Below, piece after piece: positions 1 through 64,000 of a stretch of DNA of 64,000 bases (within the stretch, counting starts at the first letter, position 1; every line of letters starts with the position of its first letter). Made by a program: the position numbers and the translations under genes. The stretch lies in contig NZ_KQ033871.1 of NCBI RefSeq assembly GCF_000967195.1, positions 1,175,828 to 1,239,827 on the forward strand, read 5' to 3'. The notes beneath the pieces were generated by a model. That model was not told the DNA's origin. It did not search any database and saw only the letters and a program-made list of their open reading frames with translations. The stretch is from Lactobacillus kullabergensis. Lineage in GTDB: Bacteria > Bacillota > Bacilli > Lactobacillales > Lactobacillaceae.

Positions 1-752
1 ACAGTACCAAAAGAAGATGCAATTGGTAAAAGGGAGTTACGTAAAATGTGTTTATTGAAAACAACTTTTTCTGGCACACCCTTACTATGTGCTGTACGAA
101 CATAATCTTCAACTTTGTTATCTACAATTCCCGTCCTTAAATATTGAACTACAGATGTTGTAGTTATCAATGCAACTAGTGTACCTGGTAAAATAATATG
201 ATAAATTTCACTACCCAAAGTACCCCAAAATCCGGATGCATTTGGTGAAATTGAACCTGAGATTGGGAACCAGCCCAAAGTAAAACCAAATAACCATATT
301 CCTAGTATATAGAAAACAAAAGGAGGAACAGCCAAGGTAATATAATTAAAAATTTGAACAGCTTGATCTTGCCACTCATCTTGGTGACGACCAGCACTAA
401 TACCCATAGGGATGGCAATAGAATAACTGATTATAGTAGAAAATAAAGATAACCAAAAAGTATTCACAGCCCGATCTGCAATTAATGAAGTAACAGGTAC
501 ATGCTGAATATAGCTTGTACCCAAGTCTCCTTTGAAAAGATTGCCAACCCAACGCGCATACTGCACAGGTACAGGGTCATATAATCCAGCTGCTCTTTTT
601 AACGCCTCAATTTGTTTAGGATCAGTATTTGGGTTAATTTGACCTGAAAATGGATCACCTGGCATCATTTTAGCTAAGAAAAAGACCAAAATACTTAAAA
701 TAATCAATTGCGGGATCATAATTAAAATTCGTCTTAAGACCGTTTTCCACAT
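1..752 (-). CDS. oppB: Oligopeptide ABC transporter permease OppB (3' end outside window)
   Basis: Membrane permease subunit of the oligopeptide importer. Reading the minus strand from ATG at 752 gives an open frame of about 250 codons that runs off the left edge without a stop. The N-terminus (MWKTVLRRILIMIPQLI) is a hydrophobic first membrane segment, typical of OppB/DppB. It is followed by the family's external loop (PGDPFSGQ, GDLGTSY) and further hydrophobic segments. Near the edge lies the cytoplasmic coupling loop (EDYVRTAHSKGVPE), the EAA-type motif that contacts the ATPases. It starts 2 nt after the oppF stop, so the three genes form one operon in the order D-F-B. About 60-70 C-terminal residues are missing; oppC and oppA would be expected beyond the edge. 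Confidence 0.93.
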   Translation of the reverse strand, partial: MWKTVLRRILIMIPQLIILSILVFFLAKMMPGDPFSGQINPNTDPKQIEALKRAAGLYDPVPVQYARWVGNLFKGDLGTSYIQHVPVTSLIADRAVNTFWLSLFSTIISYSIAIPMGISAGRHQDEWQDQAVQIFNYITLAVPPFVFYILGIWLFGFTLGWFPISGSISPNASGFWGTLGSEIYHIILPGTLVALITTTSVVQYLRTGIVDNKVEDYVRTAHSKGVPEKVVFNKHILRNSLLPIASSFGT

Positions 753-754
753 GG

Positions 755-1732
755 TTATGCCCCCTCCTTTTCATTTTTCTTTTCTTCATTTAATTCATTT
801 TTCGGTAAAGCCACTAAATGTTTGCCAGAAACTTGTTGCAAAGGGAACACACGACCATCTTTGTCATACCACTTGCCTTGATCATTTTGAAACTCTTGTT
901 CAACTTCTTGACGGTGTTTCTTATGCTCATCGCGATGTTCAACATCAACTTGTGGTATTGCGGAAAGCAGCCTTTTAGTATAAATATGCATTGGATGCTT
1001 GTAAATGTCTTCCCTTGAACCAATCTCAACCAAGCGACCACGATGCATAATCGCAAGATTCTCCGACATATGTTTTACCACACCAAGGTCGTGAGAAATG
1101 AAAAGATAGGCAATATTATATTGTTGCTGAATATGCTTCATAAAGTTTAAAACTTGTGCCTGCACAGACAAATCCAAAGCACTAGTAGGCTCATCAGCAA
1201 CAATTAAACGAGGATTAGTTGCAACCGCACGAGCTACGCCAATTCTTTGTCTCTGTCCCCCAGAAAATTCATGAGGGTATTTGTAAATTGAATCGCTAGG
1301 CATACCAACAATATCCAGCAGCTCTTGAACTCGATCACGTTCTTGATCTGTAGTTAAATTTTCAAAATTTCGAATTGGTTCAGCAATAATATCTTCAATT
1401 CTTTTTCTGGGATTTAAACTCGACATTGAATCTTGAAAAATCATTTGAACGTCTTTATTGTAGTTGAGTTTATGCCTATTTTTGGCCTTAGTAATATCTA
1501 CACCCTTATAAATAATGCTGCCACTAGTCACAGGCTCAACACCAACAATGGCCTTACCAGTAGTTGACTTGCCTGATCCAGATTCACCAATTAAACCATA
1601 GGTTTCACCTTCATTAATAGTAATACTAATATCGTCAACTGCTCTGACATAGTCAGTAATCCGGTTCCAAAAACCTGTTCGTATGGGATAATGAACTTTT
1701 AAGTTTTTTACTTGTATGATTTCTTTAGCCAT
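755..1732 (-). CDS. oppF: Oligopeptide ABC transporter ATP-binding protein OppF
   Basis: Second cytoplasmic ATPase of the Opp importer, working as a pair with OppD to power peptide uptake. At 325 aa it has the usual length. Walker A (GESGSGKST) is near residues 49-57, the ABC signature (SGGQRQR) near 157 and Walker B (LIVADEP) near 176-182. The C-terminus carries the oligopeptide-transporter extension (HIYTKRLLSAIP). It lies 3 nt after oppD and 2 nt before oppB, so co-transcription and tight stoichiometry are expected. The call as F rather than D rests on operon order and on similarity to the F-type subunit, which starts directly with a short pre-domain (VKNLKVHYPI). Confidence 0.94.
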   Translation of the reverse strand: MAKEIIQVKNLKVHYPIRTGFWNRITDYVRAVDDISITINEGETYGLIGESGSGKSTTGKAIVGVEPVTSGSIIYKGVDITKAKNRHKLNYNKDVQMIFQDSMSSLNPRKRIEDIIAEPIRNFENLTTDQERDRVQELLDIVGMPSDSIYKYPHEFSGGQRQRIGVARAVATNPRLIVADEPTSALDLSVQAQVLNFMKHIQQQYNIAYLFISHDLGVVKHMSENLAIMHRGRLVEIGSREDIYKHPMHIYTKRLLSAIPQVDVEHRDEHKKHRQEVEQEFQNDQGKWYDKDGRVFPLQQVSGKHLVALPKNELNEEKKNEKEGA

Positions 1733-1735
1733 AAA

Positions 1736-2746
1736 CTACTCCCCACCTACTTCATCTTGAAAGTGGAACGTCTTCCAGCAAGTACATCTTACCCAGTGAC
1801 CAGGCTCAACTTCATGCATTACTGGGTTCTCTTCATGAGCACTGGCAGGAATCCATGGAATTCTAGCAGCAAATCTGTCGCCTTTTCTAGGCATATTTTG
1901 CAATGATGGAACCGTTCCTTGAATAACGTGCAAATCTTCTTCCTCATCTTCAGATTGAGGCATTGAATTTAACAAGGAGCGAGTGTATGGGTGCAGTGGA
2001 TGCTCAAAGACAGTTTTTACATCGGCTTTTTCTACTATCTGCCCACCATACATAACTGCAACTTGATCAGCAGTTTCAGCAACTACCCCTAAATCGTGAG
2101 TAATCAAAATAATACCAGATTGAGATTGCTTTTGAATATCTTCAAGCAGATCCAAAATTTGAGCTTGAATAGTAACATCCAAAGCGGTAGTAGGCTCATC
2201 TGCAATGATAATTTCGGGCTTACATGCAATTGCCATAGCAATCACGACCCTTTGTCTTAATCCCCCTGATAGCTCAAAAGGATACATTCGAAAAGTTTCT
2301 TCTGGTTTTGGCATACCTACTTGATTGAATAATTCAATCACACGATTATAACGCTCTTTTTCATTCATATCTGTATGATAATAAAGCGTTTCAGCTACCT
2401 GATCGCCAACACGCATCAGCGGATTTAAACTAGCCAATGGATCCTGAAAGATCATGCCAATTTTGTCTCCACGTATTTTGTTAAACAAGTTTTCATTTAA
2501 TCCAACTAAATTTAACTCATTATATAGAATATCCCCAGTTACTTTCGTATTTTTATGGTCGTACAAGCCGATAATACTCGATGCAATTGTACTCTTACCA
2601 CAACCAGATTCACCTACAATAGATAAAATTTCATTACGCTTCAACGTTAAATTAATATCATCTGCAGCATCATAAAACTTTCCATTTAAACGATATGCAG
2701 TATGCAAATGCTGGATATCTAGCAAGAGATCACTTTGTTTTTCCAA
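1736..2746 (-). CDS. oppD: Oligopeptide ABC transporter ATP-binding protein OppD
   Basis: First gene of the visible opp operon; ATPase partner of OppF. Walker A (GESGCGKST) lies near residues 45-53, the signature (LSGGLRQRV) near 159-167 and Walker B (IIIADEP) near 179-185. The C-terminal oligopeptide/dipeptide extension (HPYTRSLLNSMP) is present. The start codon is TTG at 2746: an in-frame TGA lies two codons upstream and no ATG precedes the first conserved strand. An AGAGGGG SD sits about 9 nt upstream. A good sigma-A promoter (2815-2843) precedes it, with an AT-only palindrome in the leader. Confidence 0.94.
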   Translation of the reverse strand: MEKQSDLLLDIQHLHTAYRLNGKFYDAADDINLTLKRNEILSIVGESGCGKSTIASSIIGLYDHKNTKVTGDILYNELNLVGLNENLFNKIRGDKIGMIFQDPLASLNPLMRVGDQVAETLYYHTDMNEKERYNRVIELFNQVGMPKPEETFRMYPFELSGGLRQRVVIAMAIACKPEIIIADEPTTALDVTIQAQILDLLEDIQKQSQSGIILITHDLGVVAETADQVAVMYGGQIVEKADVKTVFEHPLHPYTRSLLNSMPQSEDEEEDLHVIQGTVPSLQNMPRKGDRFAARIPWIPASAHEENPVMHEVEPGHWVRCTCWKTFHFQDEVGGE

Positions 2747-2775
2747 AGGTCATTTCCCCTCTCAAATCTTCAATG

Positions 2776-2801
2776 AATTTATTAAAGATATTTAATAAAT
2801 T
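2776..2801. repeat. 11-bp perfect A/T-only palindrome in the oppD leader
   Basis: Arms AATTTATTAAA and TTTAATAAATT are perfect and separated by 4 nt (gata). The element sits between the predicted oppD promoter and the TTG start. It could be a transcription-factor operator or a weak RNA hairpin. It has no T-tract like an intrinsic terminator in the oppD direction. Confidence 0.6.
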
Positions 2802-2814
2802 TATTTAATTTCTA

Positions 2815-2843
2815 ATTATAACCGTGAAACATTTTGTATGCAA
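2815..2843 (-). promoter_or_regulatory. Predicted sigma-A promoter of the opp operon
   Basis: On the minus strand, -35 TTGCAT (2838-2843), a 17-nt spacer and -10 TATAAT (2815-2820). It lies in the gap between acpP and oppD and points into oppD, which suggests opp is transcribed separately from the plsX-acpP operon upstream. Confidence 0.75.
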
Positions 2844-2865
2844 ATTAATAATGAATATTTTTTAG

Positions 2866-3108
2866 TTATTTTTGGTGATCTGCAACATAATTAACTGCAT
2901 CTCCTACAGTTTTTAATTTCTCCGCATCTTCATCAGAAATCTCGGCGCCGAATTCATCTTCCAATTGTAAAATGAATTCCACTAAGTCAATGGAATCAGC
3001 GTCCAAATCACTAGTGAAATTAGTTTCATCAGTTATCTTTTCTTTATCCACTTCAAAATTATCTGCTAATATATCTCGAATTTTAGTAAAAATTTCTTCT
3101 TTACCCAT
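2866..3108 (-). CDS. acpP: Acyl carrier protein
   Basis: Carries growing acyl chains as thioesters on phosphopantetheine. The 80-aa length is normal. The attachment serine is Ser39 in DADSIDLVE, where the common DSL motif reads DSI. The protein is acidic and helical. An in-frame ATG 16 codons further upstream exists, but the start at 3108 is preferred: it has AGGAG about 7 nt upstream and begins with the conserved family N-terminus (MGKEEIFTKI). It begins 4 nt after the plsX stop. PlsX consumes acyl-ACP, which fits the pairing. Confidence 0.95.
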   Translation of the reverse strand: MGKEEIFTKIRDILADNFEVDKEKITDETNFTSDLDADSIDLVEFILQLEDEFGAEISDEDAEKLKTVGDAVNYVADHQK

Positions 3109-3112
3109 GTTT

Positions 3113-4117
3113 TTACTCCTTATTTTCAGCTGCAAATTCTGCTTTAAAATTATCAATTATTTTTTCCTGTAATATTCTATCAATTTGTTTAATTGTAAAA
3201 TAAACAGCACGTTGACCAGAGCGACCATGTGTTTTAACTACTGGAGCATTAACCCCGAGTAAAACTGCACCACCGTATTTGTCGACATCAAATTTTGAAA
3301 CTAATCCTTTTAATGCTTTTTTGATCATTAATGCACCTAATTTAACAAAAGGTCCGTTATCAAGCAAGCTTTCCTTCAAAAGATGTATCAAAACCCCTGA
3401 AGTTCCTTCAATATTTTTTAGAACCGCATTGCCAGTAAACCCATCTGTTGCAATCACATCAGCTTTGCCATCTAATAACTCGTTACCTTCGATATTCCCT
3501 ATAAAATTAAGTTTGCTTTCCAATAACAGCTGGTAGGCTTTTTGATGAACATCATCACCTTTATCACTTTCAGATCCATTATTAAGCAGACCAACACGCG
3601 GATTTTTGACTCCCCGCACTTTTTCTGCATAATACGAAGCCATTTTAGCCCAGGCTAGCAGGTATTCTGGTTTACTTTTAGCATTGGCACCCACATCAAT
3701 CATATTGAATCCATCATCGGAATTTTTTACAGGCAATGTTGGCATGAATCCCGGTCGAGCCACACCTTTAATTCGTCCTATTATAAATATGCCACAAGCT
3801 AAAATAGCTCCGGTATTACCTAATGAAAAAAGTGCATCAGCTTTGCCCTGCTTCACAAATTGTGCTGCCACGACAAGTGACGAATCTTTTTTTGATCTAA
3901 TTGCCTTAACTGGCTCATCTTCATCTAAAATAATTTCAGAAGTATTGACTACTTGTGTGCGACTGCTATCATTTCCCAATAATTCTTTTATTTTTTTTTG
4001 ATCGCCAAAAAAAATGAATTTTGTTTCAGGTAAGTCCTTTTTGGCCCGTAATACTGCTTTTATAATTGCTTCAGGGGCATTTTCACCGCCCATAGCGTCA
4101 ATAGCAATAGTTCTCAT
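3113..4117 (-). CDS. plsX: Phosphate acyltransferase PlsX
   Basis: Peripheral membrane enzyme that converts acyl-ACP to acyl-phosphate, the donor for PlsY in phosphatidic acid synthesis. The 334-aa length is normal. The N-terminus MRTIAIDAMGGENAP is the family hallmark, followed by the conserved SLGNTGA and NNGSESDKG segments. GAGG lies about 5 nt before the ATG. It sits 17 nt downstream of recG and directly upstream of acpP, an order common in Firmicutes (recG-plsX-acpP; fapR is not between them here). Confidence 0.96.
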   Translation of the reverse strand: MRTIAIDAMGGENAPEAIIKAVLRAKKDLPETKFIFFGDQKKIKELLGNDSSRTQVVNTSEIILDEDEPVKAIRSKKDSSLVVAAQFVKQGKADALFSLGNTGAILACGIFIIGRIKGVARPGFMPTLPVKNSDDGFNMIDVGANAKSKPEYLLAWAKMASYYAEKVRGVKNPRVGLLNNGSESDKGDDVHQKAYQLLLESKLNFIGNIEGNELLDGKADVIATDGFTGNAVLKNIEGTSGVLIHLLKESLLDNGPFVKLGALMIKKALKGLVSKFDVDKYGGAVLLGVNAPVVKTHGRSGQRAVYFTIKQIDRILQEKIIDNFKAEFAAENKE

Positions 4118-4134
4118 TATATCCTCAACCTTTA

Positions 4135-6171
4135 CTATGTTCTCTTTTGCTGTAATTGTTTATATTCTATCACTTGTTTTAAAGTTTTATTTTCTGATTT
4201 TTGCAAGAGAGGATCAAGTTTAATTAATTTTCTAGCCTCTTTTTGTGCTACTACCATAGTATCGTAGTTATTAACTACATCACCAACTTGAAATTCAGGA
4301 AGACCAGATTGAGCTTTACCAAAAATATCTCCTTCTCCCCGCATCTTTAAATCTTCTTCAGCCAATTTAAATCCGTCTGTTGTTGATGCCACTATTTTCA
4401 TACGAGCTTTACCTGCCTGTGTGTTAGGATCAGCCAAAAAAATGCAATAACTTTGGGTTTTACCTCTCCCTATTCGCCCTCTTAATTGGTGAAGCTGACT
4501 AATTCCAAAACGATCAGCATTATAGATAACCATCATATTAGCGTTTGCCACGTCAACACCAACTTCAATCACACTGGTAGCAACTAAAATATTAATTTCT
4601 CCAGCTGCAAATTCGGACATAATTTCATCTTTTTTATTACCAGGCATTTGACCGTGAAGTAATACTACTTTTTCATCAGGGAAATCTTTACTGAGTTTAT
4701 CATAAAGCTGTTCTGCATTTTTTAAATCTAATGCTTCTGATTCTGTGATCAAGGGTGTTACAGCATATACCTGAAATCCCTGCTTTAATTGCTCGCGCAT
4801 TAGCTGATAAACCTGATCCATTTGGGTACTCGTTTTCCATGAAGAAATTACTTTTTTTCTTCCTGCGGGGAGATGTCGTATTTCAGATATAGACATGTTG
4901 CCATAAACCGTTAATGCCAGAGTTCTGGGAATCGGGGTAGCAGTCATAGAAAGAACATCAGGCAAATTTCCTTTATTAATTAAAGATTGCCGCTGATTAA
5001 CACCGAACCGGTGCTGTTCATCGATAATTACTAATCCTAATTTTTTAAAAATTACGTTTGATTGAATTAAAGCATGCGTACCTATCACAACATTAATTGT
5101 GCCATCGGTCAATTCTGTATAAATTTCTTTTCGTTCCAAAGCTTTCGTAGAACCTGTTAACAGCGCACATCTTACACCTAGAGGCCTTAGCAATTCATCA
5201 ATCTTTTTAAAATGCTGAGTCGCTAATATCTCTGTAGGAACCATCAGTGCAGCTTGAAAGCCAGCAGTTACAGCCGCAAAAATTGCATATACTGCAACAA
5301 TAGTCTTTCCTGAACCCACATCGCCTTGTAAAAGACGCTGCATTTGTCTGGATGAAAACAGGTCTGCAAAAATTTCGTTGATAACCTGCTTTTGATCCGT
5401 GGATAATTCAAACGGCAAAGATTTAGTCAATTTAGCAACTTCATTCAGGTCATATTTCTTGGGAATCCCTTTGTTTTGTGGATTAACTTCAGTTAACTGA
5501 GCTAGTTCAGTTTGAAAAATAAAGAATTCTCTAAAAATAGCACTTCTTTTTGCAATCTGGGACTCATTAAAATTTTGCGGGTGATGCATTTTTTGTACAA
5601 TATTTTTTTCAGGAAGCAAACGATATTTTCGTCGAATATCCACTGGAACAACGTCATCAACAGCCGGCAAATATTCATCTAAAGCAATATTAATGAAATC
5701 AATTAATTTTTTTTGCCTTAAATGCCGGTTAACGGAGTAAATTGGAGCCATGCCACTATCATTTTCTTTTGCTGCAATGAATTTAAAACCCGCTAAACTT
5801 TGTCTTGAGATATTGTATTTACCATAAACTGCAACTTCTTTACCTACCTCAATTTTTTCTTTCAACCAAGGTTGATTAAAAAAATTGACCATGACTACAT
5901 CATGGTCAATTCTCAATTTAAAACTAAGTCTGCTCTTTTTGTAGCCAAATCTGCTTACAAAGGCTTCAGTGGCCACAACTCCCTTTAGCATTACCTTTTG
6001 ACCATCCATGATCTGGTCAAGTGGAATCGTTTGAAGTTCATCATAGCGAAATGGAAAATAATATAACAAATCATAAATGCTATATATTTCTAAGCTTCCA
6101 AGTGCTGCAGCAGTTTTGGTTCCAACTCCTTTTAAATCAGTAACAGGTGCAAATAATTCCTTTGCGTACAT
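4135..6171 (-). CDS. recG: ATP-dependent DNA helicase RecG
   Basis: Branch-migrating helicase that remodels stalled forks and Holliday junctions. The 678-aa length is typical. An N-terminal wedge/OB region binds junction DNA. Walker A (GDVGSGKT) lies near residue 285, the DEQH box (IIDEQHRFG) near 384 and the SMTATPIPRT motif follows. The second RecA-like domain contains HQLRGRIGRG. It is 2 nt downstream of fakA and shares the operon that continues to plsX-acpP. Confidence 0.97.
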   Translation of the reverse strand: MYAKELFAPVTDLKGVGTKTAAALGSLEIYSIYDLLYYFPFRYDELQTIPLDQIMDGQKVMLKGVVATEAFVSRFGYKKSRLSFKLRIDHDVVMVNFFNQPWLKEKIEVGKEVAVYGKYNISRQSLAGFKFIAAKENDSGMAPIYSVNRHLRQKKLIDFINIALDEYLPAVDDVVPVDIRRKYRLLPEKNIVQKMHHPQNFNESQIAKRSAIFREFFIFQTELAQLTEVNPQNKGIPKKYDLNEVAKLTKSLPFELSTDQKQVINEIFADLFSSRQMQRLLQGDVGSGKTIVAVYAIFAAVTAGFQAALMVPTEILATQHFKKIDELLRPLGVRCALLTGSTKALERKEIYTELTDGTINVVIGTHALIQSNVIFKKLGLVIIDEQHRFGVNQRQSLINKGNLPDVLSMTATPIPRTLALTVYGNMSISEIRHLPAGRKKVISSWKTSTQMDQVYQLMREQLKQGFQVYAVTPLITESEALDLKNAEQLYDKLSKDFPDEKVVLLHGQMPGNKKDEIMSEFAAGEINILVATSVIEVGVDVANANMMVIYNADRFGISQLHQLRGRIGRGKTQSYCIFLADPNTQAGKARMKIVASTTDGFKLAEEDLKMRGEGDIFGKAQSGLPEFQVGDVVNNYDTMVVAQKEARKLIKLDPLLQKSENKTLKQVIEYKQLQQKRT

Positions 6172-6173
6172 AA

Positions 6174-7832
6174 TTATTCAACAGAAATCAGAAAATTATA
6201 TACAGGTTGTCCACCATCATGAAGTTCAAATTCAAGATCATCATGCTTCTCTTTAACAGCATCTATCAGTTTCTGAGCTTCTTTCTTGTTAGAATCTCTT
6301 CCAAACATTACAGTAACGATTTCAGAATCTTCATCCAACATTTTTTCAATCATTGAAGAAGCTGCAGTGATTATATCAGTTTTAGCCACTTTAATTTCGC
6401 CATCAATAATCCCTAAATAATCGTCTTGATGGATCTCAATCTCATTAATTTTGGTATCACGATTTGCTTTGGTAACTTCCCCAGAAACAACAGTATCAAG
6501 AGCGTCAGTCATGTTTGCAACATTGTCATCAAGAGAATCGTCCGGATCAAATGAAAGCATGGCTGTCAAGCCTTGTGAAATGGTTTTAGTAGGGACAATG
6601 CCGACTGGGATACCGCTCACCTCAGCTGCCTGTTTTGCTGCCATAATAATATTACCGTTGTTAGGCATCACTATTGCCTTCTTGGCACCTGATTTTTTGA
6701 TTGAGTCAATAATGTCCTGCGTTGAAGGGTTCATTGTTTGACCGCCAGAAATAATGCGGTTAACACCTTCACTTTCAAAAAGTTTGCGAATGCCGTTACC
6801 AGAAGCAACTGCTATTACGGCAAAATCAACATTTTTCTGATTTTCTTCACTGTTATTTACTATTGTTTCGTGTTGAATCCGCATATTGTCAATTTTAATT
6901 TTTCCCAATTGACCAAACTGACTGCCGTACGCAAAAATAGCTCCAGGATGTTCAGTATGAACATGAACTTTTGCCACTTCTTCATCTGAAACAGCCAAAA
7001 GTGAATCACCTAACTGAGATAAATGCTCCCTAAATTCATCTAAATTAAAAGTTTTCTTATCAGGAACATCAGCAGTTAAATCAACCATAATTTCCGTACA
7101 GTAGCCATTAGCAATATCCTGAGTAGAAAGTTGTGATTGTACAGATTGGTGATGCATGGCATTAATCATTTCATCCATTTCACCTTCATCAGGTTGATAA
7201 CGGTCAGCAAATTCTTCACCTAAAAGGCCTTCTAAAAATCCTTCATATATGAAGAGTAAGCCTTGGCCTCCTGAATCAACTACACCAACTTGCTTTAAAA
7301 CAGGTAATAAGTCAGGAGTTGTCTTTAACGCTTTTTTAGCACCTTCAACAATCGCCTTCATAACTTCTTCAACATCATCGGTTTCATTGGCCTTATTGGC
7401 ACCTTCTTGCGCACCAATCCGAGCAACAGTCAAAATAGTTCCTTCAACTGGCTTCATTACGGCTTTATAAGCTGTTGCAACCCCATTTGAAAAAGCATTG
7501 GCCAACTCTTGTGCATTAAGGGTTTTCATGCCTTGAGTTGCCTTATAAACTCCTCTAAAGAGCTGAGAAGAGATTACGCCACTATTACCGCGAGCACCCA
7601 TCAACATCCCTTTAGCAAGGCTTTCTGTTAAATCGCCAACACTATTACTAGTATTTTGGGCAACAGCTTTAGCGCCACTTTCAATAGTTAAATTCATATT
7701 TGTTCCAGTGTCTCCATCAGGAACAGGGAAAACGTTCAAAGAGTTAATAAACTCTGCGTTGCGACCAAGTCTGTGCGTAGCGACGCGAACCATATCTCTA
7801 AATTTTTTACTGTCTATTTCCTTTAAAACCAA
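6174..7832 (-). CDS. fakA: Fatty acid kinase FakA / DAK2-domain protein (YloV family)
   Basis: Phosphorylates FakB-bound fatty acids to acyl-phosphates, feeding exogenous fatty acids to PlsX/PlsY. The 552 aa cover an N-terminal DhaL-like kinase domain with the Mg-binding aspartates in VPDGDTGTNM (about residues 37-46). A central region and a C-terminal DegV-like DAK1_2 domain follow. The start is TTG at 7832, set by GGAGGG about 9 nt upstream. The position beside asp23 (yloU) and upstream of recG-plsX is the classic Firmicutes arrangement and supports a lipid role. No fakB is in the window. Confidence 0.93.
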   Translation of the reverse strand: MVLKEIDSKKFRDMVRVATHRLGRNAEFINSLNVFPVPDGDTGTNMNLTIESGAKAVAQNTSNSVGDLTESLAKGMLMGARGNSGVISSQLFRGVYKATQGMKTLNAQELANAFSNGVATAYKAVMKPVEGTILTVARIGAQEGANKANETDDVEEVMKAIVEGAKKALKTTPDLLPVLKQVGVVDSGGQGLLFIYEGFLEGLLGEEFADRYQPDEGEMDEMINAMHHQSVQSQLSTQDIANGYCTEIMVDLTADVPDKKTFNLDEFREHLSQLGDSLLAVSDEEVAKVHVHTEHPGAIFAYGSQFGQLGKIKIDNMRIQHETIVNNSEENQKNVDFAVIAVASGNGIRKLFESEGVNRIISGGQTMNPSTQDIIDSIKKSGAKKAIVMPNNGNIIMAAKQAAEVSGIPVGIVPTKTISQGLTAMLSFDPDDSLDDNVANMTDALDTVVSGEVTKANRDTKINEIEIHQDDYLGIIDGEIKVAKTDIITAASSMIEKMLDEDSEIVTVMFGRDSNKKEAQKLIDAVKEKHDDLEFELHDGGQPVYNFLISVE

Positions 7833-7853
7833 TATTTCTACCCTCCGCTTGAG

Positions 7854-8216
7854 TTATTCATCAAGCACTTTAACACTTTGAACGATGACATTAACAGCTT
7901 TAGTTTCAATTCCAAGTTGATTTTTCAAATTGAATTTAACACTACCTTGTACGTTGCGACTTACTTCAGATATTTTTAAACCATAGCCGACTATTATATA
8001 AACATCAACCGTAATCTTATTATCCTCAGACTTAACAACAACACCGCGCTTATAATTTGCTCGATTCAATATTCCATCGAAACCATCACGGATAGCATTT
8101 TTTGAAGCCATGCCAACAACACCGTAGTTAGATGTAGCTGCGCTACCAACAACAGTTGCAATCACTCCATTTGAAACATCAATCAAACCGTTTTTTGTTT
8201 TGATTTTTACAGCCAT
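7854..8216 (-). CDS. Asp23/Gls24 family protein (YloU-like)
   Basis: Small soluble protein of 120 aa in the alkaline-shock/Gls24 family; the molecular role is poorly defined. The sequence shows the alternating beta-alpha pattern of the family (VYIIVGYGLKISEVSRNVQ; C-terminal VNVIVQSVKV). Its start has GAGG 7 nt upstream. It is the first gene of the block leading to fakA, recG, plsX and acpP, and is divergent from rpmB, an arrangement shared with many Firmicutes (yloU-yloV). A second paralogue lies at 27259-27717. Confidence 0.9.
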   Translation of the reverse strand: MAVKIKTKNGLIDVSNGVIATVVGSAATSNYGVVGMASKNAIRDGFDGILNRANYKRGVVVKSEDNKITVDVYIIVGYGLKISEVSRNVQGSVKFNLKNQLGIETKAVNVIVQSVKVLDE

Positions 8217-8313
8217 GTTTACCTCCGAATCATTGTTCTCATATTATGAATCTATTTTATCATAGTAATCAAGTTTAAATGCAAAAATCCCTTCTTAAAA
8301 AATACTTTTGCAG

Positions 8314-8342
8314 TTGCAATGTTCTTAAACTTATGCTATCTT
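8314..8342 (+). promoter_or_regulatory. Predicted rpmB promoter
   Basis: -35 TTGCAA (8314-8319), 17-nt spacer, -10 TATCTT (8337-8342) preceded by TGC, an extended -10. It ends about 37 nt before the rpmB ATG. Confidence 0.7.
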
Positions 8343-8379
8343 AATTTAGTATGAAAACACAATAAAGGAGGTTTAGCAA

Positions 8380-8565
8380 ATGGCAAAAGATTATATCACT
8401 GGCAAAAAGACCACTTTTGGTAATACACGTTCACACGCACTGAATTCATCACGTCGTGCGTGGAAGCCAAACCTTCAAAAAGTTCGTATTCTTGTCGATG
8501 GCAAGCCAAAGCGTGTATGGGTTTCAACTAAGACATTAAAATCTGGTAAAGTTACCCGTGCCTAG
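8380..8565 (+). CDS. rpmB: 50S ribosomal protein L28
   Basis: Small basic large-subunit protein of 61 aa. The C-terminus ([16 protein letters not shown]) is the family signature. The normal N-terminal CxxC pair is absent, so this is the zinc-free (C-minus) form (start [15 protein letters not shown]). AAGGAGG lies 8 nt upstream. It is a single gene with its own promoter and terminator, divergent from asp23, as is usual in Firmicutes. Confidence 0.96.
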
Positions 8566-8585
8566 CGTAAAATAAAAAAGTTTTT

Positions 8586-8612
8586 AAAGCAGAAGTTTTC
8601 TTCTGCTTTTTT
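8586..8612 (+). terminator. Intrinsic terminator of rpmB
   Basis: A 10-bp stem (AAAGCAGAAG / CTTCTGCTTT) with a TTTT loop, ending in a T-run. It starts about 20 nt after the rpmB stop. Confidence 0.9.
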
Positions 8613-9078
8613 ATTTCCCAAAATCTGTTTAAAAGTTTATGTTTAAATAGAGATATTCTTATTGCTCTTTCAATTAATTTTCAAGTCAAAAAAAGACAAG
8701 TTATAGTCTGTAGTTTTACTTGAAGAAGGTATTGTTTTTAGCTAACCTCATTGGCAAATCTTTCATTTCAATTTTTTATATATTCTGCTATTAATAAAAG
8801 ATGATGTTGCCGATACACTTCTCATTGCAACAATTTACTTATATAAAATTTGTTAATTTTAAGTTTTATCAAGCATAACAAAGGCAGTATCTCCACCAAT
8901 GTAAATCTTTTTTTACTCATCAAAAAGGATACAAATCATACCAATCTTTCAATTTTTTTAATTATATAATTTGTTTTGGAGCTTGCCACTATTAGTGGAA
9001 ATCATAGCAGCAAGATAATTGAGGAGATATACCAAAAATATTTATTAACTTATAACAACTTGTTCCAAGAGATATAAA
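8613..9078. other. Gene-free AT-rich stretch between rpmB and thiN
   Basis: No convincing ORF. It holds a nested inverted repeat at about 8680-8724 (outer arms TTCAAGT/ACTTGAA, inner AGAC/GTCT). A short CCACT/AGTGG hairpin lies near 8987-8999. Minus-strand codons around 8868-8935 read like a broken coding fragment (KKIYIGGDTAFVMLDKT after an in-frame stop). It is most simply a decayed gene or an unannotated small RNA region. Confidence 0.5.
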
Positions 9079-9104
9079 AAAACAGCAGTGAATCTGCTGT
9101 TTTT
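9079..9104 (-). terminator. Intrinsic terminator of the thiN end of the prkC-rsgA operon
   Basis: Hairpin ACAGCAG/CTGCTGT with flanking A/T pairs and a T-run on the minus strand, immediately after the thiN stop. The A-run on the other side makes it usable in both directions. Position accurate to about 1 nt. Confidence 0.85.
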
Positions 9105-9105
9105 A

Positions 9106-9795
9106 TTATTTGATATTTTGAAAGCGATCAATGTCCCTAGATTGAATAACTGCAACAGTTCCTTTTTTAAATGATAATTCAAATTGATCTTTATTAGGTA
9201 AAAATTCATTCGAACTAAACGAGACAGGATTATTCCCGCTAAAATCTGTTAAATTATATTTAGCTCCCGTAATTTTTAAATTTTGAACAGCTGTTAATGG
9301 TATTACTCCAAAATATTTATAAGTTGGTAATTTTTCTATCAAATGTTGTCCGTTATTGTAGAATCTGATTGAATTTTGTTGGTCAATAAGTTCGATGCTT
9401 TCAGCAAACTGGTTAAATCCAGGTTTAAGAACCATAAATAAATTAGATAGAAAATGATCTAATCGCCCTCCAGTTGCTCCAAAAAGGCTTAAATGAGAAG
9501 TATGATAATCTATAAAAGCACATCTAATAACCATTTCAGCATCCGTCAAGTCTTTTTCTGGAAGAGAATACCTGATATCATTAACATTTTTTTCAATTGC
9601 AGCTAATTCATTTTTTTGCAATGAATCAAAATCTCCTTCAGCTAAATCGGCCTTTATACCCATTTCTTCTAAAAGATAAGTCCCACGATCAACTCCGATT
9701 ATTAAATCGCCGTTTTTTTTGGCTGCTAAAAGCTGCTTTTTAAGATCATTAGGCCATAACTGTTTAGGAGCGCCTAGCAACGCCCATGCTTTCAT
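9106..9795 (-). CDS. thiN: Thiamine pyrophosphokinase
   Basis: Transfers pyrophosphate from ATP to thiamine, giving the TPP cofactor. The 229-aa length is normal. The family motifs are GVDRGTYLLEEMGI, AEGDFDSL and ATGGRLDHFLSNL, with the acidic metal-binding residues in the last two. The ATG at 9795 overlaps the rpe stop by 4 nt, so translation is probably coupled. It is the last gene of the gmk...thiN block, as in many Firmicutes. No thiamine biosynthesis genes are nearby, so it likely works on imported thiamine. Confidence 0.95.
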   Translation of the reverse strand: MKAWALLGAPKQLWPNDLKKQLLAAKKNGDLIIGVDRGTYLLEEMGIKADLAEGDFDSLQKNELAAIEKNVNDIRYSLPEKDLTDAEMVIRCAFIDYHTSHLSLFGATGGRLDHFLSNLFMVLKPGFNQFAESIELIDQQNSIRFYNNGQHLIEKLPTYKYFGVIPLTAVQNLKITGAKYNLTDFSGNNPVSFSSNEFLPNKDQFELSFKKGTVAVIQSRDIDRFQNIK

Positions 9796-10439
9796 TCTAA
9801 TATACCTTTCAGTTCAGCAATTTGTTGTTCAACACTATTTTGACAAAAAAGGTATGATCCAGCTACAAAAATTTCTGCTCCTGCATCTTTAGCTTTTTTA
9901 GCAGTTTGTCCGTTGATTCCTCCATCAACTTCAATAGGAACTTTTCCATTTACTAAATTTGATGCTTCTTTAATTCTAGAAAGAGAATCTGGAATAAATT
10001 TTTGTCCACCAAAGCCAGGAAAAACCGTCATTAGTAAAATTTGATCTATTTTTGAAATAAATTTGGAAAGTACAGATACGGGAGTATCAGGGTTAAGAAC
10101 CACACCGGCTTTAACTTGATTTTCATTTAAATAATCTAACCAGTAATTTAGTTTCTCTTCAGTCATTGCTTCATAATGAAGCAACATTATTTGAGCACCG
10201 GCCTTAGTAAAAGCTGGTACCAAATCATCAGGATTGTTACTCATCAAGTGAATCTCGGCCTCAATAGATGGAAAAGCTTTTTTGAAATCTGAAACAAGTT
10301 GTGGACCAAAAGATAAATTAGGTACGAAATGCCCATCCATGATATCAATGTGAAATCGGTTAATGCCTGCATTCACAGTTGTTTGAATGTCTTTTTCTAA
10401 ATTTAAGTTATTAATATTTAATATTGATGGTGCTATCAC
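9792..10439 (-). CDS. rpe: Ribulose-phosphate 3-epimerase
   Basis: Interconverts ribulose 5-phosphate and xylulose 5-phosphate in the pentose phosphate/phosphoketolase route. The 215 aa form a TIM barrel with the signatures HIDIMDGHFVPNLSFGP (residues about 30-46), the metal-binding histidines, and VEVDGGING near residue 170. The start codon is GTG at 10439 with AAGGAG about 8 nt upstream. It lies 10 nt after rsgA and overlaps thiN by 4 nt. Confidence 0.96.
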   Translation of the reverse strand: MIAPSILNINNLNLEKDIQTTVNAGINRFHIDIMDGHFVPNLSFGPQLVSDFKKAFPSIEAEIHLMSNNPDDLVPAFTKAGAQIMLLHYEAMTEEKLNYWLDYLNENQVKAGVVLNPDTPVSVLSKFISKIDQILLMTVFPGFGGQKFIPDSLSRIKEASNLVNGKVPIEVDGGINGQTAKKAKDAGAEIFVAGSYLFCQNSVEQQIAELKGILE

Positions 10440-10449
10440 TGTATTCTCC

Positions 10450-11343
10450 TTACTTTAAATATTCTGGTAATTTGCCATTTTCTATTTCTTTGCGCAATAA
10501 CAAGTAATCATCATAGCGGCTTTTTTTTATTTCGCCTGTTTCAACTAGTTCTTTTACTCTGCACTTGGGTTCATTAAGATGTTGGCAACCACGGAATTTA
10601 CAGAATTTACTTGCTCTTCTAAACTCAATAAAATAATTGCATAATTCATTTATTTTAATTGGAGTTAAATCAATTGCTGAAAACCCTGGTGTATCCGCAA
10701 GGTAACCCTTACCTAAAGAGAAAAGATTTACCGTTCTTGTTGTGTGCTTGCCACGATTTAAGGAATTTGAAATAATCCCAGTTTCTTGATGCAGGCCACT
10801 TTTTAGTGAGTTAATTAAAGTTGATTTGCCTGCACCAGATTGACCTGCTAAAGTCCATATCTGCTGGGAACCAATATCATTAGGCAAATTACTGGCAACT
10901 TCTTTTTTACTAAAATAGACCTTATAGCCTACTTCTTGATAATAATTCAAATTTTCTTGAATTTTATCTAGATCCGATATACCAACTAAATCACTTTTCG
11001 ATAAAAAAATACTTACAGCAATGTTTTTCCAAGAAAAATAAGTCAGAAAGCGATCTAACAGTTGTAATGAAAAATCTGGTTGTACAGCAGACATTACGAG
11101 TAAAATTTGAGTCACATTGGCTACAGCAGGACGACCAATCAGGTTTTGGCGAGGCAACACCGCAACCAAATAACTTGTGCCCTGATCATCAATTTGAATC
11201 TTAACGTGATCACCAACAGCAGGCTTTAGATTATTTTTACGAAAAACCCCTCTGGCACGGGTTCTTATTGTATCAGTGCTCGTCTGAACATCATAAAAGC
11301 CAGCAATCAGACCCGTAACAATTCCCTGATCTTCTTTAATCAT
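10450..11343 (-). CDS. rsgA: Ribosome small subunit-dependent GTPase RsgA
   Basis: Circularly permuted GTPase that checks late 30S assembly. An N-terminal OB fold precedes the G domain, whose motifs run G4-G1-G3: SKSDL, then GQSGAGKST, then DTPGFSAID. The C-terminal zinc module ([14 protein letters not shown]) follows. An upstream in-frame ATG (11358) lacks an SD, whereas the ATG at 11343 has GAAGG about 6 nt ahead, giving 297 aa. The gene overlaps the prkC stop by 8 nt. The order prkC-rsgA-rpe-thiN is standard. Confidence 0.95.
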
Positions 11344-13321
11344 TTTTGACCTTCTCATTCAAAATTGTCTGCCCGTCGCGCACTACTTTCAACTGACCAG
11401 GGCCATCCTTAAGCTCAAATGGTATTGAAAAATTCATATCTTTTTTAATGTATAGATCCCGATAAATATTTTCAATTGAATGTTTATCATCTGAAACATA
11501 AATTTGAACATGATTCCCCCGCTTGTCATCTGAATCATCTTCATCATTATCTTCATAACTAACTGTGAAATTTTTTATAGCTGTTAGATCACGCTCTTTT
11601 TTTGCACCTTCAGAAACATTAACTGAAATTGTACTTCCCCTTGGTACTCTGGTACCAACTGCCGGACTCATTGAAATAATCATACCCTTTTTAACTTTAT
11701 TTGAATACGCAGAACTGACTTGCAGAGTTAAACCATGCTTATGTGCAAATTCTTGTGCTTCCTTCAATGAATAATTAGTTAGATCCGGTAATTTAGTCAT
11801 ATGATCTTTTGGACGATGATTCTTTCCTTCTGACACAGTTAAAGTAATGGTTGTTTGGTCTGGCTTTACCTCCACATCAGCTGCAACACTCTGAGAAATA
11901 ACATGATCAGGTGGAACGTTAGAAGAAAATTGGTTTTCGCGAATTATTTCAAAGCCCAATTTTTCTAGCTTGTGTACTGCTATTTCATATTCGTCTCCAG
12001 TTACATCAGGTACTCTTACCATACCTGCTCCATCTGATATATAAAGATCAATGTATCTGCCTCGTTTTATTTCTACTCCTGCAGTAGGTGAAGTTTCAAT
12101 TACTTTACCACGATCTATACTGTCAGAACTTCTGTGTCTTATTTTACCTACTTTCAATCCTACGTTCTCCAGTTTGTTTCTTGCTTTTTTTTCACTCATA
12201 TTGGTGACGTCTGGAATACGTACATCTTTATGATTGTTGCTGTTTAAAACAAAAAACATTAATCCAACGATTAAAACCGCAGCAATTCCAACAAAAAGCC
12301 ACCACCATTTATGTTTACGCAAAGCCTGTGTAAAACTGGAATGATTTACTTTGGACTTATCGCCTGTCTCATCATTTTGTATTCTGCTTTCTTCAGTTAA
12401 TCTATTGCTATTTGGATCAGATTTAAAATTAGGTAAAATAATGGTTTCGTCATCATTATTGCCATGAGTTGGCTTAAAAACCGGTTCATTAGCTCTACCT
12501 GGCTCTAAACTACTGTCGAGATCATCTTTCATTTCTTTGGCTGAATCATATCTGTCACGTGGATCTTTAGCGGTAGCTCTTAAAACAACATTTTCCAAAG
12601 ATTGGGGAATGTTTGGGTCTTGTTTTCGTATTGAGGGAATTGGCTCTTGTGCGTGCTTTAAAGCAATTGAAACAGCTGAGTCTCCGTTAAATGGAACATG
12701 ACCAGTAATTAATTCATATAGAATTATGCCTAAAGAGTAAATATCAGACTGCTTGGTGACGAGTCCTCCCCTCGTTTGCTCAGGAGACATGTAATGGACA
12801 GAACCAATCGCTGAGTTAGTTTGGGTAACTGAATTCTGATTAAGAGCCACAGCAATGCCAAAATCGGCAATTTTTATATTTCCATGCTTATCCATTAAAA
12901 TATTTTGCGGTTTTAGGTCTCTGTGAATAACATTATGTTTATGAGCCAAGGACATTGCACTCAGTATTTGATCCATAATGCGGATAATATCTCCTAAATG
13001 CAAAGGAGAATTTGCTCTAATATAATCTTTTAAATCCGGTCCATCGACATATTCCATTACCATGTATGGCAGTCCATGATCAGTGCCAACATCAAGAACC
13101 ATTACTATATTAGGATGGCTCAATTCGCTTGTTGCCAGAGCTTCTCTTTGAAAACGAGCCAAAGTTTGCGGTTCTTTTTGCAAATCAAGACGCAAAATTT
13201 TAACCGCAACTTTTCGTTGTAAAATTATGTCTTCAGCAAGATAAACATTTGCCATGCCACCTTCACCCAAAGTATCGATTATACGGTAACGATCGCCTAA
13301 CAAATAGCCCTTATTTATCAT
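11336..13321 (-). CDS. prkC: Membrane Ser/Thr protein kinase with PASTA domains (PrkC/Stk1)
   Basis: Hanks-type kinase that senses muropeptides or lipid II and controls wall growth and division. The kinase domain spans about residues 10-275: glycine loop [11 protein letters not shown] lysine K41, HRD (133-135) and DFG (153-155). A single membrane span ([20 protein letters not shown]) lies near residues 340-360. Three extracellular PASTA repeats follow (starting [27 protein letters not shown]), then a tail of about 95 residues with an acidic stretch. At 661 aa it is of usual size. It overlaps stp by 4 nt, giving the common phosphatase-kinase pair. Confidence 0.96.
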
Positions 13322-14067
13322 TTACCGTCACCGCCTTCGTTTAGAATTAAGCAAGCAGTAATGTTGTCCTCACCACCTAAACGGTTAGCTTCATCAATCA
13401 ATTTTTGGCACCGACTCTTTAATGATAAATCTTTTGTCGCAAGAATTTGCTGAATCTGTGGGTCACTTAATGAGTTTGTTAACCCATCAGTACAAAGCAA
13501 AATAATATCGTTATCATTTAAAGTGACCTGTTTAAACTCTGGATCAATTGTACTTGAAACCCCCAGTGATTGAGTAATAATATTTTTTTGAGGATGATTT
13601 CTAGCCTGTTGCTTCGTAATTTGTCCTAATTTTACTAACTCATTAACAAGGGAATGATCTTCAACTAACTGGATGAATTTGCCATCAGAATAACCATATG
13701 CTCTTGAATCCCCCAGATGTGCAATTAAAGCTTCGTTGTTAAAAATAGCAGCCAGTACAATAGTAGTACCCATACCGTTTAGATCTGGAAAGCGATCTGC
13801 AGTTCTTAGTATAGTTTCATTTTCATTACTTAACTGGACGTTTAGCCACTTACGTGCACTGTCAGAATCATAAAAATCAGTAACCCCAAAATTATGACCC
13901 AAATGACTTACAGCCATAGTTGAAGCTACATCGCCGCCTTGGTGTCCACCCATGCCATCGCAAACAATGGCCAACAAAGCGTTCTTTTTGTTTTTGAAAA
14001 CCTGGACAGAATCCTGATTACTTTTGCGTATTCGTCCAATACTAGATGCAAATGCTGTTCTAATCAA
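13318..14067 (-). CDS. stp: PP2C-type Ser/Thr protein phosphatase (Stp/PrpC)
   Basis: Metal-dependent phosphatase that reverses PrkC phosphorylation. The motifs are RKSNQDS, CDGMGGHQGGD, HLGDSRAY, LCTDGLTN and GGEDNITA, carrying the metal-binding aspartates. The open frame extends upstream to an ATG at 14118, but that would add a non-homologous hydrophobic stretch overlapping rsmB. TTG at 14067 is preferred: it is 4 nt after the rsmB stop, has GAGG about 8 nt upstream and gives a 249-aa protein starting MIRTAFASSIG, the usual family start. Confidence 0.94.
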   Translation of the reverse strand: MIRTAFASSIGRIRKSNQDSVQVFKNKKNALLAIVCDGMGGHQGGDVASTMAVSHLGHNFGVTDFYDSDSARKWLNVQLSNENETILRTADRFPDLNGMGTTIVLAAIFNNEALIAHLGDSRAYGYSDGKFIQLVEDHSLVNELVKLGQITKQQARNHPQKNIITQSLGVSSTIDPEFKQVTLNDNDIILLCTDGLTNSLSDPQIQQILATKDLSLKSRCQKLIDEANRLGGEDNITACLILNEGGDGK

Positions 14068-14071
14068 AACT

Positions 14072-15397
14072 TTAACCTCGCATTTTAAACTTAGCAATAA
14101 AAAAACCGTCACTGCCATAACTATCAGGTAAAATTTTCAACATCCCTTTTGTTGCTTTAAGCTTACCCGCAGTGAAAGGTTGTAATTCAAACTGAGTATG
14201 ACTTTTTAAAAAAGCCTTAACAACGTCTTCATCTTCTTCTCGCGTAATAGTACAAGTAGAATATACTAATTCGCCATCCCGACTTAACAAGGTACTCACA
14301 TGGTCTAAAATATCTAATTGTATTTCTCGTAATTTACTTAAATCGTGTAAAGTTTTAGTATAGCGAATTTCCGGTTTTCTTCTAATAAGACCTAATCCAG
14401 AACATGGAGCGTCCACCAAGATCTTGTCAAACTGTCCTTTTTTAAATTTTTGATCAGCTTTTCTGGCATCCATCGTTTTAACATTTATTCTTGATGCCAC
14501 ATTCATTCTTTTACCATTTTGCTTAACCAAACCCAATTTATTTTTGTGAATATCAAGAGCAGTAACATGACCTTGTTTTAGCTTTTCAGCAATTTGAACA
14601 GTTTTTCCACCTGGTGCACTACAGGCATCAAGAACTTCTTCATTGCCAGTAAAAGTGAAAGCACTTACTGCCAAACTAGCAGCTTCGTCCTGGATTGTCA
14701 ATTTCCCTTCTTTGAATAAAGAAGTTTTAAAAACTCCACCATGTGTTAAAACCAATTCATCTTCAGCAATTTGAGATTTAGCAGGAGAAAATCCTAATTT
14801 AGTTAATTCTTCTTTAACTAAATTGAAATCAGCCAAGCCTGAAATTCTAACAGTATTTTTAGCTGGTTTATTAATACTGGACAAAATCGAGGCCGCTTTG
14901 TTTTCACCCCAATTATTAATAAGGTACTGAACAAGCCACTGGGGGGTACTTTCTTTAACACTTAAAAAAAGTACTTTGTCTTCAGCATCGGGTAAAATCT
15001 TGCCTCTTCTCAAGAAAGACCGCAAAATACCATTAACAATCTTAAATCCAGCCGAATGCTTTCTACCAAATTCCTTAGCCAAATTATTAGCTTCGTTTAG
15101 AACGGCTCGATCTGGTATGCTGTTCATAAATAAAATTTGATAGGCGGACATTAGTAGCAATGGCAAAAGATAATCTTCTTTAAGTTCAGTTTTTAATAAA
15201 CCCTGAAACTGATATTCCAAATATATTTTTTCCTGAATAGTGCCATACACGATTCGTGTCGCCAAATTTTGATCAGCCTGAGACAGCTTCGTTTCCTGCA
15301 AACTATTGTTAAAACTGATATTTGAATAAGAGCCATCACGAAATACTCGAATCAAGGTTGCAAGTGCTACCGAACGTGCACTTTTATGAACTGACAA
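14072..15397 (-). CDS. rsmB: 16S rRNA (cytosine-967-C5)-methyltransferase RsmB
   Basis: Methylates C967 of 16S rRNA with S-adenosylmethionine. The N-terminal part resembles NusB and is an RNA-binding helical domain. The C-terminal Rossmann fold holds the SAM motif (LDACSAPGGKT) and the two catalytic cysteines (DAPCSGLG and YSTCTI). Two starts are possible. GTG at 15406 has its SD almost touching it. TTG at 15397 has AGGTGAT, a perfect anti-SD match, about 4 nt ahead, so it is preferred (441 aa). The start region overlaps the fmt 3' end. Confidence 0.94.
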   Translation of the reverse strand: MSVHKSARSVALATLIRVFRDGSYSNISFNNSLQETKLSQADQNLATRIVYGTIQEKIYLEYQFQGLLKTELKEDYLLPLLLMSAYQILFMNSIPDRAVLNEANNLAKEFGRKHSAGFKIVNGILRSFLRRGKILPDAEDKVLFLSVKESTPQWLVQYLINNWGENKAASILSSINKPAKNTVRISGLADFNLVKEELTKLGFSPAKSQIAEDELVLTHGGVFKTSLFKEGKLTIQDEAASLAVSAFTFTGNEEVLDACSAPGGKTVQIAEKLKQGHVTALDIHKNKLGLVKQNGKRMNVASRINVKTMDARKADQKFKKGQFDKILVDAPCSGLGLIRRKPEIRYTKTLHDLSKLREIQLDILDHVSTLLSRDGELVYSTCTITREEDEDVVKAFLKSHTQFELQPFTAGKLKATKGMLKILPDSYGSDGFFIAKFKMRG

Positions 15398-16328
15398 TCT
15401 TATCACCTTTACTGAAGTTTTTACCCTGACCGTTCAAAAAACTTTTAATTACCATTTTTTTCTTTCCAGAAGGCTGAACTTCAAGTAAATTCAAAACGGT
15501 ATGATTAGCAAAACTAATTGCAAATCGTTTTTTATTATCAACGACAACTCCAGCAGGAAATGCAGTCGTATCGCCAGCAACTTCAGCTTGCCATATTTTA
15601 AATCTTTTACCAGCAATGAGCAAATAAGCTCCTGGATCAGGATTAAGACCTCGAATTAAATTATTAGCCTCAGTCGCGGTCATATTTAATTTTATTTGTT
15701 CCTGTTTTTTGCTGATATTTGGTGAAAAAACCACTTTATTTTGATCTTGCGCTGTCTTTTTTTGCGGATCAGCAATAATTTGCGGCAAAGTTTGGATTAG
15801 CAAGTCACGACCTAAAAGAGATAGTTTTTCAAATAAGGTTCCCGCATTATCCTCTTTTTGAATATCTATTGTTTTTTGAGAGTAAATGTCACCTGCATCC
15901 ATTTGCTTAACCATTTCCATAATGGTTACTCCGGTTTGTTGATCACCGTTAATAAGAGCATATTGAATAGGAGCACCGCCACGATATTTTGGTAATAGAG
16001 AACCATGAACGTTAACAGCAGCAATTTTTGCCGATTGCAGAAATTTACTAGGCAAAAACTGACCATAAGCAGCAGTGATGATTAAATCAGCGTGCATTTT
16101 TATCAAAGCAGCTAATTCAGCAGATTTTCCCAAATGTTCAGGCTGAAAAACGGGTAAATTCAGTTTCTTAGCTAAAATCTTAACCGGAGTTTCAGTAACT
16201 TTTTGTTTTCGTCCAACTTTTTTATCAGGTTGAGTAACCACGGCTTTTATTTCATAATCATTCTCTGAAAGAGCCTCTATAATTGGTACAGCAAATTTAG
16301 GAGTTCCTAAAAAAATTATTGATGTCAT
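15384..16328 (-). CDS. fmt: Methionyl-tRNA formyltransferase
   Basis: Formylates initiator Met-tRNA using 10-formyl-tetrahydrofolate. The 314-aa length is typical. The N-terminal domain contains the conserved HGSLLPKYRGGAP and the catalytic Asn/His/Asp region. The C-terminal OB domain binds tRNA. It is 14 nt downstream of priA and overlaps rsmB. The peptide deformylase gene often found next to fmt is not here. FolD at 25987-26835 supplies the folate intermediate. Confidence 0.97.
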   Translation of the reverse strand: MTSIIFLGTPKFAVPIIEALSENDYEIKAVVTQPDKKVGRKQKVTETPVKILAKKLNLPVFQPEHLGKSAELAALIKMHADLIITAAYGQFLPSKFLQSAKIAAVNVHGSLLPKYRGGAPIQYALINGDQQTGVTIMEMVKQMDAGDIYSQKTIDIQKEDNAGTLFEKLSLLGRDLLIQTLPQIIADPQKKTAQDQNKVVFSPNISKKQEQIKLNMTATEANNLIRGLNPDPGAYLLIAGKRFKIWQAEVAGDTTAFPAGVVVDNKKRFAISFANHTVLNLLEVQPSGKKKMVIKSFLNGQGKNFSKGDKIVSS

Positions 16329-16342
16329 TAATCATTTCCCCT

Positions 16343-18742
16343 TTACATTATGCGCTCTGGTTCATTATCAATATAAACAGACAAACCATATTTTTTAACC
16401 TTTTGCGCTGAGTCTTGAATTTGGTGTAGTAACTTGTTTAAATTATCTTCTTTTTTATATTTTACCAGTATTTGATAATAATATTGATTTTTTAAACGAG
16501 AAATTGCACTAGGAGTTGGACCTAAAACTATTGTTGACTGGTGTAATTTTGGCTGTAACCATTTTTTTATTTTAAAAGCCTCTCTCGCAGCATTTTGTTC
16601 TTTTTTTGCCGCAACAGAAATTAATACTGTATAAAAATAAGGCGGATAATTACCGGCATGACGAACATGCATCTCATATTGATAAAACTGTTCATAATCC
16701 TGAGTTTCAGCTAACTTAATGGCATAATGATCAGGATTAAAAGTTTGAATAATTACCTTACCTTTCTTTTGAGCCCGTCCAGCCCGCCCTGCAACTTGTG
16801 TTAACAACTCAAACGTTCTTTCAGAGGCGTTGTAATCTGGTAACCATAACCCCGTGTCAGCATTAACAACGCCTACTAAGGTCACATTGGGAAAATCCAG
16901 TCCTTTGGCAATCATTTGCGTACCTAGCAGGATATCTGCTTCACGATTGCCAAAAGCATCTAAGATCCTTTTAAATGATCCTTTTCTTCTTGTAGTATCA
17001 ACATCCATTCGCAAAATACGGCAGCCTGGTATTATTTTTTCAAGCTCTGTCATAATTTTTTGTGTGCCAGTACCCAAGAAGCGGATTTTTGTGCTTTGAC
17101 AATTAGGACATTTTTCAGGAATCGCAGTAGAATAGCCACAATAATGACACTGCATTTTATTTGTATCTTTATGCATTGTCAAAGATAGGTCGCAATTTGG
17201 ACATTTCATAACGTAACCGCAATTACGACATAACATAAAGTTGGCAAAGCCTCTCCTATTTAGCATTAAAATAACTTGTTCTTTTTTGGCAATTCTTTTC
17301 TTTATCGCCTCAACGAGTTGAACGGAAAGGTCAAATTGTCCGCCACTAAAATGAGCTTTTTTTAAATCAATTAAATTAACTTCTGGCAAACTTTGCTGGT
17401 TAGCACGATGTGGTAGTTGTAACAGCTGATATACACCTTTTTGTGCTCTGGCTCTGCTCCCTAGTGAAGGTGTTGCACTGCCCAACAAAAGCGGGCAAGA
17501 ATTATAGTTGCTGCGCCAAATTGCGACATCTCTGGCATGATAACGTGGATTATCTTCTTGTTTATAAGAACTTTCATGCTCTTCATCGATTACTATTAAA
17601 CCAATATTTTTTAAAGGTGCGAAAACTGCGCTTCGTGCGCCAACAACAACACGAACTTCGCTTCGGCGTATGCGACGCCATTCGTCATACATTTCTCCTT
17701 CAGAAAGCCCACTATGTAAAACAGCTACTTGCTGGCCAAAACGATTTTTTACTTGACCTACCATTTGCGGAGTTAAGGATATTTCTGGAACCATCATTAA
17801 AGCATTTTTCCCAGCCTTTAAGGTAGTACTTATAGCATTTAAGTAAACTTCTGTCTTACCACTGCCAGTAACACCTTCTAATAAAAAAGTACGTGGCTTT
17901 TTTGCAATGATTGCTGGCTCTATTTCAGCTAGAGCTTTCTTTTGTTCAGTGTTAAGCTTAATTTTTTTATCTGATTTTTCTTCCTGCTCATAATTTGTCA
18001 GTGGATCACGATAAATTTCAGCCGGTTTTTTTCTAAGCCAGCCTCTTTTGACAGCATTCGTTAATGAAACAGTATTAACATGCGCATTGTTTTCAATTTC
18101 TTTTTGCATTTGGGGAAATTTATCGTAGTTTTCAATTATATACATTATGAGCTGCTTTTGTTTAACAGCATTTTTTCTCAAAGATTCATAAATATTTATA
18201 TAGCCTTTTTTAGTATCCGATAATGAATATTCGTTTTCAGTTTTGATCCGAGCCCTATTTTCAACAACATACTCAATTTTGGCAACATTTGTCCGTAATA
18301 ATTTGCGAATTTCCGCAATTTGTTTATTATCCGTAATTTTATTTAAATCTAACGGTTCACCTTGGAAAATGCTCATTTTTTTAGCTATGAAAGATTCTGG
18401 TACCAAAATTTTACGATAATTAGCACGCATGACTCTAGGAAGCATAGTTTTCAGAATAGTGATTCGATAAGAATAAACATGATCAGCCAAATTTTTTGAT
18501 AATTTAATTAATTCTGAAGTCAGAGGCGGCATTTCATCAACTACCAAAAGCAAGTCTTTTAATTTACCCTGATATTGACTTTGGTTACTTAAGCCAACAA
18601 CGAAACCTTGTAACTTGCGTGGTCCAAAAGGCACAAAAACTCTAGAACCAATTTCTACTTCACCCAATTGATCTGGAATATGATATTCAAAAATGCGATC
18701 CGTTTGCTTGGCTGCAACATCAACAATAACCTGTGCAATCAT
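16343..18742 (-). CDS. priA: Primosomal protein N' (replication restart helicase PriA)
   Basis: Restarts collapsed replication forks by loading the primosome. The 799-aa length is normal. An N-terminal 3'-DNA-binding domain is followed by Walker A (GVTGSGKTEVY), the DEEH box and a helicase core. Two interleaved zinc ribbons lie between the lobes (CRNCGYVMKCPNC then CHYCGY...CPNCQS), with all eight cysteines present. It is separated from rpoZ by an intrinsic-terminator-like hairpin, so its expression may depend on read-through. Confidence 0.97.
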   Translation of the reverse strand: MIAQVIVDVAAKQTDRIFEYHIPDQLGEVEIGSRVFVPFGPRKLQGFVVGLSNQSQYQGKLKDLLLVVDEMPPLTSELIKLSKNLADHVYSYRITILKTMLPRVMRANYRKILVPESFIAKKMSIFQGEPLDLNKITDNKQIAEIRKLLRTNVAKIEYVVENRARIKTENEYSLSDTKKGYINIYESLRKNAVKQKQLIMYIIENYDKFPQMQKEIENNAHVNTVSLTNAVKRGWLRKKPAEIYRDPLTNYEQEEKSDKKIKLNTEQKKALAEIEPAIIAKKPRTFLLEGVTGSGKTEVYLNAISTTLKAGKNALMMVPEISLTPQMVGQVKNRFGQQVAVLHSGLSEGEMYDEWRRIRRSEVRVVVGARSAVFAPLKNIGLIVIDEEHESSYKQEDNPRYHARDVAIWRSNYNSCPLLLGSATPSLGSRARAQKGVYQLLQLPHRANQQSLPEVNLIDLKKAHFSGGQFDLSVQLVEAIKKRIAKKEQVILMLNRRGFANFMLCRNCGYVMKCPNCDLSLTMHKDTNKMQCHYCGYSTAIPEKCPNCQSTKIRFLGTGTQKIMTELEKIIPGCRILRMDVDTTRRKGSFKRILDAFGNREADILLGTQMIAKGLDFPNVTLVGVVNADTGLWLPDYNASERTFELLTQVAGRAGRAQKKGKVIIQTFNPDHYAIKLAETQDYEQFYQYEMHVRHAGNYPPYFYTVLISVAAKKEQNAAREAFKIKKWLQPKLHQSTIVLGPTPSAISRLKNQYYYQILVKYKKEDNLNKLLHQIQDSAQKVKKYGLSVYIDNEPERIM

Positions 18743-18754
18743 TTAATCACCTTT

Positions 18755-18790
18755 AAAAAAAGACCTCCATCTGTCTAAGGATGGAGGCCA
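18755..18790 (-). terminator. Terminator-like hairpin between rpoZ and priA
   Basis: On the minus strand, a stem of about 8-10 bp (core CCTCCATC / GATGGAGG) is followed by seven T. It lies only some 15 nt after the rpoZ stop and ends about 15 nt before priA, with no room for a full promoter after it. Partial termination inside the gene block is likely. Confidence 0.8.
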
Positions 18791-18804
18791 TAAAACTTTA
18801 TTAA

Positions 18805-19023
18805 TTACTGATTAACCTCACGATGCTTGGGATCAACGGTAACTTTGCCAGCTTCAATTTCTTCTAAAGCTTTGCCCACTGGTTTTTGTGATTTATAACT
18901 TTTTAAAGCTTCAGGTTCACCGTCTTCAAGTTCATGTGCTCTTTTCGCTGCAAGAACCGATAAAGAATATCTAGAATCAACCTGAGCCAACAATTTATCA
19001 ATAGATGGATATGTAACTCTCAA
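18805..19023 (-). CDS. rpoZ: DNA-directed RNA polymerase omega subunit
   Basis: Small assembly subunit of RNA polymerase. Reading from TTG at 19023 gives 72 aa starting [12 protein letters not shown], the family start, followed by the conserved [14 protein letters not shown] and the C-terminal [11 protein letters not shown] longer frame upstream overlaps gmk and is not homologous. The TTG is fixed by AAGGAGG 7 nt ahead. It sits 1 nt after the gmk stop, the standard gmk-rpoZ pair. Confidence 0.95.
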
Positions 19024-19024
19024 T

Positions 19025-19639
19025 TTAATCCTCCTTAACCATTTTGCGATAAGTATTAATGACACGTTTAACACTCACGTGTTCAGCTTCAACAATCGCT
19101 TTTATATGATCAACTGCATTTGCCACAGTATCATTAACCACCGCATAATCATAATCCTGCATGACCAGAATTTCTTGACGAGCCTGTTTTATTCGACCCA
19201 TAATTACGTCCTCGGATTCAGTACCCCGATTTTCCAACCTGGTATGCAAAGTATGTAAATCAGGTGGCGTTAAAAATATAAAGACGCCATCAGGCATTTG
19301 TTTTCTAACTTTCTTAGCACCATTGACATCAATTTCCAGCAAGACGTCTTTACCTGCGTCCAGCATCTTTTCAACAGGGGTCATAGGAGTGCCATAAAAA
19401 TTATTTACATATTGATTATACTCCAAAAGCTCATTTTGTTTGATCGCCTGCTTAAATCGCTCTTGAGTAACAAAATAATAATCCTTACCGTTTACTTCGC
19501 CTGGCCTGGGCTTTCTTGTAGTCATTGACACTGAATATTCAAACGGAAATACTTTATTTTTCACTATTGCACTTTTAACGGTTCCCTTACCAACTCCTGA
19601 GGGACCAGAAAGGACAAGTAACAAACCTTTTTCTGTCAT
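19025..19639 (-). CDS. gmk: Guanylate kinase
   Basis: Phosphorylates GMP to GDP. The 204-aa length is typical. The P-loop is GPSGVGKGT at residues 10-18. The GMP-binding segment ([17 protein letters not shown]) and the lid region are present. It heads the block gmk-rpoZ-priA-fmt-rsmB-stp-prkC-rsgA-rpe-thiN. The likely promoter is in 19640-19740, where TACAAT lies 17 nt from TTTTCA on the minus strand. It is divergent from the SOS-box gene at 19825. Confidence 0.97.
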
Positions 19640-19752
19640 GCCATACTCCCTTAATAAAAGCTATTGTATTTAGTTTGCACTAAAATGAAAATATTTTCAA
19701 GTTATGACATTTTAATAAATCAAAATTCTCCTAAAAAATTTTAATTAAATAC

Positions 19753-19803
19753 TTGTTTTTTGGAACAAATGTTCTTATAATATTATTTGTCAAACAAATG
19801 TTC
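19753..19803 (+). promoter_or_regulatory. Sigma-A promoter with two LexA/DinR-type boxes
   Basis: -35 TTGTTT (19753-19758), 17-nt spacer, perfect -10 TATAAT (19776-19781). The spacer contains GAAC-AAAT-GTTC (19763-19774), a full match to the core of the Gram-positive SOS box. A second copy with one changed base, AAAC-AAAT-GTTC (19792-19803), lies just after the expected start of transcription. The centres are 29 bp apart. LexA bound at either site should block the polymerase. Confidence 0.8.
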
Positions 19804-19824
19804 GGTTAACTCTAAAGGGGTGGT

Positions 19825-20103
19825 TTGATGAAAAACTCTCTTAAGAAAATTTATCACTATTTCTTCGATTATGATGAAGATAAATTAAGTATTTACAGCC
19901 AATATTACTATGAAATATTAACTGATCTTAATAGTGCCCTACTTCACCGCTCCTATATATTGGTAAGTTATCAGGATGGAACGAGTGAAATCGGACAAAT
20001 CATAAAACGTATTTCTGCAGGTCGTTTTATTTTGCGTTTAGAAAATAAAAAACTAATTAAAATAGTTGATATTGATACCATTTTTAGAGTCGATTTTGCC
20101 TAA
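19825..20103 (+). CDS. Small YolD-like protein, probably SOS-induced
   Basis: A 92-aa protein of unknown function. The N-terminal third is rich in Tyr/Phe and acidic (YHYFFDYDEDKLSIYSQYYY). The C-terminal part (VSYQDGTSEIGQIIKRI, then FILRLENKKLIKIVDIDTI) looks like the short beta domain ending YolD-type proteins, which in Firmicutes often accompany Y-family polymerases. No polymerase gene is adjacent. AAAGGGG lies about 8 nt before the ATG. The promoter carries two LexA-type boxes and a strong terminator follows, so it is a stand-alone DNA-damage transcript. The family match is tentative; the regulation is better supported than the function. Confidence 0.7.
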   Translation: MMKNSLKKIYHYFFDYDEDKLSIYSQYYYEILTDLNSALLHRSYILVSYQDGTSEIGQIIKRISAGRFILRLENKKLIKIVDIDTIFRVDFA

Positions 20104-20124
20104 TTAGTCTCATAAAAACGCATT

Positions 20125-20155
20125 GCCAAGAATCATTATGATTCTTGGCTTTTTA
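20125..20155 (+). terminator. Intrinsic terminator of the SOS-box gene
   Basis: Perfect 11-bp stem GCCAAGAATCA/TGATTCTTGGC, 3-nt loop, then TTTTT. It overlaps the last codons of the convergent GNAT gene. Confidence 0.92.
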
Positions 20156-21020
20156 AATACAATGTTTCGCTTAATATTTTGAAGCCAGCTTTTTCATAAA
20201 TGTGAATTGCCGCTTTATTGTCAACATCAGCATTCAGAGCAAAAACTTTGCTACCTTCTTTTTGCAAAATTACCATCATCTTTTTGATGAAAAAAGTACC
20301 AAAGCCTTTTCCGCGAAATGGCTTGTCAATAAACAATCCGAAGAAATAATCCTCATTTTCACCATGATCCACAGCACAATAGCCGAGAACTTCATTACCT
20401 TTTAATAAGATAAAGCTTTTGGTATCTTTATCCAACAGGGAATTTTTAATGTATTTAGTAGATGTGGCAATGGCATCTCCAAAAGCATTACTGTGTGCTG
20501 CAGCAACCTGATCAACATAGTTCATTGTTAAAGGCTTAACTACTAAAACTTGGTTTAATTTGTCATTCTTTTCAATTAGTGCTGGTTCTACAGTTCGCAT
20601 ATAATAATCTGAATCTTCTGGAACAACTTTTAAACTCATATTTTTCAAAAAACTTGGATTTTTTTCTAAAAAGACTTTCTCTGTCACAAATTCCCATTTG
20701 TGATAACCATACTGCACCATAATTCTTTTCGCATGCTCAAACATTCTTGTAGCAATCCCTTGTCTGCGAAATTCAGGATCAACTTCTAAGTTGACTTCCA
20801 CCTCTTCTTCAGGTCCTTCATCTGCATATAGCATAGTTAATCCAACTAACTTATTTTCATCATAAGCCAAAATAAAAGTTGGCATATCTTGAAAATAATT
20901 AAATTGATTGCTCAAATAAAAATCTGAATATGTTCTATCAGCTTTTTGGACTCTTTCTGTTAATTCATTCGCCTGCCTTTGTTCTTTGTCACTTAAATTT
21001 ACTTTTTCAACGATTATCAT
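20136..21020 (-). CDS. Tandem GNAT-family N-acetyltransferase
   Basis: 294 aa with two acetyltransferase domains. The first, about residues 1-150, carries the acetyl-CoA loop RRQGIATRMFEHA. The second, about 155-294, carries FRGKGFGTFFIKKM and the strand NADVDNKAAIHIYEKAGF. The substrate is unknown. The ATG overlaps the recN stop by 4 nt, so translation is coupled to recN. It ends the efp...recN block and its 3' end is shared with the opposing terminator. Confidence 0.85.
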   Translation of the reverse strand: MIIVEKVNLSDKEQRQANELTERVQKADRTYSDFYLSNQFNYFQDMPTFILAYDENKLVGLTMLYADEGPEEEVEVNLEVDPEFRRQGIATRMFEHAKRIMVQYGYHKWEFVTEKVFLEKNPSFLKNMSLKVVPEDSDYYMRTVEPALIEKNDKLNQVLVVKPLTMNYVDQVAAAHSNAFGDAIATSTKYIKNSLLDKDTKSFILLKGNEVLGYCAVDHGENEDYFFGLFIDKPFRGKGFGTFFIKKMMVILQKEGSKVFALNADVDNKAAIHIYEKAGFKILSETLYLKSQES

Positions 21021-22705
21021 TTCTTCTTCCTTTTAAAACTTTTCATTAGGTCCTTGGCATTTTGTTTAGCTGCTTGTGTTACATTACTACCTGCCATCAT
21101 TTCGGCAATTGCAGTTACAGTTTCTTCTTGAGTTAAGGGACCTATTTGTGTGTATGTAGCACCATCTTCAACTTTTTTGGCAACTAGGTATTTTTGATCA
21201 CTGGCTGCAGCAACCTGTGGTGAGTGTGTTATAGCAATTACTTGCTTGTTTTCTCCAATTGAGTGCAATTTTTGACCTATTGCCGCGGAAACGCGACCAG
21301 AAACGCCAGTATCAATTTCATCAAAAATCATTGTGCCCACCGGTTCAACTTTGCTAAAGATTGCTTTCAATGCCAGTATCAGCCGTGACTGTTCACCGCC
21401 AGATACGATCTTGACCAGAGGCATTAGTTCTTCGCCGGGATTTGGTGCTATTAAGAAGACAATATTATCAGTGCCTTTATTACTAAAAGTTTTTGTTGTC
21501 GAAAAATCAATCCTAAAACGAGCTTTTGCCATATATAAATCCGCTAATTCCTGTTTGATTTTACTTTCAAGTGTTGCGGCTACTTTTTTCCTCGTCTCAT
21601 GAAGATTTTGCGCTTCAGTTTTGAGTTTTTCTTCCAGAATATTAAGCTGCTTTTGCAACTTTTCTTCATCAAGTCCCCCTGTTTCATATTGACTCAATTC
21701 TTTTTGAATTTTGGCATAAAAGGCAAAAACATCTTCTAATGAAGGACCATATTTTTTCTTCAATGAATTAAGCAAATCTAACCTGTTTAAAACGTACTGA
21801 AATCTTTCCTCATCAAAGTCCATTTCATCGAGTACATTTGATAATTCGCTTCGTGCGTCACTTAATGCAAAAACTCCATCATCTATAGTTTTAGCAATAT
21901 CTTTGAATTTAGCACCATATTCTGTTAATTCATTTGCTGCACTTTGGGCATTACCCAGTAAAGTTTCAATGCCATGGTCTTCATCGTCATATAATTGCAT
22001 TAAATAGTTAGCTGTATCGACAATTTTTTGATAATTATTTAGTTCGTTATATTCTTCTTCTAGCTGATCGTCTTCATGAGGATCTTGCAGATCAGCTTTG
22101 GACAATTCATCATTCTGAAAAGATAATATATCTTGTTTTTGAGCCAGTTCCTGGGCATCTTTATGCAAATGATTAATTTGAGAAGTTAATTTTTGCCATT
22201 TTTTAAAATTATTCTGATAAAGATGAAGTTCCTCTTTAAATACTGCAGGAGCATAATTATCGACCAGATCAATTTGTCGATCTTGATCCATCAATATTTG
22301 TTGATCATTTTGACCATGAATATCAACCAGAAAATTACCTAATTCTTTTAATACATTAATTGTAGTTAATTGTCCATTTATGCGAACAATATTTCTTCCC
22401 TTAGCAGCTATTTCCCGGCTGATGATTAATTGCTTATCTGCATCAGGTATACCGTACTTATCACAAATTGCAGCAATTTTTTTAGATTCATGATCAATAT
22501 CAAACAAGCCGGTAATAACAGCTTTTTTTTCACCGCTACGGATCATTTCTTTTTGACTGCGACTTCCCATTAATAATGAAACTGCATCGATAATAATTGA
22601 TTTACCCGCACCAGTTTCACCTATTAGCACAGTCATATTTTCTTGAAAGCGAACCTTCAATGCTTTAATAATTGCAAAATTTTTAATATCCAGTTCAACT
22701 AACAT
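21017..22705 (-). CDS. recN: DNA repair protein RecN
   Basis: SMC-like ATPase acting early at double-strand breaks. The 562-aa length is typical. Walker A GETGAGKSIIIDA lies near residue 30. A long coiled-coil-forming middle follows. The ABC signature (VSGGEQSRLILALKAIF) and Walker B (IFDEIDTGVSGR) are in the C-terminal third. It lies 9 nt after tlyA. In many Firmicutes argR/ahrC sits between tlyA and recN; here it is absent. No LexA-type box was seen immediately upstream. Confidence 0.97.
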   Translation of the reverse strand: MLVELDIKNFAIIKALKVRFQENMTVLIGETGAGKSIIIDAVSLLMGSRSQKEMIRSGEKKAVITGLFDIDHESKKIAAICDKYGIPDADKQLIISREIAAKGRNIVRINGQLTTINVLKELGNFLVDIHGQNDQQILMDQDRQIDLVDNYAPAVFKEELHLYQNNFKKWQKLTSQINHLHKDAQELAQKQDILSFQNDELSKADLQDPHEDDQLEEEYNELNNYQKIVDTANYLMQLYDDEDHGIETLLGNAQSAANELTEYGAKFKDIAKTIDDGVFALSDARSELSNVLDEMDFDEERFQYVLNRLDLLNSLKKKYGPSLEDVFAFYAKIQKELSQYETGGLDEEKLQKQLNILEEKLKTEAQNLHETRKKVAATLESKIKQELADLYMAKARFRIDFSTTKTFSNKGTDNIVFLIAPNPGEELMPLVKIVSGGEQSRLILALKAIFSKVEPVGTMIFDEIDTGVSGRVSAAIGQKLHSIGENKQVIAITHSPQVAAASDQKYLVAKKVEDGATYTQIGPLTQEETVTAIAEMMAGSNVTQAAKQNAKDLMKSFKRKKK

Positions 22706-22714
22706 TTTTTTCTC

Positions 22715-23527
22715 CTAAAGATTGGCAACAGCCTGAGTAACTATATCTTCTGGGTTCCCAGACCATATTAATTTACCACCATCTTTTTCGTCTTTTTGTA
22801 GATGTATCAAAAACTCAATATTGCCTTTACCACCTTTTATTGGTGAATAATCAAGGCTGAGCACGTTAAAGCCATTAGCCCTTGCCTGATCAATGGTATG
22901 TCTGATAACGGCACAATGGACATCATGATCATGTACTATGCCATGTTTACCGACATGTTCTGGACCAGCTTCAAATTGAGGCTTTATCAGACAAACAGCT
23001 TCACATTTATCTTTTAGAATCTGAAACATTGGCGGCATAATTAAATCTAAAGAAATAAAGGAAACATCAGTCATTGCAAAATCAGGTTGACCATGAGTAA
23101 AATCTTCAGGCTTACTGTAACGAAAATTTTGCTTCTCCATTACTATAACGCGCGGATCATCACGCAATTGCCAAGCAAGTTGATTGTATCCTACATCGAG
23201 GGCATAAACCATCTTAGCCTTATTTTGTAAAGCGACATCAGTAAATCCCCCAGTAGAAGCACCGATGTCTAGGCAAATTTTATTGGTCAAGTCAATTTGA
23301 AAAGATCTTAAGGCCTTAGCCAGTTTAAAACCACCCCTTGAGACATACTTTTTATCCGATTTTTTTACAAAAAACTTTTCATCAACCGGTAAGTTAGTAC
23401 CACTTTTATCAATTCTCTGATGATTATGATCTGATACTAACCCTGCCATGATCGCCCGTTGAGCCTGAGTTCGAGAATGAAACATGCCTCGTCTGACTAA
23501 TAATACATCCGCTCTTTCTTTGACCAT
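22715..23527 (-). CDS. tlyA: TlyA family rRNA 2'-O-methyltransferase
   Basis: Predicted ribose methyltransferase of rRNA, historically called hemolysin A. The 270 aa have an N-terminal S4 RNA-binding domain (RADVLLVRRGMFHSRTQAQ) and a C-terminal FtsJ-type Rossmann fold. The SAM motif is CLDIGASTGGFTDVAL, followed by the conserved MTDVSFISLDLIMP. It directly abuts ispA with no gap. The order xseA-xseB-ispA-tlyA-recN is conserved in Firmicutes. Confidence 0.94.
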   Translation of the reverse strand: MVKERADVLLVRRGMFHSRTQAQRAIMAGLVSDHNHQRIDKSGTNLPVDEKFFVKKSDKKYVSRGGFKLAKALRSFQIDLTNKICLDIGASTGGFTDVALQNKAKMVYALDVGYNQLAWQLRDDPRVIVMEKQNFRYSKPEDFTHGQPDFAMTDVSFISLDLIMPPMFQILKDKCEAVCLIKPQFEAGPEHVGKHGIVHDHDVHCAVIRHTIDQARANGFNVLSLDYSPIKGGKGNIEFLIHLQKDEKDGGKLIWSGNPEDIVTQAVANL

Positions 23528-24394
23528 TTACAATACCTTTTTATATAAATCAAGAAATCCAGCTAAAACATTCGCATCAACAGATTTTAAGCATTTTTGA
23601 GCATCAATCATTAAGTCAGTCAGCTCTTTACGACTTCTTGAAATACCAAGCAAAGTCAAGGTATTATTTTTGCCGCTTTCTAAATCTTTATGAGTTTTTT
23701 TACCCGCCTCTGCAGAAGTTTCAACCACATCTACTAAATCATCATAAATTTGATATGATCTTCCAAAATCTTCAGCAAACTGAATTAGCGTCTTTTTTTG
23801 AGAAGAATTAGCATCACCATATTCAACTGCCATTGCAACACACGCTTTAATTAAGCAACCTGTTTTTAACCATTCCATTTTATTAATAAATGCAGAATTG
23901 TTTGCGACACTATCATTATTAGTAGAATCAATATCTAAATATTGTCCACCAACCATGCCGTTAGGACCAACAGCTTGGGTAATTATTTTAACTAATTTGA
24001 CTGAATTACTGCCATCAGAAATCCATTCAATACCCATTGGTAATAAAGCATCTCCAGCAAGAATGGCTTCAGCCTCACCCCATTTTTTGTGACTTGTTAA
24101 TTTTCCTCTCCGATAATCGTCATTATCCATAGCCGGCAGGTCATCATGAATTAACGAATAAGTGTGAATCAGCTCAATTCCACTTGCAATCCTGACTTCT
24201 TCCTCATTTATTTTTACTTTTAGTGCGTCAAGCGTTGCCAAAAAAAGTAAGGGACGTAACCTTTTGCCTCCAGCCATTACTGAATAGGACATAATCTGAC
24301 TTATTTTCTTGTCAGAAACTTCGCTTGTTAAATGCCCTTTTAAGTAATCATCTACTATCGGAGTCCATTTTTCTTTAAATTCTTTAAAATTCAT
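23528..24394 (-). CDS. ispA: Polyprenyl (farnesyl/geranylgeranyl) diphosphate synthase
   Basis: Condenses isopentenyl diphosphate with allylic diphosphates to make short prenyl chains for undecaprenyl phosphate. The 288-aa length is normal. The first Asp-rich motif is LIHDDLPAMDNDDYRRG near residue 80-95, the second YQIYDDLVDV near 215. The GGKRLRP motif binds diphosphate. It is 12 nt downstream of xseB and abuts tlyA. Confidence 0.94.
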   Translation of the reverse strand: MNFKEFKEKWTPIVDDYLKGHLTSEVSDKKISQIMSYSVMAGGKRLRPLLFLATLDALKVKINEEEVRIASGIELIHTYSLIHDDLPAMDNDDYRRGKLTSHKKWGEAEAILAGDALLPMGIEWISDGSNSVKLVKIITQAVGPNGMVGGQYLDIDSTNNDSVANNSAFINKMEWLKTGCLIKACVAMAVEYGDANSSQKKTLIQFAEDFGRSYQIYDDLVDVVETSAEAGKKTHKDLESGKNNTLTLLGISRSRKELTDLMIDAQKCLKSVDANVLAGFLDLYKKVL

Positions 24395-24406
24395 TTCAAA
24401 TCTTCT

Positions 24407-24649
24407 CTACTTTTCTGGGGCAGCAGCATCATTAGGATCAAGCTTATGTTCTGTTCCATCACTATCAATTAACTTAGCTACTGTTTCTTCGGCTTCAGTT
24501 AATTTTTTATTTAAATTACGACTTAATTTTACTCCAGTTTGAAATTGTTCAAGAGCGTCTTCTAGAGGAATATCCCCATTTTCCAAGTTATTAACAATTG
24601 TTTGTAATTCAGTCAATTCCTCTTCAAAATTATTTTTCTTGGTTGCCAT
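24407..24649 (-). CDS. xseB: Exodeoxyribonuclease VII small subunit
   Basis: 80-aa helical subunit that binds XseA in large excess. The core motif (LENGDIPLEDALEQFQTGVKL) is clear. It is followed by an acidic tail. The ATG lies inside the xseA 3' end, overlapping by 20 nt, so the two are translationally coupled. Confidence 0.95.
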   Translation of the reverse strand: MATKKNNFEEELTELQTIVNNLENGDIPLEDALEQFQTGVKLSRNLNKKLTEAEETVAKLIDSDGTEHKLDPNDAAAPEK

Positions 24650-25997
24650 TTTTTTCTCTCCTTATTGAACTGATAACTGCTGTTGCTAAACCATCTTGAA
24701 ATTTGATGCTGATTTCATCTTTAACCGCAATTTGACTTACAGAATTGACCATTTTATTCTTCTGGTCTTTAACATACGCATATCCTCTTCGTAAAATTCT
24801 GTCGGGATCATAATCGTTAAGTTGTTGTTCTGTTTGGCCAAAAACATTACGTTTTGCCTGTAAAAAATGTTCTGTATTAGCAACTAACCTCTGGTCATAA
24901 AAATCTGTTTGCTGCAAAAAAGACTTGATTTTTTTATTAGGGCTGACTGTAACAAGACTTTGTTTTGCCAACTGGTAATTATGCCGTTTGCGTTCCAGCT
25001 GCCGCACCATATCATTATGAAGTCTGTCTCGCAAAAGATCTAAAGTTTGTGCTTGCTCATCATAAAGTCTTGCGGGCTCTCTCATGATAACTGAATTATC
25101 GATACGGTTTAAAACATCACGGCGGGCTCTAATAATGTTTTGCATACTGGAAACCAGACTATTTTGCATTTGGCGAATATTTATCAATTCATCTGGTAAG
25201 TTCGGAGTAGCATATTCGGCTGCAGCGGTTGGAGTCGCTGCTCTTACGTCAGCAACTAAATCACATAGTGTAGTGTCAGTTTCGTGGCCGACAGAGGAAA
25301 TAACCGGCATTTTCATATCAAATACTTGTCGTACTACGCTTTCCTCATTAAAAGGCCATAAATCTTCAAGCGATCCACCACCTCTACCAATGATCATAAC
25401 GTCATATTTGTCTTTAAACTGAGCTATTTGCTTCATTGACGCTATTAATGAATCAGCAGCAGAGCCTCCCTGAACTTGAGCAGGAAACAAATCTACTTCT
25501 GCATGAGGAAATCTCCTATTAACAGTTACTAAAATATCATGGATTACTGCACCAGAAGCACTTGTTACAACAGCAATGTAATCTGGATAATGGGGAAGTG
25601 GTTTTTTAAATCTCTGATCAAAAAGCCCCTCACTAGCCAGCTTTTTTTGCAGTTGCTGTAATTGTTCATATAATGCCCCTAATCCTGCAGGCTCCATAGA
25701 TTCGGCATAAAATTGGTAAGAGCCTTGTGGCCCATATACGCTAACGTAGCCAGTTACATATACTTTCATGCCTTCTTCAGGCTTAAATTTCACTTTATCA
25801 AAATATGACCGAAACATGACAACATTTATCTTCGATTTTTCATCTTTTAGCGAAAAATACTGATGTGAATTACGCCGATAACGAAAATTAGACAATTCAC
25901 CTTGAAGAAAAACTTTATGTAAATAAGGATCGTTTTTAAATTTTTGGGTTATATAGTAATTTAAATCCGAAACTGTTAGGTACTTACTACTTTCCAT
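24630..25997 (-). CDS. xseA: Exodeoxyribonuclease VII large subunit
   Basis: Catalytic subunit of the single-strand exonuclease. The 455-aa length is typical. An N-terminal OB fold (residues about 1-100; VFLQGELSNFRYRRNSHQYFSLKD region) is followed by the catalytic domain with GRGGGSLEDLWPFNEE and SVGHETDTTLCDLVADVRAATP. A coiled-coil region and a short C-terminal segment follow. It overlaps folD by 11 nt and xseB by 20 nt. Confidence 0.97.
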   Translation of the reverse strand: MESSKYLTVSDLNYYITQKFKNDPYLHKVFLQGELSNFRYRRNSHQYFSLKDEKSKINVVMFRSYFDKVKFKPEEGMKVYVTGYVSVYGPQGSYQFYAESMEPAGLGALYEQLQQLQKKLASEGLFDQRFKKPLPHYPDYIAVVTSASGAVIHDILVTVNRRFPHAEVDLFPAQVQGGSAADSLIASMKQIAQFKDKYDVMIIGRGGGSLEDLWPFNEESVVRQVFDMKMPVISSVGHETDTTLCDLVADVRAATPTAAAEYATPNLPDELINIRQMQNSLVSSMQNIIRARRDVLNRIDNSVIMREPARLYDEQAQTLDLLRDRLHNDMVRQLERKRHNYQLAKQSLVTVSPNKKIKSFLQQTDFYDQRLVANTEHFLQAKRNVFGQTEQQLNDYDPDRILRRGYAYVKDQKNKMVNSVSQIAVKDEISIKFQDGLATAVISSIRREKNGNQEK

Positions 25998-26835
25998 TAT
26001 TTCTCCTCGTCAACTGAATAACTTGCTCCATAAGAGACTCAACCGTAAGAGGACCAATTCCACCTGGAACTGGAGTTATGAAACTCGCAATTGGAGCAAC
26101 ATGCTCAAAATCAACGTCTCCAACTATTTTGCCATTAAATCGACTTATCCCTACATCTATAATAACTGCATTTTTCTTAATCATATCAGCAGTTACTAAA
26201 TTATGTTCTCCTGTTGCTGAAACCAAGATATCTGCTTTTTTGGTATACTCGGTCAAATTCTTTGTTTTTAAATGCAATATTGAAACAGTCGCATCTTTTT
26301 CAAGCAATAATGCAGCTAAAGGTTTCCCCACAATGCTGCTTCTACCTATAATAACTGCATTTTTTCCTTTTAAATTAATATGATAGTAATCTAATAAAGC
26401 CAAAATACCGTGTGCAGTTGCGGGTTCAACAAAATGATCTCCTTGCCACAAGCGACCTACATTTGCTGGAGTAAGACAATCAACATCCTTATCTGGGTCA
26501 ATAGCAGCTAGAGCTTCATTTAAAATGATTTGTTTCGGTACTGGCAACTGAATCATAATACCATTGACATCCTTTTCATTATTTAGGCGATCAATTAACT
26601 CTAATAAATTTTTTTGTGTCACATTAGACGGTAATTGAAATAATTTTTGCTTAATACCAATTTGATCTGCTCTTCTTTTTTTGGTTTTTAAGTAGATTTT
26701 GCTACTTGGATCATTACCAATATTAATTACGCAAAATTGAGGTTGTATGCCTGCCTTCTTCAAATTTAAAACTTGTTTTTGAAGAACGTTAGCGCGAATA
26801 TTAGCTAAATGCTTACCGTCTAAAAGTTGACCCAT
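25987..26835 (-). CDS. folD: Bifunctional methylenetetrahydrofolate dehydrogenase/cyclohydrolase
   Basis: Interconverts methylene-, methenyl- and 10-formyl-tetrahydrofolate, feeding purine synthesis and Fmt. The 282-aa length is typical. The signatures are KIYLKTKKRRADQIGI (with the catalytic Lys), the NADP-binding GRSSIVGKPLAALL and the C-terminal PVPGGIGPLTVESLMEQ. A hairpin terminator separates it from nusB upstream, so it may have limited read-through expression. Confidence 0.97.
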   Translation of the reverse strand: MGQLLDGKHLANIRANVLQKQVLNLKKAGIQPQFCVINIGNDPSSKIYLKTKKRRADQIGIKQKLFQLPSNVTQKNLLELIDRLNNEKDVNGIMIQLPVPKQIILNEALAAIDPDKDVDCLTPANVGRLWQGDHFVEPATAHGILALLDYYHINLKGKNAVIIGRSSIVGKPLAALLLEKDATVSILHLKTKNLTEYTKKADILVSATGEHNLVTADMIKKNAVIIDVGISRFNGKIVGDVDFEHVAPIASFITPVPGGIGPLTVESLMEQVIQLTRRNNGK

Positions 26836-26850
26836 TTTTATTCCCTTTTT

Positions 26851-26880
26851 AAAAAAATAGTCGGCATAAAGCCGACTATA
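26851..26880 (-). terminator. Intrinsic terminator between nusB and folD
   Basis: Perfect 9-bp stem ATAGTCGGC/GCCGACTAT with a 5-nt loop, followed on the minus strand by seven T. It lies just after the nusB stop and about 20 nt before folD. Confidence 0.88.
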
Positions 26881-26888
26881 AGTTATTT

Positions 26889-27281
26889 TTAGATAAAATT
26901 TGCCAGCATACCATTAACAAATGGCTTATCTTTAGGATCAGCAAACTCATCACATAAGTTCAAAGCTTCATTTACCGCAGCTTTTGGCTCAATTTCTTTA
27001 CTGTATTTAATTTCATACAAAGCAACTTCCAAAATGGCCAACGAAATTTGATTAATACGATTAATTCGCCAGTTCTTTTTCAAATAGCTGGCAAGTTCAC
27101 CCTTTAATTCATCCCGTTTTTCTATAACACCCTCAATTAATTCTTTTGAATAGGCAGAAAGTACTTTTAAATCAAGCATTGCGACAGTTTTAGCTTCAAC
27201 TTCATTAGCCGTATATTTTAAGTCCTGATTAGACAAATAAACGGCTTGCATTGCGACTCTACGACTCTCGTGTTGATTCAT
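26889..27281 (-). CDS. nusB: Transcription antitermination factor NusB
   Basis: All-helical RNA-binding factor that, with NusE/S10, prevents premature termination in rRNA operons. The 130-aa start at ATG 27281 is chosen (MNQHESRRVAMQAVY) because AAGGG lies about 5 nt ahead. The ATG five codons upstream lacks an SD. The C-terminal motif (PKAAVNEALNLCDEFADPKDKPFVNGML) is characteristic in pattern. It overlaps the Asp23 gene by 23 nt. Confidence 0.95.
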   Translation of the reverse strand: MNQHESRRVAMQAVYLSNQDLKYTANEVEAKTVAMLDLKVLSAYSKELIEGVIEKRDELKGELASYLKKNWRINRINQISLAILEVALYEIKYSKEIEPKAAVNEALNLCDEFADPKDKPFVNGMLANFI

Positions 27282-27717
27282 TTTTACCCTTTTCATCTAT
27301 ATCGGAAAATAGCTGAGAGGTTCCGCTACCATCTTCATTATCATCGTCTGGAAATTCAAGTCCGGTAACATGCACGTTAATTTCACTAAGAGTTAAATCG
27401 GTCATCTGTAAAACCTGTTGCTTTAAAGTCTTTTGCAAATCCATTGCTATTTCAGGCACATTTTTACCAGCTTCAATACTGACATAAACATCGGCAATCA
27501 AGTTATGTTCATCATCAATATTAACAGACACGCCTCTGCCACGATCTTCTCTTCCTAAAACGCGGTTAATTCCGGATTTGACGTCACCGTGCATTTCGGC
27601 AACTCCATCTACTTTTTCGGCAGCGATGCCCATAATAACTTCAAGAACACTAGGATCAATTTCAATTTCTTCGCCGTTATTTTGATCATCTAAGACAATT
27701 TTTGAACTATCTGCCAT
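27259..27717 (-). CDS. Asp23/Gls24 family protein (YqhY-like)
   Basis: 152-aa second Asp23 paralogue. The conserved core (LEVIMGIAAEKVDGVAEM; NLIADVYVSIEAGKNVPEIA) is followed by an acidic, Ser-rich tail (PDDDNEDGSG). In Firmicutes YqhY lies beside the acetyl-CoA carboxylase genes accBC and nusB. Here accBC are missing from between efp and this gene, but nusB is kept. The function is uncertain; a link to fatty-acid synthesis control has been proposed for the family. Confidence 0.88.
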   Translation of the reverse strand: MADSSKIVLDDQNNGEEIEIDPSVLEVIMGIAAEKVDGVAEMHGDVKSGINRVLGREDRGRGVSVNIDDEHNLIADVYVSIEAGKNVPEIAMDLQKTLKQQVLQMTDLTLSEINVHVTGLEFPDDDNEDGSGTSQLFSDIDEKGKNESTRES

Positions 27718-27735
27718 TTTTTTTACCTCGAAAAT

Positions 27736-28305
27736 TTATTTATTTGCGCGAGATACGTATGTACCATCGACAGTATTAATTACTAAAACGTCTCCTTCAT
27801 TAATAAAGAAAGGTACGTTTACTACTAGACCCGTTTCCATAGTTGCAGGCTTTCCACCACCTGATGAAGTATCACCTTTAATATTAGGCTCAGTTTTGGC
27901 AACCGTCAATTCAACAGTATTCGGCAACTGAATTCCTAAGGTTTTGCCATCATGCATAATTACACTTACATTCATATTTTCCTTTAAAAACTTGGCTTCA
28001 TCTTTTACTTGTTCATTAGGAATTGCCAACTGATCATAAGTGTTAGTGTCCATAAAAACGTAACTGGCGCCATCATTATATAGGTACTGCATAGATTTTG
28101 TTTCTATTTCTGCAGTTTCAACTTTTGCAGTAGAGCGGAAAGTATACTCCTGTACAGCACCTGTGTTCAAACTCTTTAGCTTTGAGCGAACAAATGCACT
28201 ACCCTTACCTGGTTTAACATGTTGAAATTCAACTATACGCCATAAGTCATTATTATACTTGATAGTCAAACCATTTTTAAATTCATTTACTGAAATCATT
28301 GTCAT
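27736..28305 (-). CDS. efp: Elongation factor P
   Basis: Rescues ribosomes stalled at polyproline. The 189 aa form three beta-barrel domains. The tip loop reads [11 protein letters not shown], with a lysine in the position that is post-translationally modified in many species. The ATG at 28305 has GAGG about 8 nt ahead; the ATG two codons later is spaced less well. It is the first gene of the block that continues to recN and GNAT, preceded by an AT-rich 72-nt promoter gap. Confidence 0.97.
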
Positions 28306-28377
28306 ATTGAGTACCTCATCTCCATAATATTATCTTACCAATTAGTAAGCGATTTTACTATAATTATTATTTATCTT

Positions 28378-29487
28378 TTATAAAGAAATTAAGTTGTCTT
28401 TAGGTAAAGTAGAAAGTGTCTCAGGGGTTTGATTATGAATTAAAATGTCATCTTCAATTCTAACACCGCCTTTATTTGGCAAATAAATTCCTGGCTCAAC
28501 TGTATGAACCATGTTATTAACAAGTTCTTGTTTGCCAAAAGGTAAGGCAGGTTGACATAATTCATGTATTTCTAATCCGATGCCATGACCAATCCCATGA
28601 CCAAAATACTCTCCATATCCTTGTTCTGTAATGTAACTTCTGGCTGCTCGATCAACATCACTGCCATGATTGCCTGCAATAGCAGCTTCAATACCACGCC
28701 TTTGTGCTTCATGCACAATTTCATAAATTTTGTGCATTTCCTGGTCAACTTTGCCAACAGCAACAGTTCTGGTAATATCAGCAGCATAACCATGGTAAAA
28801 CGCGCCAAAATCAATTACAACCATATCGCCATCTTCAATCATTTTATCGCTGGCAACACCATGAGCCCATGCAGAACGCACCCCTGAGGCAATAATAGTA
28901 TCAAAGCTAGGACCATCACCGCCATTAATTTTAAAGTAGTAATCTAATTTTGCTCCGATTTTTCGCTCAACAGCACCTGGCTTAATCAAAGGCAATATTT
29001 CATTAAAGCTATCCATTGAGATATTAATCGCTTTACGCAACGTTTCTAATTCAAGTGCGTCTTTAACATTACGGACTTGTTCGACTAGTTCCTCGCATAT
29101 TTCGAAATCGATACCAGGGTTCAATCTTTGCAAGTTTGCAAACTCAACTGCAGAAACGAATTCACCTTCAATTAAAACTTTTTTTAAATTTGCCTCTTTT
29201 AATTGTTTAGAAATTTCAAGGTCTTGACCTTCTTTTTTCATTACCACCCTAATTTCACCGGGGGCCTCGGCTTTAATCTGATCGTCAAATCGTGAGTCAG
29301 AAAGTAAAATTCGATCTCCTTTTGAAGTTAAAATCAATTGAGCTTCTTCACCAGTAAAATTAGTCAGGTAACGATAATTTGCTTGGTTAAAAATTAACAG
29401 TCCATCGGCATTACGTTTTTTAATTAGTTCGGTAACCTTATTTATTCGCCTGTTAAGCAGCGTTAATAGTTCTTCCTTCTCAGTCAT
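28378..29487 (-). CDS. pepP: Xaa-Pro aminopeptidase/dipeptidase, M24 family
   Basis: Metallopeptidase that releases N-terminal residues before proline; useful with the peptide importer and PepX. The start at 29487 (MTEKEELL, 369 aa) has AGGAG 9 nt ahead. The ATG two codons earlier would be only 3 nt from it. An N-terminal creatinase-like domain precedes the pita-bread fold. The metal ligands are VIDFGAFYHGYAADITRT (two Asp), FGHGIGHGIGLEIHE (His), VEPGIYLP and RIEDD (Glu). It is YqhT-like and lies upstream of efp, as in Bacillus. Confidence 0.93.
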   Translation of the reverse strand: MTEKEELLTLLNRRINKVTELIKKRNADGLLIFNQANYRYLTNFTGEEAQLILTSKGDRILLSDSRFDDQIKAEAPGEIRVVMKKEGQDLEISKQLKEANLKKVLIEGEFVSAVEFANLQRLNPGIDFEICEELVEQVRNVKDALELETLRKAINISMDSFNEILPLIKPGAVERKIGAKLDYYFKINGGDGPSFDTIIASGVRSAWAHGVASDKMIEDGDMVVIDFGAFYHGYAADITRTVAVGKVDQEMHKIYEIVHEAQRRGIEAAIAGNHGSDVDRAARSYITEQGYGEYFGHGIGHGIGLEIHELCQPALPFGKQELVNNMVHTVEPGIYLPNKGGVRIEDDILIHNQTPETLSTLPKDNLISL

Positions 29488-29576
29488 ACCCATAATCTCC
29501 TGTATATCAATCTTTAACTTAATTTTAACCCTAAAAAGAGATACAATACTAACTTATTTTTACTAAATTAAAACAG

Positions 29577-29610
29577 AAAAAAGACGAGAAGCATATGCTT
29601 TTCGTCTTCT
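29577..29610 (-). terminator. Intrinsic terminator of rplU-rpmA
   Basis: 12-bp stem AAGACGAGAAGC/GCTTTTCGTCTT (one wobble) with an ATAT loop, then T-rich on the minus strand. It lies about 18 nt after the rpmA stop. Confidence 0.9.
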
Positions 29611-29625
29611 TGTTTAAGAACTAAA

Positions 29626-29922
29626 TTACTTAGCTTCTTCTTCAACCGGAATAACAGAAACTTGTTTTCTGTATTTATCTTTCCGCTCAAATTTAACTAC
29701 TCCATTTACTAAGGCAAATAAAGTATCGTCTCCACCCTGACCAACATTCTTACCAGGGTGAATCTTTGTACCACGTTGACGATAAATAATTGAACCAGCA
29801 TGAATGGTTTGACCATCTGCAGCTTTAGCGCCTAAACGACGTCCAGCTGAATTACGACCATTGGCAGTAGAACCTCCACCCTTGTGGTGGGCTAATAATT
29901 TAAGATTTAAAATATTCATCAT
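29626..29922 (-). CDS. rpmA: 50S ribosomal protein L27
   Basis: 98-aa large-subunit protein whose N-terminus reaches the peptidyl transferase centre. The core ([20 protein letters not shown]) is canonical. It carries a Firmicutes-type N-terminal extension ([11 protein letters not shown] before HHKGGG). The usual protease-recognition QFF is replaced by KLL, and the Prp protease gene normally found between rplU and rpmA is missing. AGAGGTGA lies just before the ATG pair. It starts 10 nt after the rplU stop. Confidence 0.96.
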
Positions 29923-29932
29923 TACTTCACCT

Positions 29933-30247
29933 CTAGTTTAATTCAATTTTTTCAACTGTAACCTTAGTATAAGGTTGACGGTGACCATATTTTGAATGTG
30001 AGTGCTTCTTAGGCTTGTACTTGAAAGTAACTACTTTCTTTTCCTTGCCTTGCTTTTCAACTTTAGCAACAACTTTAGCACCTTTAACTAACGGTGTACC
30101 AACTTTAACATCTTTGCCATCGGAAGTAAGAACTACTTCATCAAAAGTAACTTCTTTGCCTTCTTCAGCATCAAGCTTTTCAACAAAAACACTATCGCCT
30201 TCAGCAACTTTATATTGCTTGCCACCGGTTTTAATAATTGCGTACAT
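29933..30247 (-). CDS. rplU: 50S ribosomal protein L21
   Basis: 104-aa large-subunit protein binding 23S rRNA. The N-terminus [18 protein letters not shown] and the C-terminal [15 protein letters not shown] are family signatures. It has a GGAGGG SD. It is preceded by a structured leader resembling the Firmicutes L21 leader and a good promoter, and followed directly by rpmA. Confidence 0.97.
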
Positions 30248-30257
30248 TTACTACCCT

Positions 30258-30355
30258 CCAAAATTTACTTAGACTCGCCAATCGAGGTGCTCCGTAAAAG
30301 ACTTATTACCCCGAAATGTGCGGTTGCAGATGTGGAGGAACCCACAAATACAACT
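30258..30355 (-). promoter_or_regulatory. L21-leader-like structured 5' UTR of rplU
   Basis: Between the predicted start of transcription and the rplU SD, the minus strand is GC-richer than its surroundings. It can form a GTGG/CCAC hairpin, a central CGCACATTTCGGGG element and a CTCG/CGAG hairpin. The placement and size match the L21 leader found before rplU in Firmicutes, believed to mediate feedback by L21. The family assignment is from context and general appearance; a covariance-model search would settle it. Confidence 0.6.
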
Positions 30356-30360
30356 ACTAC

Positions 30361-30389
30361 ATAATACTACTCTTAAGTCTAGTTGGCAA
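30361..30389 (-). promoter_or_regulatory. Predicted rplU promoter
   Basis: Minus strand: -35 TTGCCA (30384-30389), 17-nt spacer, -10 TATTAT (30361-30366). Confidence 0.75.
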
Positions 30390-30390
30390 T

Positions 30391-30416
30391 AAAAAATACC
30401 CTTTTTATTGGGTAAA
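30391..30416 (-). terminator. Weak intrinsic terminator of the yitT gene
   Basis: Short stem TACCC/GGGTA with an 8-nt loop followed by six T on the minus strand, just after the stop of the YitT gene and abutting the rplU promoter. Confidence 0.6.
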
Positions 30417-30422
30417 TTGGCA

Positions 30423-31262
30423 TTAAATCTGCCACTTACCACCGTGTACTTTAGCAATATTTTCGGTAACAATAAATGCTTCACTGTCAATTTCGCGGGC
30501 TTTGGCAACTAATTGACCATACTCATTAGTATCAACAATTATAACTAATTGCTGCTTATCTTGGTCACTGTAACCACCCACAACGTTATAAACAGTCAGG
30601 CCATCGTAATCCTGCTGGAGCATTTGCCTAATTTTATCTAATTTAGTGTTACTCATTATGCGCACTTGATATTTTTTATCAAAACCAGTTTCAGTATATC
30701 GCATAGTAATAGTAGTAATGACCTGAGAAAAAGCTGCCAGTAAAAATGCTTCAGTTCCATCAACAAAAATGTTCAGTACAATGACCGACATATCAATGAC
30801 CATAAGCGATATAGCAGGGTCAACATAAAAATATTTTTTTATAATTAGTGGCGGAATTGTGGTCCCGCCAGATGAAGCGTTAATCCGGTAGAGCATTGTA
30901 ACACCAATGCCCATTAAAACCCCACCATAAATTACCGCCAGCATATTATTTGAAGTTAGTTTAAAGCTAGGGGTAATTGCCATTAAGACAGGTACTAAAA
31001 GACTGCCCAATGCAACTTTTTTTAACGTTTGTTTGCCTAAAAAGACGGCAGCTAAAATTAACATTAAGCCATTAACCACAAATACCGAAATTGAACGGTT
31101 AATTCCCCAAACAGCATCAATCAATATTGAGATTCCAGTCGAGCCACCAGCAGCAACATTTATTGGAGCATAAAAGAAGTTAATTGATATTGTGATTATT
31201 TCCAGACCAGCCAAGAAAAAGAGCCAGTATTGCCAGGTATGGGTTTGCTTTTGTGAGTCCAT
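30423..31262 (-). CDS. YitT family membrane protein (DUF161 plus DUF2179)
   Basis: 279-aa protein with five to six hydrophobic segments in the first 190 residues. These include an N-terminal one (YWLFFLAGLEIITISINFF) and the family motif (PINVAAGGSTGISIL). A soluble C-terminal DUF2179 domain follows (VRIMSNTKLDKIRQML, GGYSDQDKQQLVIIVD). The transported or sensed molecule is unknown. It has its own promoter (31295-31324) and a weak terminator, so it is probably monocistronic. Confidence 0.88.
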   Translation of the reverse strand: MDSQKQTHTWQYWLFFLAGLEIITISINFFYAPINVAAGGSTGISILIDAVWGINRSISVFVVNGLMLILAAVFLGKQTLKKVALGSLLVPVLMAITPSFKLTSNNMLAVIYGGVLMGIGVTMLYRINASSGGTTIPPLIIKKYFYVDPAISLMVIDMSVIVLNIFVDGTEAFLLAAFSQVITTITMRYTETGFDKKYQVRIMSNTKLDKIRQMLQQDYDGLTVYNVVGGYSDQDKQQLVIIVDTNEYGQLVAKAREIDSEAFIVTENIAKVHGGKWQI

Positions 31263-31294
31263 CTCATCTTCCTTCCATAAAATTGTTATTTTAC

Positions 31295-31324
31295 ATTTTA
31301 CAGGAAAGCAGCTAGATTATGCAA
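31295..31324 (-). promoter_or_regulatory. Predicted promoter of the YitT-family gene
   Basis: Minus strand: -35 TTGCAT (31319-31324), 18-nt spacer, -10 TAAAAT (31295-31300). Confidence 0.65.
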
Positions 31325-31418
31325 GGAATATGGGTTTTGGTTATGCTTGATCATTCTTAAAATCGCTTAAACTATAACTCAGAGGAATTTTTCTTAAATT
31401 ATTAAGAAATTATAAATA

Positions 31419-32750
31419 TTACTGTTCAGCAAGTTCGTATCTAATAGTCTGATTGCCTTCGTATGCTGGTAGACCTTTTTCAGCCCGATATAATGCTCGC
31501 TCAAACGCTTGATAACCTTTACTTGAACTAACGGCAAACTTGATATGGTATTTACTGGCAAATTCTCTGATATTCCAAGTACTGTCATGGGCAGCATAAG
31601 CTGTCACCAAAATCACGATATCCAGATCTTTGATTTGGTTTTCAATTACTTTTTTCTTGCCCTGAAAAGCATCAATGGGAATTGGAATTCCGTCATAACG
31701 ATTAACTATTCCTTCAAGCATAGCCTCATTTTGATTATTACCAATGGCAATTCCGACCCTTTGATAATGCAGATCCATTGCTAATTTAGGCAAATCAGCT
31801 TTCTTTGATTCAGTGCCACTCTTTTTCTTTTTATTTGCACTAGTTTGCCTTGACTGTTCAATTTGATAAATCCAGCGAATTTGAATTGCCTCAGCCGGAT
31901 TCTTTTTCAGACGCACATCCCCATCATACCATGCTAAGTCTACTATTGAACCATCAACTAACTTAATATTTTCGTCCCAATATTTACTTGAATCAACTGG
32001 TAAAAGAACTGCTTTACCATGAACTCGTAGTTTCTTGCCTTGAGCATTACGTGAAATAGCCAGATGTCCGGTTCTCCCCTGCACTACTGCATACTTAAAA
32101 GTTGAAATAGAATCAACTTCCATACTGGGCAGATCACGATAGCCAACAATTCTTAAAATAGTCGCTTCATAATGAGAACTTTTTTCTTCTGGCACAGCTT
32201 CAACAATATCCCCGCTTTTCAAATTCAAGGAATGGATCTGTGATTCTTTTAACGTATAAACGGTTCTATTACTGTCATTAATCAAATCACAGCCTGACAA
32301 TAATCGAACCACTGTATACCGCTTTCCTTTACGGTAATCTCTCTTAGGAGCTTTTGGCGTTTCAAGTGCCTGTTCAAAAACTTTTTTATCGATTAAATCT
32401 TTTGGAGCCTGAATAGATTTAATTGCTTCTTTTAAATCAACTAAATTTTGACGGTACTCTGTATTGATACCTTGAGCTAGCGTTAATTTCTGCGTAGCCG
32501 AAAGCACTGTATTTTTAGCTAAAATGTTTGTCGGATTATTAATTAGTCGCGTTAGACTTTTTAATAATAAATTAAGCTGCTGTAAATCAACATCTACAGT
32601 ATCTTTATCTTTTACGGTTGAATTGGTTTTTTCATCCATATCGGTCATACCTAAGATCAGTTTTATTGCAGCCAAGCCATTCTTAAGGCTCTTCTCATCT
32701 CCGGCAGTCTGATTAAGAATCCTTATTAAATTATTGCGATAATCAAACAT
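31419..32750 (-). CDS. Unknown protein with C-terminal DUF2325-like domain
   Basis: 443 aa, cytoplasmic. The N-terminal half is helical and polar (residues 1-150). A middle region with beta character follows (TVVRLLSGCDLI, GHLAISRNAQGKKLRVHGKAVLL). A Lys/Ser-rich linker (SANKKKKSGTESKKA) leads to a C-terminal Rossmann-like part (VGIAIGNNQNEAMLEGIV, LDIVILVTAYAAHDSTWNI). The last part resembles DUF2325. The function is unknown. AGG lies 8 nt before the ATG. It lies downstream of the DUF2207 gene, separated by a terminator. Confidence 0.75.
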   Translation of the reverse strand: MFDYRNNLIRILNQTAGDEKSLKNGLAAIKLILGMTDMDEKTNSTVKDKDTVDVDLQQLNLLLKSLTRLINNPTNILAKNTVLSATQKLTLAQGINTEYRQNLVDLKEAIKSIQAPKDLIDKKVFEQALETPKAPKRDYRKGKRYTVVRLLSGCDLINDSNRTVYTLKESQIHSLNLKSGDIVEAVPEEKSSHYEATILRIVGYRDLPSMEVDSISTFKYAVVQGRTGHLAISRNAQGKKLRVHGKAVLLPVDSSKYWDENIKLVDGSIVDLAWYDGDVRLKKNPAEAIQIRWIYQIEQSRQTSANKKKKSGTESKKADLPKLAMDLHYQRVGIAIGNNQNEAMLEGIVNRYDGIPIPIDAFQGKKKVIENQIKDLDIVILVTAYAAHDSTWNIREFASKYHIKFAVSSSKGYQAFERALYRAEKGLPAYEGNQTIRYELAEQ

Positions 32751-32798
32751 ATTTTTACCTGTCTTTATATTATTTACTTAAGTATAGCAAAAGCAAAA

Positions 32799-32821
32799 AA
32801 GTCCAGCGTTATGCTAGACTT
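32799..32821 (-). terminator. Intrinsic terminator of the DUF2207-like gene
   Basis: 9-bp stem AAGTCCAGC/GCTAGACTT (one G-T pair) with a short loop, followed by six T on the minus strand (32795-32800 region). Confidence 0.8.
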
Positions 32822-32837
32822 AAAATCAAAACTTATA

Positions 32838-34601
32838 CTAGAAAGCTCCACCACCGGAACCTCCACCAAAGCCACCGGATGAACCACTGGAAAAGCTGCT
32901 TGAACCAGTAGATATACTGTCGTTAAAGCAAGAATCAAAGTTGGCAGAAAAGCTATCTTTGCCGGTATTAGAGGCAAAACCATAGTAAAAGTAATCACTC
33001 TTTGCCAATTCTTCTTGAGTGAATTCGATTTTGAGCTGTTTCATTACTTTATTAGCTAAACCAAAAGCAACAGCATAAGGCATGATGTCTTCCCATAAAA
33101 TGATGTCACCCACATCCTTCATCTTAAACTTACCGATATCTTTCAACATTTTCTTGAAACCACGTATCTTTTCGGTTTCAATTTTTCCTTTTTCAGAATA
33201 TATGCCGGTACGTTTGATATTGAAAATCAGCGCCAGTAAACTCAAAATTAGGATCGAAGCTTCGCCAAAAACTATCACTAAAATAAACTTAAGTGAGCTC
33301 ATTAATGCTACTACAGAAGCAGCAAAACTGATGACCATCATTAAAATTATGATAGCAATATTTTTATTTTTTCGATTTATTAATGAATCAGGCAAATAAA
33401 CTTGCTTTTCCTTGCTGTCAAAATAATCTCCTGCCCAAAAATCAAAGTCGCTTCCTAGTTTCTTACCATGATATTTTTTCAAGGCTTGAGTGGTAAAACT
33501 AGTTCCATCCCCAATTTTGTTAAAAAGAGTTTTCATTAAACGGCTCTCGTCAATTATGCTTTCGTCTATCGCGGTTATCCGATAATAAGTTTTAAGATGG
33601 GTTTTATAATCTTCAATCTTAATTTTTTTCTGTGCTGCAAGTTCCATCAAATAGGCAGTAAACGCGCGATTATCCGGTTGCTTTGCGGTATCCAAAATTT
33701 GAGCTAATATTGGATCCACGTCAGGTATTTCATAGTTATGAGCCAATTCACGACTCTTGCGGGGCATAAAACCAATTTTTTGGGCTCTAAAGCCCTTAAT
33801 GATACCTAAAAGTCCTGCAATTAAGCTCAAAGCAATTAGCAAAAGACTCCTTTTTGCCCTTTTTTGTTGATTTAATAAAGTATCCTGTGCTAATTTTTTC
33901 TCTTGCTTTATCACTGCTTGGCGGTGATTCTTATTTTTGACATTTTGATTATCGGCAGTGATTTTAGGAGGGAAAATAGTATGAACTTCAATACCCATGT
34001 CACCAGCAAGATTTTCAGCTGTCATGACAATTTTTCCTTTTTGAGGATTAACTTGTAGACGTCCATCAAGTGGTCCGTGGGCCCATGCTTTTAGACCCTT
34101 TACAGGACCTGGAAAAATCACGCTTGCTTTGACATAGTTTAAGTCGGTGTCCCAACCGTCGCCAATAATTTTAAAATTAAGTTCGGCTACATCACGGTAA
34201 TTGGTAATGGCATTAGTGATACGATAAAAATAAGTAACAGTAAAGCGACTATTACTCTTTATATTGTGAAATACTTTAAAACGGTATCCCTTTTTATTTC
34301 TTTTGAGATCATAATCATTTGTTTTGCGACCCTTGTCGTTGTTATCTGCCACTTTTACTGAAGCATCAGCGATTTTCTGATTCGATTGTAGATTTTGTCG
34401 ATAAAAAACTCCATGTGCAGAACTGTTGAATTTATACGTAATTGCCCTTTTCATCGTCAACGAGCCGTCTGAGTTAACTTTAGCTGTAGTGATGTTTTTA
34501 GCAATATCATAATCAACATCGGCTTTTACTTCTTGTCCAGAAACAAAACAAAATAATAGAACTCCCAGTAGAGATATCAATTTTATAATTTTATGTTTCA
34601 T
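32838..34601 (-). CDS. DUF2207-like membrane protein with glycine-rich tail
   Basis: The start at ATG 34601 is chosen because AGG lies about 8 nt upstream and a clear signal peptide follows (KHKIIKLISLLGVLLFCFVS, cleavage near EVKA-D). This gives 587 aa. An extracellular domain of about 220 residues is followed by a membrane span (RSLLLIALSLIAGLLGIIKG), a cytoplasmic segment, two more spans (NIAIIILMMVISFAASVVAL; FILVIVFGEASILILSLLAL) and a tail of Ser/Gly repeats ending GGGSGGGAF. The pattern fits the widespread predicted-membrane family DUF2207, of unknown role. It has its own promoter. Confidence 0.83.
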   Translation of the reverse strand: MKHKIIKLISLLGVLLFCFVSGQEVKADVDYDIAKNITTAKVNSDGSLTMKRAITYKFNSSAHGVFYRQNLQSNQKIADASVKVADNNDKGRKTNDYDLKRNKKGYRFKVFHNIKSNSRFTVTYFYRITNAITNYRDVAELNFKIIGDGWDTDLNYVKASVIFPGPVKGLKAWAHGPLDGRLQVNPQKGKIVMTAENLAGDMGIEVHTIFPPKITADNQNVKNKNHRQAVIKQEKKLAQDTLLNQQKRAKRSLLLIALSLIAGLLGIIKGFRAQKIGFMPRKSRELAHNYEIPDVDPILAQILDTAKQPDNRAFTAYLMELAAQKKIKIEDYKTHLKTYYRITAIDESIIDESRLMKTLFNKIGDGTSFTTQALKKYHGKKLGSDFDFWAGDYFDSKEKQVYLPDSLINRKNKNIAIIILMMVISFAASVVALMSSLKFILVIVFGEASILILSLLALIFNIKRTGIYSEKGKIETEKIRGFKKMLKDIGKFKMKDVGDIILWEDIMPYAVAFGLANKVMKQLKIEFTQEELAKSDYFYYGFASNTGKDSFSANFDSCFNDSISTGSSSFSSGSSGGFGGGSGGGAF

Positions 34602-34636
34602 GTATTTTCCTGTCTTTCGTTCTTCGCTTTTCTTTA

Positions 34637-34666
34637 TTATACAGATTATGAAATACAATTAACAAA
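34637..34666 (-). promoter_or_regulatory. Predicted promoter of the DUF2207-like gene
   Basis: Minus strand: -35 TTGTTA (34661-34666), 18-nt spacer, -10 TATAAT (34637-34642). Confidence 0.7.
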
Positions 34667-34736
34667 TCAATTTGTACTCCTTTCTTTATTATCTATTTGA
34701 CTTTAAAAATAAGTTGGATAAAAAAGAAATTTCCGG

Positions 34737-34765
34737 TTGCAATTACAACAACTTTTCTCTATAAT
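34737..34765 (+). promoter_or_regulatory. Predicted tRNA-Arg promoter
   Basis: -35 TTGCAA (34737-34742), 17-nt spacer, perfect -10 TATAAT (34760-34765), about 36 nt before the tRNA 5' end. Confidence 0.78.
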
Positions 34766-34801
34766 AGTTAATGTTCTTGCGCAGGAATACGCAAAACTGA
34801 C

Positions 34802-34875
34802 GGTCTGGTAGCTCAGCTGGATAGAGCAACGGTCTTCTAAACCGTGGGTCGTGGGTTCGAATCTCACCCGGATCA
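34802..34875 (+). tRNA. tRNA-Arg (anticodon UCU)
   Basis: Full cloverleaf. The acceptor stem GGTCTGG/CCGGATC (two G-T pairs) is followed by the D arm GCTC...GAGC. The anticodon stem ACGGT/ACCGT has loop CTTCTAA, giving anticodon TCT for AGA codons. The T arm is GTGGG-TTCGAAT-CTCAC and the discriminator base A. The 3' CCA is not encoded (the sequence continues TTTTT), so it must be added by the CCA-adding enzyme. It is a single gene with its own promoter and terminator. Confidence 0.96.
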
Positions 34876-34887
34876 TTTTTCAAAAAA

Positions 34888-34921
34888 GAGCTATAACAAA
34901 GCGTGTTATAGTTCTTTTTTT
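34888..34921 (+). terminator. Bidirectional terminator of tRNA-Arg and the convergent membrane gene
   Basis: 11-bp stem GAGCTATAACA/TGTTATAGTTC (one wobble) with a 5-nt loop, T-run on the plus side and A-run on the other. It serves tRNA-Arg and, read in reverse, the gene ending at 34927. Confidence 0.9.
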
Positions 34922-34926
34922 GATCG

Positions 34927-35412
34927 CTAATTTTTCTTGATTTTTGATATCAGCACCCTTTGCCGTTTAGGATTTAACCGGTAATAACCTGAGAAAATTC
35001 CTAAAAAAGTTAAAACAACTGTTCCAAGAATCAGCAATAAAATGCTGTCTTCATGAAGTTCTCCGATAAATTCATATAGAGAAGATACCATCTTTAGCCA
35101 GCCACCAAGAGAAACAAAATACCAGGCAGTAGCCTTATCAATAAAACTCATAGCTGTACGCAAATCAGATTCATTTTTGATAATACTACCTAAAATCTTG
35201 ACTGCACGCCGTTTTTCAAGATAAATTTTGACAATAGGTATAATCCAGTACAAAGGAGAGATCTTTGGTTGTGCTTTACTTGATTGGTTAAATTCCTTCA
35301 AAAACCATTCATAATCATAAAGCTCCATTAATCCCTGATAAAGAGGAAAGGCAAACAACAACCAATCTCCTAAGAAACTGATGCAATTAATAAACAGTGA
35401 GATAATAAACAC
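34927..35412 (-). CDS. Small membrane protein of unknown function
   Basis: 161 aa with no recognised family. An N-terminal hydrophobic stretch (residues 1-28), a central basic helix (KIYLEKRRAVKILGSIIKN), a middle hydrophobic part (ATAWYFVSLGGWLKMVSSL) and a C-terminal span (SILLLILGTVVLTFLGIFSGYY) are followed by a basic tail. The start is GTG at 35412 with only a weak SD (AGAAAGAA). No later Met precedes the first hydrophobic segment. An 18-bp tandem repeat containing TATAAT lies just upstream and probably forms its promoter. Confidence 0.7.
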   Translation of the reverse strand: MFIISLFINCISFLGDWLLFAFPLYQGLMELYDYEWFLKEFNQSSKAQPKISPLYWIIPIVKIYLEKRRAVKILGSIIKNESDLRTAMSFIDKATAWYFVSLGGWLKMVSSLYEFIGELHEDSILLLILGTVVLTFLGIFSGYYRLNPKRQRVLISKIKKN

Positions 35413-35422
35413 TTCTTTCTAT

Positions 35423-35458
35423 ATCTTTTTATTATAAAACATCTTTTTATTATAAAAC
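35423..35458. repeat. Tandem 18-bp repeat carrying a -10 box
   Basis: Two exact head-to-tail copies of ATCTTTTTATTATAAAAC (35423-35440 and 35441-35458). On the minus strand each contains TATAAT, so the promoter of the 34927-35412 gene has a duplicated -10 element 11-30 nt from the GTG start. Confidence 0.85.
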
Positions 35459-35663
35459 TGAATTATTATTTTTACTTGCCATTATTTTAGTCGTTACCGA
35501 CCTGTTATTCAAAAAAATTATTCAAATCTTGGCAAGCTATTTTGCTAATTGAAAAAGAAAAAATATTTTTTTAATAATTAACTAACTTTTTCTTTCCCAA
35601 TAAAAAGACTATTAGATACTTAAAGCTTGATATACCAATGAAATTTTTTCTTTAAAAATTCTC
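35459..35663. other. AT-rich gap without visible gene
   Basis: Between the repeat upstream of the small membrane gene and the promoter of the leader-peptide transcript. No ORF, hairpin terminator or clear operator was recognised; it probably holds upstream promoter sequence for both divergent units. Confidence 0.5.
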
Positions 35664-35692
35664 TTGCTTTTTTTATGCTATTAAGTTATGAT
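35664..35692 (+). promoter_or_regulatory. Predicted promoter of the leader-peptide/EIIC-like transcript
   Basis: -35 TTGCTT (35664-35669), 17-nt spacer, -10 TATGAT (35687-35692). Transcription would start near 35699, leaving a leader of about 230 nt before the transporter ATG. Confidence 0.72.
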
Positions 35693-35723
35693 ATTGCTTA
35701 AATATTTATGAGAGGTAAAGATT

Positions 35724-35795
35724 ATGACGGCAATTAAAAAAATTAATCAACCGCAAGTTAAATATTATTTCTGGTACTTCAGCTATTTGATCTGA
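35724..35795 (+). CDS. Leader peptide rich in aromatic residues (23 aa)
   Basis: A short ORF of 23 codons ending in TGA. The peptide is MTAIKKINQPQVK followed by YYFWYFSYLI, with seven aromatic residues among eight at positions 14-21 (Tyr, Tyr, Phe, Trp, Tyr, Phe, then Ser, Tyr). AGAGG lies about 9 nt before the ATG. It lies between a promoter and a terminator hairpin upstream of the EIIC-like gene, the layout of a transcription-attenuation leader. Ribosome stalling at Tyr/Phe/Trp codons is the likely signal. No protein function is expected. Confidence 0.72.
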   Translation: MTAIKKINQPQVKYYFWYFSYLI

Positions 35796-35819
35796 GTGCC
35801 TAGTTTGTCATTGTCTTAG

Positions 35820-35918
35820 ACACACAGTTCAATCTTCATGACAATTGTGTGTTTAAAAGATTTAAGTACTTTCTTCTCTGAAGACTCACACAGTTGTCGT
35901 CATCTGTGTGAGTTTTTT
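35820..35918 (+). promoter_or_regulatory. Predicted transcription attenuator before the EIIC-like gene
   Basis: Hairpin 1: ACACACAGTT (35820-35829) pairs with AATTGTGTGT (35843-35852). Hairpin 2: ACTCACACAG (35884-35893) pairs with CTGTGTGAGT (35904-35913) followed by TTTTT, an intrinsic terminator. The 5' arms of both hairpins share CACACAGTT, so the 3' arm of hairpin 1 could pair instead with the 5' arm of hairpin 2 and prevent termination. Leader codons 18-20 (TACTTCAG) can also pair with CTGAAG at 35878-35883. The exact switch is inferred, not shown. Confidence 0.68.
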
Positions 35919-35932
35919 ATTGGGAGAGTAAA

Positions 35933-36970
35933 ATGAATACTTTAAAAAAGATTACGTTAGATACACTAAATGGCTTATCAACAGGTATAGTTGTAGCTTT
36001 AATTCCTGGAGCCTTAATTAATCAGTTGGTAAAAGCACTCTTGCCAAGCATGCCACAATTAAGCTTTATTTTAGCTTTGACCACCTTTGCTTCGGCATTA
36101 TTGCCAGCAATCAGTGCCGTCTGTGTTGGTATGACTGGTAAATTAACACCCATCCAAACTTCATCTATTGCCTTAGCGGCAACAGCTGGAGCTGGTAACT
36201 TTGTGATGAACAAAGGCAAGGTTGCGGTTATGGGCAGTGGTGACGTTATTAATACGGCCATTACTATTATGATAGCTTACGGCTTAGTTTTGTTTTTTGG
36301 TAAGAAATTGAAAGCATACACAATTCTATTAGTTCCATTACTTGTTCTGCTAATAGCTGGAGGAATTGGCTGTCTTACCCGCATCCCTGTTGGCCAATTA
36401 ACTAGTTTGATCGGTGTCGGAGTTGAAAAATTGACGGCATTGCAGCCAATTATTATGGGTATGCTGATGGGAATAGTATTTGGGTTACTTATCGTTTCCC
36501 CTATTTCTTCAGTCGGTATTGCCACCGCGATAAGCATTTCTGGCATAGCTTCCGGTTCTGCCAATTTAGGTATCACAGCCGTTGCTTTCTCTTTAGCTGT
36601 TTTCGGTTGGAAATCAAATAGTTTTGGTACATCAATTGCCCACTTCTTAGGTTCTCCTAAAATGCAAATGGCTAATCTAATGACTAATCCCAAATTACTT
36701 ATCCCGCTTTTAATTAATGCCGGTATAATGGGTGCCTTAGGCGCAGTATTTCAAATTCAGGGTACACCAATGAGTGCAGGATTTGGCTTTTCAGGTTTAA
36801 TTGGCCCTATTGCCGCCATGGCAAATCGCCCAGCGAATTTGGTTAATATTATATTAATTGCTGTTCTTTTCTTCGTGTTACCTATTGCATTAGGCATCGC
36901 AATGAATTACCTTTTTAATAACAAAGTTCATCTTTTCACTAGTAAAGACTTTGAACTGGATTTCAGTTAG
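35933..36970 (+). CDS. EIIC-like membrane transporter (PTS_EIIC_2 family)
   Basis: 345 aa, almost entirely hydrophobic, with about 8-10 membrane segments. Family-like stretches include GIVVALIPGALINQLV, PIQTSSIALAATAGAG, LLIVSPISSVGIA and IQGTPMSAGFGFSGLIGP. It matches the stand-alone membrane family usually labelled PTS sugar transporter subunit IIC. No IIA or IIB gene is nearby, so PTS function and sugar substrate are doubtful. GGGAGAG lies about 5 nt before the ATG. The leader peptide and attenuator upstream suggest the substrate or its role relates to aromatic amino acids or their precursors. No terminator follows directly. Confidence 0.82.
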   Translation: MNTLKKITLDTLNGLSTGIVVALIPGALINQLVKALLPSMPQLSFILALTTFASALLPAISAVCVGMTGKLTPIQTSSIALAATAGAGNFVMNKGKVAVMGSGDVINTAITIMIAYGLVLFFGKKLKAYTILLVPLLVLLIAGGIGCLTRIPVGQLTSLIGVGVEKLTALQPIIMGMLMGIVFGLLIVSPISSVGIATAISISGIASGSANLGITAVAFSLAVFGWKSNSFGTSIAHFLGSPKMQMANLMTNPKLLIPLLINAGIMGALGAVFQIQGTPMSAGFGFSGLIGPIAAMANRPANLVNIILIAVLFFVLPIALGIAMNYLFNNKVHLFTSKDFELDFS

Positions 36971-37007
36971 TTTAAAGTACTCTACTCTTCTGGTTTATCA
37001 GTCTTAT

Positions 37008-37016
37008 TGCTATAAT
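37008..37016 (+). promoter_or_regulatory. Extended -10 promoter of the ArsC/Spx-like gene
   Basis: TGC followed by a perfect TATAAT (37011-37016); no strong -35. It lies 22 nt before the ATG. Confidence 0.55.
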
Positions 37017-37038
37017 TGAAGTAAAGGAGAGTATGAAT

Positions 37039-37395
37039 ATGATAAAATTCTATGGTTACAAGCGTTGCTCTACTTCAAGGGCTGCTCAAAAATGGCTGAC
37101 GGAGCACAATGTTGAGTTCGATTTTCAAGATTTGGTCGAAGAACCGCCAAAAAAAGAAGATCTAGTAGAATGGCTGAGCCAGCATCAAGATCGCGGCTTA
37201 AAATATTTTTTTAACACTCACGGTCAAGACTATCGCAAATTACACCTTAAAGATCAAATTGCAGATATGTCAATTGCAGATGCCGCTGACATGATGTCCA
37301 AAAATGGAAAACTAATAAAAAGGCCTCTGGTTGTTGAAGGTAAAAAACTGACCTGCGGTTTTAATGAAAAAATTTACGAAAAAGTTTGGTTATAA
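37039..37395 (+). CDS. ArsC/Spx-family thioredoxin-fold protein
   Basis: 118 aa with the N-terminal redox motif YKRCSTSRAA (Cys-x-x-Ser), DFQDLVEEPP and the C-terminal KRPLVVEGKKLTCGF. This pattern is shared by arsenate reductase-like and Spx/MgsR-like proteins. The CxxS motif and lack of arsenic genes argue against a true arsenate reductase. An in-frame ATG two codons upstream is too close to the SD (AAGGAG). The ATG at 37039 has 9-nt spacing. It has its own promoter and terminator. Confidence 0.85.
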   Translation: MIKFYGYKRCSTSRAAQKWLTEHNVEFDFQDLVEEPPKKEDLVEWLSQHQDRGLKYFFNTHGQDYRKLHLKDQIADMSIADAADMMSKNGKLIKRPLVVEGKKLTCGFNEKIYEKVWL

Positions 37396-37409
37396 ATTTA
37401 ATATTTAAA

Positions 37410-37442
37410 AAGGAGGTATTGAAAACAGTACCTTCTTTTTTA
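37410..37442 (+). terminator. Intrinsic terminator of the ArsC/Spx-like gene
   Basis: 9-bp stem AAGGAGGTA/TACCTTCTT (one wobble), 10-nt loop, T-run. Confidence 0.85.
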
Positions 37443-37500
37443 TTAATCAGCTTTCTAATATCATTGTTAACAGGTAAAATAATACAAAAAGGAGAATTTT

Positions 37501-39900
37501 ATGAAGTATAACCAATACGCTTATGTGGAAACTGATTACAAAACAGAAGTTAAAGAATTATTGCAAATTAAATTTTTGCCAATAGATTATGAAAAACGCT
37601 CTTTTTCCAATCTTTTAGGAGAGCTGATCGCAAATGCAGTGGCAGTGATTAGCCCCCGCGACGAAAGTGCTCGCAAAGCAAAATTAGCTGAGTTTGCAGT
37701 TTCAAGTGTCCAGCCTCTTAATGCTTTTTTAGATACCAATCCCGAGGAAATTGCTTCTAATCAATTTTATAATGTTGCATTGCAGCTTCTTGGCTATCAT
37801 GTTGGCTACGATTATCAGCTAAATGACCCTTTGGCTTTTATGAAAAAGCAGGCATTACCTTATATTGAGAAAATTAATGACAAGCAGTCTCTTATTCAAG
37901 CTTTCTATCGTTTGCTTAATACGCGCGCTAAAAATGGACAACTGTTAATAGACGTCATGGCTGGTCAAGGCTATTTTTACAATAGAAAAACGGAATTTGC
38001 GCAGAATAAGTTTCTCTTTTTTAATGGTAAAAGTATGCCTGTTTTTGATACCAGCAAGATAATCCGTGAAGTTGTTTATGTTGAAAGTGATTTGGACACA
38101 GACGGTGATGGCAAAAGTGACCTTTTGCAAACGACAATATTTCGTCCAATTGAAAGCGAAACCTTACCGGTTCCCGCTCTTTACACTGCCAGCCCCTATT
38201 TTGGCGGCATCATTGATAACGAAAAGCGCAACCACAACGTAGATGAAAATTTGACTGATGCGACTGAGTGGACTAACCCACAATATCAGGCTTCTGCAAT
38301 TGTTAAAGCCAAAAAGCCTCTGGATAGTGAAAGCTCATACAAACCGGTAGAACAGGCTGTCGGCAAATCTTCTTACGGTTTGAACGAATATATGCTAGCT
38401 CGTGGCTTTGCCAGTGTGTTTGCTGGTGCTATCGGAACACGGGGCAGTGATGGTCTTAGAATTACTGGTGCTCCAGAAGAAACCGAAAGTGCCAAGGAAA
38501 TAATTGAATGGCTACACGGAGATCGCGTTGCTTATACTGATAGAACAAGGCAGCACGAAACCAAAGCAACTTGGTGTAATAAAAAAATTGGGATGACTGG
38601 TCGTTCCTATTTAGGCACTTTGCAAATAGCCATTGCTACTACGGGTGTACCTGGCCTAAAAACAGTTATTTCTGAGGCTGCCATTTCTTCCTGGTATGAT
38701 TATTACCGTGAACATGGCTTGGTAATTGCACCAGAAGATTGCCAAGGTGAAGATCTGGATATGCTTGCAGAAACTTGTCAATCGAACTTGTGGGATGCTG
38801 GAGATTATTTAAAAATTAAACCTAAGTTTGACGAAATGCAGAAGATTTTATTAGAAAAGGCCGATCGCAAGACTGGTCAGTATTCAGATTTCTGGGAAAA
38901 ACGCAACTATCGCCATCATACTGATAATATTAAATGTTCCTGGATTAGCGTCCATGGCTTAAATGATTGGAACGTTAAGCCTAAGAATGTCTATAAAATT
39001 TGGCAAAAAGTCAAAAACCTTCCTGTTGCCCACCATCTTTTTTTGCATCAAGGGCCGCACTATAATATGAATAATTTGGTTTCAATTGATTTTACTGACC
39101 TAATGAACTTATGGCTGGTTCATGAACTCTTGGGCATTGAAAATAACGCCTATAATCAGTGGCCAACTGTGCTTATTCAAGATAACCTAAAAGCAGATCA
39201 GTGGCACAAAGAAAAGGATTGGAGTAATGACATTGGTAGCGAAACTGTTTATTTCCCTACTTCCAATAATGAGTTAATAAAAGATACTTGCAGCAAGCAA
39301 AAACTTACTTTTACTGATGTAGGCGGAACTGAATTTAAAAAGGCAAAAATTTCTGACAATGACTGGCAATACCAATTTATTTGTGGTGAAGAAAAATGGG
39401 CAAAAGCCAGTTTACGTTTTACCACCGATGAATTTATTCATCCAGTAACAATTGTGGGACGACCGGAAATACGGCTGAGTGTTTCATCCAGCCTTAACAA
39501 AGGACAGATTTCCGTTGCTTTAGTAGAAATTGCTGATCGCAAGCGTTTGACTCCTACCCCCAAAATTTTAATGCCTGGTGGACAAGAACTGGGCTTCCAT
39601 TTTCAACTTGACTCTTTACAAGAATTTATGCCTGACAAACTAACTCACGCCAAATTGATTACCAAGGCGCACATGAATCTGCAGAATTATGCAGATATGA
39701 AAAAGCCAAGTAGTATTAAAGCCGGTGAGTTTTATGACTTGCAGTTTAAATTACAACCAACTTATTACACAATGCCGGCAGGAAGCAAGCTTTGCTTAAT
39801 TATTTATTCAACTGACCAGGGAATGACGAAAAGACCTCTTGAAAATACAGATTACACAATCGATCTATCTAAAACCGCCATTAAATTTAGCACTAAATAA
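37501..39900 (+). CDS. pepX: Xaa-Pro dipeptidyl-peptidase PepX
   Basis: Serine peptidase (S15) that removes X-Pro dipeptides; central to use of casein-like peptides by lactic acid bacteria. The 799-aa length is typical. The nucleophile is the Ser near residue 368 in [10 protein letters not shown]. The catalytic Asp (GLNDWNVKP) and His ([10 protein letters not shown]) follow. An N-terminal helical domain of about 190 residues and a C-terminal jelly-roll complete the fold. AAAAGGAG lies 6 nt before the ATG. It is monocistronic, with a strong terminator after it. Confidence 0.97.
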
Positions 39901-39945
39901 CTTGGATTTTATATATATCGGTACCTCTCAAGGTGGAACATAAAA

Positions 39946-39984
39946 ATGACCCCCAAATTTATCCTAATTTGGGGGTCATATCAT
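39946..39984. terminator. Bidirectional terminator between pepX and carB
   Basis: Perfect 14-bp stem ATGACCCCCAAATT/AATTTGGGGGTCAT with a 6-nt loop. T-rich tracts flank it on both strands, so it ends both converging transcripts. Confidence 0.92.
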
Positions 39985-40023
39985 TTTTAACACAGTTGCT
40001 TTTTAAAATTAAATTAAAAAATT

Positions 40024-43000
40024 CTATTTTATGTTTATTGTAGCAAACGACCTGTTTTCTAATGCAGTTAGCAATGCACGTGCAGTATCCAAACTGGTAA
40101 TTAGCGGAATGTTTTGCTGAATAGCTGTTTGACGAATGACAAAGCCGTCAGAAGTTTTAGCCAAATCATGTCCCATAGTGTTGATTACCAAGTCGATTTT
40201 GCCGTCTTTTAATTCATTTAGAATGTTTGTGTCAGTATCTTCATGAATTTTATCCACTAAAGCAATATGCAAATGATTTTGTTTTAAAAAGCTCGCTGTA
40301 CCACTGGTAGCAAAAATCCTATAGCCAATTTGGGCGAATCTTTTGGCAATGGGCAAAATTTCTTGTTTATCACGATCTTCGATTGTCAATAAAATATTGC
40401 CGCTGTCAGGGATCTGCATGTTTGCACCTGAAAAGGCCTTGTAAAGTGCCTTAGGAAAACTCAAATCACTACCCATAACTTCACCAGTTGACTTCATTTC
40501 TGGCCCTAAGTAGCTGTCAACATCAGAAAGCTTGCTAAATGAAAATACTGGGGCTTTAACACTAATCATTTTAGTTTCTGGTGCCAGGCCATCATCATAA
40601 CCCTGCTTTTGTAAACTTTCACCCATAATTACTCTTGTTGCTACTTGCGCCATTTCAATAGACGTAATTTTACTTAAGAATGGTACAGTACGACTAGCAC
40701 GAGGATTGACCTCAATAATATAAATTTCACCATCGCGCTCAATTAACTGCAAATTCATTATTCCGCGACAATTAAGCTTTAATGCTAACTTCTTTGTGAT
40801 GTCAGCTATTTTTTGTTTAATTGCAGGAGAAAAAGTTTGAGCGGGATAAACTGCCATTGAATCTCCTGAGTGAACTCCGGCATGCTCAATATGTTCCATT
40901 ATTCCGGGAATTAGCACTCTTTTACCATCACAGATGGCATCAACATCACACTCACGCCCATCAAGATAATCATCAACTAAAATAGGATGACTGCTGGCGA
41001 TATCCACGTGATTTTGCAAGTAGTCTTCAAGTTCTGGCTGATTATAAACAATTTCCATGGCTTTTCCACCCAAAACATAACTCGGTCTGACTAAAACCGG
41101 ATACCCCAACTTGTCTGCTGCTTTGATAACACCATCATGTGTAGTAGTCGTAATTCCTTGCGGTTGCTTTAAGCCCAATTCTTTTACTACTTGATCAAAT
41201 AATTCGCGATCTTCAGCCCGATTGAGGTCTTCTACACTGGTACCTAAAATCTTGACACCATGTTTTTCTAGGCCAGCAGCTAAATTAATTGAAGTTTGGC
41301 CTCCAAACTGAATAATGACGCCTTCAGGTTGTTCCAGATCACAAATATTCAACACATCTTCTAAGGTTAGTGGCTCAAAGTATAATTTATCTGACACCGA
41401 AAAGTCGGTTGAAACGGTTTCAGGATTCGAATTAATGACAATAGCTTCATAACCCATCTTTTGTAGTGCTTTGACGCAATGTACAGTGGCGTAGTCAAAT
41501 TCCACACCTTGACCAATCCTGATAGGTCCTGAACCAACAACTAAAACTGATTTTTTACTATTCTTCCGACTCTCATTTTCGGTATCGTAAGTAGAATAGA
41601 AATAAGGAGTTTGTGAGATAAATTCTCCAGCACAAGTATCTACCATTTTATAAACCGGCACTAAATGGTTCTGCTTGCGCAGATCTCGCACTTGGTCTTC
41701 ATCCTCATGCCATAAATTGGCGATAGTATGGTCACTAAAGCCGTATTTCTTAGCATTTTTGAGCACAGCCAGATCAATTGGATTAGCCGCAATAGTTTTT
41801 TCTAAATCAACAATATGCTTAACAATATCTAGAAAATAGAAATTAATTTTGGTTAATTCATGTAAGTCTGACATTGCATAGTCTCTGCGAAAAGCCTCCG
41901 CTAAATAAAAGAGACGATCATCTTGAGCTTTAACCAGTTTATTTTCCAGTTCTTCATCACTTGCATCATGAGCTTCAGCTGAATAAAAGTCTTTTTGGTC
42001 AATTTCCAAAGAGCGAACAGCTTTTTGAAAGGCTTCTTCAGCTGTTCTGCCTATAGCCATGACTTCTCCAGTCGCTTTCATTTGTGTGCCAAGTTCACGA
42101 TTTGCTTTGGCAAATTTATCAAAGGGCCAGCGTGGTATTTTGCAAACAACATAATCCAGAGCTGGTTCAAATTCGGCAAATGTAGTGCCTGTTACCGGAT
42201 TTTTAATTTCATCTAAAGTCAGACCCACAGCGATTTTAGCAGCCATCTTAGCAATGGGGTAACCCGTGGCCTTTGAAGCCAAGGCAGAAGAACGGGAAAC
42301 ACGCGGATTAACCTCAATGACATCGTAATTAAAACTATTCGGATCTAGGGCTAACTGAACGTTGCAGCCACCTTCAATTTTTAACGCCCGAATAAGTTTT
42401 AAAGAACAGTCGCGCAACATCTGATATTCTTTATCAGATAATGTCTGAGACGGTGAAAAAACAATTGAATCTCCCGTATGGATACCGACAGGATCAAAGT
42501 TCTCCATACAGCAGACAATCATGGCATTATCGTCATGATCTCTCATGACTTCAAATTCAATTTCTTTATATCCTGCAATTGAACGCTCAATTAAGCATTC
42601 GGTAACTGGTGACAATTCCAAACCGTTTTTAGCAATTTTAGCTAGTTCATCCCTGTCATTACAAATACCGCCGCCGGTTCCACCCATAGTGAAAGCTGGA
42701 CGCACGATTATGGGATAACCAATCTTATCTCCAAAATCTAATGCTTCTTGCACTGTCTTAACACTAGTTGATGGTGGCACAGGCTCCCCTAATTTTTGAC
42801 AGAGCTCTTTAAACTTTTCTCTGTCTTCTGCCTGTTCAATTGAATCAAGCTTTGTTCCCAATAATTCGATGTTCAGTTCATCTAAAATACCACTTTTAGC
42901 TAATGATAAGGCCATATTCAAACCCACTTGACCACCTAAAGTTGGCAAAATTGCATCAGGAAATTCCTTACGGATAATACGCGATACAGATTCCACAGTT

Positions 43001-43206
43001 AACGGTTCAATATAAACCTTATCAGCTATTGAAGTATCGGTCATAATTGTTGCAGGATTAGAATTGACCAGCACCACTTCATAGCCTTCTTCACGCAGTG
43101 CAAGGCATGCTTGCGTGCCCGAATAATCAAATTCTGCCGCTTGGCCAATAATAATTGGGCCTGAACCAATTACCATTATTTTTTTAATATCAGTTCTTTT
43201 AGGCAT
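40024..43206 (-). CDS. carB: Carbamoyl-phosphate synthase large subunit
   Basis: Makes carbamoyl phosphate from ammonia (delivered by CarA), bicarbonate and two ATP. The 1060 aa contain two repeated ATP-grasp halves ([17 protein letters not shown] near residue 15 and [16 protein letters not shown] near 560). A C-terminal MGS-like regulatory domain (residues about 930-1060) follows. The ATG at 43206 overlaps the carA stop by 8 nt. A longer frame would need a TTG nine codons upstream with no support. It is the last gene of the pyrR-pyrB-pyrC-carA-carB operon; no separate arginine-linked copy is seen. Confidence 0.97.
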
Positions 43207-44284
43207 GATTTTCAACGTCCTTTCTTTGGTCAATCATTTGCATAAAGTAATCAAAGATGCCTTCTTCATCGTGCGGGCCCGGTGTACTATCAGGATGAAA
43301 TTGCACGGAAAAAGCAGGATATTTCTTATGCCGCAAACCTTCTACAGTCCCATCATTAACTTCAACATGTGTAATCATTAAATTATCAGAATCAATTGAA
43401 TCCCGACTAACAGCATAGCCATGATTTTGAGAAGTAAACCCAATGTTACTTGTGGCAATTTCACGTACAGGGTGATTAAATCCGCGATGACCAAATTTCA
43501 TTTTGTAAGTTTTTGCACCATTAGCCAGAGCAAAAACCTGGTGACCCATGCAAATTCCCATTAGTGGGATCTGCTTTTCCACTTCTTGAACCATTTTAAC
43601 GGCGCCTTTCATTTCTAGAGGATCTCCAGGTCCATTAGAGAGCAAAACGCCGTCCGGATGAAGAGATAAAATTTTTTCAGCTGATGTAGTATAAGGCAAA
43701 ACGATACAGTTGCAATCTCGTTGGCTTAATTCACGCAAGATGCTGTTTTTTAAGCCAAAATCGACTACAACAATATTGCGCTTTGAGCCTGGTACAGGAT
43801 AAGATTTTGTAGTCGCAACTCTCTTAACTACGCCCTTTGAAAGCTGACTTGCTTTTAACTGCTCTGCAATTTCGGCAGCTTTCTCCCTAGAATCACAAAT
43901 TTGACCCTTCATTGTGCCGTGGGCGCGTAATTTTTTAACCAATTTTCTGGTATCTATTCCTTGAATACCAGGCACATCTAATCCCTTTAAAAAATCTGGT
44001 AAAGTAGTTTGCATGCGCCAATTATCAGGATGACGTGCCACTTCATGGCAAATCACTCCTTTTATGCCTGGTTCGAGTGACTCATAATCTGCCAGTGTGA
44101 TCCCATAATTGCCAATTAATGGGTTAGTAAAAACTAAAATTTGATCTGCATATGATTGATCTGTAATAGCCTCTTGATAACCTGTCATTCCGGTGGTGAA
44201 GACTACTTCGCCTTTAGTGGTTTGGCTTCCACCAAAGCCTTCGCCAGCATATACACTGCCATCTTCTAAAATTAAATATCTCAT
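43199..44284 (-). CDS. carA: Carbamoyl-phosphate synthase small subunit (glutaminase)
   Basis: Releases ammonia from glutamine for CarB. The 361-aa length is typical. The N-terminal domain starts [19 protein letters not shown]. The C-terminal class I amidotransferase has the nucleophile Cys in [11 protein letters not shown], and His/Glu in [18 protein letters not shown]. It overlaps pyrC by 4 nt and carB by 8 nt. Confidence 0.97.
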
Positions 44285-45558
44285 TTACTTTCCTCACTTT
44301 GAAAAACAATCTGGCCGTCAACCATTGTTAAAACTGTTTGACCGTAAACTGCATCATTATTAAAAGGAGTATTTTTCCCTTTAGACTTAAAATTAGCTGC
44401 ATTAATAGCTTCTTTTTTATGAAGATCGAAAATTGCAATATCTGCCGGTTGACCTAAAGCTATTTTTCCAGCTTTTGTTAATCCAAAAGCTGTGGCGGGA
44501 GCCAAAGTGAGCCAATTTATTAACTGCTCCAGAGTAAAAATACCAGTTTTAACAAATTTAGTGTAAAGTTCGCAAAAAGCCGTTTCACTGCCAACAATAC
44601 CAAATGCAGCCTCAGCAAAACCATTTTGTTTATCACTTGCAGTATGAGGTGCATGATCAGTAGCTATCATGTCAATTGTGCCATCAAGCAATCCAGCTAT
44701 AAGTGCTTCTTGATCTGCTTTGGTTCTCAAAGGCGGATTCATTTTAAAGTTAGCATTATCACTAATAATATTTTCTTCTCCTAATAGAAGATGATGAGGA
44801 GCAACTTCGCAGGTAACATTAATACCTTTGCTTTTAGCAATTCTGATCAATTCAACACTTTTTTTAGTAGAAACATGGCAAACATGGTAATGAACGCCAG
44901 TCTTTTGCGCCAATAATAAATCTCGGGCAATTTGAGTAGTTTCAGCTAATTCAGTAATCGGAGCTAAATTAAATTCACTTGCTTTTCTACCTTCATTTAT
45001 CACGCCTTGATTGAACAACGAATCATCTTGAGCATGTTCGGCAATAATTAAATTATTAGCTTGTGCCTTTTGCATTGCCAGATACATCGTGTGCGCATTC
45101 TGCACACCTTTGCCATCATTGCTCAGTGCAACGCAGCCAGCTTTTTTTAGAGCGGCATAATCAGGAATTTCATTAGTATCTTCATTAACTGTAATTGGTG
45201 CATATTGCAAAACATGAATTAAACCATTTTCACAGTTGTTTTTCACCATTTTACCCATCAGCTTTGGCGTATTGGGTACCGGTACTACATTCGGCATTGC
45301 GCAAACAGTAGTGAAACCACCATGTGCTGCTGCCAGCGAACCGGTTCTGACATTTTCTTTATCAGTTTGTCCAGGATCTCTGTAATGAACATGTACATCA
45401 ACAAGTCCTGGGCTTACTAATTGATTTTTAGCATCAATTATATTTTCTGCTTTTAAACCAATACCAATTGCAGAAATTAGGCCATTTTTAATTAAAAGGT
45501 CACCATGTACTATTTCTCCATCAGTATAAATATAGCCATTTTTAATCACAGTTGTCAT
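44281..45558 (-). CDS. pyrC: Dihydroorotase
   Basis: Cyclises carbamoyl aspartate to dihydroorotate. The 425-aa type I enzyme has the zinc motif DVHVHYRDPG near residue 58, metal-binding His in EHAQDD and CHVS, and the catalytic Asp in ATDHAPH. The true start is ATG 45558, which shares one base with the pyrB stop (TGATG). AGGGGG lies about 10 nt ahead. Confidence 0.96.
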   Translation of the reverse strand: MTTVIKNGYIYTDGEIVHGDLLIKNGLISAIGIGLKAENIIDAKNQLVSPGLVDVHVHYRDPGQTDKENVRTGSLAAAHGGFTTVCAMPNVVPVPNTPKLMGKMVKNNCENGLIHVLQYAPITVNEDTNEIPDYAALKKAGCVALSNDGKGVQNAHTMYLAMQKAQANNLIIAEHAQDDSLFNQGVINEGRKASEFNLAPITELAETTQIARDLLLAQKTGVHYHVCHVSTKKSVELIRIAKSKGINVTCEVAPHHLLLGEENIISDNANFKMNPPLRTKADQEALIAGLLDGTIDMIATDHAPHTASDKQNGFAEAAFGIVGSETAFCELYTKFVKTGIFTLEQLINWLTLAPATAFGLTKAGKIALGQPADIAIFDLHKKEAINAANFKSKGKNTPFNNDAVYGQTVLTMVDGQIVFQSEESK

Positions 45559-46514
45559 CAAGACAATCCCCCTAATTTGCGACCACGCATAACTGCTTCA
45601 ATCATTGCCATTCTCATAAAAACGCCATTTTCCATTTGCCTTACAAACCGACACTTTGGAGCTTCAACTAAGTCACCGCTAAGTTCAACATCATGATTAA
45701 TGGGACCTGGGTGCATGATAATAGCATCATCTTTCATTTGCTCATACCTTTTTTGATTAATACCAAATTTTTCATGGTAGCTTTTGGCGTCAAAATTTGC
45801 TTCGTTAGGATCACCTGCGTGTCGTTCATGCTGCACTCTTAACAACATCATCACGTCCATTTGATTTATCAAGTCATCAATGGGCTTATATTCACCATAC
45901 TTATCGTATTGTTTGTCATACCAATAATCAGGACCAGAGAAATAAACCTTGGCTCCCAGTCTGGTCAAAAGTTCCATATTACTTTTAGCAACTCGCGAAT
46001 TAGTAATATCTCCTACGATAGCTACTTTAAGACCCTTAAAATGGCCAAAATGCTCATGAATTGTCATCATGTCAAGCATACATTGTGATGGGTGCTGACC
46101 GCTACCATCTCCTGCATTGATGACACCAATATCAAGATGTTGGTTTTGTTTGGGATGTATCAGTTGGTTATAGTATTCATTTTCAGTATGCCTGATAACT
46201 TCAAGATCAATCCCAAGAGCTGCCATAATAAGCGAAGTATCATAAAGCGTTTCCCCTTTTTTAGTTGAACTGTGAGCAGGGTCAAATGGTATTACGCTTA
46301 ATCCTAATTTTCTTTCTGCCATTTCAAAACTCGTGTGAGTTCTGCTAGAATTTTCAAAAAACATGTTTGTGACAAAAACTGGGTTTGTTAGGTGTGGACG
46401 GGCACCACCTTTTTTAAAGAACTCTGCTCTTTCAATAAGCGCCATTACTTCTTCAACTGTTAAGTTTTCGACACTTACAAATGATTTTAGGGTAACCAGA
46501 TTAATATTTTTCAT
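45558..46514 (-). CDS. pyrB: Aspartate carbamoyltransferase
   Basis: Catalytic subunit joining carbamoyl phosphate and aspartate. The 318-aa length is normal. The substrate motifs are [20 protein letters not shown] and [11 protein letters not shown], plus LLRVQHERH. It is the first gene after a PyrR-type attenuator. No regulatory pyrI is present, as expected in Firmicutes. Confidence 0.97.
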
Positions 46515-46528
46515 TTTTACTCTCTTCC

Positions 46529-46636
46529 AAAAAAATAAACCTAAAGCTTTTCAGCTCCAGGTTTAGCAAAAGGGTTTTTAGTATAGTTAGAGACTCAATA
46601 AAATGAACTCAAACCCTTCTGACCCTCTCTGGAGCC
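46529..46636 (-). promoter_or_regulatory. PyrR-dependent attenuator before pyrB
   Basis: The minus strand has the PyrR site GCTCCAGAGAGGGT (near 46623-46636), matching the ARUCCNGNGAGGYU consensus at most positions. GAAGGGTTT (46611-46619) can pair with AAACCCTTT (46569-46577) as antiterminator. A terminator hairpin with arms around AAACCT/AGGTTT and a run of seven T follows (46529-46565). UMP-bound PyrR should favour termination before pyrB. Confidence 0.85.
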
Positions 46637-46659
46637 AATTAAACGGTTGAATTAATTTT

Positions 46660-47202
46660 TTATTGTGGCAATGGTTTTAATTCCACATTGTCTTTATTAT
46701 CAATTTCTTCTACATGAACAGCTATCTCTTCATGTGATGAAGTTGGAATGTTTTTACCAACAAAATCTGCTCGAATTGGAAGTTCGCGATGACCACGGTC
46801 AACCAAAGCAGCAACGGCAATTGAACTAGGTCTGCCTTTATCCATTAAAGCATCCATTGCCGCTCTGATTGTTCTACCAGTAAAAATCACATCGTCTACT
46901 AATATCACGTGTTTATTGCTAATTTCAACACCAAGTTCACTCGAATTAACAACGGGATCTAATTTTAATGTTGCATCATGACGATCATCACGATATAAGG
47001 TAATATCAAGTTGGCCAAGTGGAACATCAACACCTTCAAGCTTCTGAATACGATCATGAATGCGTTGAGCTAAATATACACCACGAGTTTTTATTCCTAC
47101 CAGAACCAAATTCTCCGTGCCCTTATTTCGTTCAATGATTTCATAAGTAATTCTTGTCAACGCTCTTTTCATTGCTGAGGCGTCCCAAATTTCTTTTGTC
47201 AT
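46660..47202 (-). CDS. pyrR: Bifunctional pyr operon regulator / uracil phosphoribosyltransferase PyrR
   Basis: RNA-binding attenuation protein with weak UPRT activity. The 180-aa length is normal. The PRPP motif is [17 protein letters not shown]. It is the promoter-proximal gene of the pyr operon, flanked on both sides by PyrR-site attenuators, so it controls its own synthesis. Confidence 0.97.
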
Positions 47203-47230
47203 TTTTTTCTCCTATAGTACATTGCCCATG

Positions 47231-47314
47231 AAAAAAGCACTTAATCTATTTGAGACTAAATGCTTTGTAAAAGTCAATACTTAATTGAGCTTTCCTTGCT
47301 AGCCTCACGGGACT
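47231..47314 (-). promoter_or_regulatory. PyrR-dependent attenuator before pyrR
   Basis: The minus strand holds AGTCCCGTGAGGCT (47301-47314), a full match to the PyrR binding consensus. A terminator with a 13-bp stem follows (AAGCATTTAGTCT/AGATTAAGTGCTT, two wobbles) and a T-run ending near 47231. Confidence 0.88.
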
Positions 47315-47336
47315 AATTTTAAAGGACATCTGTTTA

Positions 47337-47365
47337 AATATACTGTTTCAAATTCAAATTGTCAA
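47337..47365 (-). promoter_or_regulatory. Predicted pyr operon promoter
   Basis: Minus strand: consensus -35 TTGACA (47360-47365), 17-nt spacer, -10 TATATT (47337-47342). It drives pyrR-pyrB-pyrC-carA-carB. Confidence 0.82.
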
Positions 47366-47397
47366 TAGTAAAGTTGGATATTGCTGATGTTAGTTTT

Positions 47398-48321
47398 TTA
47401 ATTATATTCAACTTGACCCACCAAATCATTAATATCATTGACACCTAAATTATCCAAAACCTGCGGTAAGTCATGGACAATATGAAGGCAAGCTAAAGGG
47501 TCTTTAAAATGGGCACTACCTACAGCAACAGCGTTAGCTCCAGCAAGCATAAATTCAATCACATCTTCAGCAGATGCAATTCCACCCATACCGATAATTG
47601 GCAAATTAGTAACCCGTCTTACCTGATTAATCTGATATAAGGCAATGGGCTTCACTGCAGAACCAGAGTAACCACCAAAATTATTTCCTAGAAGAGGTTT
47701 GCGGGTCTTTATGTTAATTCTCATCCCAGTTACAGTATTTATTAAGGATAAACCATCCGCTCCACCAGCTTCAGCTGCCTGCGCTAATGCCACTATATCA
47801 GTTACATTAGGTGTTAATTTTACAAAAACGGGCAAATCAACTGTATTTTTTATTTCTGCAGTTAGCTTTTCCACAACTTTTGGGTGAACGCCAAATGACA
47901 TTCCACCTTGAGCCACATTGGGGCAAGAAACATTAATTTCAAGAGCAGTAACCATTTTTGAATCTGACAGTTTTTGAGCAACTTCAATGTAGCCTTCTTC
48001 ACTTTCACCGCCTACACTGGCAATTATCGGTAGTGCTGGATATTGCTTTTTTAAATTAGTTAACTTTTCGCTTATAACTTTATCAATCCCGGGATTGGTC
48101 AAACCAACTGAATTTAATACACCGTTATCTAAAACTGCAATTTGTGGTTGCGGATTTCCTAAACGCGAATTCGGAGTAGCAGTTTTAATAACTAGCGCTC
48201 CCAGTTCGTTCAAGTCAAATTTTTTTGCTGCTGGTACATCCCCGAAGCCGAAAGTACCACTAGCCGGCATCACCGGGTTTTTTAAAGTAAATCCAGGCAA
48301 TTTTACACTGATGTTTGTCAT
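47398..48321 (-). CDS. pyrD: Dihydroorotate dehydrogenase, class 1B catalytic subunit
   Basis: Oxidises dihydroorotate to orotate with FMN. The 307 aa show the catalytic Cys in [16 protein letters not shown], a class 1B pattern, and the FMN-binding [16 protein letters not shown]. The ATG at 48321 is preferred over an upstream TTG, with GGAGGG about 5 nt ahead. Class 1B enzymes normally pair with PyrK, the iron-sulfur/FAD subunit that passes electrons to NAD. No pyrK is in the window. It is divergent from pyrFE and upstream of the pyrR promoter. Confidence 0.94.
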
Positions 48322-48461
48322 ATTACCCTCCAAAAATGTAAGCTCACTGTCAGTACAATTATTTTTGGATATATTTTACACAATTTCTTTACTTTTTAAA
48401 AACAAAATTTTATTGTATTTTATAAATAAAAATGGTAATCTCATTATTGATAAACTTTAAA

Positions 48462-48555
48462 CGGTACAGAGAGACCGCAAGTTAAAAACATGACTTAAAT
48501 TAAATATAAAAGGTCTATTTTGATGCACTCTCGTACCAGAATAGACTTTTTTTGT
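48462..48555 (+). promoter_or_regulatory. PyrR-type attenuator before pyrF-pyrE
   Basis: CGGT-ACAGAGAG-ACCG (48462-48477) forms a small hairpin with the CAGAGAG loop typical of PyrR sites. GGTACAGAGAG can instead pair with CTCTCGTACC (48528-48537), an antiterminator. The terminator has an 11-bp stem (GGTCTATTTTG 48512-48522 / CAGAATAGACT near 48537-48547) followed by seven T. The site deviates from consensus at the flanks. Confidence 0.75.
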
Positions 48556-48566
48556 GGAGGTTTTTA

Positions 48567-49274
48567 ATGGAAAAAGCAGTGTTTGTAGCTTTGGACTTTG
48601 ACAGCCAAAATAAGGTTCATGAATTACTAGCAAAATTGGGACAGCCCCAAGAAACATACTTAAAGATTGGTATGGAACTTTATTATCATTATGGATCAGA
48701 ATTTGTAAAGAGTTTAGTAAAACAAGGATATCAGATTTTTTTAGATCTTAAATTACATGATATTCCCAATACAGTTTATCAAGCTGCAAGACAGATTGCT
48801 CAGTTAGGTATTTTCTGCACAACAGTACATGCTTTGGGCGGAAGTGAAATGATTTTAGCGGCAAAAAAAGGGTTGATAGATGGCACACCTGCTGGAAATG
48901 AAACTCCCAAATTACTAGCAGTTACAGAATTGACCTCTATTTCAGAAAAAATTTTGGCAAATGAACAAAACTGTTCATTATCAATGGCAGAGCAAGTAGT
49001 TAGTCTGGCACAAACTGCAAAAAAAGCTGGAGCAGATGGTGTAATCTGCTCACCACTTGAAGTGAAAAATCTTAAAGCAAAAGTAGGATCTGATTTTTTA
49101 TACGTCACGCCCGGAATTAGGTTAGTAGACAATATCACTGATGATCAAAAGCGTATAGCCACGCCACAAAAGGCTAAAGAATTTGGTTCAAGTGCTCTTG
49201 TAGTGGGTCGACCAATTACGCAGGCTGAAGATCCTGCTTTAGTTTATCGAGAAATTAAAAAGGAGTTTGAGTAA
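48567..49274 (+). CDS. pyrF: Orotidine 5'-phosphate decarboxylase
   Basis: Decarboxylates OMP to UMP. The 235-aa TIM barrel has the catalytic motif DLKLHDIPNTV and the phosphate-binding GRPITQAEDP. The start is ATG 48567 with GGAGG 6 nt ahead. The upstream TTG extension lies inside the terminator. It is followed directly by pyrE. The pair is transcribed away from the other pyr genes, with its own attenuator. Confidence 0.96.
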   Translation: MEKAVFVALDFDSQNKVHELLAKLGQPQETYLKIGMELYYHYGSEFVKSLVKQGYQIFLDLKLHDIPNTVYQAARQIAQLGIFCTTVHALGGSEMILAAKKGLIDGTPAGNETPKLLAVTELTSISEKILANEQNCSLSMAEQVVSLAQTAKKAGADGVICSPLEVKNLKAKVGSDFLYVTPGIRLVDNITDDQKRIATPQKAKEFGSSALVVGRPITQAEDPALVYREIKKEFE

Positions 49275-49275
49275 A

Positions 49276-49911
49276 ATGCATCAAGATCAAATTATTAATA
49301 AGTTAGTTGATAAAAAAATTATTACAATATCCCCTGACAAACCATTCACTTATGCAAGTGGTATGTTATCTCCCATTTATACTGATTTAAGATTAACTGT
49401 TTCTTATCCAGACTTGCGTGACTGGATTGCTTCAGATTTAGCAGGTCTTATTAAAGAAAAGTATCCAGATGTAAGCGTGATTGGGGGAGTTGCTACGGCG
49501 GGTATTCCCCATGCAGCATGGGTGGCTGACAAACTGAATTTGCCAATGATTTATGTACGCCCAAAGCCAAAAGATCATGGTAAGGGTAAACAAATTGAAG
49601 GTCTTTTTAATAACAACGATCAAATTGTACTAATCGACGATTTAATTACCACTGGTGGCTCAGTTATTAATGCAGTGAAAGCAACTGAAAAAGAAGGCGG
49701 CAATGTAATCGGCGTGAGCTCAATATTTACGTATTATTTAAAAGATACTAAAGCTAACTTTGCTCAAGCTAAAGTTGATTACAGTCCTTTGTTAACATAT
49801 CCTGAACTACTGCAAAAAGAAAAAGAGATGAAATATATAACTTCAACAGAATATGAAGCTTTAAAGACATGGCACGAAGATCCTTGGGAATGGGGTAAAA
49901 AATTCCAATAA
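49276..49911 (+). CDS. pyrE: Orotate phosphoribosyltransferase
   Basis: Adds PRPP to orotate to give OMP. The 211-aa length is normal. The PRPP motif is IVLIDDLITTGGSVINAV. The ATG at 49276 begins one base after the pyrF stop codon and the SD (AAGGAG) lies in the pyrF end, so translation is probably coupled. Confidence 0.96.
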   Translation: MHQDQIINKLVDKKIITISPDKPFTYASGMLSPIYTDLRLTVSYPDLRDWIASDLAGLIKEKYPDVSVIGGVATAGIPHAAWVADKLNLPMIYVRPKPKDHGKGKQIEGLFNNNDQIVLIDDLITTGGSVINAVKATEKEGGNVIGVSSIFTYYLKDTKANFAQAKVDYSPLLTYPELLQKEKEMKYITSTEYEALKTWHEDPWEWGKKFQ

Positions 49912-49941
49912 AAAACAAAGCCGATCATTTTATTAGTTATT

Positions 49942-49985
49942 AAAAACTGACTAATCTTTTACTAAAACAAGATTAGTCAGTTTTT
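49942..49985. terminator. Bidirectional terminator between pyrE and the MFS gene
   Basis: 17-bp perfect stem AAAAACTGACTAATCTT/AAGATTAGTCAGTTTTT with a 10-nt loop, able to end both converging transcripts. Confidence 0.93.
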
Positions 49986-50003
49986 CTTTTATTTGAAAAA
50001 AGG

Positions 50004-51188
50004 TTAATGATGTCTAATTGCACCATTCAGACGAACACGATAATGGAAATAGATCAATATCATGAAAGGTATTAAAATTAACTGCACTAAATAAAAGCAT
50101 TTGACTGGTAATAAGTCATTTATAAATCCCATGATTATTGGACCAAACGCCATACCAATGTCAAGTCCTAAGTAAAACGTGCTACTTGCTAAACCTTGTT
50201 CGCTTATGGGAGCCAATAGCATTGCAGTTGACTGTAAAACTGAATACATTAAACCATAGCCAATAGCCATAAAAGCAGCTGCGAGAGCCATTATCCAGTT
50301 ATTTTTCATTGTTGCCAGCAAAATTAGGTAAATAAGGGTGGCAGCAACACTAACCCAAAACCAAGTGCCAAATTTAACAGTATCAAAGAGATTTTTTAAA
50401 ACTATTCGAATAAGCAATAGTACAACAGCATAAATTAAAAAATAGGAGCCTACATTTACACTCAAATGACGCTCTTCAACGTAAGTAACGAGATCGGCTT
50501 GTGTGGCAAAATAAGGAAATGCAAATAAAGTAGTGAGCATTGCTATAGGCAATACGTTTTTTTGAATAATTTTAAGATGCAAAAATGATTTTTTCTTTTC
50601 TAATTGTTTAACTTCTTTTGGTTTAGCCTTATTGCCAACAAATTGAATTATAATGACCATTAAAACGGCCGAAACAGCAGAAGCAATGATAGCAATTCTG
50701 TATCCTGTTTTTTGGTAAGTACTAATAGCAAGCGCTGGAGCAACAGCCATCGCAAGTGCATTCATCAGACCATAAAATCCCATTGCCTGACCAACGTGAG
50801 CACGTGGTACCAAAAAGGCAAGCCAAGTCGTCATGCAAACGGTGCAAAGAACATAACCTGAGCCGTTAATTAAACGAAAAAGGAGCAGCCAATTGCTTGC
50901 TGGTGCTATTACGTAGCCAGTTACACCGACCACTATGAGAATTCCTCCGATAAAAGATAAACGGTATTTCGAAAATTTATCCGTCAAATTACCTGCAATC
51001 GGTCGCAAAAACATTGCTGCTATACTCATAATTCCCACAATCAAGCCAGCAAAACCACTACTAGCTCCCAAACTTTTAGCATAGCCGTTAATCAGAGGGT
51101 TCACAAACATAGTACTAAACATAAAAAAGAATGAAGCTGCCATAACTAGTATGACATCTTTAGTATAAATTGCCTTTTCTTTTGTCAT
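50004..51188 (-). CDS. Major facilitator superfamily transporter
   Basis: 394-aa proton-coupled exporter or importer with 12 predicted membrane segments. Motif A-like loops are present (GNLTDKFSKYRLSFIGG), and RAHVGQAMGFYGLMNALAMAVAPAL is typical of drug-efflux-like members. The substrate is unknown; nothing in the neighbourhood points to one. Weak upstream signals only. The 3' end uses the terminator shared with pyrE. Confidence 0.85.
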   Translation of the reverse strand: MTKEKAIYTKDVILVMAASFFFMFSTMFVNPLINGYAKSLGASSGFAGLIVGIMSIAAMFLRPIAGNLTDKFSKYRLSFIGGILIVVGVTGYVIAPASNWLLLFRLINGSGYVLCTVCMTTWLAFLVPRAHVGQAMGFYGLMNALAMAVAPALAISTYQKTGYRIAIIASAVSAVLMVIIIQFVGNKAKPKEVKQLEKKKSFLHLKIIQKNVLPIAMLTTLFAFPYFATQADLVTYVEERHLSVNVGSYFLIYAVVLLLIRIVLKNLFDTVKFGTWFWVSVAATLIYLILLATMKNNWIMALAAAFMAIGYGLMYSVLQSTAMLLAPISEQGLASSTFYLGLDIGMAFGPIIMGFINDLLPVKCFYLVQLILIPFMILIYFHYRVRLNGAIRHH

Positions 51189-51362
51189 TTTTACCTCACT
51201 TATTCAAAACCTAACTTATTTATCATATCACTTAAAAGTTGACATATTCGAATAATAAAATTAACTAAAAAACATTTTAGTTGTCAACCATGCGATAGCA
51301 TTTGACTAGGGGCTATACATAATGCTAGACATTCCTTCTAAAGTTATACAGTTTGACCAAAA

Positions 51363-51393
51363 AAGGTTGTATGAAATTTCCGTACAACCTTTA
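51363..51393 (-). terminator. Terminator-like hairpin
   Basis: 10-bp stem AAAGGTTGTA/TACAACCTTT with an 11-nt loop. It is followed on the minus strand by TTTTTT, so it could end a leftward transcript from the gene-poor stretch. Confidence 0.65.
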
Positions 51394-51524
51394 AGTTAGT
51401 GTATATGTGATTTTAAGATATTTATCCATAGAAATTTTAAATTAAATCTACATGTTTACAATTATTTTTTTAAGTTCATTTATGACATAAATTTGAATAA
51501 CTATAAACTTTTTTCTGTGGTATC

Positions 51525-51690
51525 ATTAAATCTAGTAGTGAGTTTGATTAGCCTTAACTAATTATCTCACCACAATTTTACGTTAAGGGTAAATTTTATT
51601 TTTAGCATATTTACAAATTTTTTAAATTTATTCTTAACAGTATCTTAAGCAACCTCAATTGATTATTATATTGAAGTTGCTTTTTATTTC
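51525..51690 (+). ncRNA. Candidate structured small RNA with terminator
   Basis: Plus strand: GTGAG/CTCAC stem enclosing GATTAG/CTAATT (51539-51572 region), then a short TTTAC/GTAAA hairpin. It ends in a good terminator (AAGCAAC...GTTGCTT with TCAAT/ATTGA, T-run near 51681-51685). No ORF fits. No convincing -35 was found, so the 5' end is a guess. It could also be the tail of a lost gene. Confidence 0.35.
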
Positions 51691-51951
51691 ATAACCCTTC
51701 CTTTCTTTAAGCTAATGAAGAAAAATATTTTTTCATACAATTTTCCTGAATTATTTAAAATAACATTACCTCCTAAAACATAAAATATATGGTTAATATT
51801 ATTATATAGTATAATCCTAATAAACGTGGCTATAATTGTCAATAAATTATTTAATTTTAAAAAATATGTTTTTATTATAAAACAGTATAAAAGTATCTGT
51901 ATAATATTTAAATAACACAGTTCATAATGATTGTGAAGCATCTATAAAATA

Positions 51952-51992
51952 AAAAATACTTTTTTAATGAGGATTATTAAAAAAGTATTTTT
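51952..51992. repeat. 17-bp perfect inverted repeat
   Basis: AAAAATACTTTTTTAAT (51952-51968) and its exact reverse complement (51976-51992), 7-nt loop GAGGATT. It can act as a terminator on either strand or be a remnant of a small mobile element. Confidence 0.85.
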
Positions 51993-52436
51993 ATTACAAA
52001 TAACAGTAATAATATTATATTTAAATAAAAAAATTTAAATATTATTTATTTTTTTGAAAGCGTAGCCGTCTGGCTTTATATCTTATTAACTTTTATTTTA
52101 TTTATATTAATTTAGAAATAACATTTTGAAAATAATTACTTAGCAATGGTTTACCAGAATTGATAATTTGTTATTAATTCAGAATTTAGTTAGCACTTTT
52201 AAAATTTTAAAAATTAACTCATGAAATTAGCAAATTCAAAAATATTTGTAATCAATCTTTCTTAAATATGGCATAAAACTGCCCACCTTGAAACACTGTT
52301 TAAGTTTATTAATAGAGCAAAGCTTCTTTTTACTCATATGCTTGGCATTTGGACTAAAAACAGATAGATTTTAATTTAATTTTTCTTTCAATATCACTAA
52401 TACCTAGAAATACAACATATTATAGTTGCTATGCAA

Positions 52437-52601
52437 TTAGAAAAGATAGTTTTTGATTAAATTAATGTATTTTTACAAAAATGTAACTATTTTAGTATTG
52501 TAAAGAGATATCCTTATCACGACTATATCTCCTTCAGTACCTAGGTCATTGGCAGCGGTAACAGCTTTCTTTACATTAGATTTACCAATAGGTCTGTGCA
52601 T
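52437..52601 (-). pseudogene. Coding remnant of unknown family
   Basis: The minus frame from ATG 52601 reads MHRPIGKSNVKKAVTAAND, LGTEGDIVVI and on to a stop (54 aa). The frame stays open upstream to about 52676 (ETNLNKIFKQITGKLLVKNF). Codon use and amino-acid mix in the first 30 residues look coding, unlike the surrounding sequence. There is no SD before the ATG and no full domain. It is probably the tail of a degraded gene; the parent family was not recognised. Confidence 0.4.
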
Positions 52602-52906
52602 TAAGTTAAAATTTTTTACCAGCAACTTTCCGGTAATCTGTTTAAAAATCTTATTTAGATTTGTTTCAGGAGAAGATTAATTATTTTTATCTGAGTTAAA
52701 AGTAACTAAAGACGAATTGGGCTATGTTAAAAACGTTTCTAAAATTAAAATGTCAAGCCGATTTACAGCTTGACATCAAAACTATTTTAAAAATCTATTA
52801 AAAACTTTTAAAGGAAAGTAATCAACGTGTTTTTTATTTTCTTAAAAGTTATTTCTTCAAAACAAAAATATACAGATTTAAAAATACTACTATCATCCAG
52901 ATTGGT

Positions 52907-54244
52907 TTAGTAGCCCATATAACGATTTCTTTCCCAATCAGAAACAGTTTGAGTGTATTGCGACCATTCTAACTCTTTAGAATCAATAAAGCTCTGAGTT
53001 AAATGTTTTCCTAAAGCATTTTGAATTAATTTATCTTTCTTAAAAGCTTTTAATGCATTGTGCAATGTAGAAGGAAGAGGTTTGATTCCCATTTCATTAA
53101 GTTGTTCTTCACTTAAATCAAATAAGTTGCAGGTGACTGGGTCCATAGGCATCTTTTCTTCCTTAATTCCAGCCATCCCTGCACTTAAACATGCGGCTAA
53201 AAGTAAATAAGGGTTAGCTGTAGGATCAGCAGAACGCATTTCAAGTCGAGTATTTAATTCCCCTGCAGAAGGTACCCTAACCATAGGTGAACGATTCTTT
53301 GAAGCCCAAGAAATATATACTGGTGCCTCAAAACCGGGGATTAAGCGCTTATATGAGTTAACAGTTGGATTTCCCACTGCCGTAATTGCTCGTGCATGCT
53401 CCAAAATGCCATTTAAAAAGTACAAAGCAGTCTTAGATAAATGATATTTATTATTTTTATCATAAAATGCATTTTTATTACCTTTGAATAAAGACATGTT
53501 GGTATGCATCCCGTTGCCAGCTTGACCTTGCAAGGGCTTAGCCATAAATGTAGCAAATAAGCCATGTCTTTTAGCTATCTCACGCACAATCATTTTAAAA
53601 GTTTGCACACGATCAGCAGTTGTCAACGCATCATCGAATCTGAAATCAATTTCCTGCTGGCCATCTCCTACTTCATGGTGAGCAGCTTCCACTTCAAATC
53701 CAATGCTTTCCAAAGTTTCAACAATATCTCGGCGACAACTTGCACTTTCATCGTTTGAAGTCAAATCAAAATATGATGCATGGTCTGGAACTTGAGTAGT
53801 CCAATTACCATTTTCATCAAGTTTAAGTAAATGAAACTCGGCTTCAAAACCAATGTCAAAAGCGGTAAAGCCCAATTCTTTCATTTGACCTATAACTCTT
53901 TTAAGATTATTCCGTGGATCACCTGCGAAAGGCTCACCATCAGTAGTATGAACGGAACAAGTTAAGCAACCAATTTTACCACCTGTGCTGTCACTCCAAG
54001 GCAAAACGGACCAGGTGGAAAAATCTGGATATAATATCATATCACTTTCTTCCAAACGAACAAATCCATCAATTGAAGAACCATCAAAGCGTACGTCATT
54101 TTCTAAAACCTTGTCTAACTGACTATTTGGAACTTCAACTGCTTTTAGCGTTCCATTGATATCTGTGAAAGCCAATCTAATAAATCTGACATCTTCTTCT
54201 TTGACACTTTTTCTTATGTCATCTGCTGAAATTTTCTTTGTCAT
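52907..54244 (-). CDS. glnA: Glutamine synthetase, type I
   Basis: Makes glutamine from glutamate, ammonia and ATP, feeding CarA among others. The 445-aa length fits the Firmicutes GSI-alpha class, which is controlled by feedback and GlnR rather than adenylylation. The motifs are DGSSIDGF (N-terminal), [24 protein letters not shown], and the ATP-binding [16 protein letters not shown] followed by NRSPMVRVP. The promoter carries a GlnR/TnrA box. It is monocistronic, with no glnR gene before it. Confidence 0.97.
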
Positions 54245-54322
54245 GCTTCTCCACCTAAAAAATCACACAATAATTGGTACAGTCTAAACTAGAAATTTGT
54301 TTCTCGTTTAAAACTAGATTTT

Positions 54323-54362
54323 AGATTAGCAAATGTTTAAAAACTTGTAAAGTGGTCTAACA
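54323..54362 (-). promoter_or_regulatory. glnA promoter with GlnR/TnrA box
   Basis: Minus strand: TGTTA-GACCACT-TTACA (54346-54362), a full match to TGTNA-N7-TNACA. Its right half TTTACA serves as -35, with a 17-nt spacer and -10 TAATCT (54323-54328). The box therefore sits on the -35, the usual place for nitrogen repression. Confidence 0.82.
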
Positions 54363-54415
54363 AAAAATATTAAAACTTTACCAAACTTTTACTTTACTTT
54401 TATAAATATCCTTGA

Positions 54416-55666
54416 TTAATTTTGAAAAAATAATTCATTAACTGCATTTGTGATCGCTATTTTCACATGAGCATAGGTTAATCCACCTTGCATATATAGA
54501 GCATAAGGCGGTCTAATTGGACCATCTCCAGAAAACTCAATACTTGCACCTTCAATAAATGAACCATCAGCCATAATCACTTGATCTTCATATCCAGTAT
54601 CATTACTCGGAATAGGATCAACAAATGAATTAATTGGTGAGTTTTCCTGTAAAGTTTTAGCAAATCTGATCATTTTGTCTTTATCATGAAAAATCACTGT
54701 TTGAATTAAGTCAGTTCTTTCATCATTCCATTTAGGTGAAACCTCTAATCCCATCTTTTCTAATAAAGCTGATGAGTAAATTGCACCTTTAATAGCATTG
54801 CCGGTAACACTCGGTGACACAAAAAGGCCCTCAAAATAATCAAGATTATTATTTAAGCTGGCTCCTTCTTCGCGACCAATACCACCGGCCGTAAGTCTTG
54901 CCGCAGTGTTTTCAATCAATTCGTGCTTACCAACAACATAACCACCTATTTTTGCCAGTCCACCACCAGCATTCTTAATTAATGAGCCAGCCATTATATC
55001 AGCACCATATTCAGTAGGTTCATGTTGCTCAGAAAATTCTCCGTAACAGTTATCAACAAAAACTATACTTTTCGGCGAAACTTCCCTGATCATTTTAATC
55101 ATTGGCTTGATTTTTGCCACTGTAAAACTTGGTCTGGTATTGTAGCCTCGTGAACGCTGAATGACAACCATTTTAGGTTGATGTTCTTTTAACAGCTTTC
55201 GTGCAGAAGCAAAATCAACACTGCCATCAGATAACAAATTAACGTGAGAAAACTTAACACCATATTGTTTCAAGCTACCACGACCATTACCGGCAATTCC
55301 AATAACTTGTTGCAATGTATCATAAGGCATACCAGTTAAATAGATTAGTTCATCACCTGGCAGCAAATTTCCTGCCATTGCAGTAGCCAAAGTATGAGTA
55401 CCAGAAACAAACTGTGAACGGACTAAGGCATCCTCAGTGTTAAATATCTGTGCGTAAATACGATCTAGCTTATCTCGCCCGCTGTCATCTGACCCGTACC
55501 CAGTACTGCCAATTAAATCAGATTCAGCAACAGCTTTGTCTTTAAAAGCTTGTAAAACTTTATTTTGATTAAATAGAATATTTTGATCAATTTTTGCTAA
55601 TTGCGGCGCTATCTGTTTGTCAGTTTCTGCTACTATTTCATTTAATTCATTTGGCCAGTTATTCAT
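54416..55666 (-). CDS. PLP-dependent methionine gamma-lyase-like protein (YnbB / aluminium-resistance family)
   Basis: 416 aa of the fold-type I PLP family. The PLP region is IVFVDNCYGEF (Asp) and DIMAGSLIKNAGGGLA (Lys). The N-terminal GYGSDDSGRDKLDRIYAQIF and C-terminal PPYALYMQGGLTYAHVKIA are conserved in the YnbB group found between miaA/hfq and glnRA in Firmicutes. The true substrate is not established. It overlaps miaA by 8 nt. Confidence 0.88.
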   Translation of the reverse strand: MNNWPNELNEIVAETDKQIAPQLAKIDQNILFNQNKVLQAFKDKAVAESDLIGSTGYGSDDSGRDKLDRIYAQIFNTEDALVRSQFVSGTHTLATAMAGNLLPGDELIYLTGMPYDTLQQVIGIAGNGRGSLKQYGVKFSHVNLLSDGSVDFASARKLLKEHQPKMVVIQRSRGYNTRPSFTVAKIKPMIKMIREVSPKSIVFVDNCYGEFSEQHEPTEYGADIMAGSLIKNAGGGLAKIGGYVVGKHELIENTAARLTAGGIGREEGASLNNNLDYFEGLFVSPSVTGNAIKGAIYSSALLEKMGLEVSPKWNDERTDLIQTVIFHDKDKMIRFAKTLQENSPINSFVDPIPSNDTGYEDQVIMADGSFIEGASIEFSGDGPIRPPYALYMQGGLTYAHVKIAITNAVNELFFQN

Positions 55667-56579
55667 TTAACCAAACCTCAACTTTCTGTGTAATTTTATT
55701 TAAACAATTCGGATCTTTAAGCGGATCAAACCAAGTGACAGGTAATTGATGACGAAAATACGTCAGCTGCCTCTTAGCATATCTTCTTGAAGCTGTTTTT
55801 AAATTTGAAACGCAATTTTCAAGGTTATCTTGTTTTGCAAAATAAGGAAACAACTCTTTATAACCAATAGCCTGCAGGATTGTATATTCTTGAGCACGAT
55901 TTTGATAAACAAATTTTGCTTCTTCAAGCAAGCCTTGTTCCATCATCTGATCAACACGCAAATCAATTCTACGGTAGATTTTAGCACGATCTGAATTGAG
56001 ACCAATAATGAGGTAATCATATCTTGCCTTTATTTTTTTCTGCTGTTGTGAAAACTTTTTTCCTGTACGTTCAATTACTGTCAGCGCCCGTAAAACACGG
56101 CGAGAGTTATTTGATGGAATTTTTTGAGCGGCTTCTGGATCTCGCTTGTCTAACTCTGCCCACAATTCATTTTTACCATGTTCCTGCAAAAAGTTTTCCC
56201 ATTTTTTCGTTGTCACTGATTCTTGGCGAGACGGTTCTCCTAATTTCATTTTGTTTAAAAGTGCATTAACATAAAAACCAGTACCACCTACTAAAAGTGG
56301 CAGCTTACTTTGGGCACTGATTTTCTCAATAGCTTTTTCCGCCTGTTCAATAAAATCTATCACAGAATAAGGCTCAAAAACTGATTGAGTATCAACAAGA
56401 TAATGCCGAATAGCGGTTTGCTCTGTTGGAGTTGCTTTCGCTGTTCCAATAGCCACCTCTTTATAAACCTGCATTGAATCACCCGAAATTATTTCAGCAT
56501 TTACTTTTTGAGCAAGCTGAATTGCCAAAGAGGTTTTTCCAATTGCCGTTGGTCCCACTATTGCCAAAACTTTCTGCAT
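55659..56579 (-). CDS. miaA: tRNA dimethylallyltransferase MiaA
   Basis: Adds a dimethylallyl group to A37 of tRNAs reading UNN codons. The 306-aa length is normal. The P-loop is GPTAIGKTSLA at residues 8-18, followed by SGDSMQVYKEVAIGTAK and the tRNA-contact region RRVLRALTVIERTGK. It overlaps ynbB by 8 nt. No hfq follows. Confidence 0.96.
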   Translation of the reverse strand: MQKVLAIVGPTAIGKTSLAIQLAQKVNAEIISGDSMQVYKEVAIGTAKATPTEQTAIRHYLVDTQSVFEPYSVIDFIEQAEKAIEKISAQSKLPLLVGGTGFYVNALLNKMKLGEPSRQESVTTKKWENFLQEHGKNELWAELDKRDPEAAQKIPSNNSRRVLRALTVIERTGKKFSQQQKKIKARYDYLIIGLNSDRAKIYRRIDLRVDQMMEQGLLEEAKFVYQNRAQEYTILQAIGYKELFPYFAKQDNLENCVSNLKTASRRYAKRQLTYFRHQLPVTWFDPLKDPNCLNKITQKVEVWLNE

Positions 56580-56607
56580 CTTTTTCCCTCATTCAATAAA
56601 TAATATA

Positions 56608-56643
56608 GAAAAAACACGTTTGAAAAATTAACAAACATGTTTT
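56608..56643 (-). terminator. Intrinsic terminator of the rhodanese gene
   Basis: Minus-strand stem of 12 bp (AAAACATGTTTG/CAAACGTGTTTT, one wobble) with a 9-nt loop, then T-rich, immediately after the stop at 56648. Confidence 0.75.
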
Positions 56644-56647
56644 CTAT

Positions 56648-57052
56648 TTAATATTTGGACTTCTTAGTACGACCATTCCATTCATCAAAACCATTTTTTA
56701 ACCACTTAATAGATGAAAAGTTCTTTTTCTGTAGAAATCTGGCAGCTCGCAGGGTAACTGATAAAGAATCAGAGTATAGGTAAACCGGAAGATCGGACCT
56801 TAATTCAGTATATTGATATTTAAGCATTGTATAAGGTAAGTTTCTGGCACCATCAATATGTTTTCTTTTGAAAGGTTCTTTTTCACGTAAATCTACAACC
56901 TGTGCTTTACGCATTCCCTTATTAAATTCATCATTGGACAAGTCTCCACCGCCCAAGCGCTTAGTCTGTATTTTATTCCATAACCAAACTGCAACAAAGG
57001 CTAAAATTATTATAATTAAAACCGCATCTAGAATAACTAAAAAAGTTGACAT
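56648..57052 (-). CDS. Membrane-anchored rhodanese-like protein, active-site Cys missing
   Basis: 134 aa: one N-terminal membrane span (FLVILDAVLIIIILAFVAVW), then a rhodanese fold (VVDLREKEPFKRKHIDGARNLPY). Where catalytic members have a Cys loop, this reads VYLYSDSLSVTLRAARFL, with no cysteine. Sulfur transfer is therefore unlikely and a binding or scaffold role more plausible. It lies in the yqgQ-rhomboid neighbourhood, as YqhL does in Bacillus. Confidence 0.85.
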   Translation of the reverse strand: MSTFLVILDAVLIIIILAFVAVWLWNKIQTKRLGGGDLSNDEFNKGMRKAQVVDLREKEPFKRKHIDGARNLPYTMLKYQYTELRSDLPVYLYSDSLSVTLRAARFLQKKNFSSIKWLKNGFDEWNGRTKKSKY

Positions 57053-57107
57053 AAATTGTATTTCTCCTACTTAAAAGTTTCTAAAAACAATATACTCTTA
57101 ATGTAGC

Positions 57108-57326
57108 TTAAGAGCCATGCTTATTTTTATTTCTGCGTTCTTCATATTCATATTCACGGCGCAGTATTATTTTTGCAACTAAATAATCATGCTTATCGAT
57201 TAAATGTGAACGGTTGATATTATCTAGTTCAAGAGCCATTAGCTCAATGTCCCAAATTCTTTTTCCTACATGGACAAAAATGCCGTATTTTTCCAAAAGC
57301 TGTTGTACATCATACAGAGTTTTCAT
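57108..57326 (-). CDS. yqgQ: YqgQ family protein (DUF910)
   Basis: 72 aa starting MKTLYDVQQLLEKYGIFVHVGKR. A small helical protein with the family core (WDIELMALELDNI) and a basic tail (YEERRNKNKHGS). The start ATG 57326 shares its first base with the rhomboid stop (TAATG). The biochemical role is unknown; proximity to rhomboid and glucokinase genes is conserved. Confidence 0.88.
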   Translation of the reverse strand: MKTLYDVQQLLEKYGIFVHVGKRIWDIELMALELDNINRSHLIDKHDYLVAKIILRREYEYEERRNKNKHGS

Positions 57327-58006
57327 TATAAGTTGATTACCATACCCATTCTGACAGCTGCCACACAATAAATTATTAGAGCACATACTGCAACAACACG
57401 CATTTTCATTGAATACTTTCTTAAGTTTCTTTCACCCAAAATCACAGCAATTAAAAATCCGGTTATAAAACCGCCAATATGTCCTGGGATATCGATATTA
57501 GGAGCAAAAAGATCAAGCACAATATTAATCAGTGCCAGCCAAAAAGATTGCCTACCTAAATAAACAAGAATCGGATTAGCACGATTTTGCAATGCAACAG
57601 CAGTCATTGCACCAAAAAGTCCAAACAAAGCAGTTGAAGCACCAGCACTAATAGCGTTATCGTTTCCCCAAGCCAAGCTTAAGAGATTTCCGCCAATGCC
57701 TGAAAGCAAATAAATAGCTAAAAAACGCCAATGACCTATTATTGTTTCCATATAAACTCCCAGATAATAGATCATCACTGCATTTGATATTAAGTGCATA
57801 ATTCCAATATGAAGGAATTGCGCGGTAAACAAACGCCACCACTGGTTACCTATAACAATAGCATCATTTTTCATAGCTCCCAATTTCATTAGAACGTAGA
57901 TATTTTCGGAGCCGCCTATTGCAGTTTCAATTAAAAAGACTAAAAAAAGAATAACTAGAATACTGATAGTTATATAACAATTTTTCAGGTTTTGTCGCTG
58001 GTTCAT
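57326..58006 (-). CDS. gluP: Rhomboid family intramembrane serine protease
   Basis: 226 aa with about seven membrane segments. The catalytic Ser is in GASTALFG and His in PGHIGGF. The oxyanion helper HLISNA is also present. It may cut membrane proteins; its natural substrate here is unknown. It is shorter than Bacillus YqgP, lacking the long cytosolic and TPR parts. It sits 11 nt after the 5-FCL gene and overlaps yqgQ. Confidence 0.92.
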   Translation of the reverse strand: MNQRQNLKNCYITISILVILFLVFLIETAIGGSENIYVLMKLGAMKNDAIVIGNQWWRLFTAQFLHIGIMHLISNAVMIYYLGVYMETIIGHWRFLAIYLLSGIGGNLLSLAWGNDNAISAGASTALFGLFGAMTAVALQNRANPILVYLGRQSFWLALINIVLDLFAPNIDIPGHIGGFITGFLIAVILGERNLRKYSMKMRVVAVCALIIYCVAAVRMGMVINL

Positions 58007-58017
58007 AATAGCCTCAG

Positions 58018-58596
58018 TTATTTCGATAAAATTGATTCAGGAGTGATAATTGTTTGAATTGGAACATCAGTTGCTTCTATTTTCCACGCTGCAGTTTTAA
58101 AAATCATCTTTGAATTGACCAAAGCTACCGTCTTTGAACTAGGATGTTTTGCCAAAAAGCGATCATAATAACCACCGCCAAATCCTAAACGTTGATGCGA
58201 ATCCAAAGCAAAAGCTAATCCGGGGACAATAATTAAGTCAAGTTCATTATTAATCTGAGCATCCGGCTCACTTACTTCTTCTACACCAAATTTAGACTTA
58301 GTTAACTTAGTCATGTAACTATAATAAATGAAATCTTGGGAACGTTCACTGTTATCGTTAGCGCGAGCTAAATAAACATCCTTTCCTAGATCCCATAACT
58401 GTGCAATTAGTCCTGAAGTATCTACCTCATAAGTTAGAGAAGATGTTATCCCTACGCTTTGGCAGTTGCTAAGCAAATCAGAATTCATAATATTTTTAAG
58501 CAGAGTCTGATCTTCAGTGCTTTTTAGAGGTGTTTCCGCAAAATTGCTTAGTTTTTCTACTTGTTGTTTTCTAATTTCTTTTTTTGATTTTGTCAT
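58018..58596 (-). CDS. yqgN: 5-formyltetrahydrofolate cyclo-ligase
   Basis: Returns 5-formyl-THF to the active folate pool using ATP. The 192-aa length is normal. The N-terminal basic region KKEIRKQQVEKL and the C-terminal LGFGGGYYDRFLAKHP are family hallmarks. It is in one minus-strand unit with the rhomboid and yqgQ genes, as is common in Firmicutes. Confidence 0.94.
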   Translation of the reverse strand: MTKSKKEIRKQQVEKLSNFAETPLKSTEDQTLLKNIMNSDLLSNCQSVGITSSLTYEVDTSGLIAQLWDLGKDVYLARANDNSERSQDFIYYSYMTKLTKSKFGVEEVSEPDAQINNELDLIIVPGLAFALDSHQRLGFGGGYYDRFLAKHPSSKTVALVNSKMIFKTAAWKIEATDVPIQTIITPESILSK

Positions 58597-58610
58597 GATT
58601 CTTCCATATA

Positions 58611-58637
58611 AAAAATAGCAGGAGCATAGGCTCCTGC
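58611..58637 (-). terminator. Intrinsic terminator of rpmG
   Basis: Perfect 8-bp GC-rich stem GCAGGAGC/GCTCCTGC with an ATAG loop and six T on the minus strand. Confidence 0.9.
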
Positions 58638-58649
58638 CATATTGGTTAA

Positions 58650-58799
58650 TTACTTAGTTTCACGATGAAGAGTAGTATGTCTTTCGACTGGGCAATACTT
58701 CTTCAAACTTAAACGTTCCGGATGCTTACGCTTGTTTTTCTTAGATAAGTAACTTCTATCGCCACATTCGGTGCATTCCAAAATGATGTTATCTGCCAT
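58650..58799 (-). CDS. rpmG: 50S ribosomal protein L33
   Basis: 49 aa, [18 protein letters not shown] then [14 protein letters not shown], ending [10 protein letters not shown] small zinc-ribbon-like large-subunit protein. The first CxxC (CTEC) is intact, but the second pair reads CPVE, so only three cysteines remain. Zinc binding is doubtful, as in some lactobacillus L33 copies. It has its own terminator and lies between pbp2b and the 5-FCL gene. Confidence 0.95.
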
Positions 58800-58881
58800 T
58801 TCTTTCACCACCTACGCTTTTATTCTGACTGTATTATCTTAGCATTTTTCCTTTATTATTACCAGTAATATTCACAAAATT

Positions 58882-60981
58882 CTATTTTTTATGTAATTTA
58901 AAGTAATCCTGCACCATTGCTTTAGTCATTTGTAGTGTATATGAACCTTCATGTTCAGGATCAAGTCCTGGAAATATTACCGCTGTTGCTATTTCAGGAT
59001 TATTTGATGGCGCATAGCCAACAAAAGTAGCATTAACCAGCTCAGGTGGATTTTTTTGGTTAGGATTATCAGGATCGTAATAAAATGTTTGAGCAGTTCC
59101 CGATTTGCCGGAAATAGAAGGCTTTACATTTTTTAGTTTATGCGCTGTACCCCAAGAATTTGTACCATGAACAACGCGCCAAAAACCTTGTTTGACAATA
59201 TTCAGCTCATCTGATGTCCAGGGTATACGTAATTGAACTTCTGGTTTTTTATTATAATCTACATAAACTTTTTTGCCGTTATTTGAAGTTCGTCCAATTG
59301 ACTGCACCACATAAGGCTGCATTCTATAGCCACCATTTGCAATCGTAGAAACGTACTGAACCATTTGAATTAAAGTATAAGCATCATAGTTACCATAAGA
59401 CAGGTCTAACACAGAACCTGAAAGAACCAATCCTTGATCATTAAATGATTTGCCCTGAATTCCGGAAATTTCTCCCGGTAAGTCAATGCCAGTTTTTTGA
59501 CCTAATCCAAACATATTAAAATTATGTCGTAAAGGTTCAAACGCCGTTTGTGGCATATAAATTTTTGTTTTAGGAACATATGAAGCTTTAACCCATTTCA
59601 TTGCTAAATGCATCATGTAAATATTACTTGAAACTTCAAGTGCCGTTTCTGCATCAAGGGCTCCAAAAGTACCTATTGGATAAACAGACTTTTTAACAGG
59701 AGTACTGGGCAAGTAAACCGGTGTATCAGGCATTACATTATTTGTGGGAGTGATTACCTTATTAATCAATCCTCCACCTACCATTGCGCCTTTAACAGCT
59801 GACCCCATTACAAAAGACTGATTAATTACCCCTAATGCGTTATTAGTAGTTTTATTCTTCTTTGGGTCACGACTAATACCAGCAATAGCCAAAATCGCAC
59901 CAGTTTTGGGATTCATGGCAACAGCATAAGCTCCATTTGAATAGCGAGCCGCTCCTGAACCAACAGCTGACGCATAGATATTTTCTAATGAACTTTGAAC
60001 CTCTTTTTGATATTTAGCATCAAGCGTTAAAACCAAACTTGCACCAGCTTGACCAGAATAAACCGATTTCGATTGTTCAATATCGCCTGAATTTTTAGTC
60101 CAAACTTTACTTGTGGCTTTCGTTCCTTTTAGCAGTGGTTCATATTTTTCTTCCAAATATGAAGTACCTACTCTGTCATTTCTAGAATAGCCGTTAGTTA
60201 AATAATATTGTAAATTATCACTAGGCAAGCCAGCTTTTTCAGTTGATACAGAACCAATAATGCTGCGAATCGATGAACCATTAGGATAAGAACGTTGCCA
60301 ATCAGTACCAATGCCTACACCGGGCAAATCAGAAAGATGTTCGCCTACTTCCGCAATTTCTTTATCTGTTAAGTGATTATTTTTAATATAAATGGTAGAA
60401 AGAGTGTACGCCCCTGAAATCTTATTGTAAATTAAAGCCGCTGTTTTTTCACGTGCACTTAATTTAACATGTTCAGCACTAACTTGCTCTTGGATTCTTT
60501 TATTAATTAAATTATCATCCTGTGTTGCTCTCACTGATTTAGGAACTTTAGCGGCTTCCTTAGCACTATTATTTTTATTAGCCAAATAATAATCAATTAC
60601 TTGCTGCTGTGTCGGTTTTTCGTCTTTAATTGAAATATATTGGCTAAGAGAATTTGAAATTGAATAAATATCTTCACTTGTAGTAGAAACACTTTTGGTA
60701 TAGGTAATAGCATTCTTAGCTCTATTTCCTACCAATACGCGCCCTTTGCTGTCATACATAACTCCGCGAGGAACTTGACTTGAAACTACAGCAGAATTAG
60801 ATTTTTGCACTTCAGCCTTAAAACGAGAACCATAGCCTATTTGCAAATATGCCAGTTGTCCAATTAACGTAGCAAAAAGGACAAAAATAATCCCCAAAAT
60901 TATTTTCATCCTAATTGGAGTTGAAGCTTGTTTTTTGGAATTATTATTTTTAGTCTTTAGCTTTTTCTTAAAAAAATTCAA
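58882..60981 (-). CDS. pbp2b: Class B penicillin-binding protein (PBP2B type)
   Basis: Transpeptidase for septal or peripheral peptidoglycan. 699 aa: basic N-terminal tail, one span (MKIILGIIFVLFATLIGQLA), a dimerisation domain starting near QVPRGVMYDSKGRVL, then the transpeptidase domain. SxxK is SAVK in MGSAVKGAMV, SxN is SSN in EVSSNIYM and KSGT is present. The start is TTG at 60981 with GAGG about 10 nt ahead; no earlier in-frame start was seen. It ends upstream of rpmG. Confidence 0.94.
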   Translation of the reverse strand: MNFFKKKLKTKNNNSKKQASTPIRMKIILGIIFVLFATLIGQLAYLQIGYGSRFKAEVQKSNSAVVSSQVPRGVMYDSKGRVLVGNRAKNAITYTKSVSTTSEDIYSISNSLSQYISIKDEKPTQQQVIDYYLANKNNSAKEAAKVPKSVRATQDDNLINKRIQEQVSAEHVKLSAREKTAALIYNKISGAYTLSTIYIKNNHLTDKEIAEVGEHLSDLPGVGIGTDWQRSYPNGSSIRSIIGSVSTEKAGLPSDNLQYYLTNGYSRNDRVGTSYLEEKYEPLLKGTKATSKVWTKNSGDIEQSKSVYSGQAGASLVLTLDAKYQKEVQSSLENIYASAVGSGAARYSNGAYAVAMNPKTGAILAIAGISRDPKKNKTTNNALGVINQSFVMGSAVKGAMVGGGLINKVITPTNNVMPDTPVYLPSTPVKKSVYPIGTFGALDAETALEVSSNIYMMHLAMKWVKASYVPKTKIYMPQTAFEPLRHNFNMFGLGQKTGIDLPGEISGIQGKSFNDQGLVLSGSVLDLSYGNYDAYTLIQMVQYVSTIANGGYRMQPYVVQSIGRTSNNGKKVYVDYNKKPEVQLRIPWTSDELNIVKQGFWRVVHGTNSWGTAHKLKNVKPSISGKSGTAQTFYYDPDNPNQKNPPELVNATFVGYAPSNNPEIATAVIFPGLDPEHEGSYTLQMTKAMVQDYFKLHKK

Positions 60982-61191
60982 TTAGACTCAACCTCACTAA
61001 ACTAGTGTAATTTTAGCAAAAACTAGATGACAAATCTATTGAGATGTTAACGTTTTGAAAAAACTTTAATAGATAAGTTGCAAATGACAAGTAATAAACT
61101 AGTTATAGACACTTCATAAAAAATCTTCTGTAAATTATTTATTTGTAATAAAATATTGATGGGATAAAAAATTTAGAAAGAAGATCAAACT

Positions 61192-62106
61192 ATGACACTT
61201 AAATTTCAAATTGGAGTTGACGCAGGCGGAACCCATACTATGGCGATTGCTTATGACTTAAAAGGTCATGAACTTGCACGTGCACAAGCTGGGCCAGGTC
61301 AGGTAAACACTAACTACGCCAGTGCAATAACCAATATTACAAATGCTATAAACAAGTTAATTGATGAAATCGATGGTGACTGCCAACGTATCTTATGCGG
61401 AATAGCTGGCTTATCTGTTGTTGGCCATGCACCTGAAGTAGCAGCTGAGATTTCAGCTAAAGCTAATAACTTACCAACCAGAGCAATTACTGATTCACTT
61501 TTAGCTCTTTATAATGGTCTTGAAGGTGAAGATGGTGGCTTAGTGATCGCCGGTACTGGTTCAGTTTATAATGGTTTACAGAATGGCAGAATTATCACAA
61601 CCGGAGGATATGGCGCCATTTTAGGTGATGAAGGTTCTGGGTATGCGATTGCTTTGTCAGCTTTGAAGTCAGCTCTGCTTAGTTGGGACAAACGAGAAGA
61701 AAATGAACTAATTTCAATGTTCAATAAATTGTTCAAAGTTGACAAGCTAAATGATGCAACAGCTAAATTTTATAAGACAGCAAACGCTGACTTTGCGTCA
61801 ATGGCCGTTAATGTAGCACAACTAGCTGATAAAGGTAATCCTTTTGCATTAGCAGTAATCAAGGAGCAAGCAGAACTTCTTGCACGTGATATTATTATTG
61901 GCATGAATCGTTACGAAGATCCTAAACCAATGAAAATTGCATTAACTGGTTCTGTGCTTGCTAATAATCACATGCTGCGAGATTTTCTTGAAGACAAGGT
62001 TCGGGAACAGTATCCAGACGCACAATTTTCAATTTCTAACGGTGAGAATGCTCGAGGTGTGGTCTTTGATAAAAGCAAAGATTACCGCTACTTTACCAGT
62101 CACTAG
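61192..62106 (+). CDS. N-acetylglucosamine kinase-like protein (BadF/BadG ASKHA family)
   Basis: 304-aa sugar-kinase fold. The first phosphate loop is GVDAGGTHTMA at residues 8-18, with further motifs DSLLALYNG, VIAGTGSVYNG and AILGDEGSGYAIA, and an adenosine motif ALTGSVLANNHML. The pattern fits the NAGK/BadF group rather than ROK glucokinases. It is likely to phosphorylate recovered amino sugars. It is a single gene, divergent from pbp2b, with its own terminator. Confidence 0.85.
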   Translation: MTLKFQIGVDAGGTHTMAIAYDLKGHELARAQAGPGQVNTNYASAITNITNAINKLIDEIDGDCQRILCGIAGLSVVGHAPEVAAEISAKANNLPTRAITDSLLALYNGLEGEDGGLVIAGTGSVYNGLQNGRIITTGGYGAILGDEGSGYAIALSALKSALLSWDKREENELISMFNKLFKVDKLNDATAKFYKTANADFASMAVNVAQLADKGNPFALAVIKEQAELLARDIIIGMNRYEDPKPMKIALTGSVLANNHMLRDFLEDKVREQYPDAQFSISNGENARGVVFDKSKDYRYFTSH

Positions 62107-62121
62107 AAAAAGCATAAAAAA

Positions 62122-62169
62122 GCCAGAACATATTCATTTAAGAAAATGTATATGCTCTGGTCTTTTTTT
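62122..62169 (+). terminator. Intrinsic terminator of the N-acetylglucosamine kinase-like gene
   Basis: Stem GCCAGAACATAT paired with ATATGCTCTGGTC (one mismatch), extended by A/T pairs, then seven T. Confidence 0.85.
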
Positions 62170-62206
62170 ATCGAAAATAGTAAAACATTTTTGTAAAGAC
62201 TGCTAA

Positions 62207-62683
62207 CTATTCCTCTACTTTATTGATCACTACATCAAATTTACCACCAGGTGTTGATATAGTTACTGTTTCGCCTTTTTTCTTGCCTAAAATTGCTTGG
62301 GCTATTGGCGAATCATTAGAAATCTTACCATTCATCGGATCAGATTCATCACTACCAACGATGGTATATGTTTCTGGTTCATCTTCACCAACTTCAGTAT
62401 AAGTTACTGTTTTACCCACTGCAACTTCATCTGGATCGCTAGAATTAGCATCAACCACATGAGCATATTTGAGCATTTCTTCAACAACACTAATACGATC
62501 TTCTAAATGGCTCTGTTCGTCTTTGGCAGCGTCATATTCAGAGTTTTCGGACAAGTCACCATAAGAACGAGCAACTTTAATTCTTTCGATCACTTCAGGG
62601 CGCTTCACGACCTTTAGATTTTTTAATTCTGCTTCCAGTTTTTCCTTTCCTTCAGCAGTCATCGGATAAGATTTTTCAGGCAT
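62207..62683 (-). CDS. greA: Transcription elongation factor GreA
   Basis: Stimulates RNA polymerase to cut backtracked transcripts. 158 aa: N-terminal coiled coil with the two acidic tip residues in [15 protein letters not shown], then the FKBP-like C-terminal domain ([18 protein letters not shown]). A strong SD (AAGGAGTG) lies about 8 nt ahead. It lies 75 nt downstream of pheT and has the convergent kinase gene on the other side. Confidence 0.97.
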
Positions 62684-62758
62684 TAAATTTTCACTCCTTA
62701 AAGTTAAATTTCTTTTTGCAAAGATCTATGATATTACTTTAACGATTAAAGTCAACCA

Positions 62759-64000
62759 TTAGCGTATTTCTGCTTTAAGCTGCTTTTCGAGACTTGAATC
62801 AATAGAATTTATTGCTTCGTTAACAATTTCATCGGTTAAAGTATCATTTTCATTTAAGAAAGTTAAACGATAAGCAAAACTCTTTTTATCTTCGGCAATG
62901 TGAGACCCACGATATACATCGATAATGCGTAAATCATGGAGGTACTTGCCACCATTTTCTTTGATGACATCTTCAACAGCTTGGTTAGTAACTTCCTGAG
63001 CTACTAGAATTGAAAGGTCACGTTCAACTGCAGGGAATTTCGGCGCAGTTTGTGCTGTAGTATGTGGGTTAAGAATTAGTGGAATAATATCATCGAGATT
63101 TAACTCGTAACCATAAATTTCGCTATCCTTCATAGCTTTATTAGATTGTGTGACAGTGCGGTCTAACATACCAATCATGCCAACATATTTGTTCTTAATG
63201 TATATACCGGCAGTTCTGGTGGGATGCATATACATAATTACTTCAGCCTTGTATTCAACATCATCTGTGTCAATCCCCAAAGCTAAAAACAAGTTGGTAA
63301 GTTGTCCTTTAACATAAAAGAAATCAATTTTTTCATTATTGTTTTGCCAATTTTCAAAATAAACATTACCACTATATAGTGCAGCTAAATGTTCATGTTC
63401 ATTATAAGTATTATTTTCGAAGTCATAGACACGTCCTTGCTCAAAAATTGCCAGTTGATTTTGCTTGCGAGCCATATTATAGGCTGCAGCATCTACAAGA
63501 CCTGTCATAAGGTTTTGTCTCAGAGTTGAACGGTTTGAATTCAATGGCATCTGGACCTCAACTGGCCTCTTAGGTTCTTGGGAAAAGCCAATTGCTTTTT
63601 CAAGTGAAGTTAGTGAATAAGAAATAGCTTCTATTAAACCTTGACCTTGAACAATATTCTTAATACGTCTAATGGCTTCTTCTTTTTTAGAATAGCCACC
63701 ATGTGTTTCTGCTAAAACTGGCTGTGTAGATTTGATATTATCATATCCATATAAACGTCCAACTTCTTCAACAAGATCAGCAGGAATAGCTACATCCCAG
63801 CGCCGCGCTGGCACATCAACAATTAGTTCATCATTATTAATTTCTGCCTTGAAATTCAAGCGGGAAAAAATTGTAGCAATTTCTGATGAAGAAATATCAG
63901 TACCCAAAACTTTATTTATGTAAGAAATCGTTGTTTTAATTCGAACTGCTTGCTTTTCTTCACTACTTCCCGTAATTACACCTTCATTTATTTTTCCAGA
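62759..64000 (-). CDS. pheT: Phenylalanyl-tRNA synthetase beta subunit (5' part outside window)
   Basis: The frame is open to the right edge without a stop, so at least 414 C-terminal residues are present and the start lies beyond 64000. Visible are the B5 DNA-binding-like domain with an acidic stretch and metal-side residues (VPARRWDVAIPADLVEEVGRLYGY), the core-like synthetase region (MPLNSNRSTLRQNLMTGLVD) and the C-terminal anticodon-binding ferredoxin fold (FPAVERDLSILV, FAYRLTF). It charges tRNA-Phe with PheS. The TTG-like internal start at 63907 is not the real one. Confidence 0.95.
   Translation of the reverse strand, partial: SGKINEGVITGSSEEKQAVRIKTTISYINKVLGTDISSSEIATIFSRLNFKAEINNDELIVDVPARRWDVAIPADLVEEVGRLYGYDNIKSTQPVLAETHGGYSKKEEAIRRIKNIVQGQGLIEAISYSLTSLEKAIGFSQEPKRPVEVQMPLNSNRSTLRQNLMTGLVDAAAYNMARKQNQLAIFEQGRVYDFENNTYNEHEHLAALYSGNVYFENWQNNNEKIDFFYVKGQLTNLFLALGIDTDDVEYKAEVIMYMHPTRTAGIYIKNKYVGMIGMLDRTVTQSNKAMKDSEIYGYELNLDDIIPLILNPHTTAQTAPKFPAVERDLSILVAQEVTNQAVEDVIKENGGKYLHDLRIIDVYRGSHIAEDKKSFAYRLTFLNENDTLTDEIVNEAINSIDSSLEKQLKAEIR

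Follow-up and report, generated by a model that had tools for sequence, protein, structure and literature searches.

What controls the expression of a lone membrane protein gene of Lactobacillus kullabergensis that is preceded by a short ORF rich in aromatic codons, and what does its product carry? The gene (35933..36970, + strand) lies in the 64,000-nucleotide stretch of DNA that was analysed here, hereafter the window, which comes from a 2.1 Mb Lactobacillus genome. Its 345 aa product belongs to the PTS_EIIC_2 family (EIIC_2), as indicated by its match to the PF13303 profile (E 1.9e-89; 300.4 bits compared to a gathering cut-off of 28.9). The evidence presented below indicates that this gene is very probably controlled by a ribosome-mediated transcription attenuator that responds when charged tRNAs for the aromatic amino acids (Tyr, Phe, Trp) run short.

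The leader, entirely on the + strand, begins with a promoter-like site (35664..35692) made of TTGCTT (35664-35669), 17 nt and TATGAT (35687-35692). This site has eight of the 12 consensus bases, which is under the cut-off of the consensus scan, hence its absence from the list of that scan; the leaders of relatives show a similar promoter arrangement, as judged by eye. It is followed by a Shine-Dalgarno-like (SD) sequence, GAGAGG (35710..35715), and by a 23-codon ORF encoding MTAIKKINQPQVKYYFWYFSYLI (35724..35795, stop codon TGA at 35793-35795), identified from the sequence and from the aromatic leaders of relatives. Codons 14-21 of this ORF encode YYFWYFSY, and codons 14-19 (Tyr Tyr Phe Trp Tyr Phe, 35763..35780), at which aromatic codons are kept in relatives, are the putative regulatory codons. 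In the MFE fold, a first hairpin spans 35813-35861. A second one (35884-35913), followed by T's, was found both by folding and by a dedicated terminator search; it was not among the results of a simple terminator scan of the window. Sequence and fold therefore bear out the original prediction for the promoter, the SD, the ORF with its aromatic run and the two hairpins, the second of which is a terminator. A short translatable ORF with an SD ahead of a terminator, as expected for an attenuator, is found in the window and in its relatives. The transporter gene has its own SD-like sequence (GGGAGAG, 35922..35928). The whole leader folds better than all of its 200 shuffles (z -4.43). Furthermore, the window carries two SD-preceded short ORFs with at least six aromatic residues per eight, compared to 0.2 on average when the window was dinucleotide-shuffled 20 times (at least seven: 1 compared to 0.05; at least five: 3 compared to 0.95). 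Besides the leader ORF, the other one with six of eight is located at 1991 (+) and encodes SFYIGFFYYLP.

The side-by-side reading of the leaders revealed five helices, A:C, B:D, D:E, E:F and F:G, the last one being the terminator. Segment A (GGTACTT, 35773..35779) lies within the aromatic codons, and their conserved partner is the stretch located directly 3′ of the stop codon, segment C (GAGTGCC, 35794..35800); this helix is present in the MFE fold and was counted in the alignment. Segment B (TTGATCTGAGTG, 35787..35798), which overlaps C, includes the last codons and the stop codon and pairs with segment D (CACACAGTTCAA, 35821..35832). Segment D can alternatively pair with segment E (GACAATTGTGTG, 35840..35851), and E with segment F (ACTCACACAGTTGTC, 35884..35898), forming a 12 bp antiterminator. 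Segment F is also the 5′ arm of the terminator, whose 3′ arm with its T run is segment G (35902..35918). Segment B was delineated by the shuffle, swap and covariation tests and by the MFE fold of the stalled state, D by the shuffle and covariation tests, E by the shuffle and swap tests and the fold, F by the fold, the terminator search and the shuffle test, and G by the fold and the terminator search. As had been noticed originally, the 5′ arms of the two hairpins share CACACAGTT (at 35821 and 35887), codons 18-20 can pair next to the terminator, and a mutually exclusive pairing is possible, since GACAATTGTGTG (35840-35851) can form 12 bp with CACACAGTTGTC (35887-35898). The exclusive pairing thus stands, but the switch comprises five helices in relay, not a single pair of exclusive helices.

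The relay was evaluated on 60 leaders, L087 having been dropped from an initial set of 61 because the script saw no terminator in it; the terminators of L012, L014, L015, L022 and L061 were set by hand. Compared to 200 dinucleotide shuffles, the mean z of these leaders was -1.85 for B:D, -3.03 for D:E and -3.05 for E:F, with z < -1 in 70%, 95% and 92% of them, respectively. In the leader of the window, the pairing of B with D is weak (z -1.2). As a guard against shared ancestry, partners were swapped between genera, using 42 leaders from 18 genera (thinned by hand from the 60 by removing close relatives) and a Wilcoxon test over genera. The native partner beats the foreign one (p 5e-5 for B:D and 4e-6 for E:F). 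B:D fails this stop-anchored test in the genus groups g9 (Bombilactobacillus; mean z +0.89) and g17 (+0.04); the failure in g9 is due in part to the ORF of several members passing B, so that the stop anchor misplaces this segment.

Covariation was examined in an alignment of 19 of the leaders. Standard pairs are found in 93.6% of the cells of A:C and D:E taken together (88.4% for A:C, 98.0% for D:E), and these helices show 23 double-sided changes compared to 6.8 in shuffles, a count that none of 500 shuffles reached. For B:D, standard pairs amount to 84.6%, with 11 double-sided changes compared to 5.0 in shuffles (0 of 500 as high), and two of the five covariation measures are unexceptional (doubly changed pairs, equalled in 141 of 500 shuffles, and pair types, in 68 of 500). 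It should be emphasized that all these counts lean towards the helices, since the helices were chosen on the same sequences. The original prediction had proposed covarying stems in relatives as a check: compensatory changes are indeed present in A:C, B:D and D:E. The leaders therefore have the mutually exclusive, covarying helices of an attenuator, with a weaker signal for B:D.

The same check called for a conserved aromatic run. A search with the transporter identified homologues at 95 places in 94 of the 301 genomes of the family, 74 of which were examined (30 first loci, L001 and L016-L044, 40 further fetched ones and four more) and 21 left out. Of these 74 places, 60 have an aromatic leader ahead of the gene or of the operon to which it belongs; two of the 60 (L038 and L044) are counted from covariance-model matches and two others (L049 and L076, the latter read by eye) are weak. 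The 14 examined places where no aromatic leader was found are L028/L091, L032/L095, L048, L058, L060, L062, L064, L065, L066, L069-L072 and L080. The run varies extensively (among others YYFWYF, YYFRYF, FWFWFF, YYFGYF, FYFYFAWY, YYYFWFF, RYYFWFF and FYFKYF). All 59 distinct peptides contain Phe, 57 Tyr, 44 Trp and 42 all three. The leader ORFs of Bombilactobacillus type (L014, L015 and L022) extend beyond the usual stop, through B and C, and the final position of the ribosome therefore differs in them. In the genome of the window, R1, the covariance model described below, gave a single match at E up to 0.05. A second leader was rejected in this genome: among the pattern matches listed, the sole other run with a mid TGG is out of frame in a gene, which we read as a putative pantothenate kinase gene.

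Could the aromatic run have arisen as the by-product of RNA pairing, with a U-rich arm binding an A-rich segment? The pairing of A with C in 88% of the cells of the 19-leader alignment would fit such an origin. However, the 39 distinct 18-mers of the run show a three-base periodicity: T occupies the first codon position in 90%, TTY (TTT/TTC) codons number 95 compared to two TTR (TTA/TTG), and aromatic codons amount to 5.36 per six in frame compared to 1.46 and 1.38 in the other frames, a comparison that favours frame 0 since the run was selected in frame. For these reasons, the run appears to be kept as codons and not as mere U-rich RNA, and the by-product explanation, largely refuted by the periodicity and the TTY bias, is very improbable. 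The leaders thus carry a run of codons for the sensed amino acids, maintained as codons.

The response of the relay to the position of the ribosome was modelled with transcripts whose 3′ end lies in the terminator loop; the ribosome was taken to cover the RNA as far as 13 nt beyond the start of the A-site codon, and the model concerns thermodynamics rather than kinetics. Leaders were thinned by hand from the 60, to 42 in an earlier run and 48 in a later one. In the 48 leaders, upstream RNA holds arm F with a mean probability of 0.67-0.71 when the ribosome occupies one of the first five run codons (0.71 at the third), compared to 0.52 five codons ahead of the run (about 0.53 at three to eight) and 0.49 at the stop codon. 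The difference between stall and stop is 0.22, compared to 0.02 once the middle of the relay is shuffled (p 2e-6), and that between stall and upstream is 0.19, compared to 0.02 (p 0.001); the effect thus vanishes with shuffling. In the 42-leader run, a ribosome at the first aromatic codon gave a stronger hold on F than one at the stop in 35 of 42 leaders (not in seven), and a stronger hold than no ribosome in 32 of 42. The leaders of aro, transketolase (tkt) and prephenate-dehydratase-like (PDT-like) genes described below, which are independent of the forming of the idea, behave similarly: in 21 of the 24 loci (L145, L152 and L165 being omitted), values are 0.65 on the run, 0.52 upstream and 0.49 at the stop, the run exceeding upstream in 20 of 21 and the stop in 15 of 21 (not in six).

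In the leader of the window itself, the modelled contrast is modest and uneven: the hold on F is 0.76-0.81 with the ribosome at codons 15-18, drops to 0.50 (codon 19) and 0.35 (codon 20), returns to 0.74-0.75 over codons 21-23, and is 0.56 both at the stop and without ribosome. With the A site at codon 16, the predicted fold of the stalled state consists of B:D and E:F. At equilibrium, as long as G is still to be transcribed, the most favourable fold is E:F, and a ribosome at the stop codon does not change this; termination in the window must therefore rely on D:E forming first. Overall, the model supports the view that stalling at the run would keep the terminator from forming.

The anatomy of the leader, its conservation, its covariation and its modelled thermodynamic response to ribosome position are results of this work; from them we infer stalling, read-through and their trigger as follows. 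In the free leader RNA, segment B would be hidden in helix A:C, and with a ribosome at the stop codon it would be hidden under this ribosome. As long as B is hidden, D would pair with E and the terminator F:G would form. A ribosome stalled on the aromatic codons would break A:C and leave B free to take D; E would then be released and would take F, making the terminator impossible, and EIIC_2 would be transcribed.

The covariance model R1, based on helices A:C and D:E and built from 19 of the leaders, was used for finding the element elsewhere. It matches 87 of the 301 genomes of the family (E up to 0.05) and, in the wide searches, whose stricter filters lost weak matches, 22 of 246 genomes of the order (E up to 0.01), including 16 outside the family, and three of 299 genomes of the class (the genome of the window, a member of the order and L186, rejected as a false match). 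Forty R1 places were chosen by hand and fetched; of the 16 matched genomes that lie outside the family, 11 are represented among them. The first recognisable gene, according to enzyme names that rest on one or two representatives each and on tblastn to these, encodes an aminotransferase (n = 13), a shikimate dehydrogenase (n = 8), a transketolase (n = 6), a small PDT-like protein (n = 6), a DAHP synthase (n = 4) or none of the nine query proteins (n = 3). Aromatic genes thus follow the element in 37 of these 40 hand-chosen loci, among them all 11 located outside the family. L151, L155 and L158, in which no aromatic gene was found, were taken as chance matches. The searches themselves gave 36 loci (L106-L141), a set that overlaps the former; in 35 of these, a gene for an aminotransferase, EIIC_2 or a shikimate dehydrogenase lies downstream, and L123 ends too soon.

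The element precedes, within Lactobacillales, aroE in shikimate operons (L142, L147, L150, L162, L166, L167, L170 and L181), DAHP synthase genes (L143, L152, L161 and L168) and transketolase genes (L144, L145, L148, L149, L154 and L157), and an aromatic leader precedes the gene of the small PDT-like protein in L153, L163, L164, L165, L171 and L172. The latter protein, of 183 and 191 aa in the two cases scanned, shows a weak PF00800 match below the cut-off; its gene is followed by those of DAHP synthase and AroB in L163, L164, L171 and L172, and the fetched stretches of L153 and L165 gave no further match beyond it. Aromatic leader peptides are readable before most fetched genes (YYYYWFFK, FYYYWFMK, YYFSYFR and others). 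The recurrence of the element ahead of aromatic amino acid genes strengthens the attenuation reading: for the class as a whole (37 of 40 loci), the genes under control serve the metabolism of the amino acids sensed, and, since R1 finds the element before aromatic genes in Lactobacillales, the leader of the window appears to be one member of a regulon of attenuators responding to aromatic starvation.

These loci also bear on the possibility that the leader encodes an arrest peptide of the TnaC or erm type, which would sense a free aromatic compound or a drug and not a shortage of charged tRNA. Within the six residues before the run, QLN is found in 21 and LN in 25 of the 59 distinct peptides, and leader peptides sensing drugs are reported to occur in Firmicutes (PMC8274638, PMC10314930). 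However, the run is built of differing combinations of F, Y and W interspersed with T, R, N, L, G and other residues, Trp is missing from 15 of the 59 peptides, and aromatic amino acid genes are present at the further loci that have the element, which makes an arrest peptide improbable. QLN is also present in several aro leaders; it may be inherited or be an aid to stalling.

T-boxes and TRAP are the usual aromatic regulators of Firmicutes. Here, the translated and covarying relay accounts for the leader, and a T-box was rejected in the window, across which Rfam RF00230 gave no covariance match. Neither was any T-box found in 20 EIIC_2 loci, for which at most 1.5 kb upstream was covered, so that the leaders of longer operons were missed; a single one was detected among 20 further loci, downstream of aroB. 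A TRAP-bound leader consists of about eleven spaced GAG/UAG repeats. A T-box, TRAP or other ligand-binding leader is most improbable, and ribosome-mediated attenuation remains our reading. At none of the loci scanned (41 sources) was the element covered by an Rfam family. In the window, Rfam scanning also revealed a ribosomal protein L21 leader (30261-30335, -), a tRNA gene (34802-34875, +) and a PyrR binding site (47228-47329, -).

What EIIC_2 carries has to be deduced from its company. The protein of the window gave no match in NCBIfam; among solved structures, the best hit by sequence (E 0.025) was judged to be chance, and no IIA or IIB was found among the three neighbour genes scanned. We found no description of the substrate of the PF13303 family in the open literature searched. 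The best segments of the protein are 99-100% identical to proteins of, among others, L. kimbladii, L. laiwuensis and L. huangpiensis, which we take to be of honey-bee origin. The genome of the window carries a second EIIC_2 homologue (L002, C2:726998-728026; 35% identity); the short ORF ahead of it lacks an aromatic run. The EIIC_2 gene is alone in the Lactobacillus and Bombilactobacillus loci. Elsewhere, it is preceded by genes of an aminotransferase and a D-2-hydroxyacid dehydrogenase at no fewer than 30 of the 74 places and of the aminotransferase alone at no fewer than 11, both being lower bounds given upstream stretches of 0.7-4 kb. The aminotransferase is closest to model PRK07309, with a score just under its cut-off, and is presumably specific for aromatic substrates, as the older name of this model suggests. 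The dehydrogenase was assigned to Pfam 2-Hacid_dh and scored below the NCBIfam cut-offs. In the genome of the window, three homologues of the aminotransferase (44-50% identity) are present elsewhere, none with an R1 match, and DAHP synthase model TIGR01361 gave no match.

Based on operon company, regulon membership and this absence of a TIGR01361 match, EIIC_2 most likely imports aromatic amino acids or their 2-oxo or 2-hydroxy acids. An importer is the simplest reading for a starvation-induced gene in a genome without a TIGR01361-type DAHP synthase, and the operon partners put the oxo and hydroxy acids slightly ahead of the amino acids. The same partners are usually discussed as making phenyllactate from phenylalanine, and their presence upstream would equally suit an attenuator that is real but controls an exporter of aromatic hydroxy acids of the phenyllactate type, or a carrier of non-aromatic compounds. 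Induction by starvation suits the supply of amino acids better than disposal, and, like the lack of a TIGR01361 match, it makes such a role rather unlikely.

We tentatively propose, as a possibility somewhat short of an even chance, that homologous Tyr/Phe/Trp leader relays run the aromatic supply regulon of Lactobacillales and, together with this, that EIIC_2 is a starvation-induced importer of aromatic 2-hydroxy and 2-oxo acids for salvage. The regulon would then comprise shikimate operons, transketolase, aminotransferase, hydroxyacid dehydrogenase and EIIC_2; the co-transcribed enzymes would turn the imported acids back into amino acids, so that the so-called phenyllactate enzymes would serve salvage. 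The relay class offers a testable regulon for lactic acid bacteria, with leaders mostly carrying codons of all three aromatic amino acids, suggests a role for the EIIC_2 transporter family and opens a new view of the enzymes interconverting aromatic amino acids and hydroxy acids.

In enterobacteria, the control of amino acid genes by leader-peptide attenuation is textbook knowledge, whereas Firmicutes are taught as users of T-boxes and TRAP. The original prediction regarded such attenuation as unusual in Firmicutes, which is fair, but His leader peptides were already predicted there in 2010 and 2022 (PMC2965389, PMC9413887). According to the consulted parts of these two accounts, the His leaders likewise represent regular leader-peptide attenuation where T-boxes are usual; they concern histidine and other lineages, and aromatic leaders are absent from these parts. 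In 2021, attenuation of DAHP synthase at Phe codons was proposed for the uORFC-13-1 motif found before aroF in Acholeplasma (PMC8632094); as far as the consulted part of this source describes it, the motif has 24 representatives with at least one Phe codon in another group of organisms. Ribosome-mediated attenuation itself is known, whereas no aromatic leader-peptide attenuator of Lactobacillales was found described in the open papers searched. Its closest relatives in design are the his, trp and phe leaders of enterobacteria, which likewise have a translated leader peptide with a run of regulatory codons matching the pathway and a chain of mutually exclusive helices leading to the terminator, the chain of the his leader being the most alike. 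Compared to them, the leaders of Lactobacillales mix Tyr, Phe and mostly Trp codons in a single peptide, the aromatic codons themselves build the first protecting helix, A:C, and the target in the window is a transporter.
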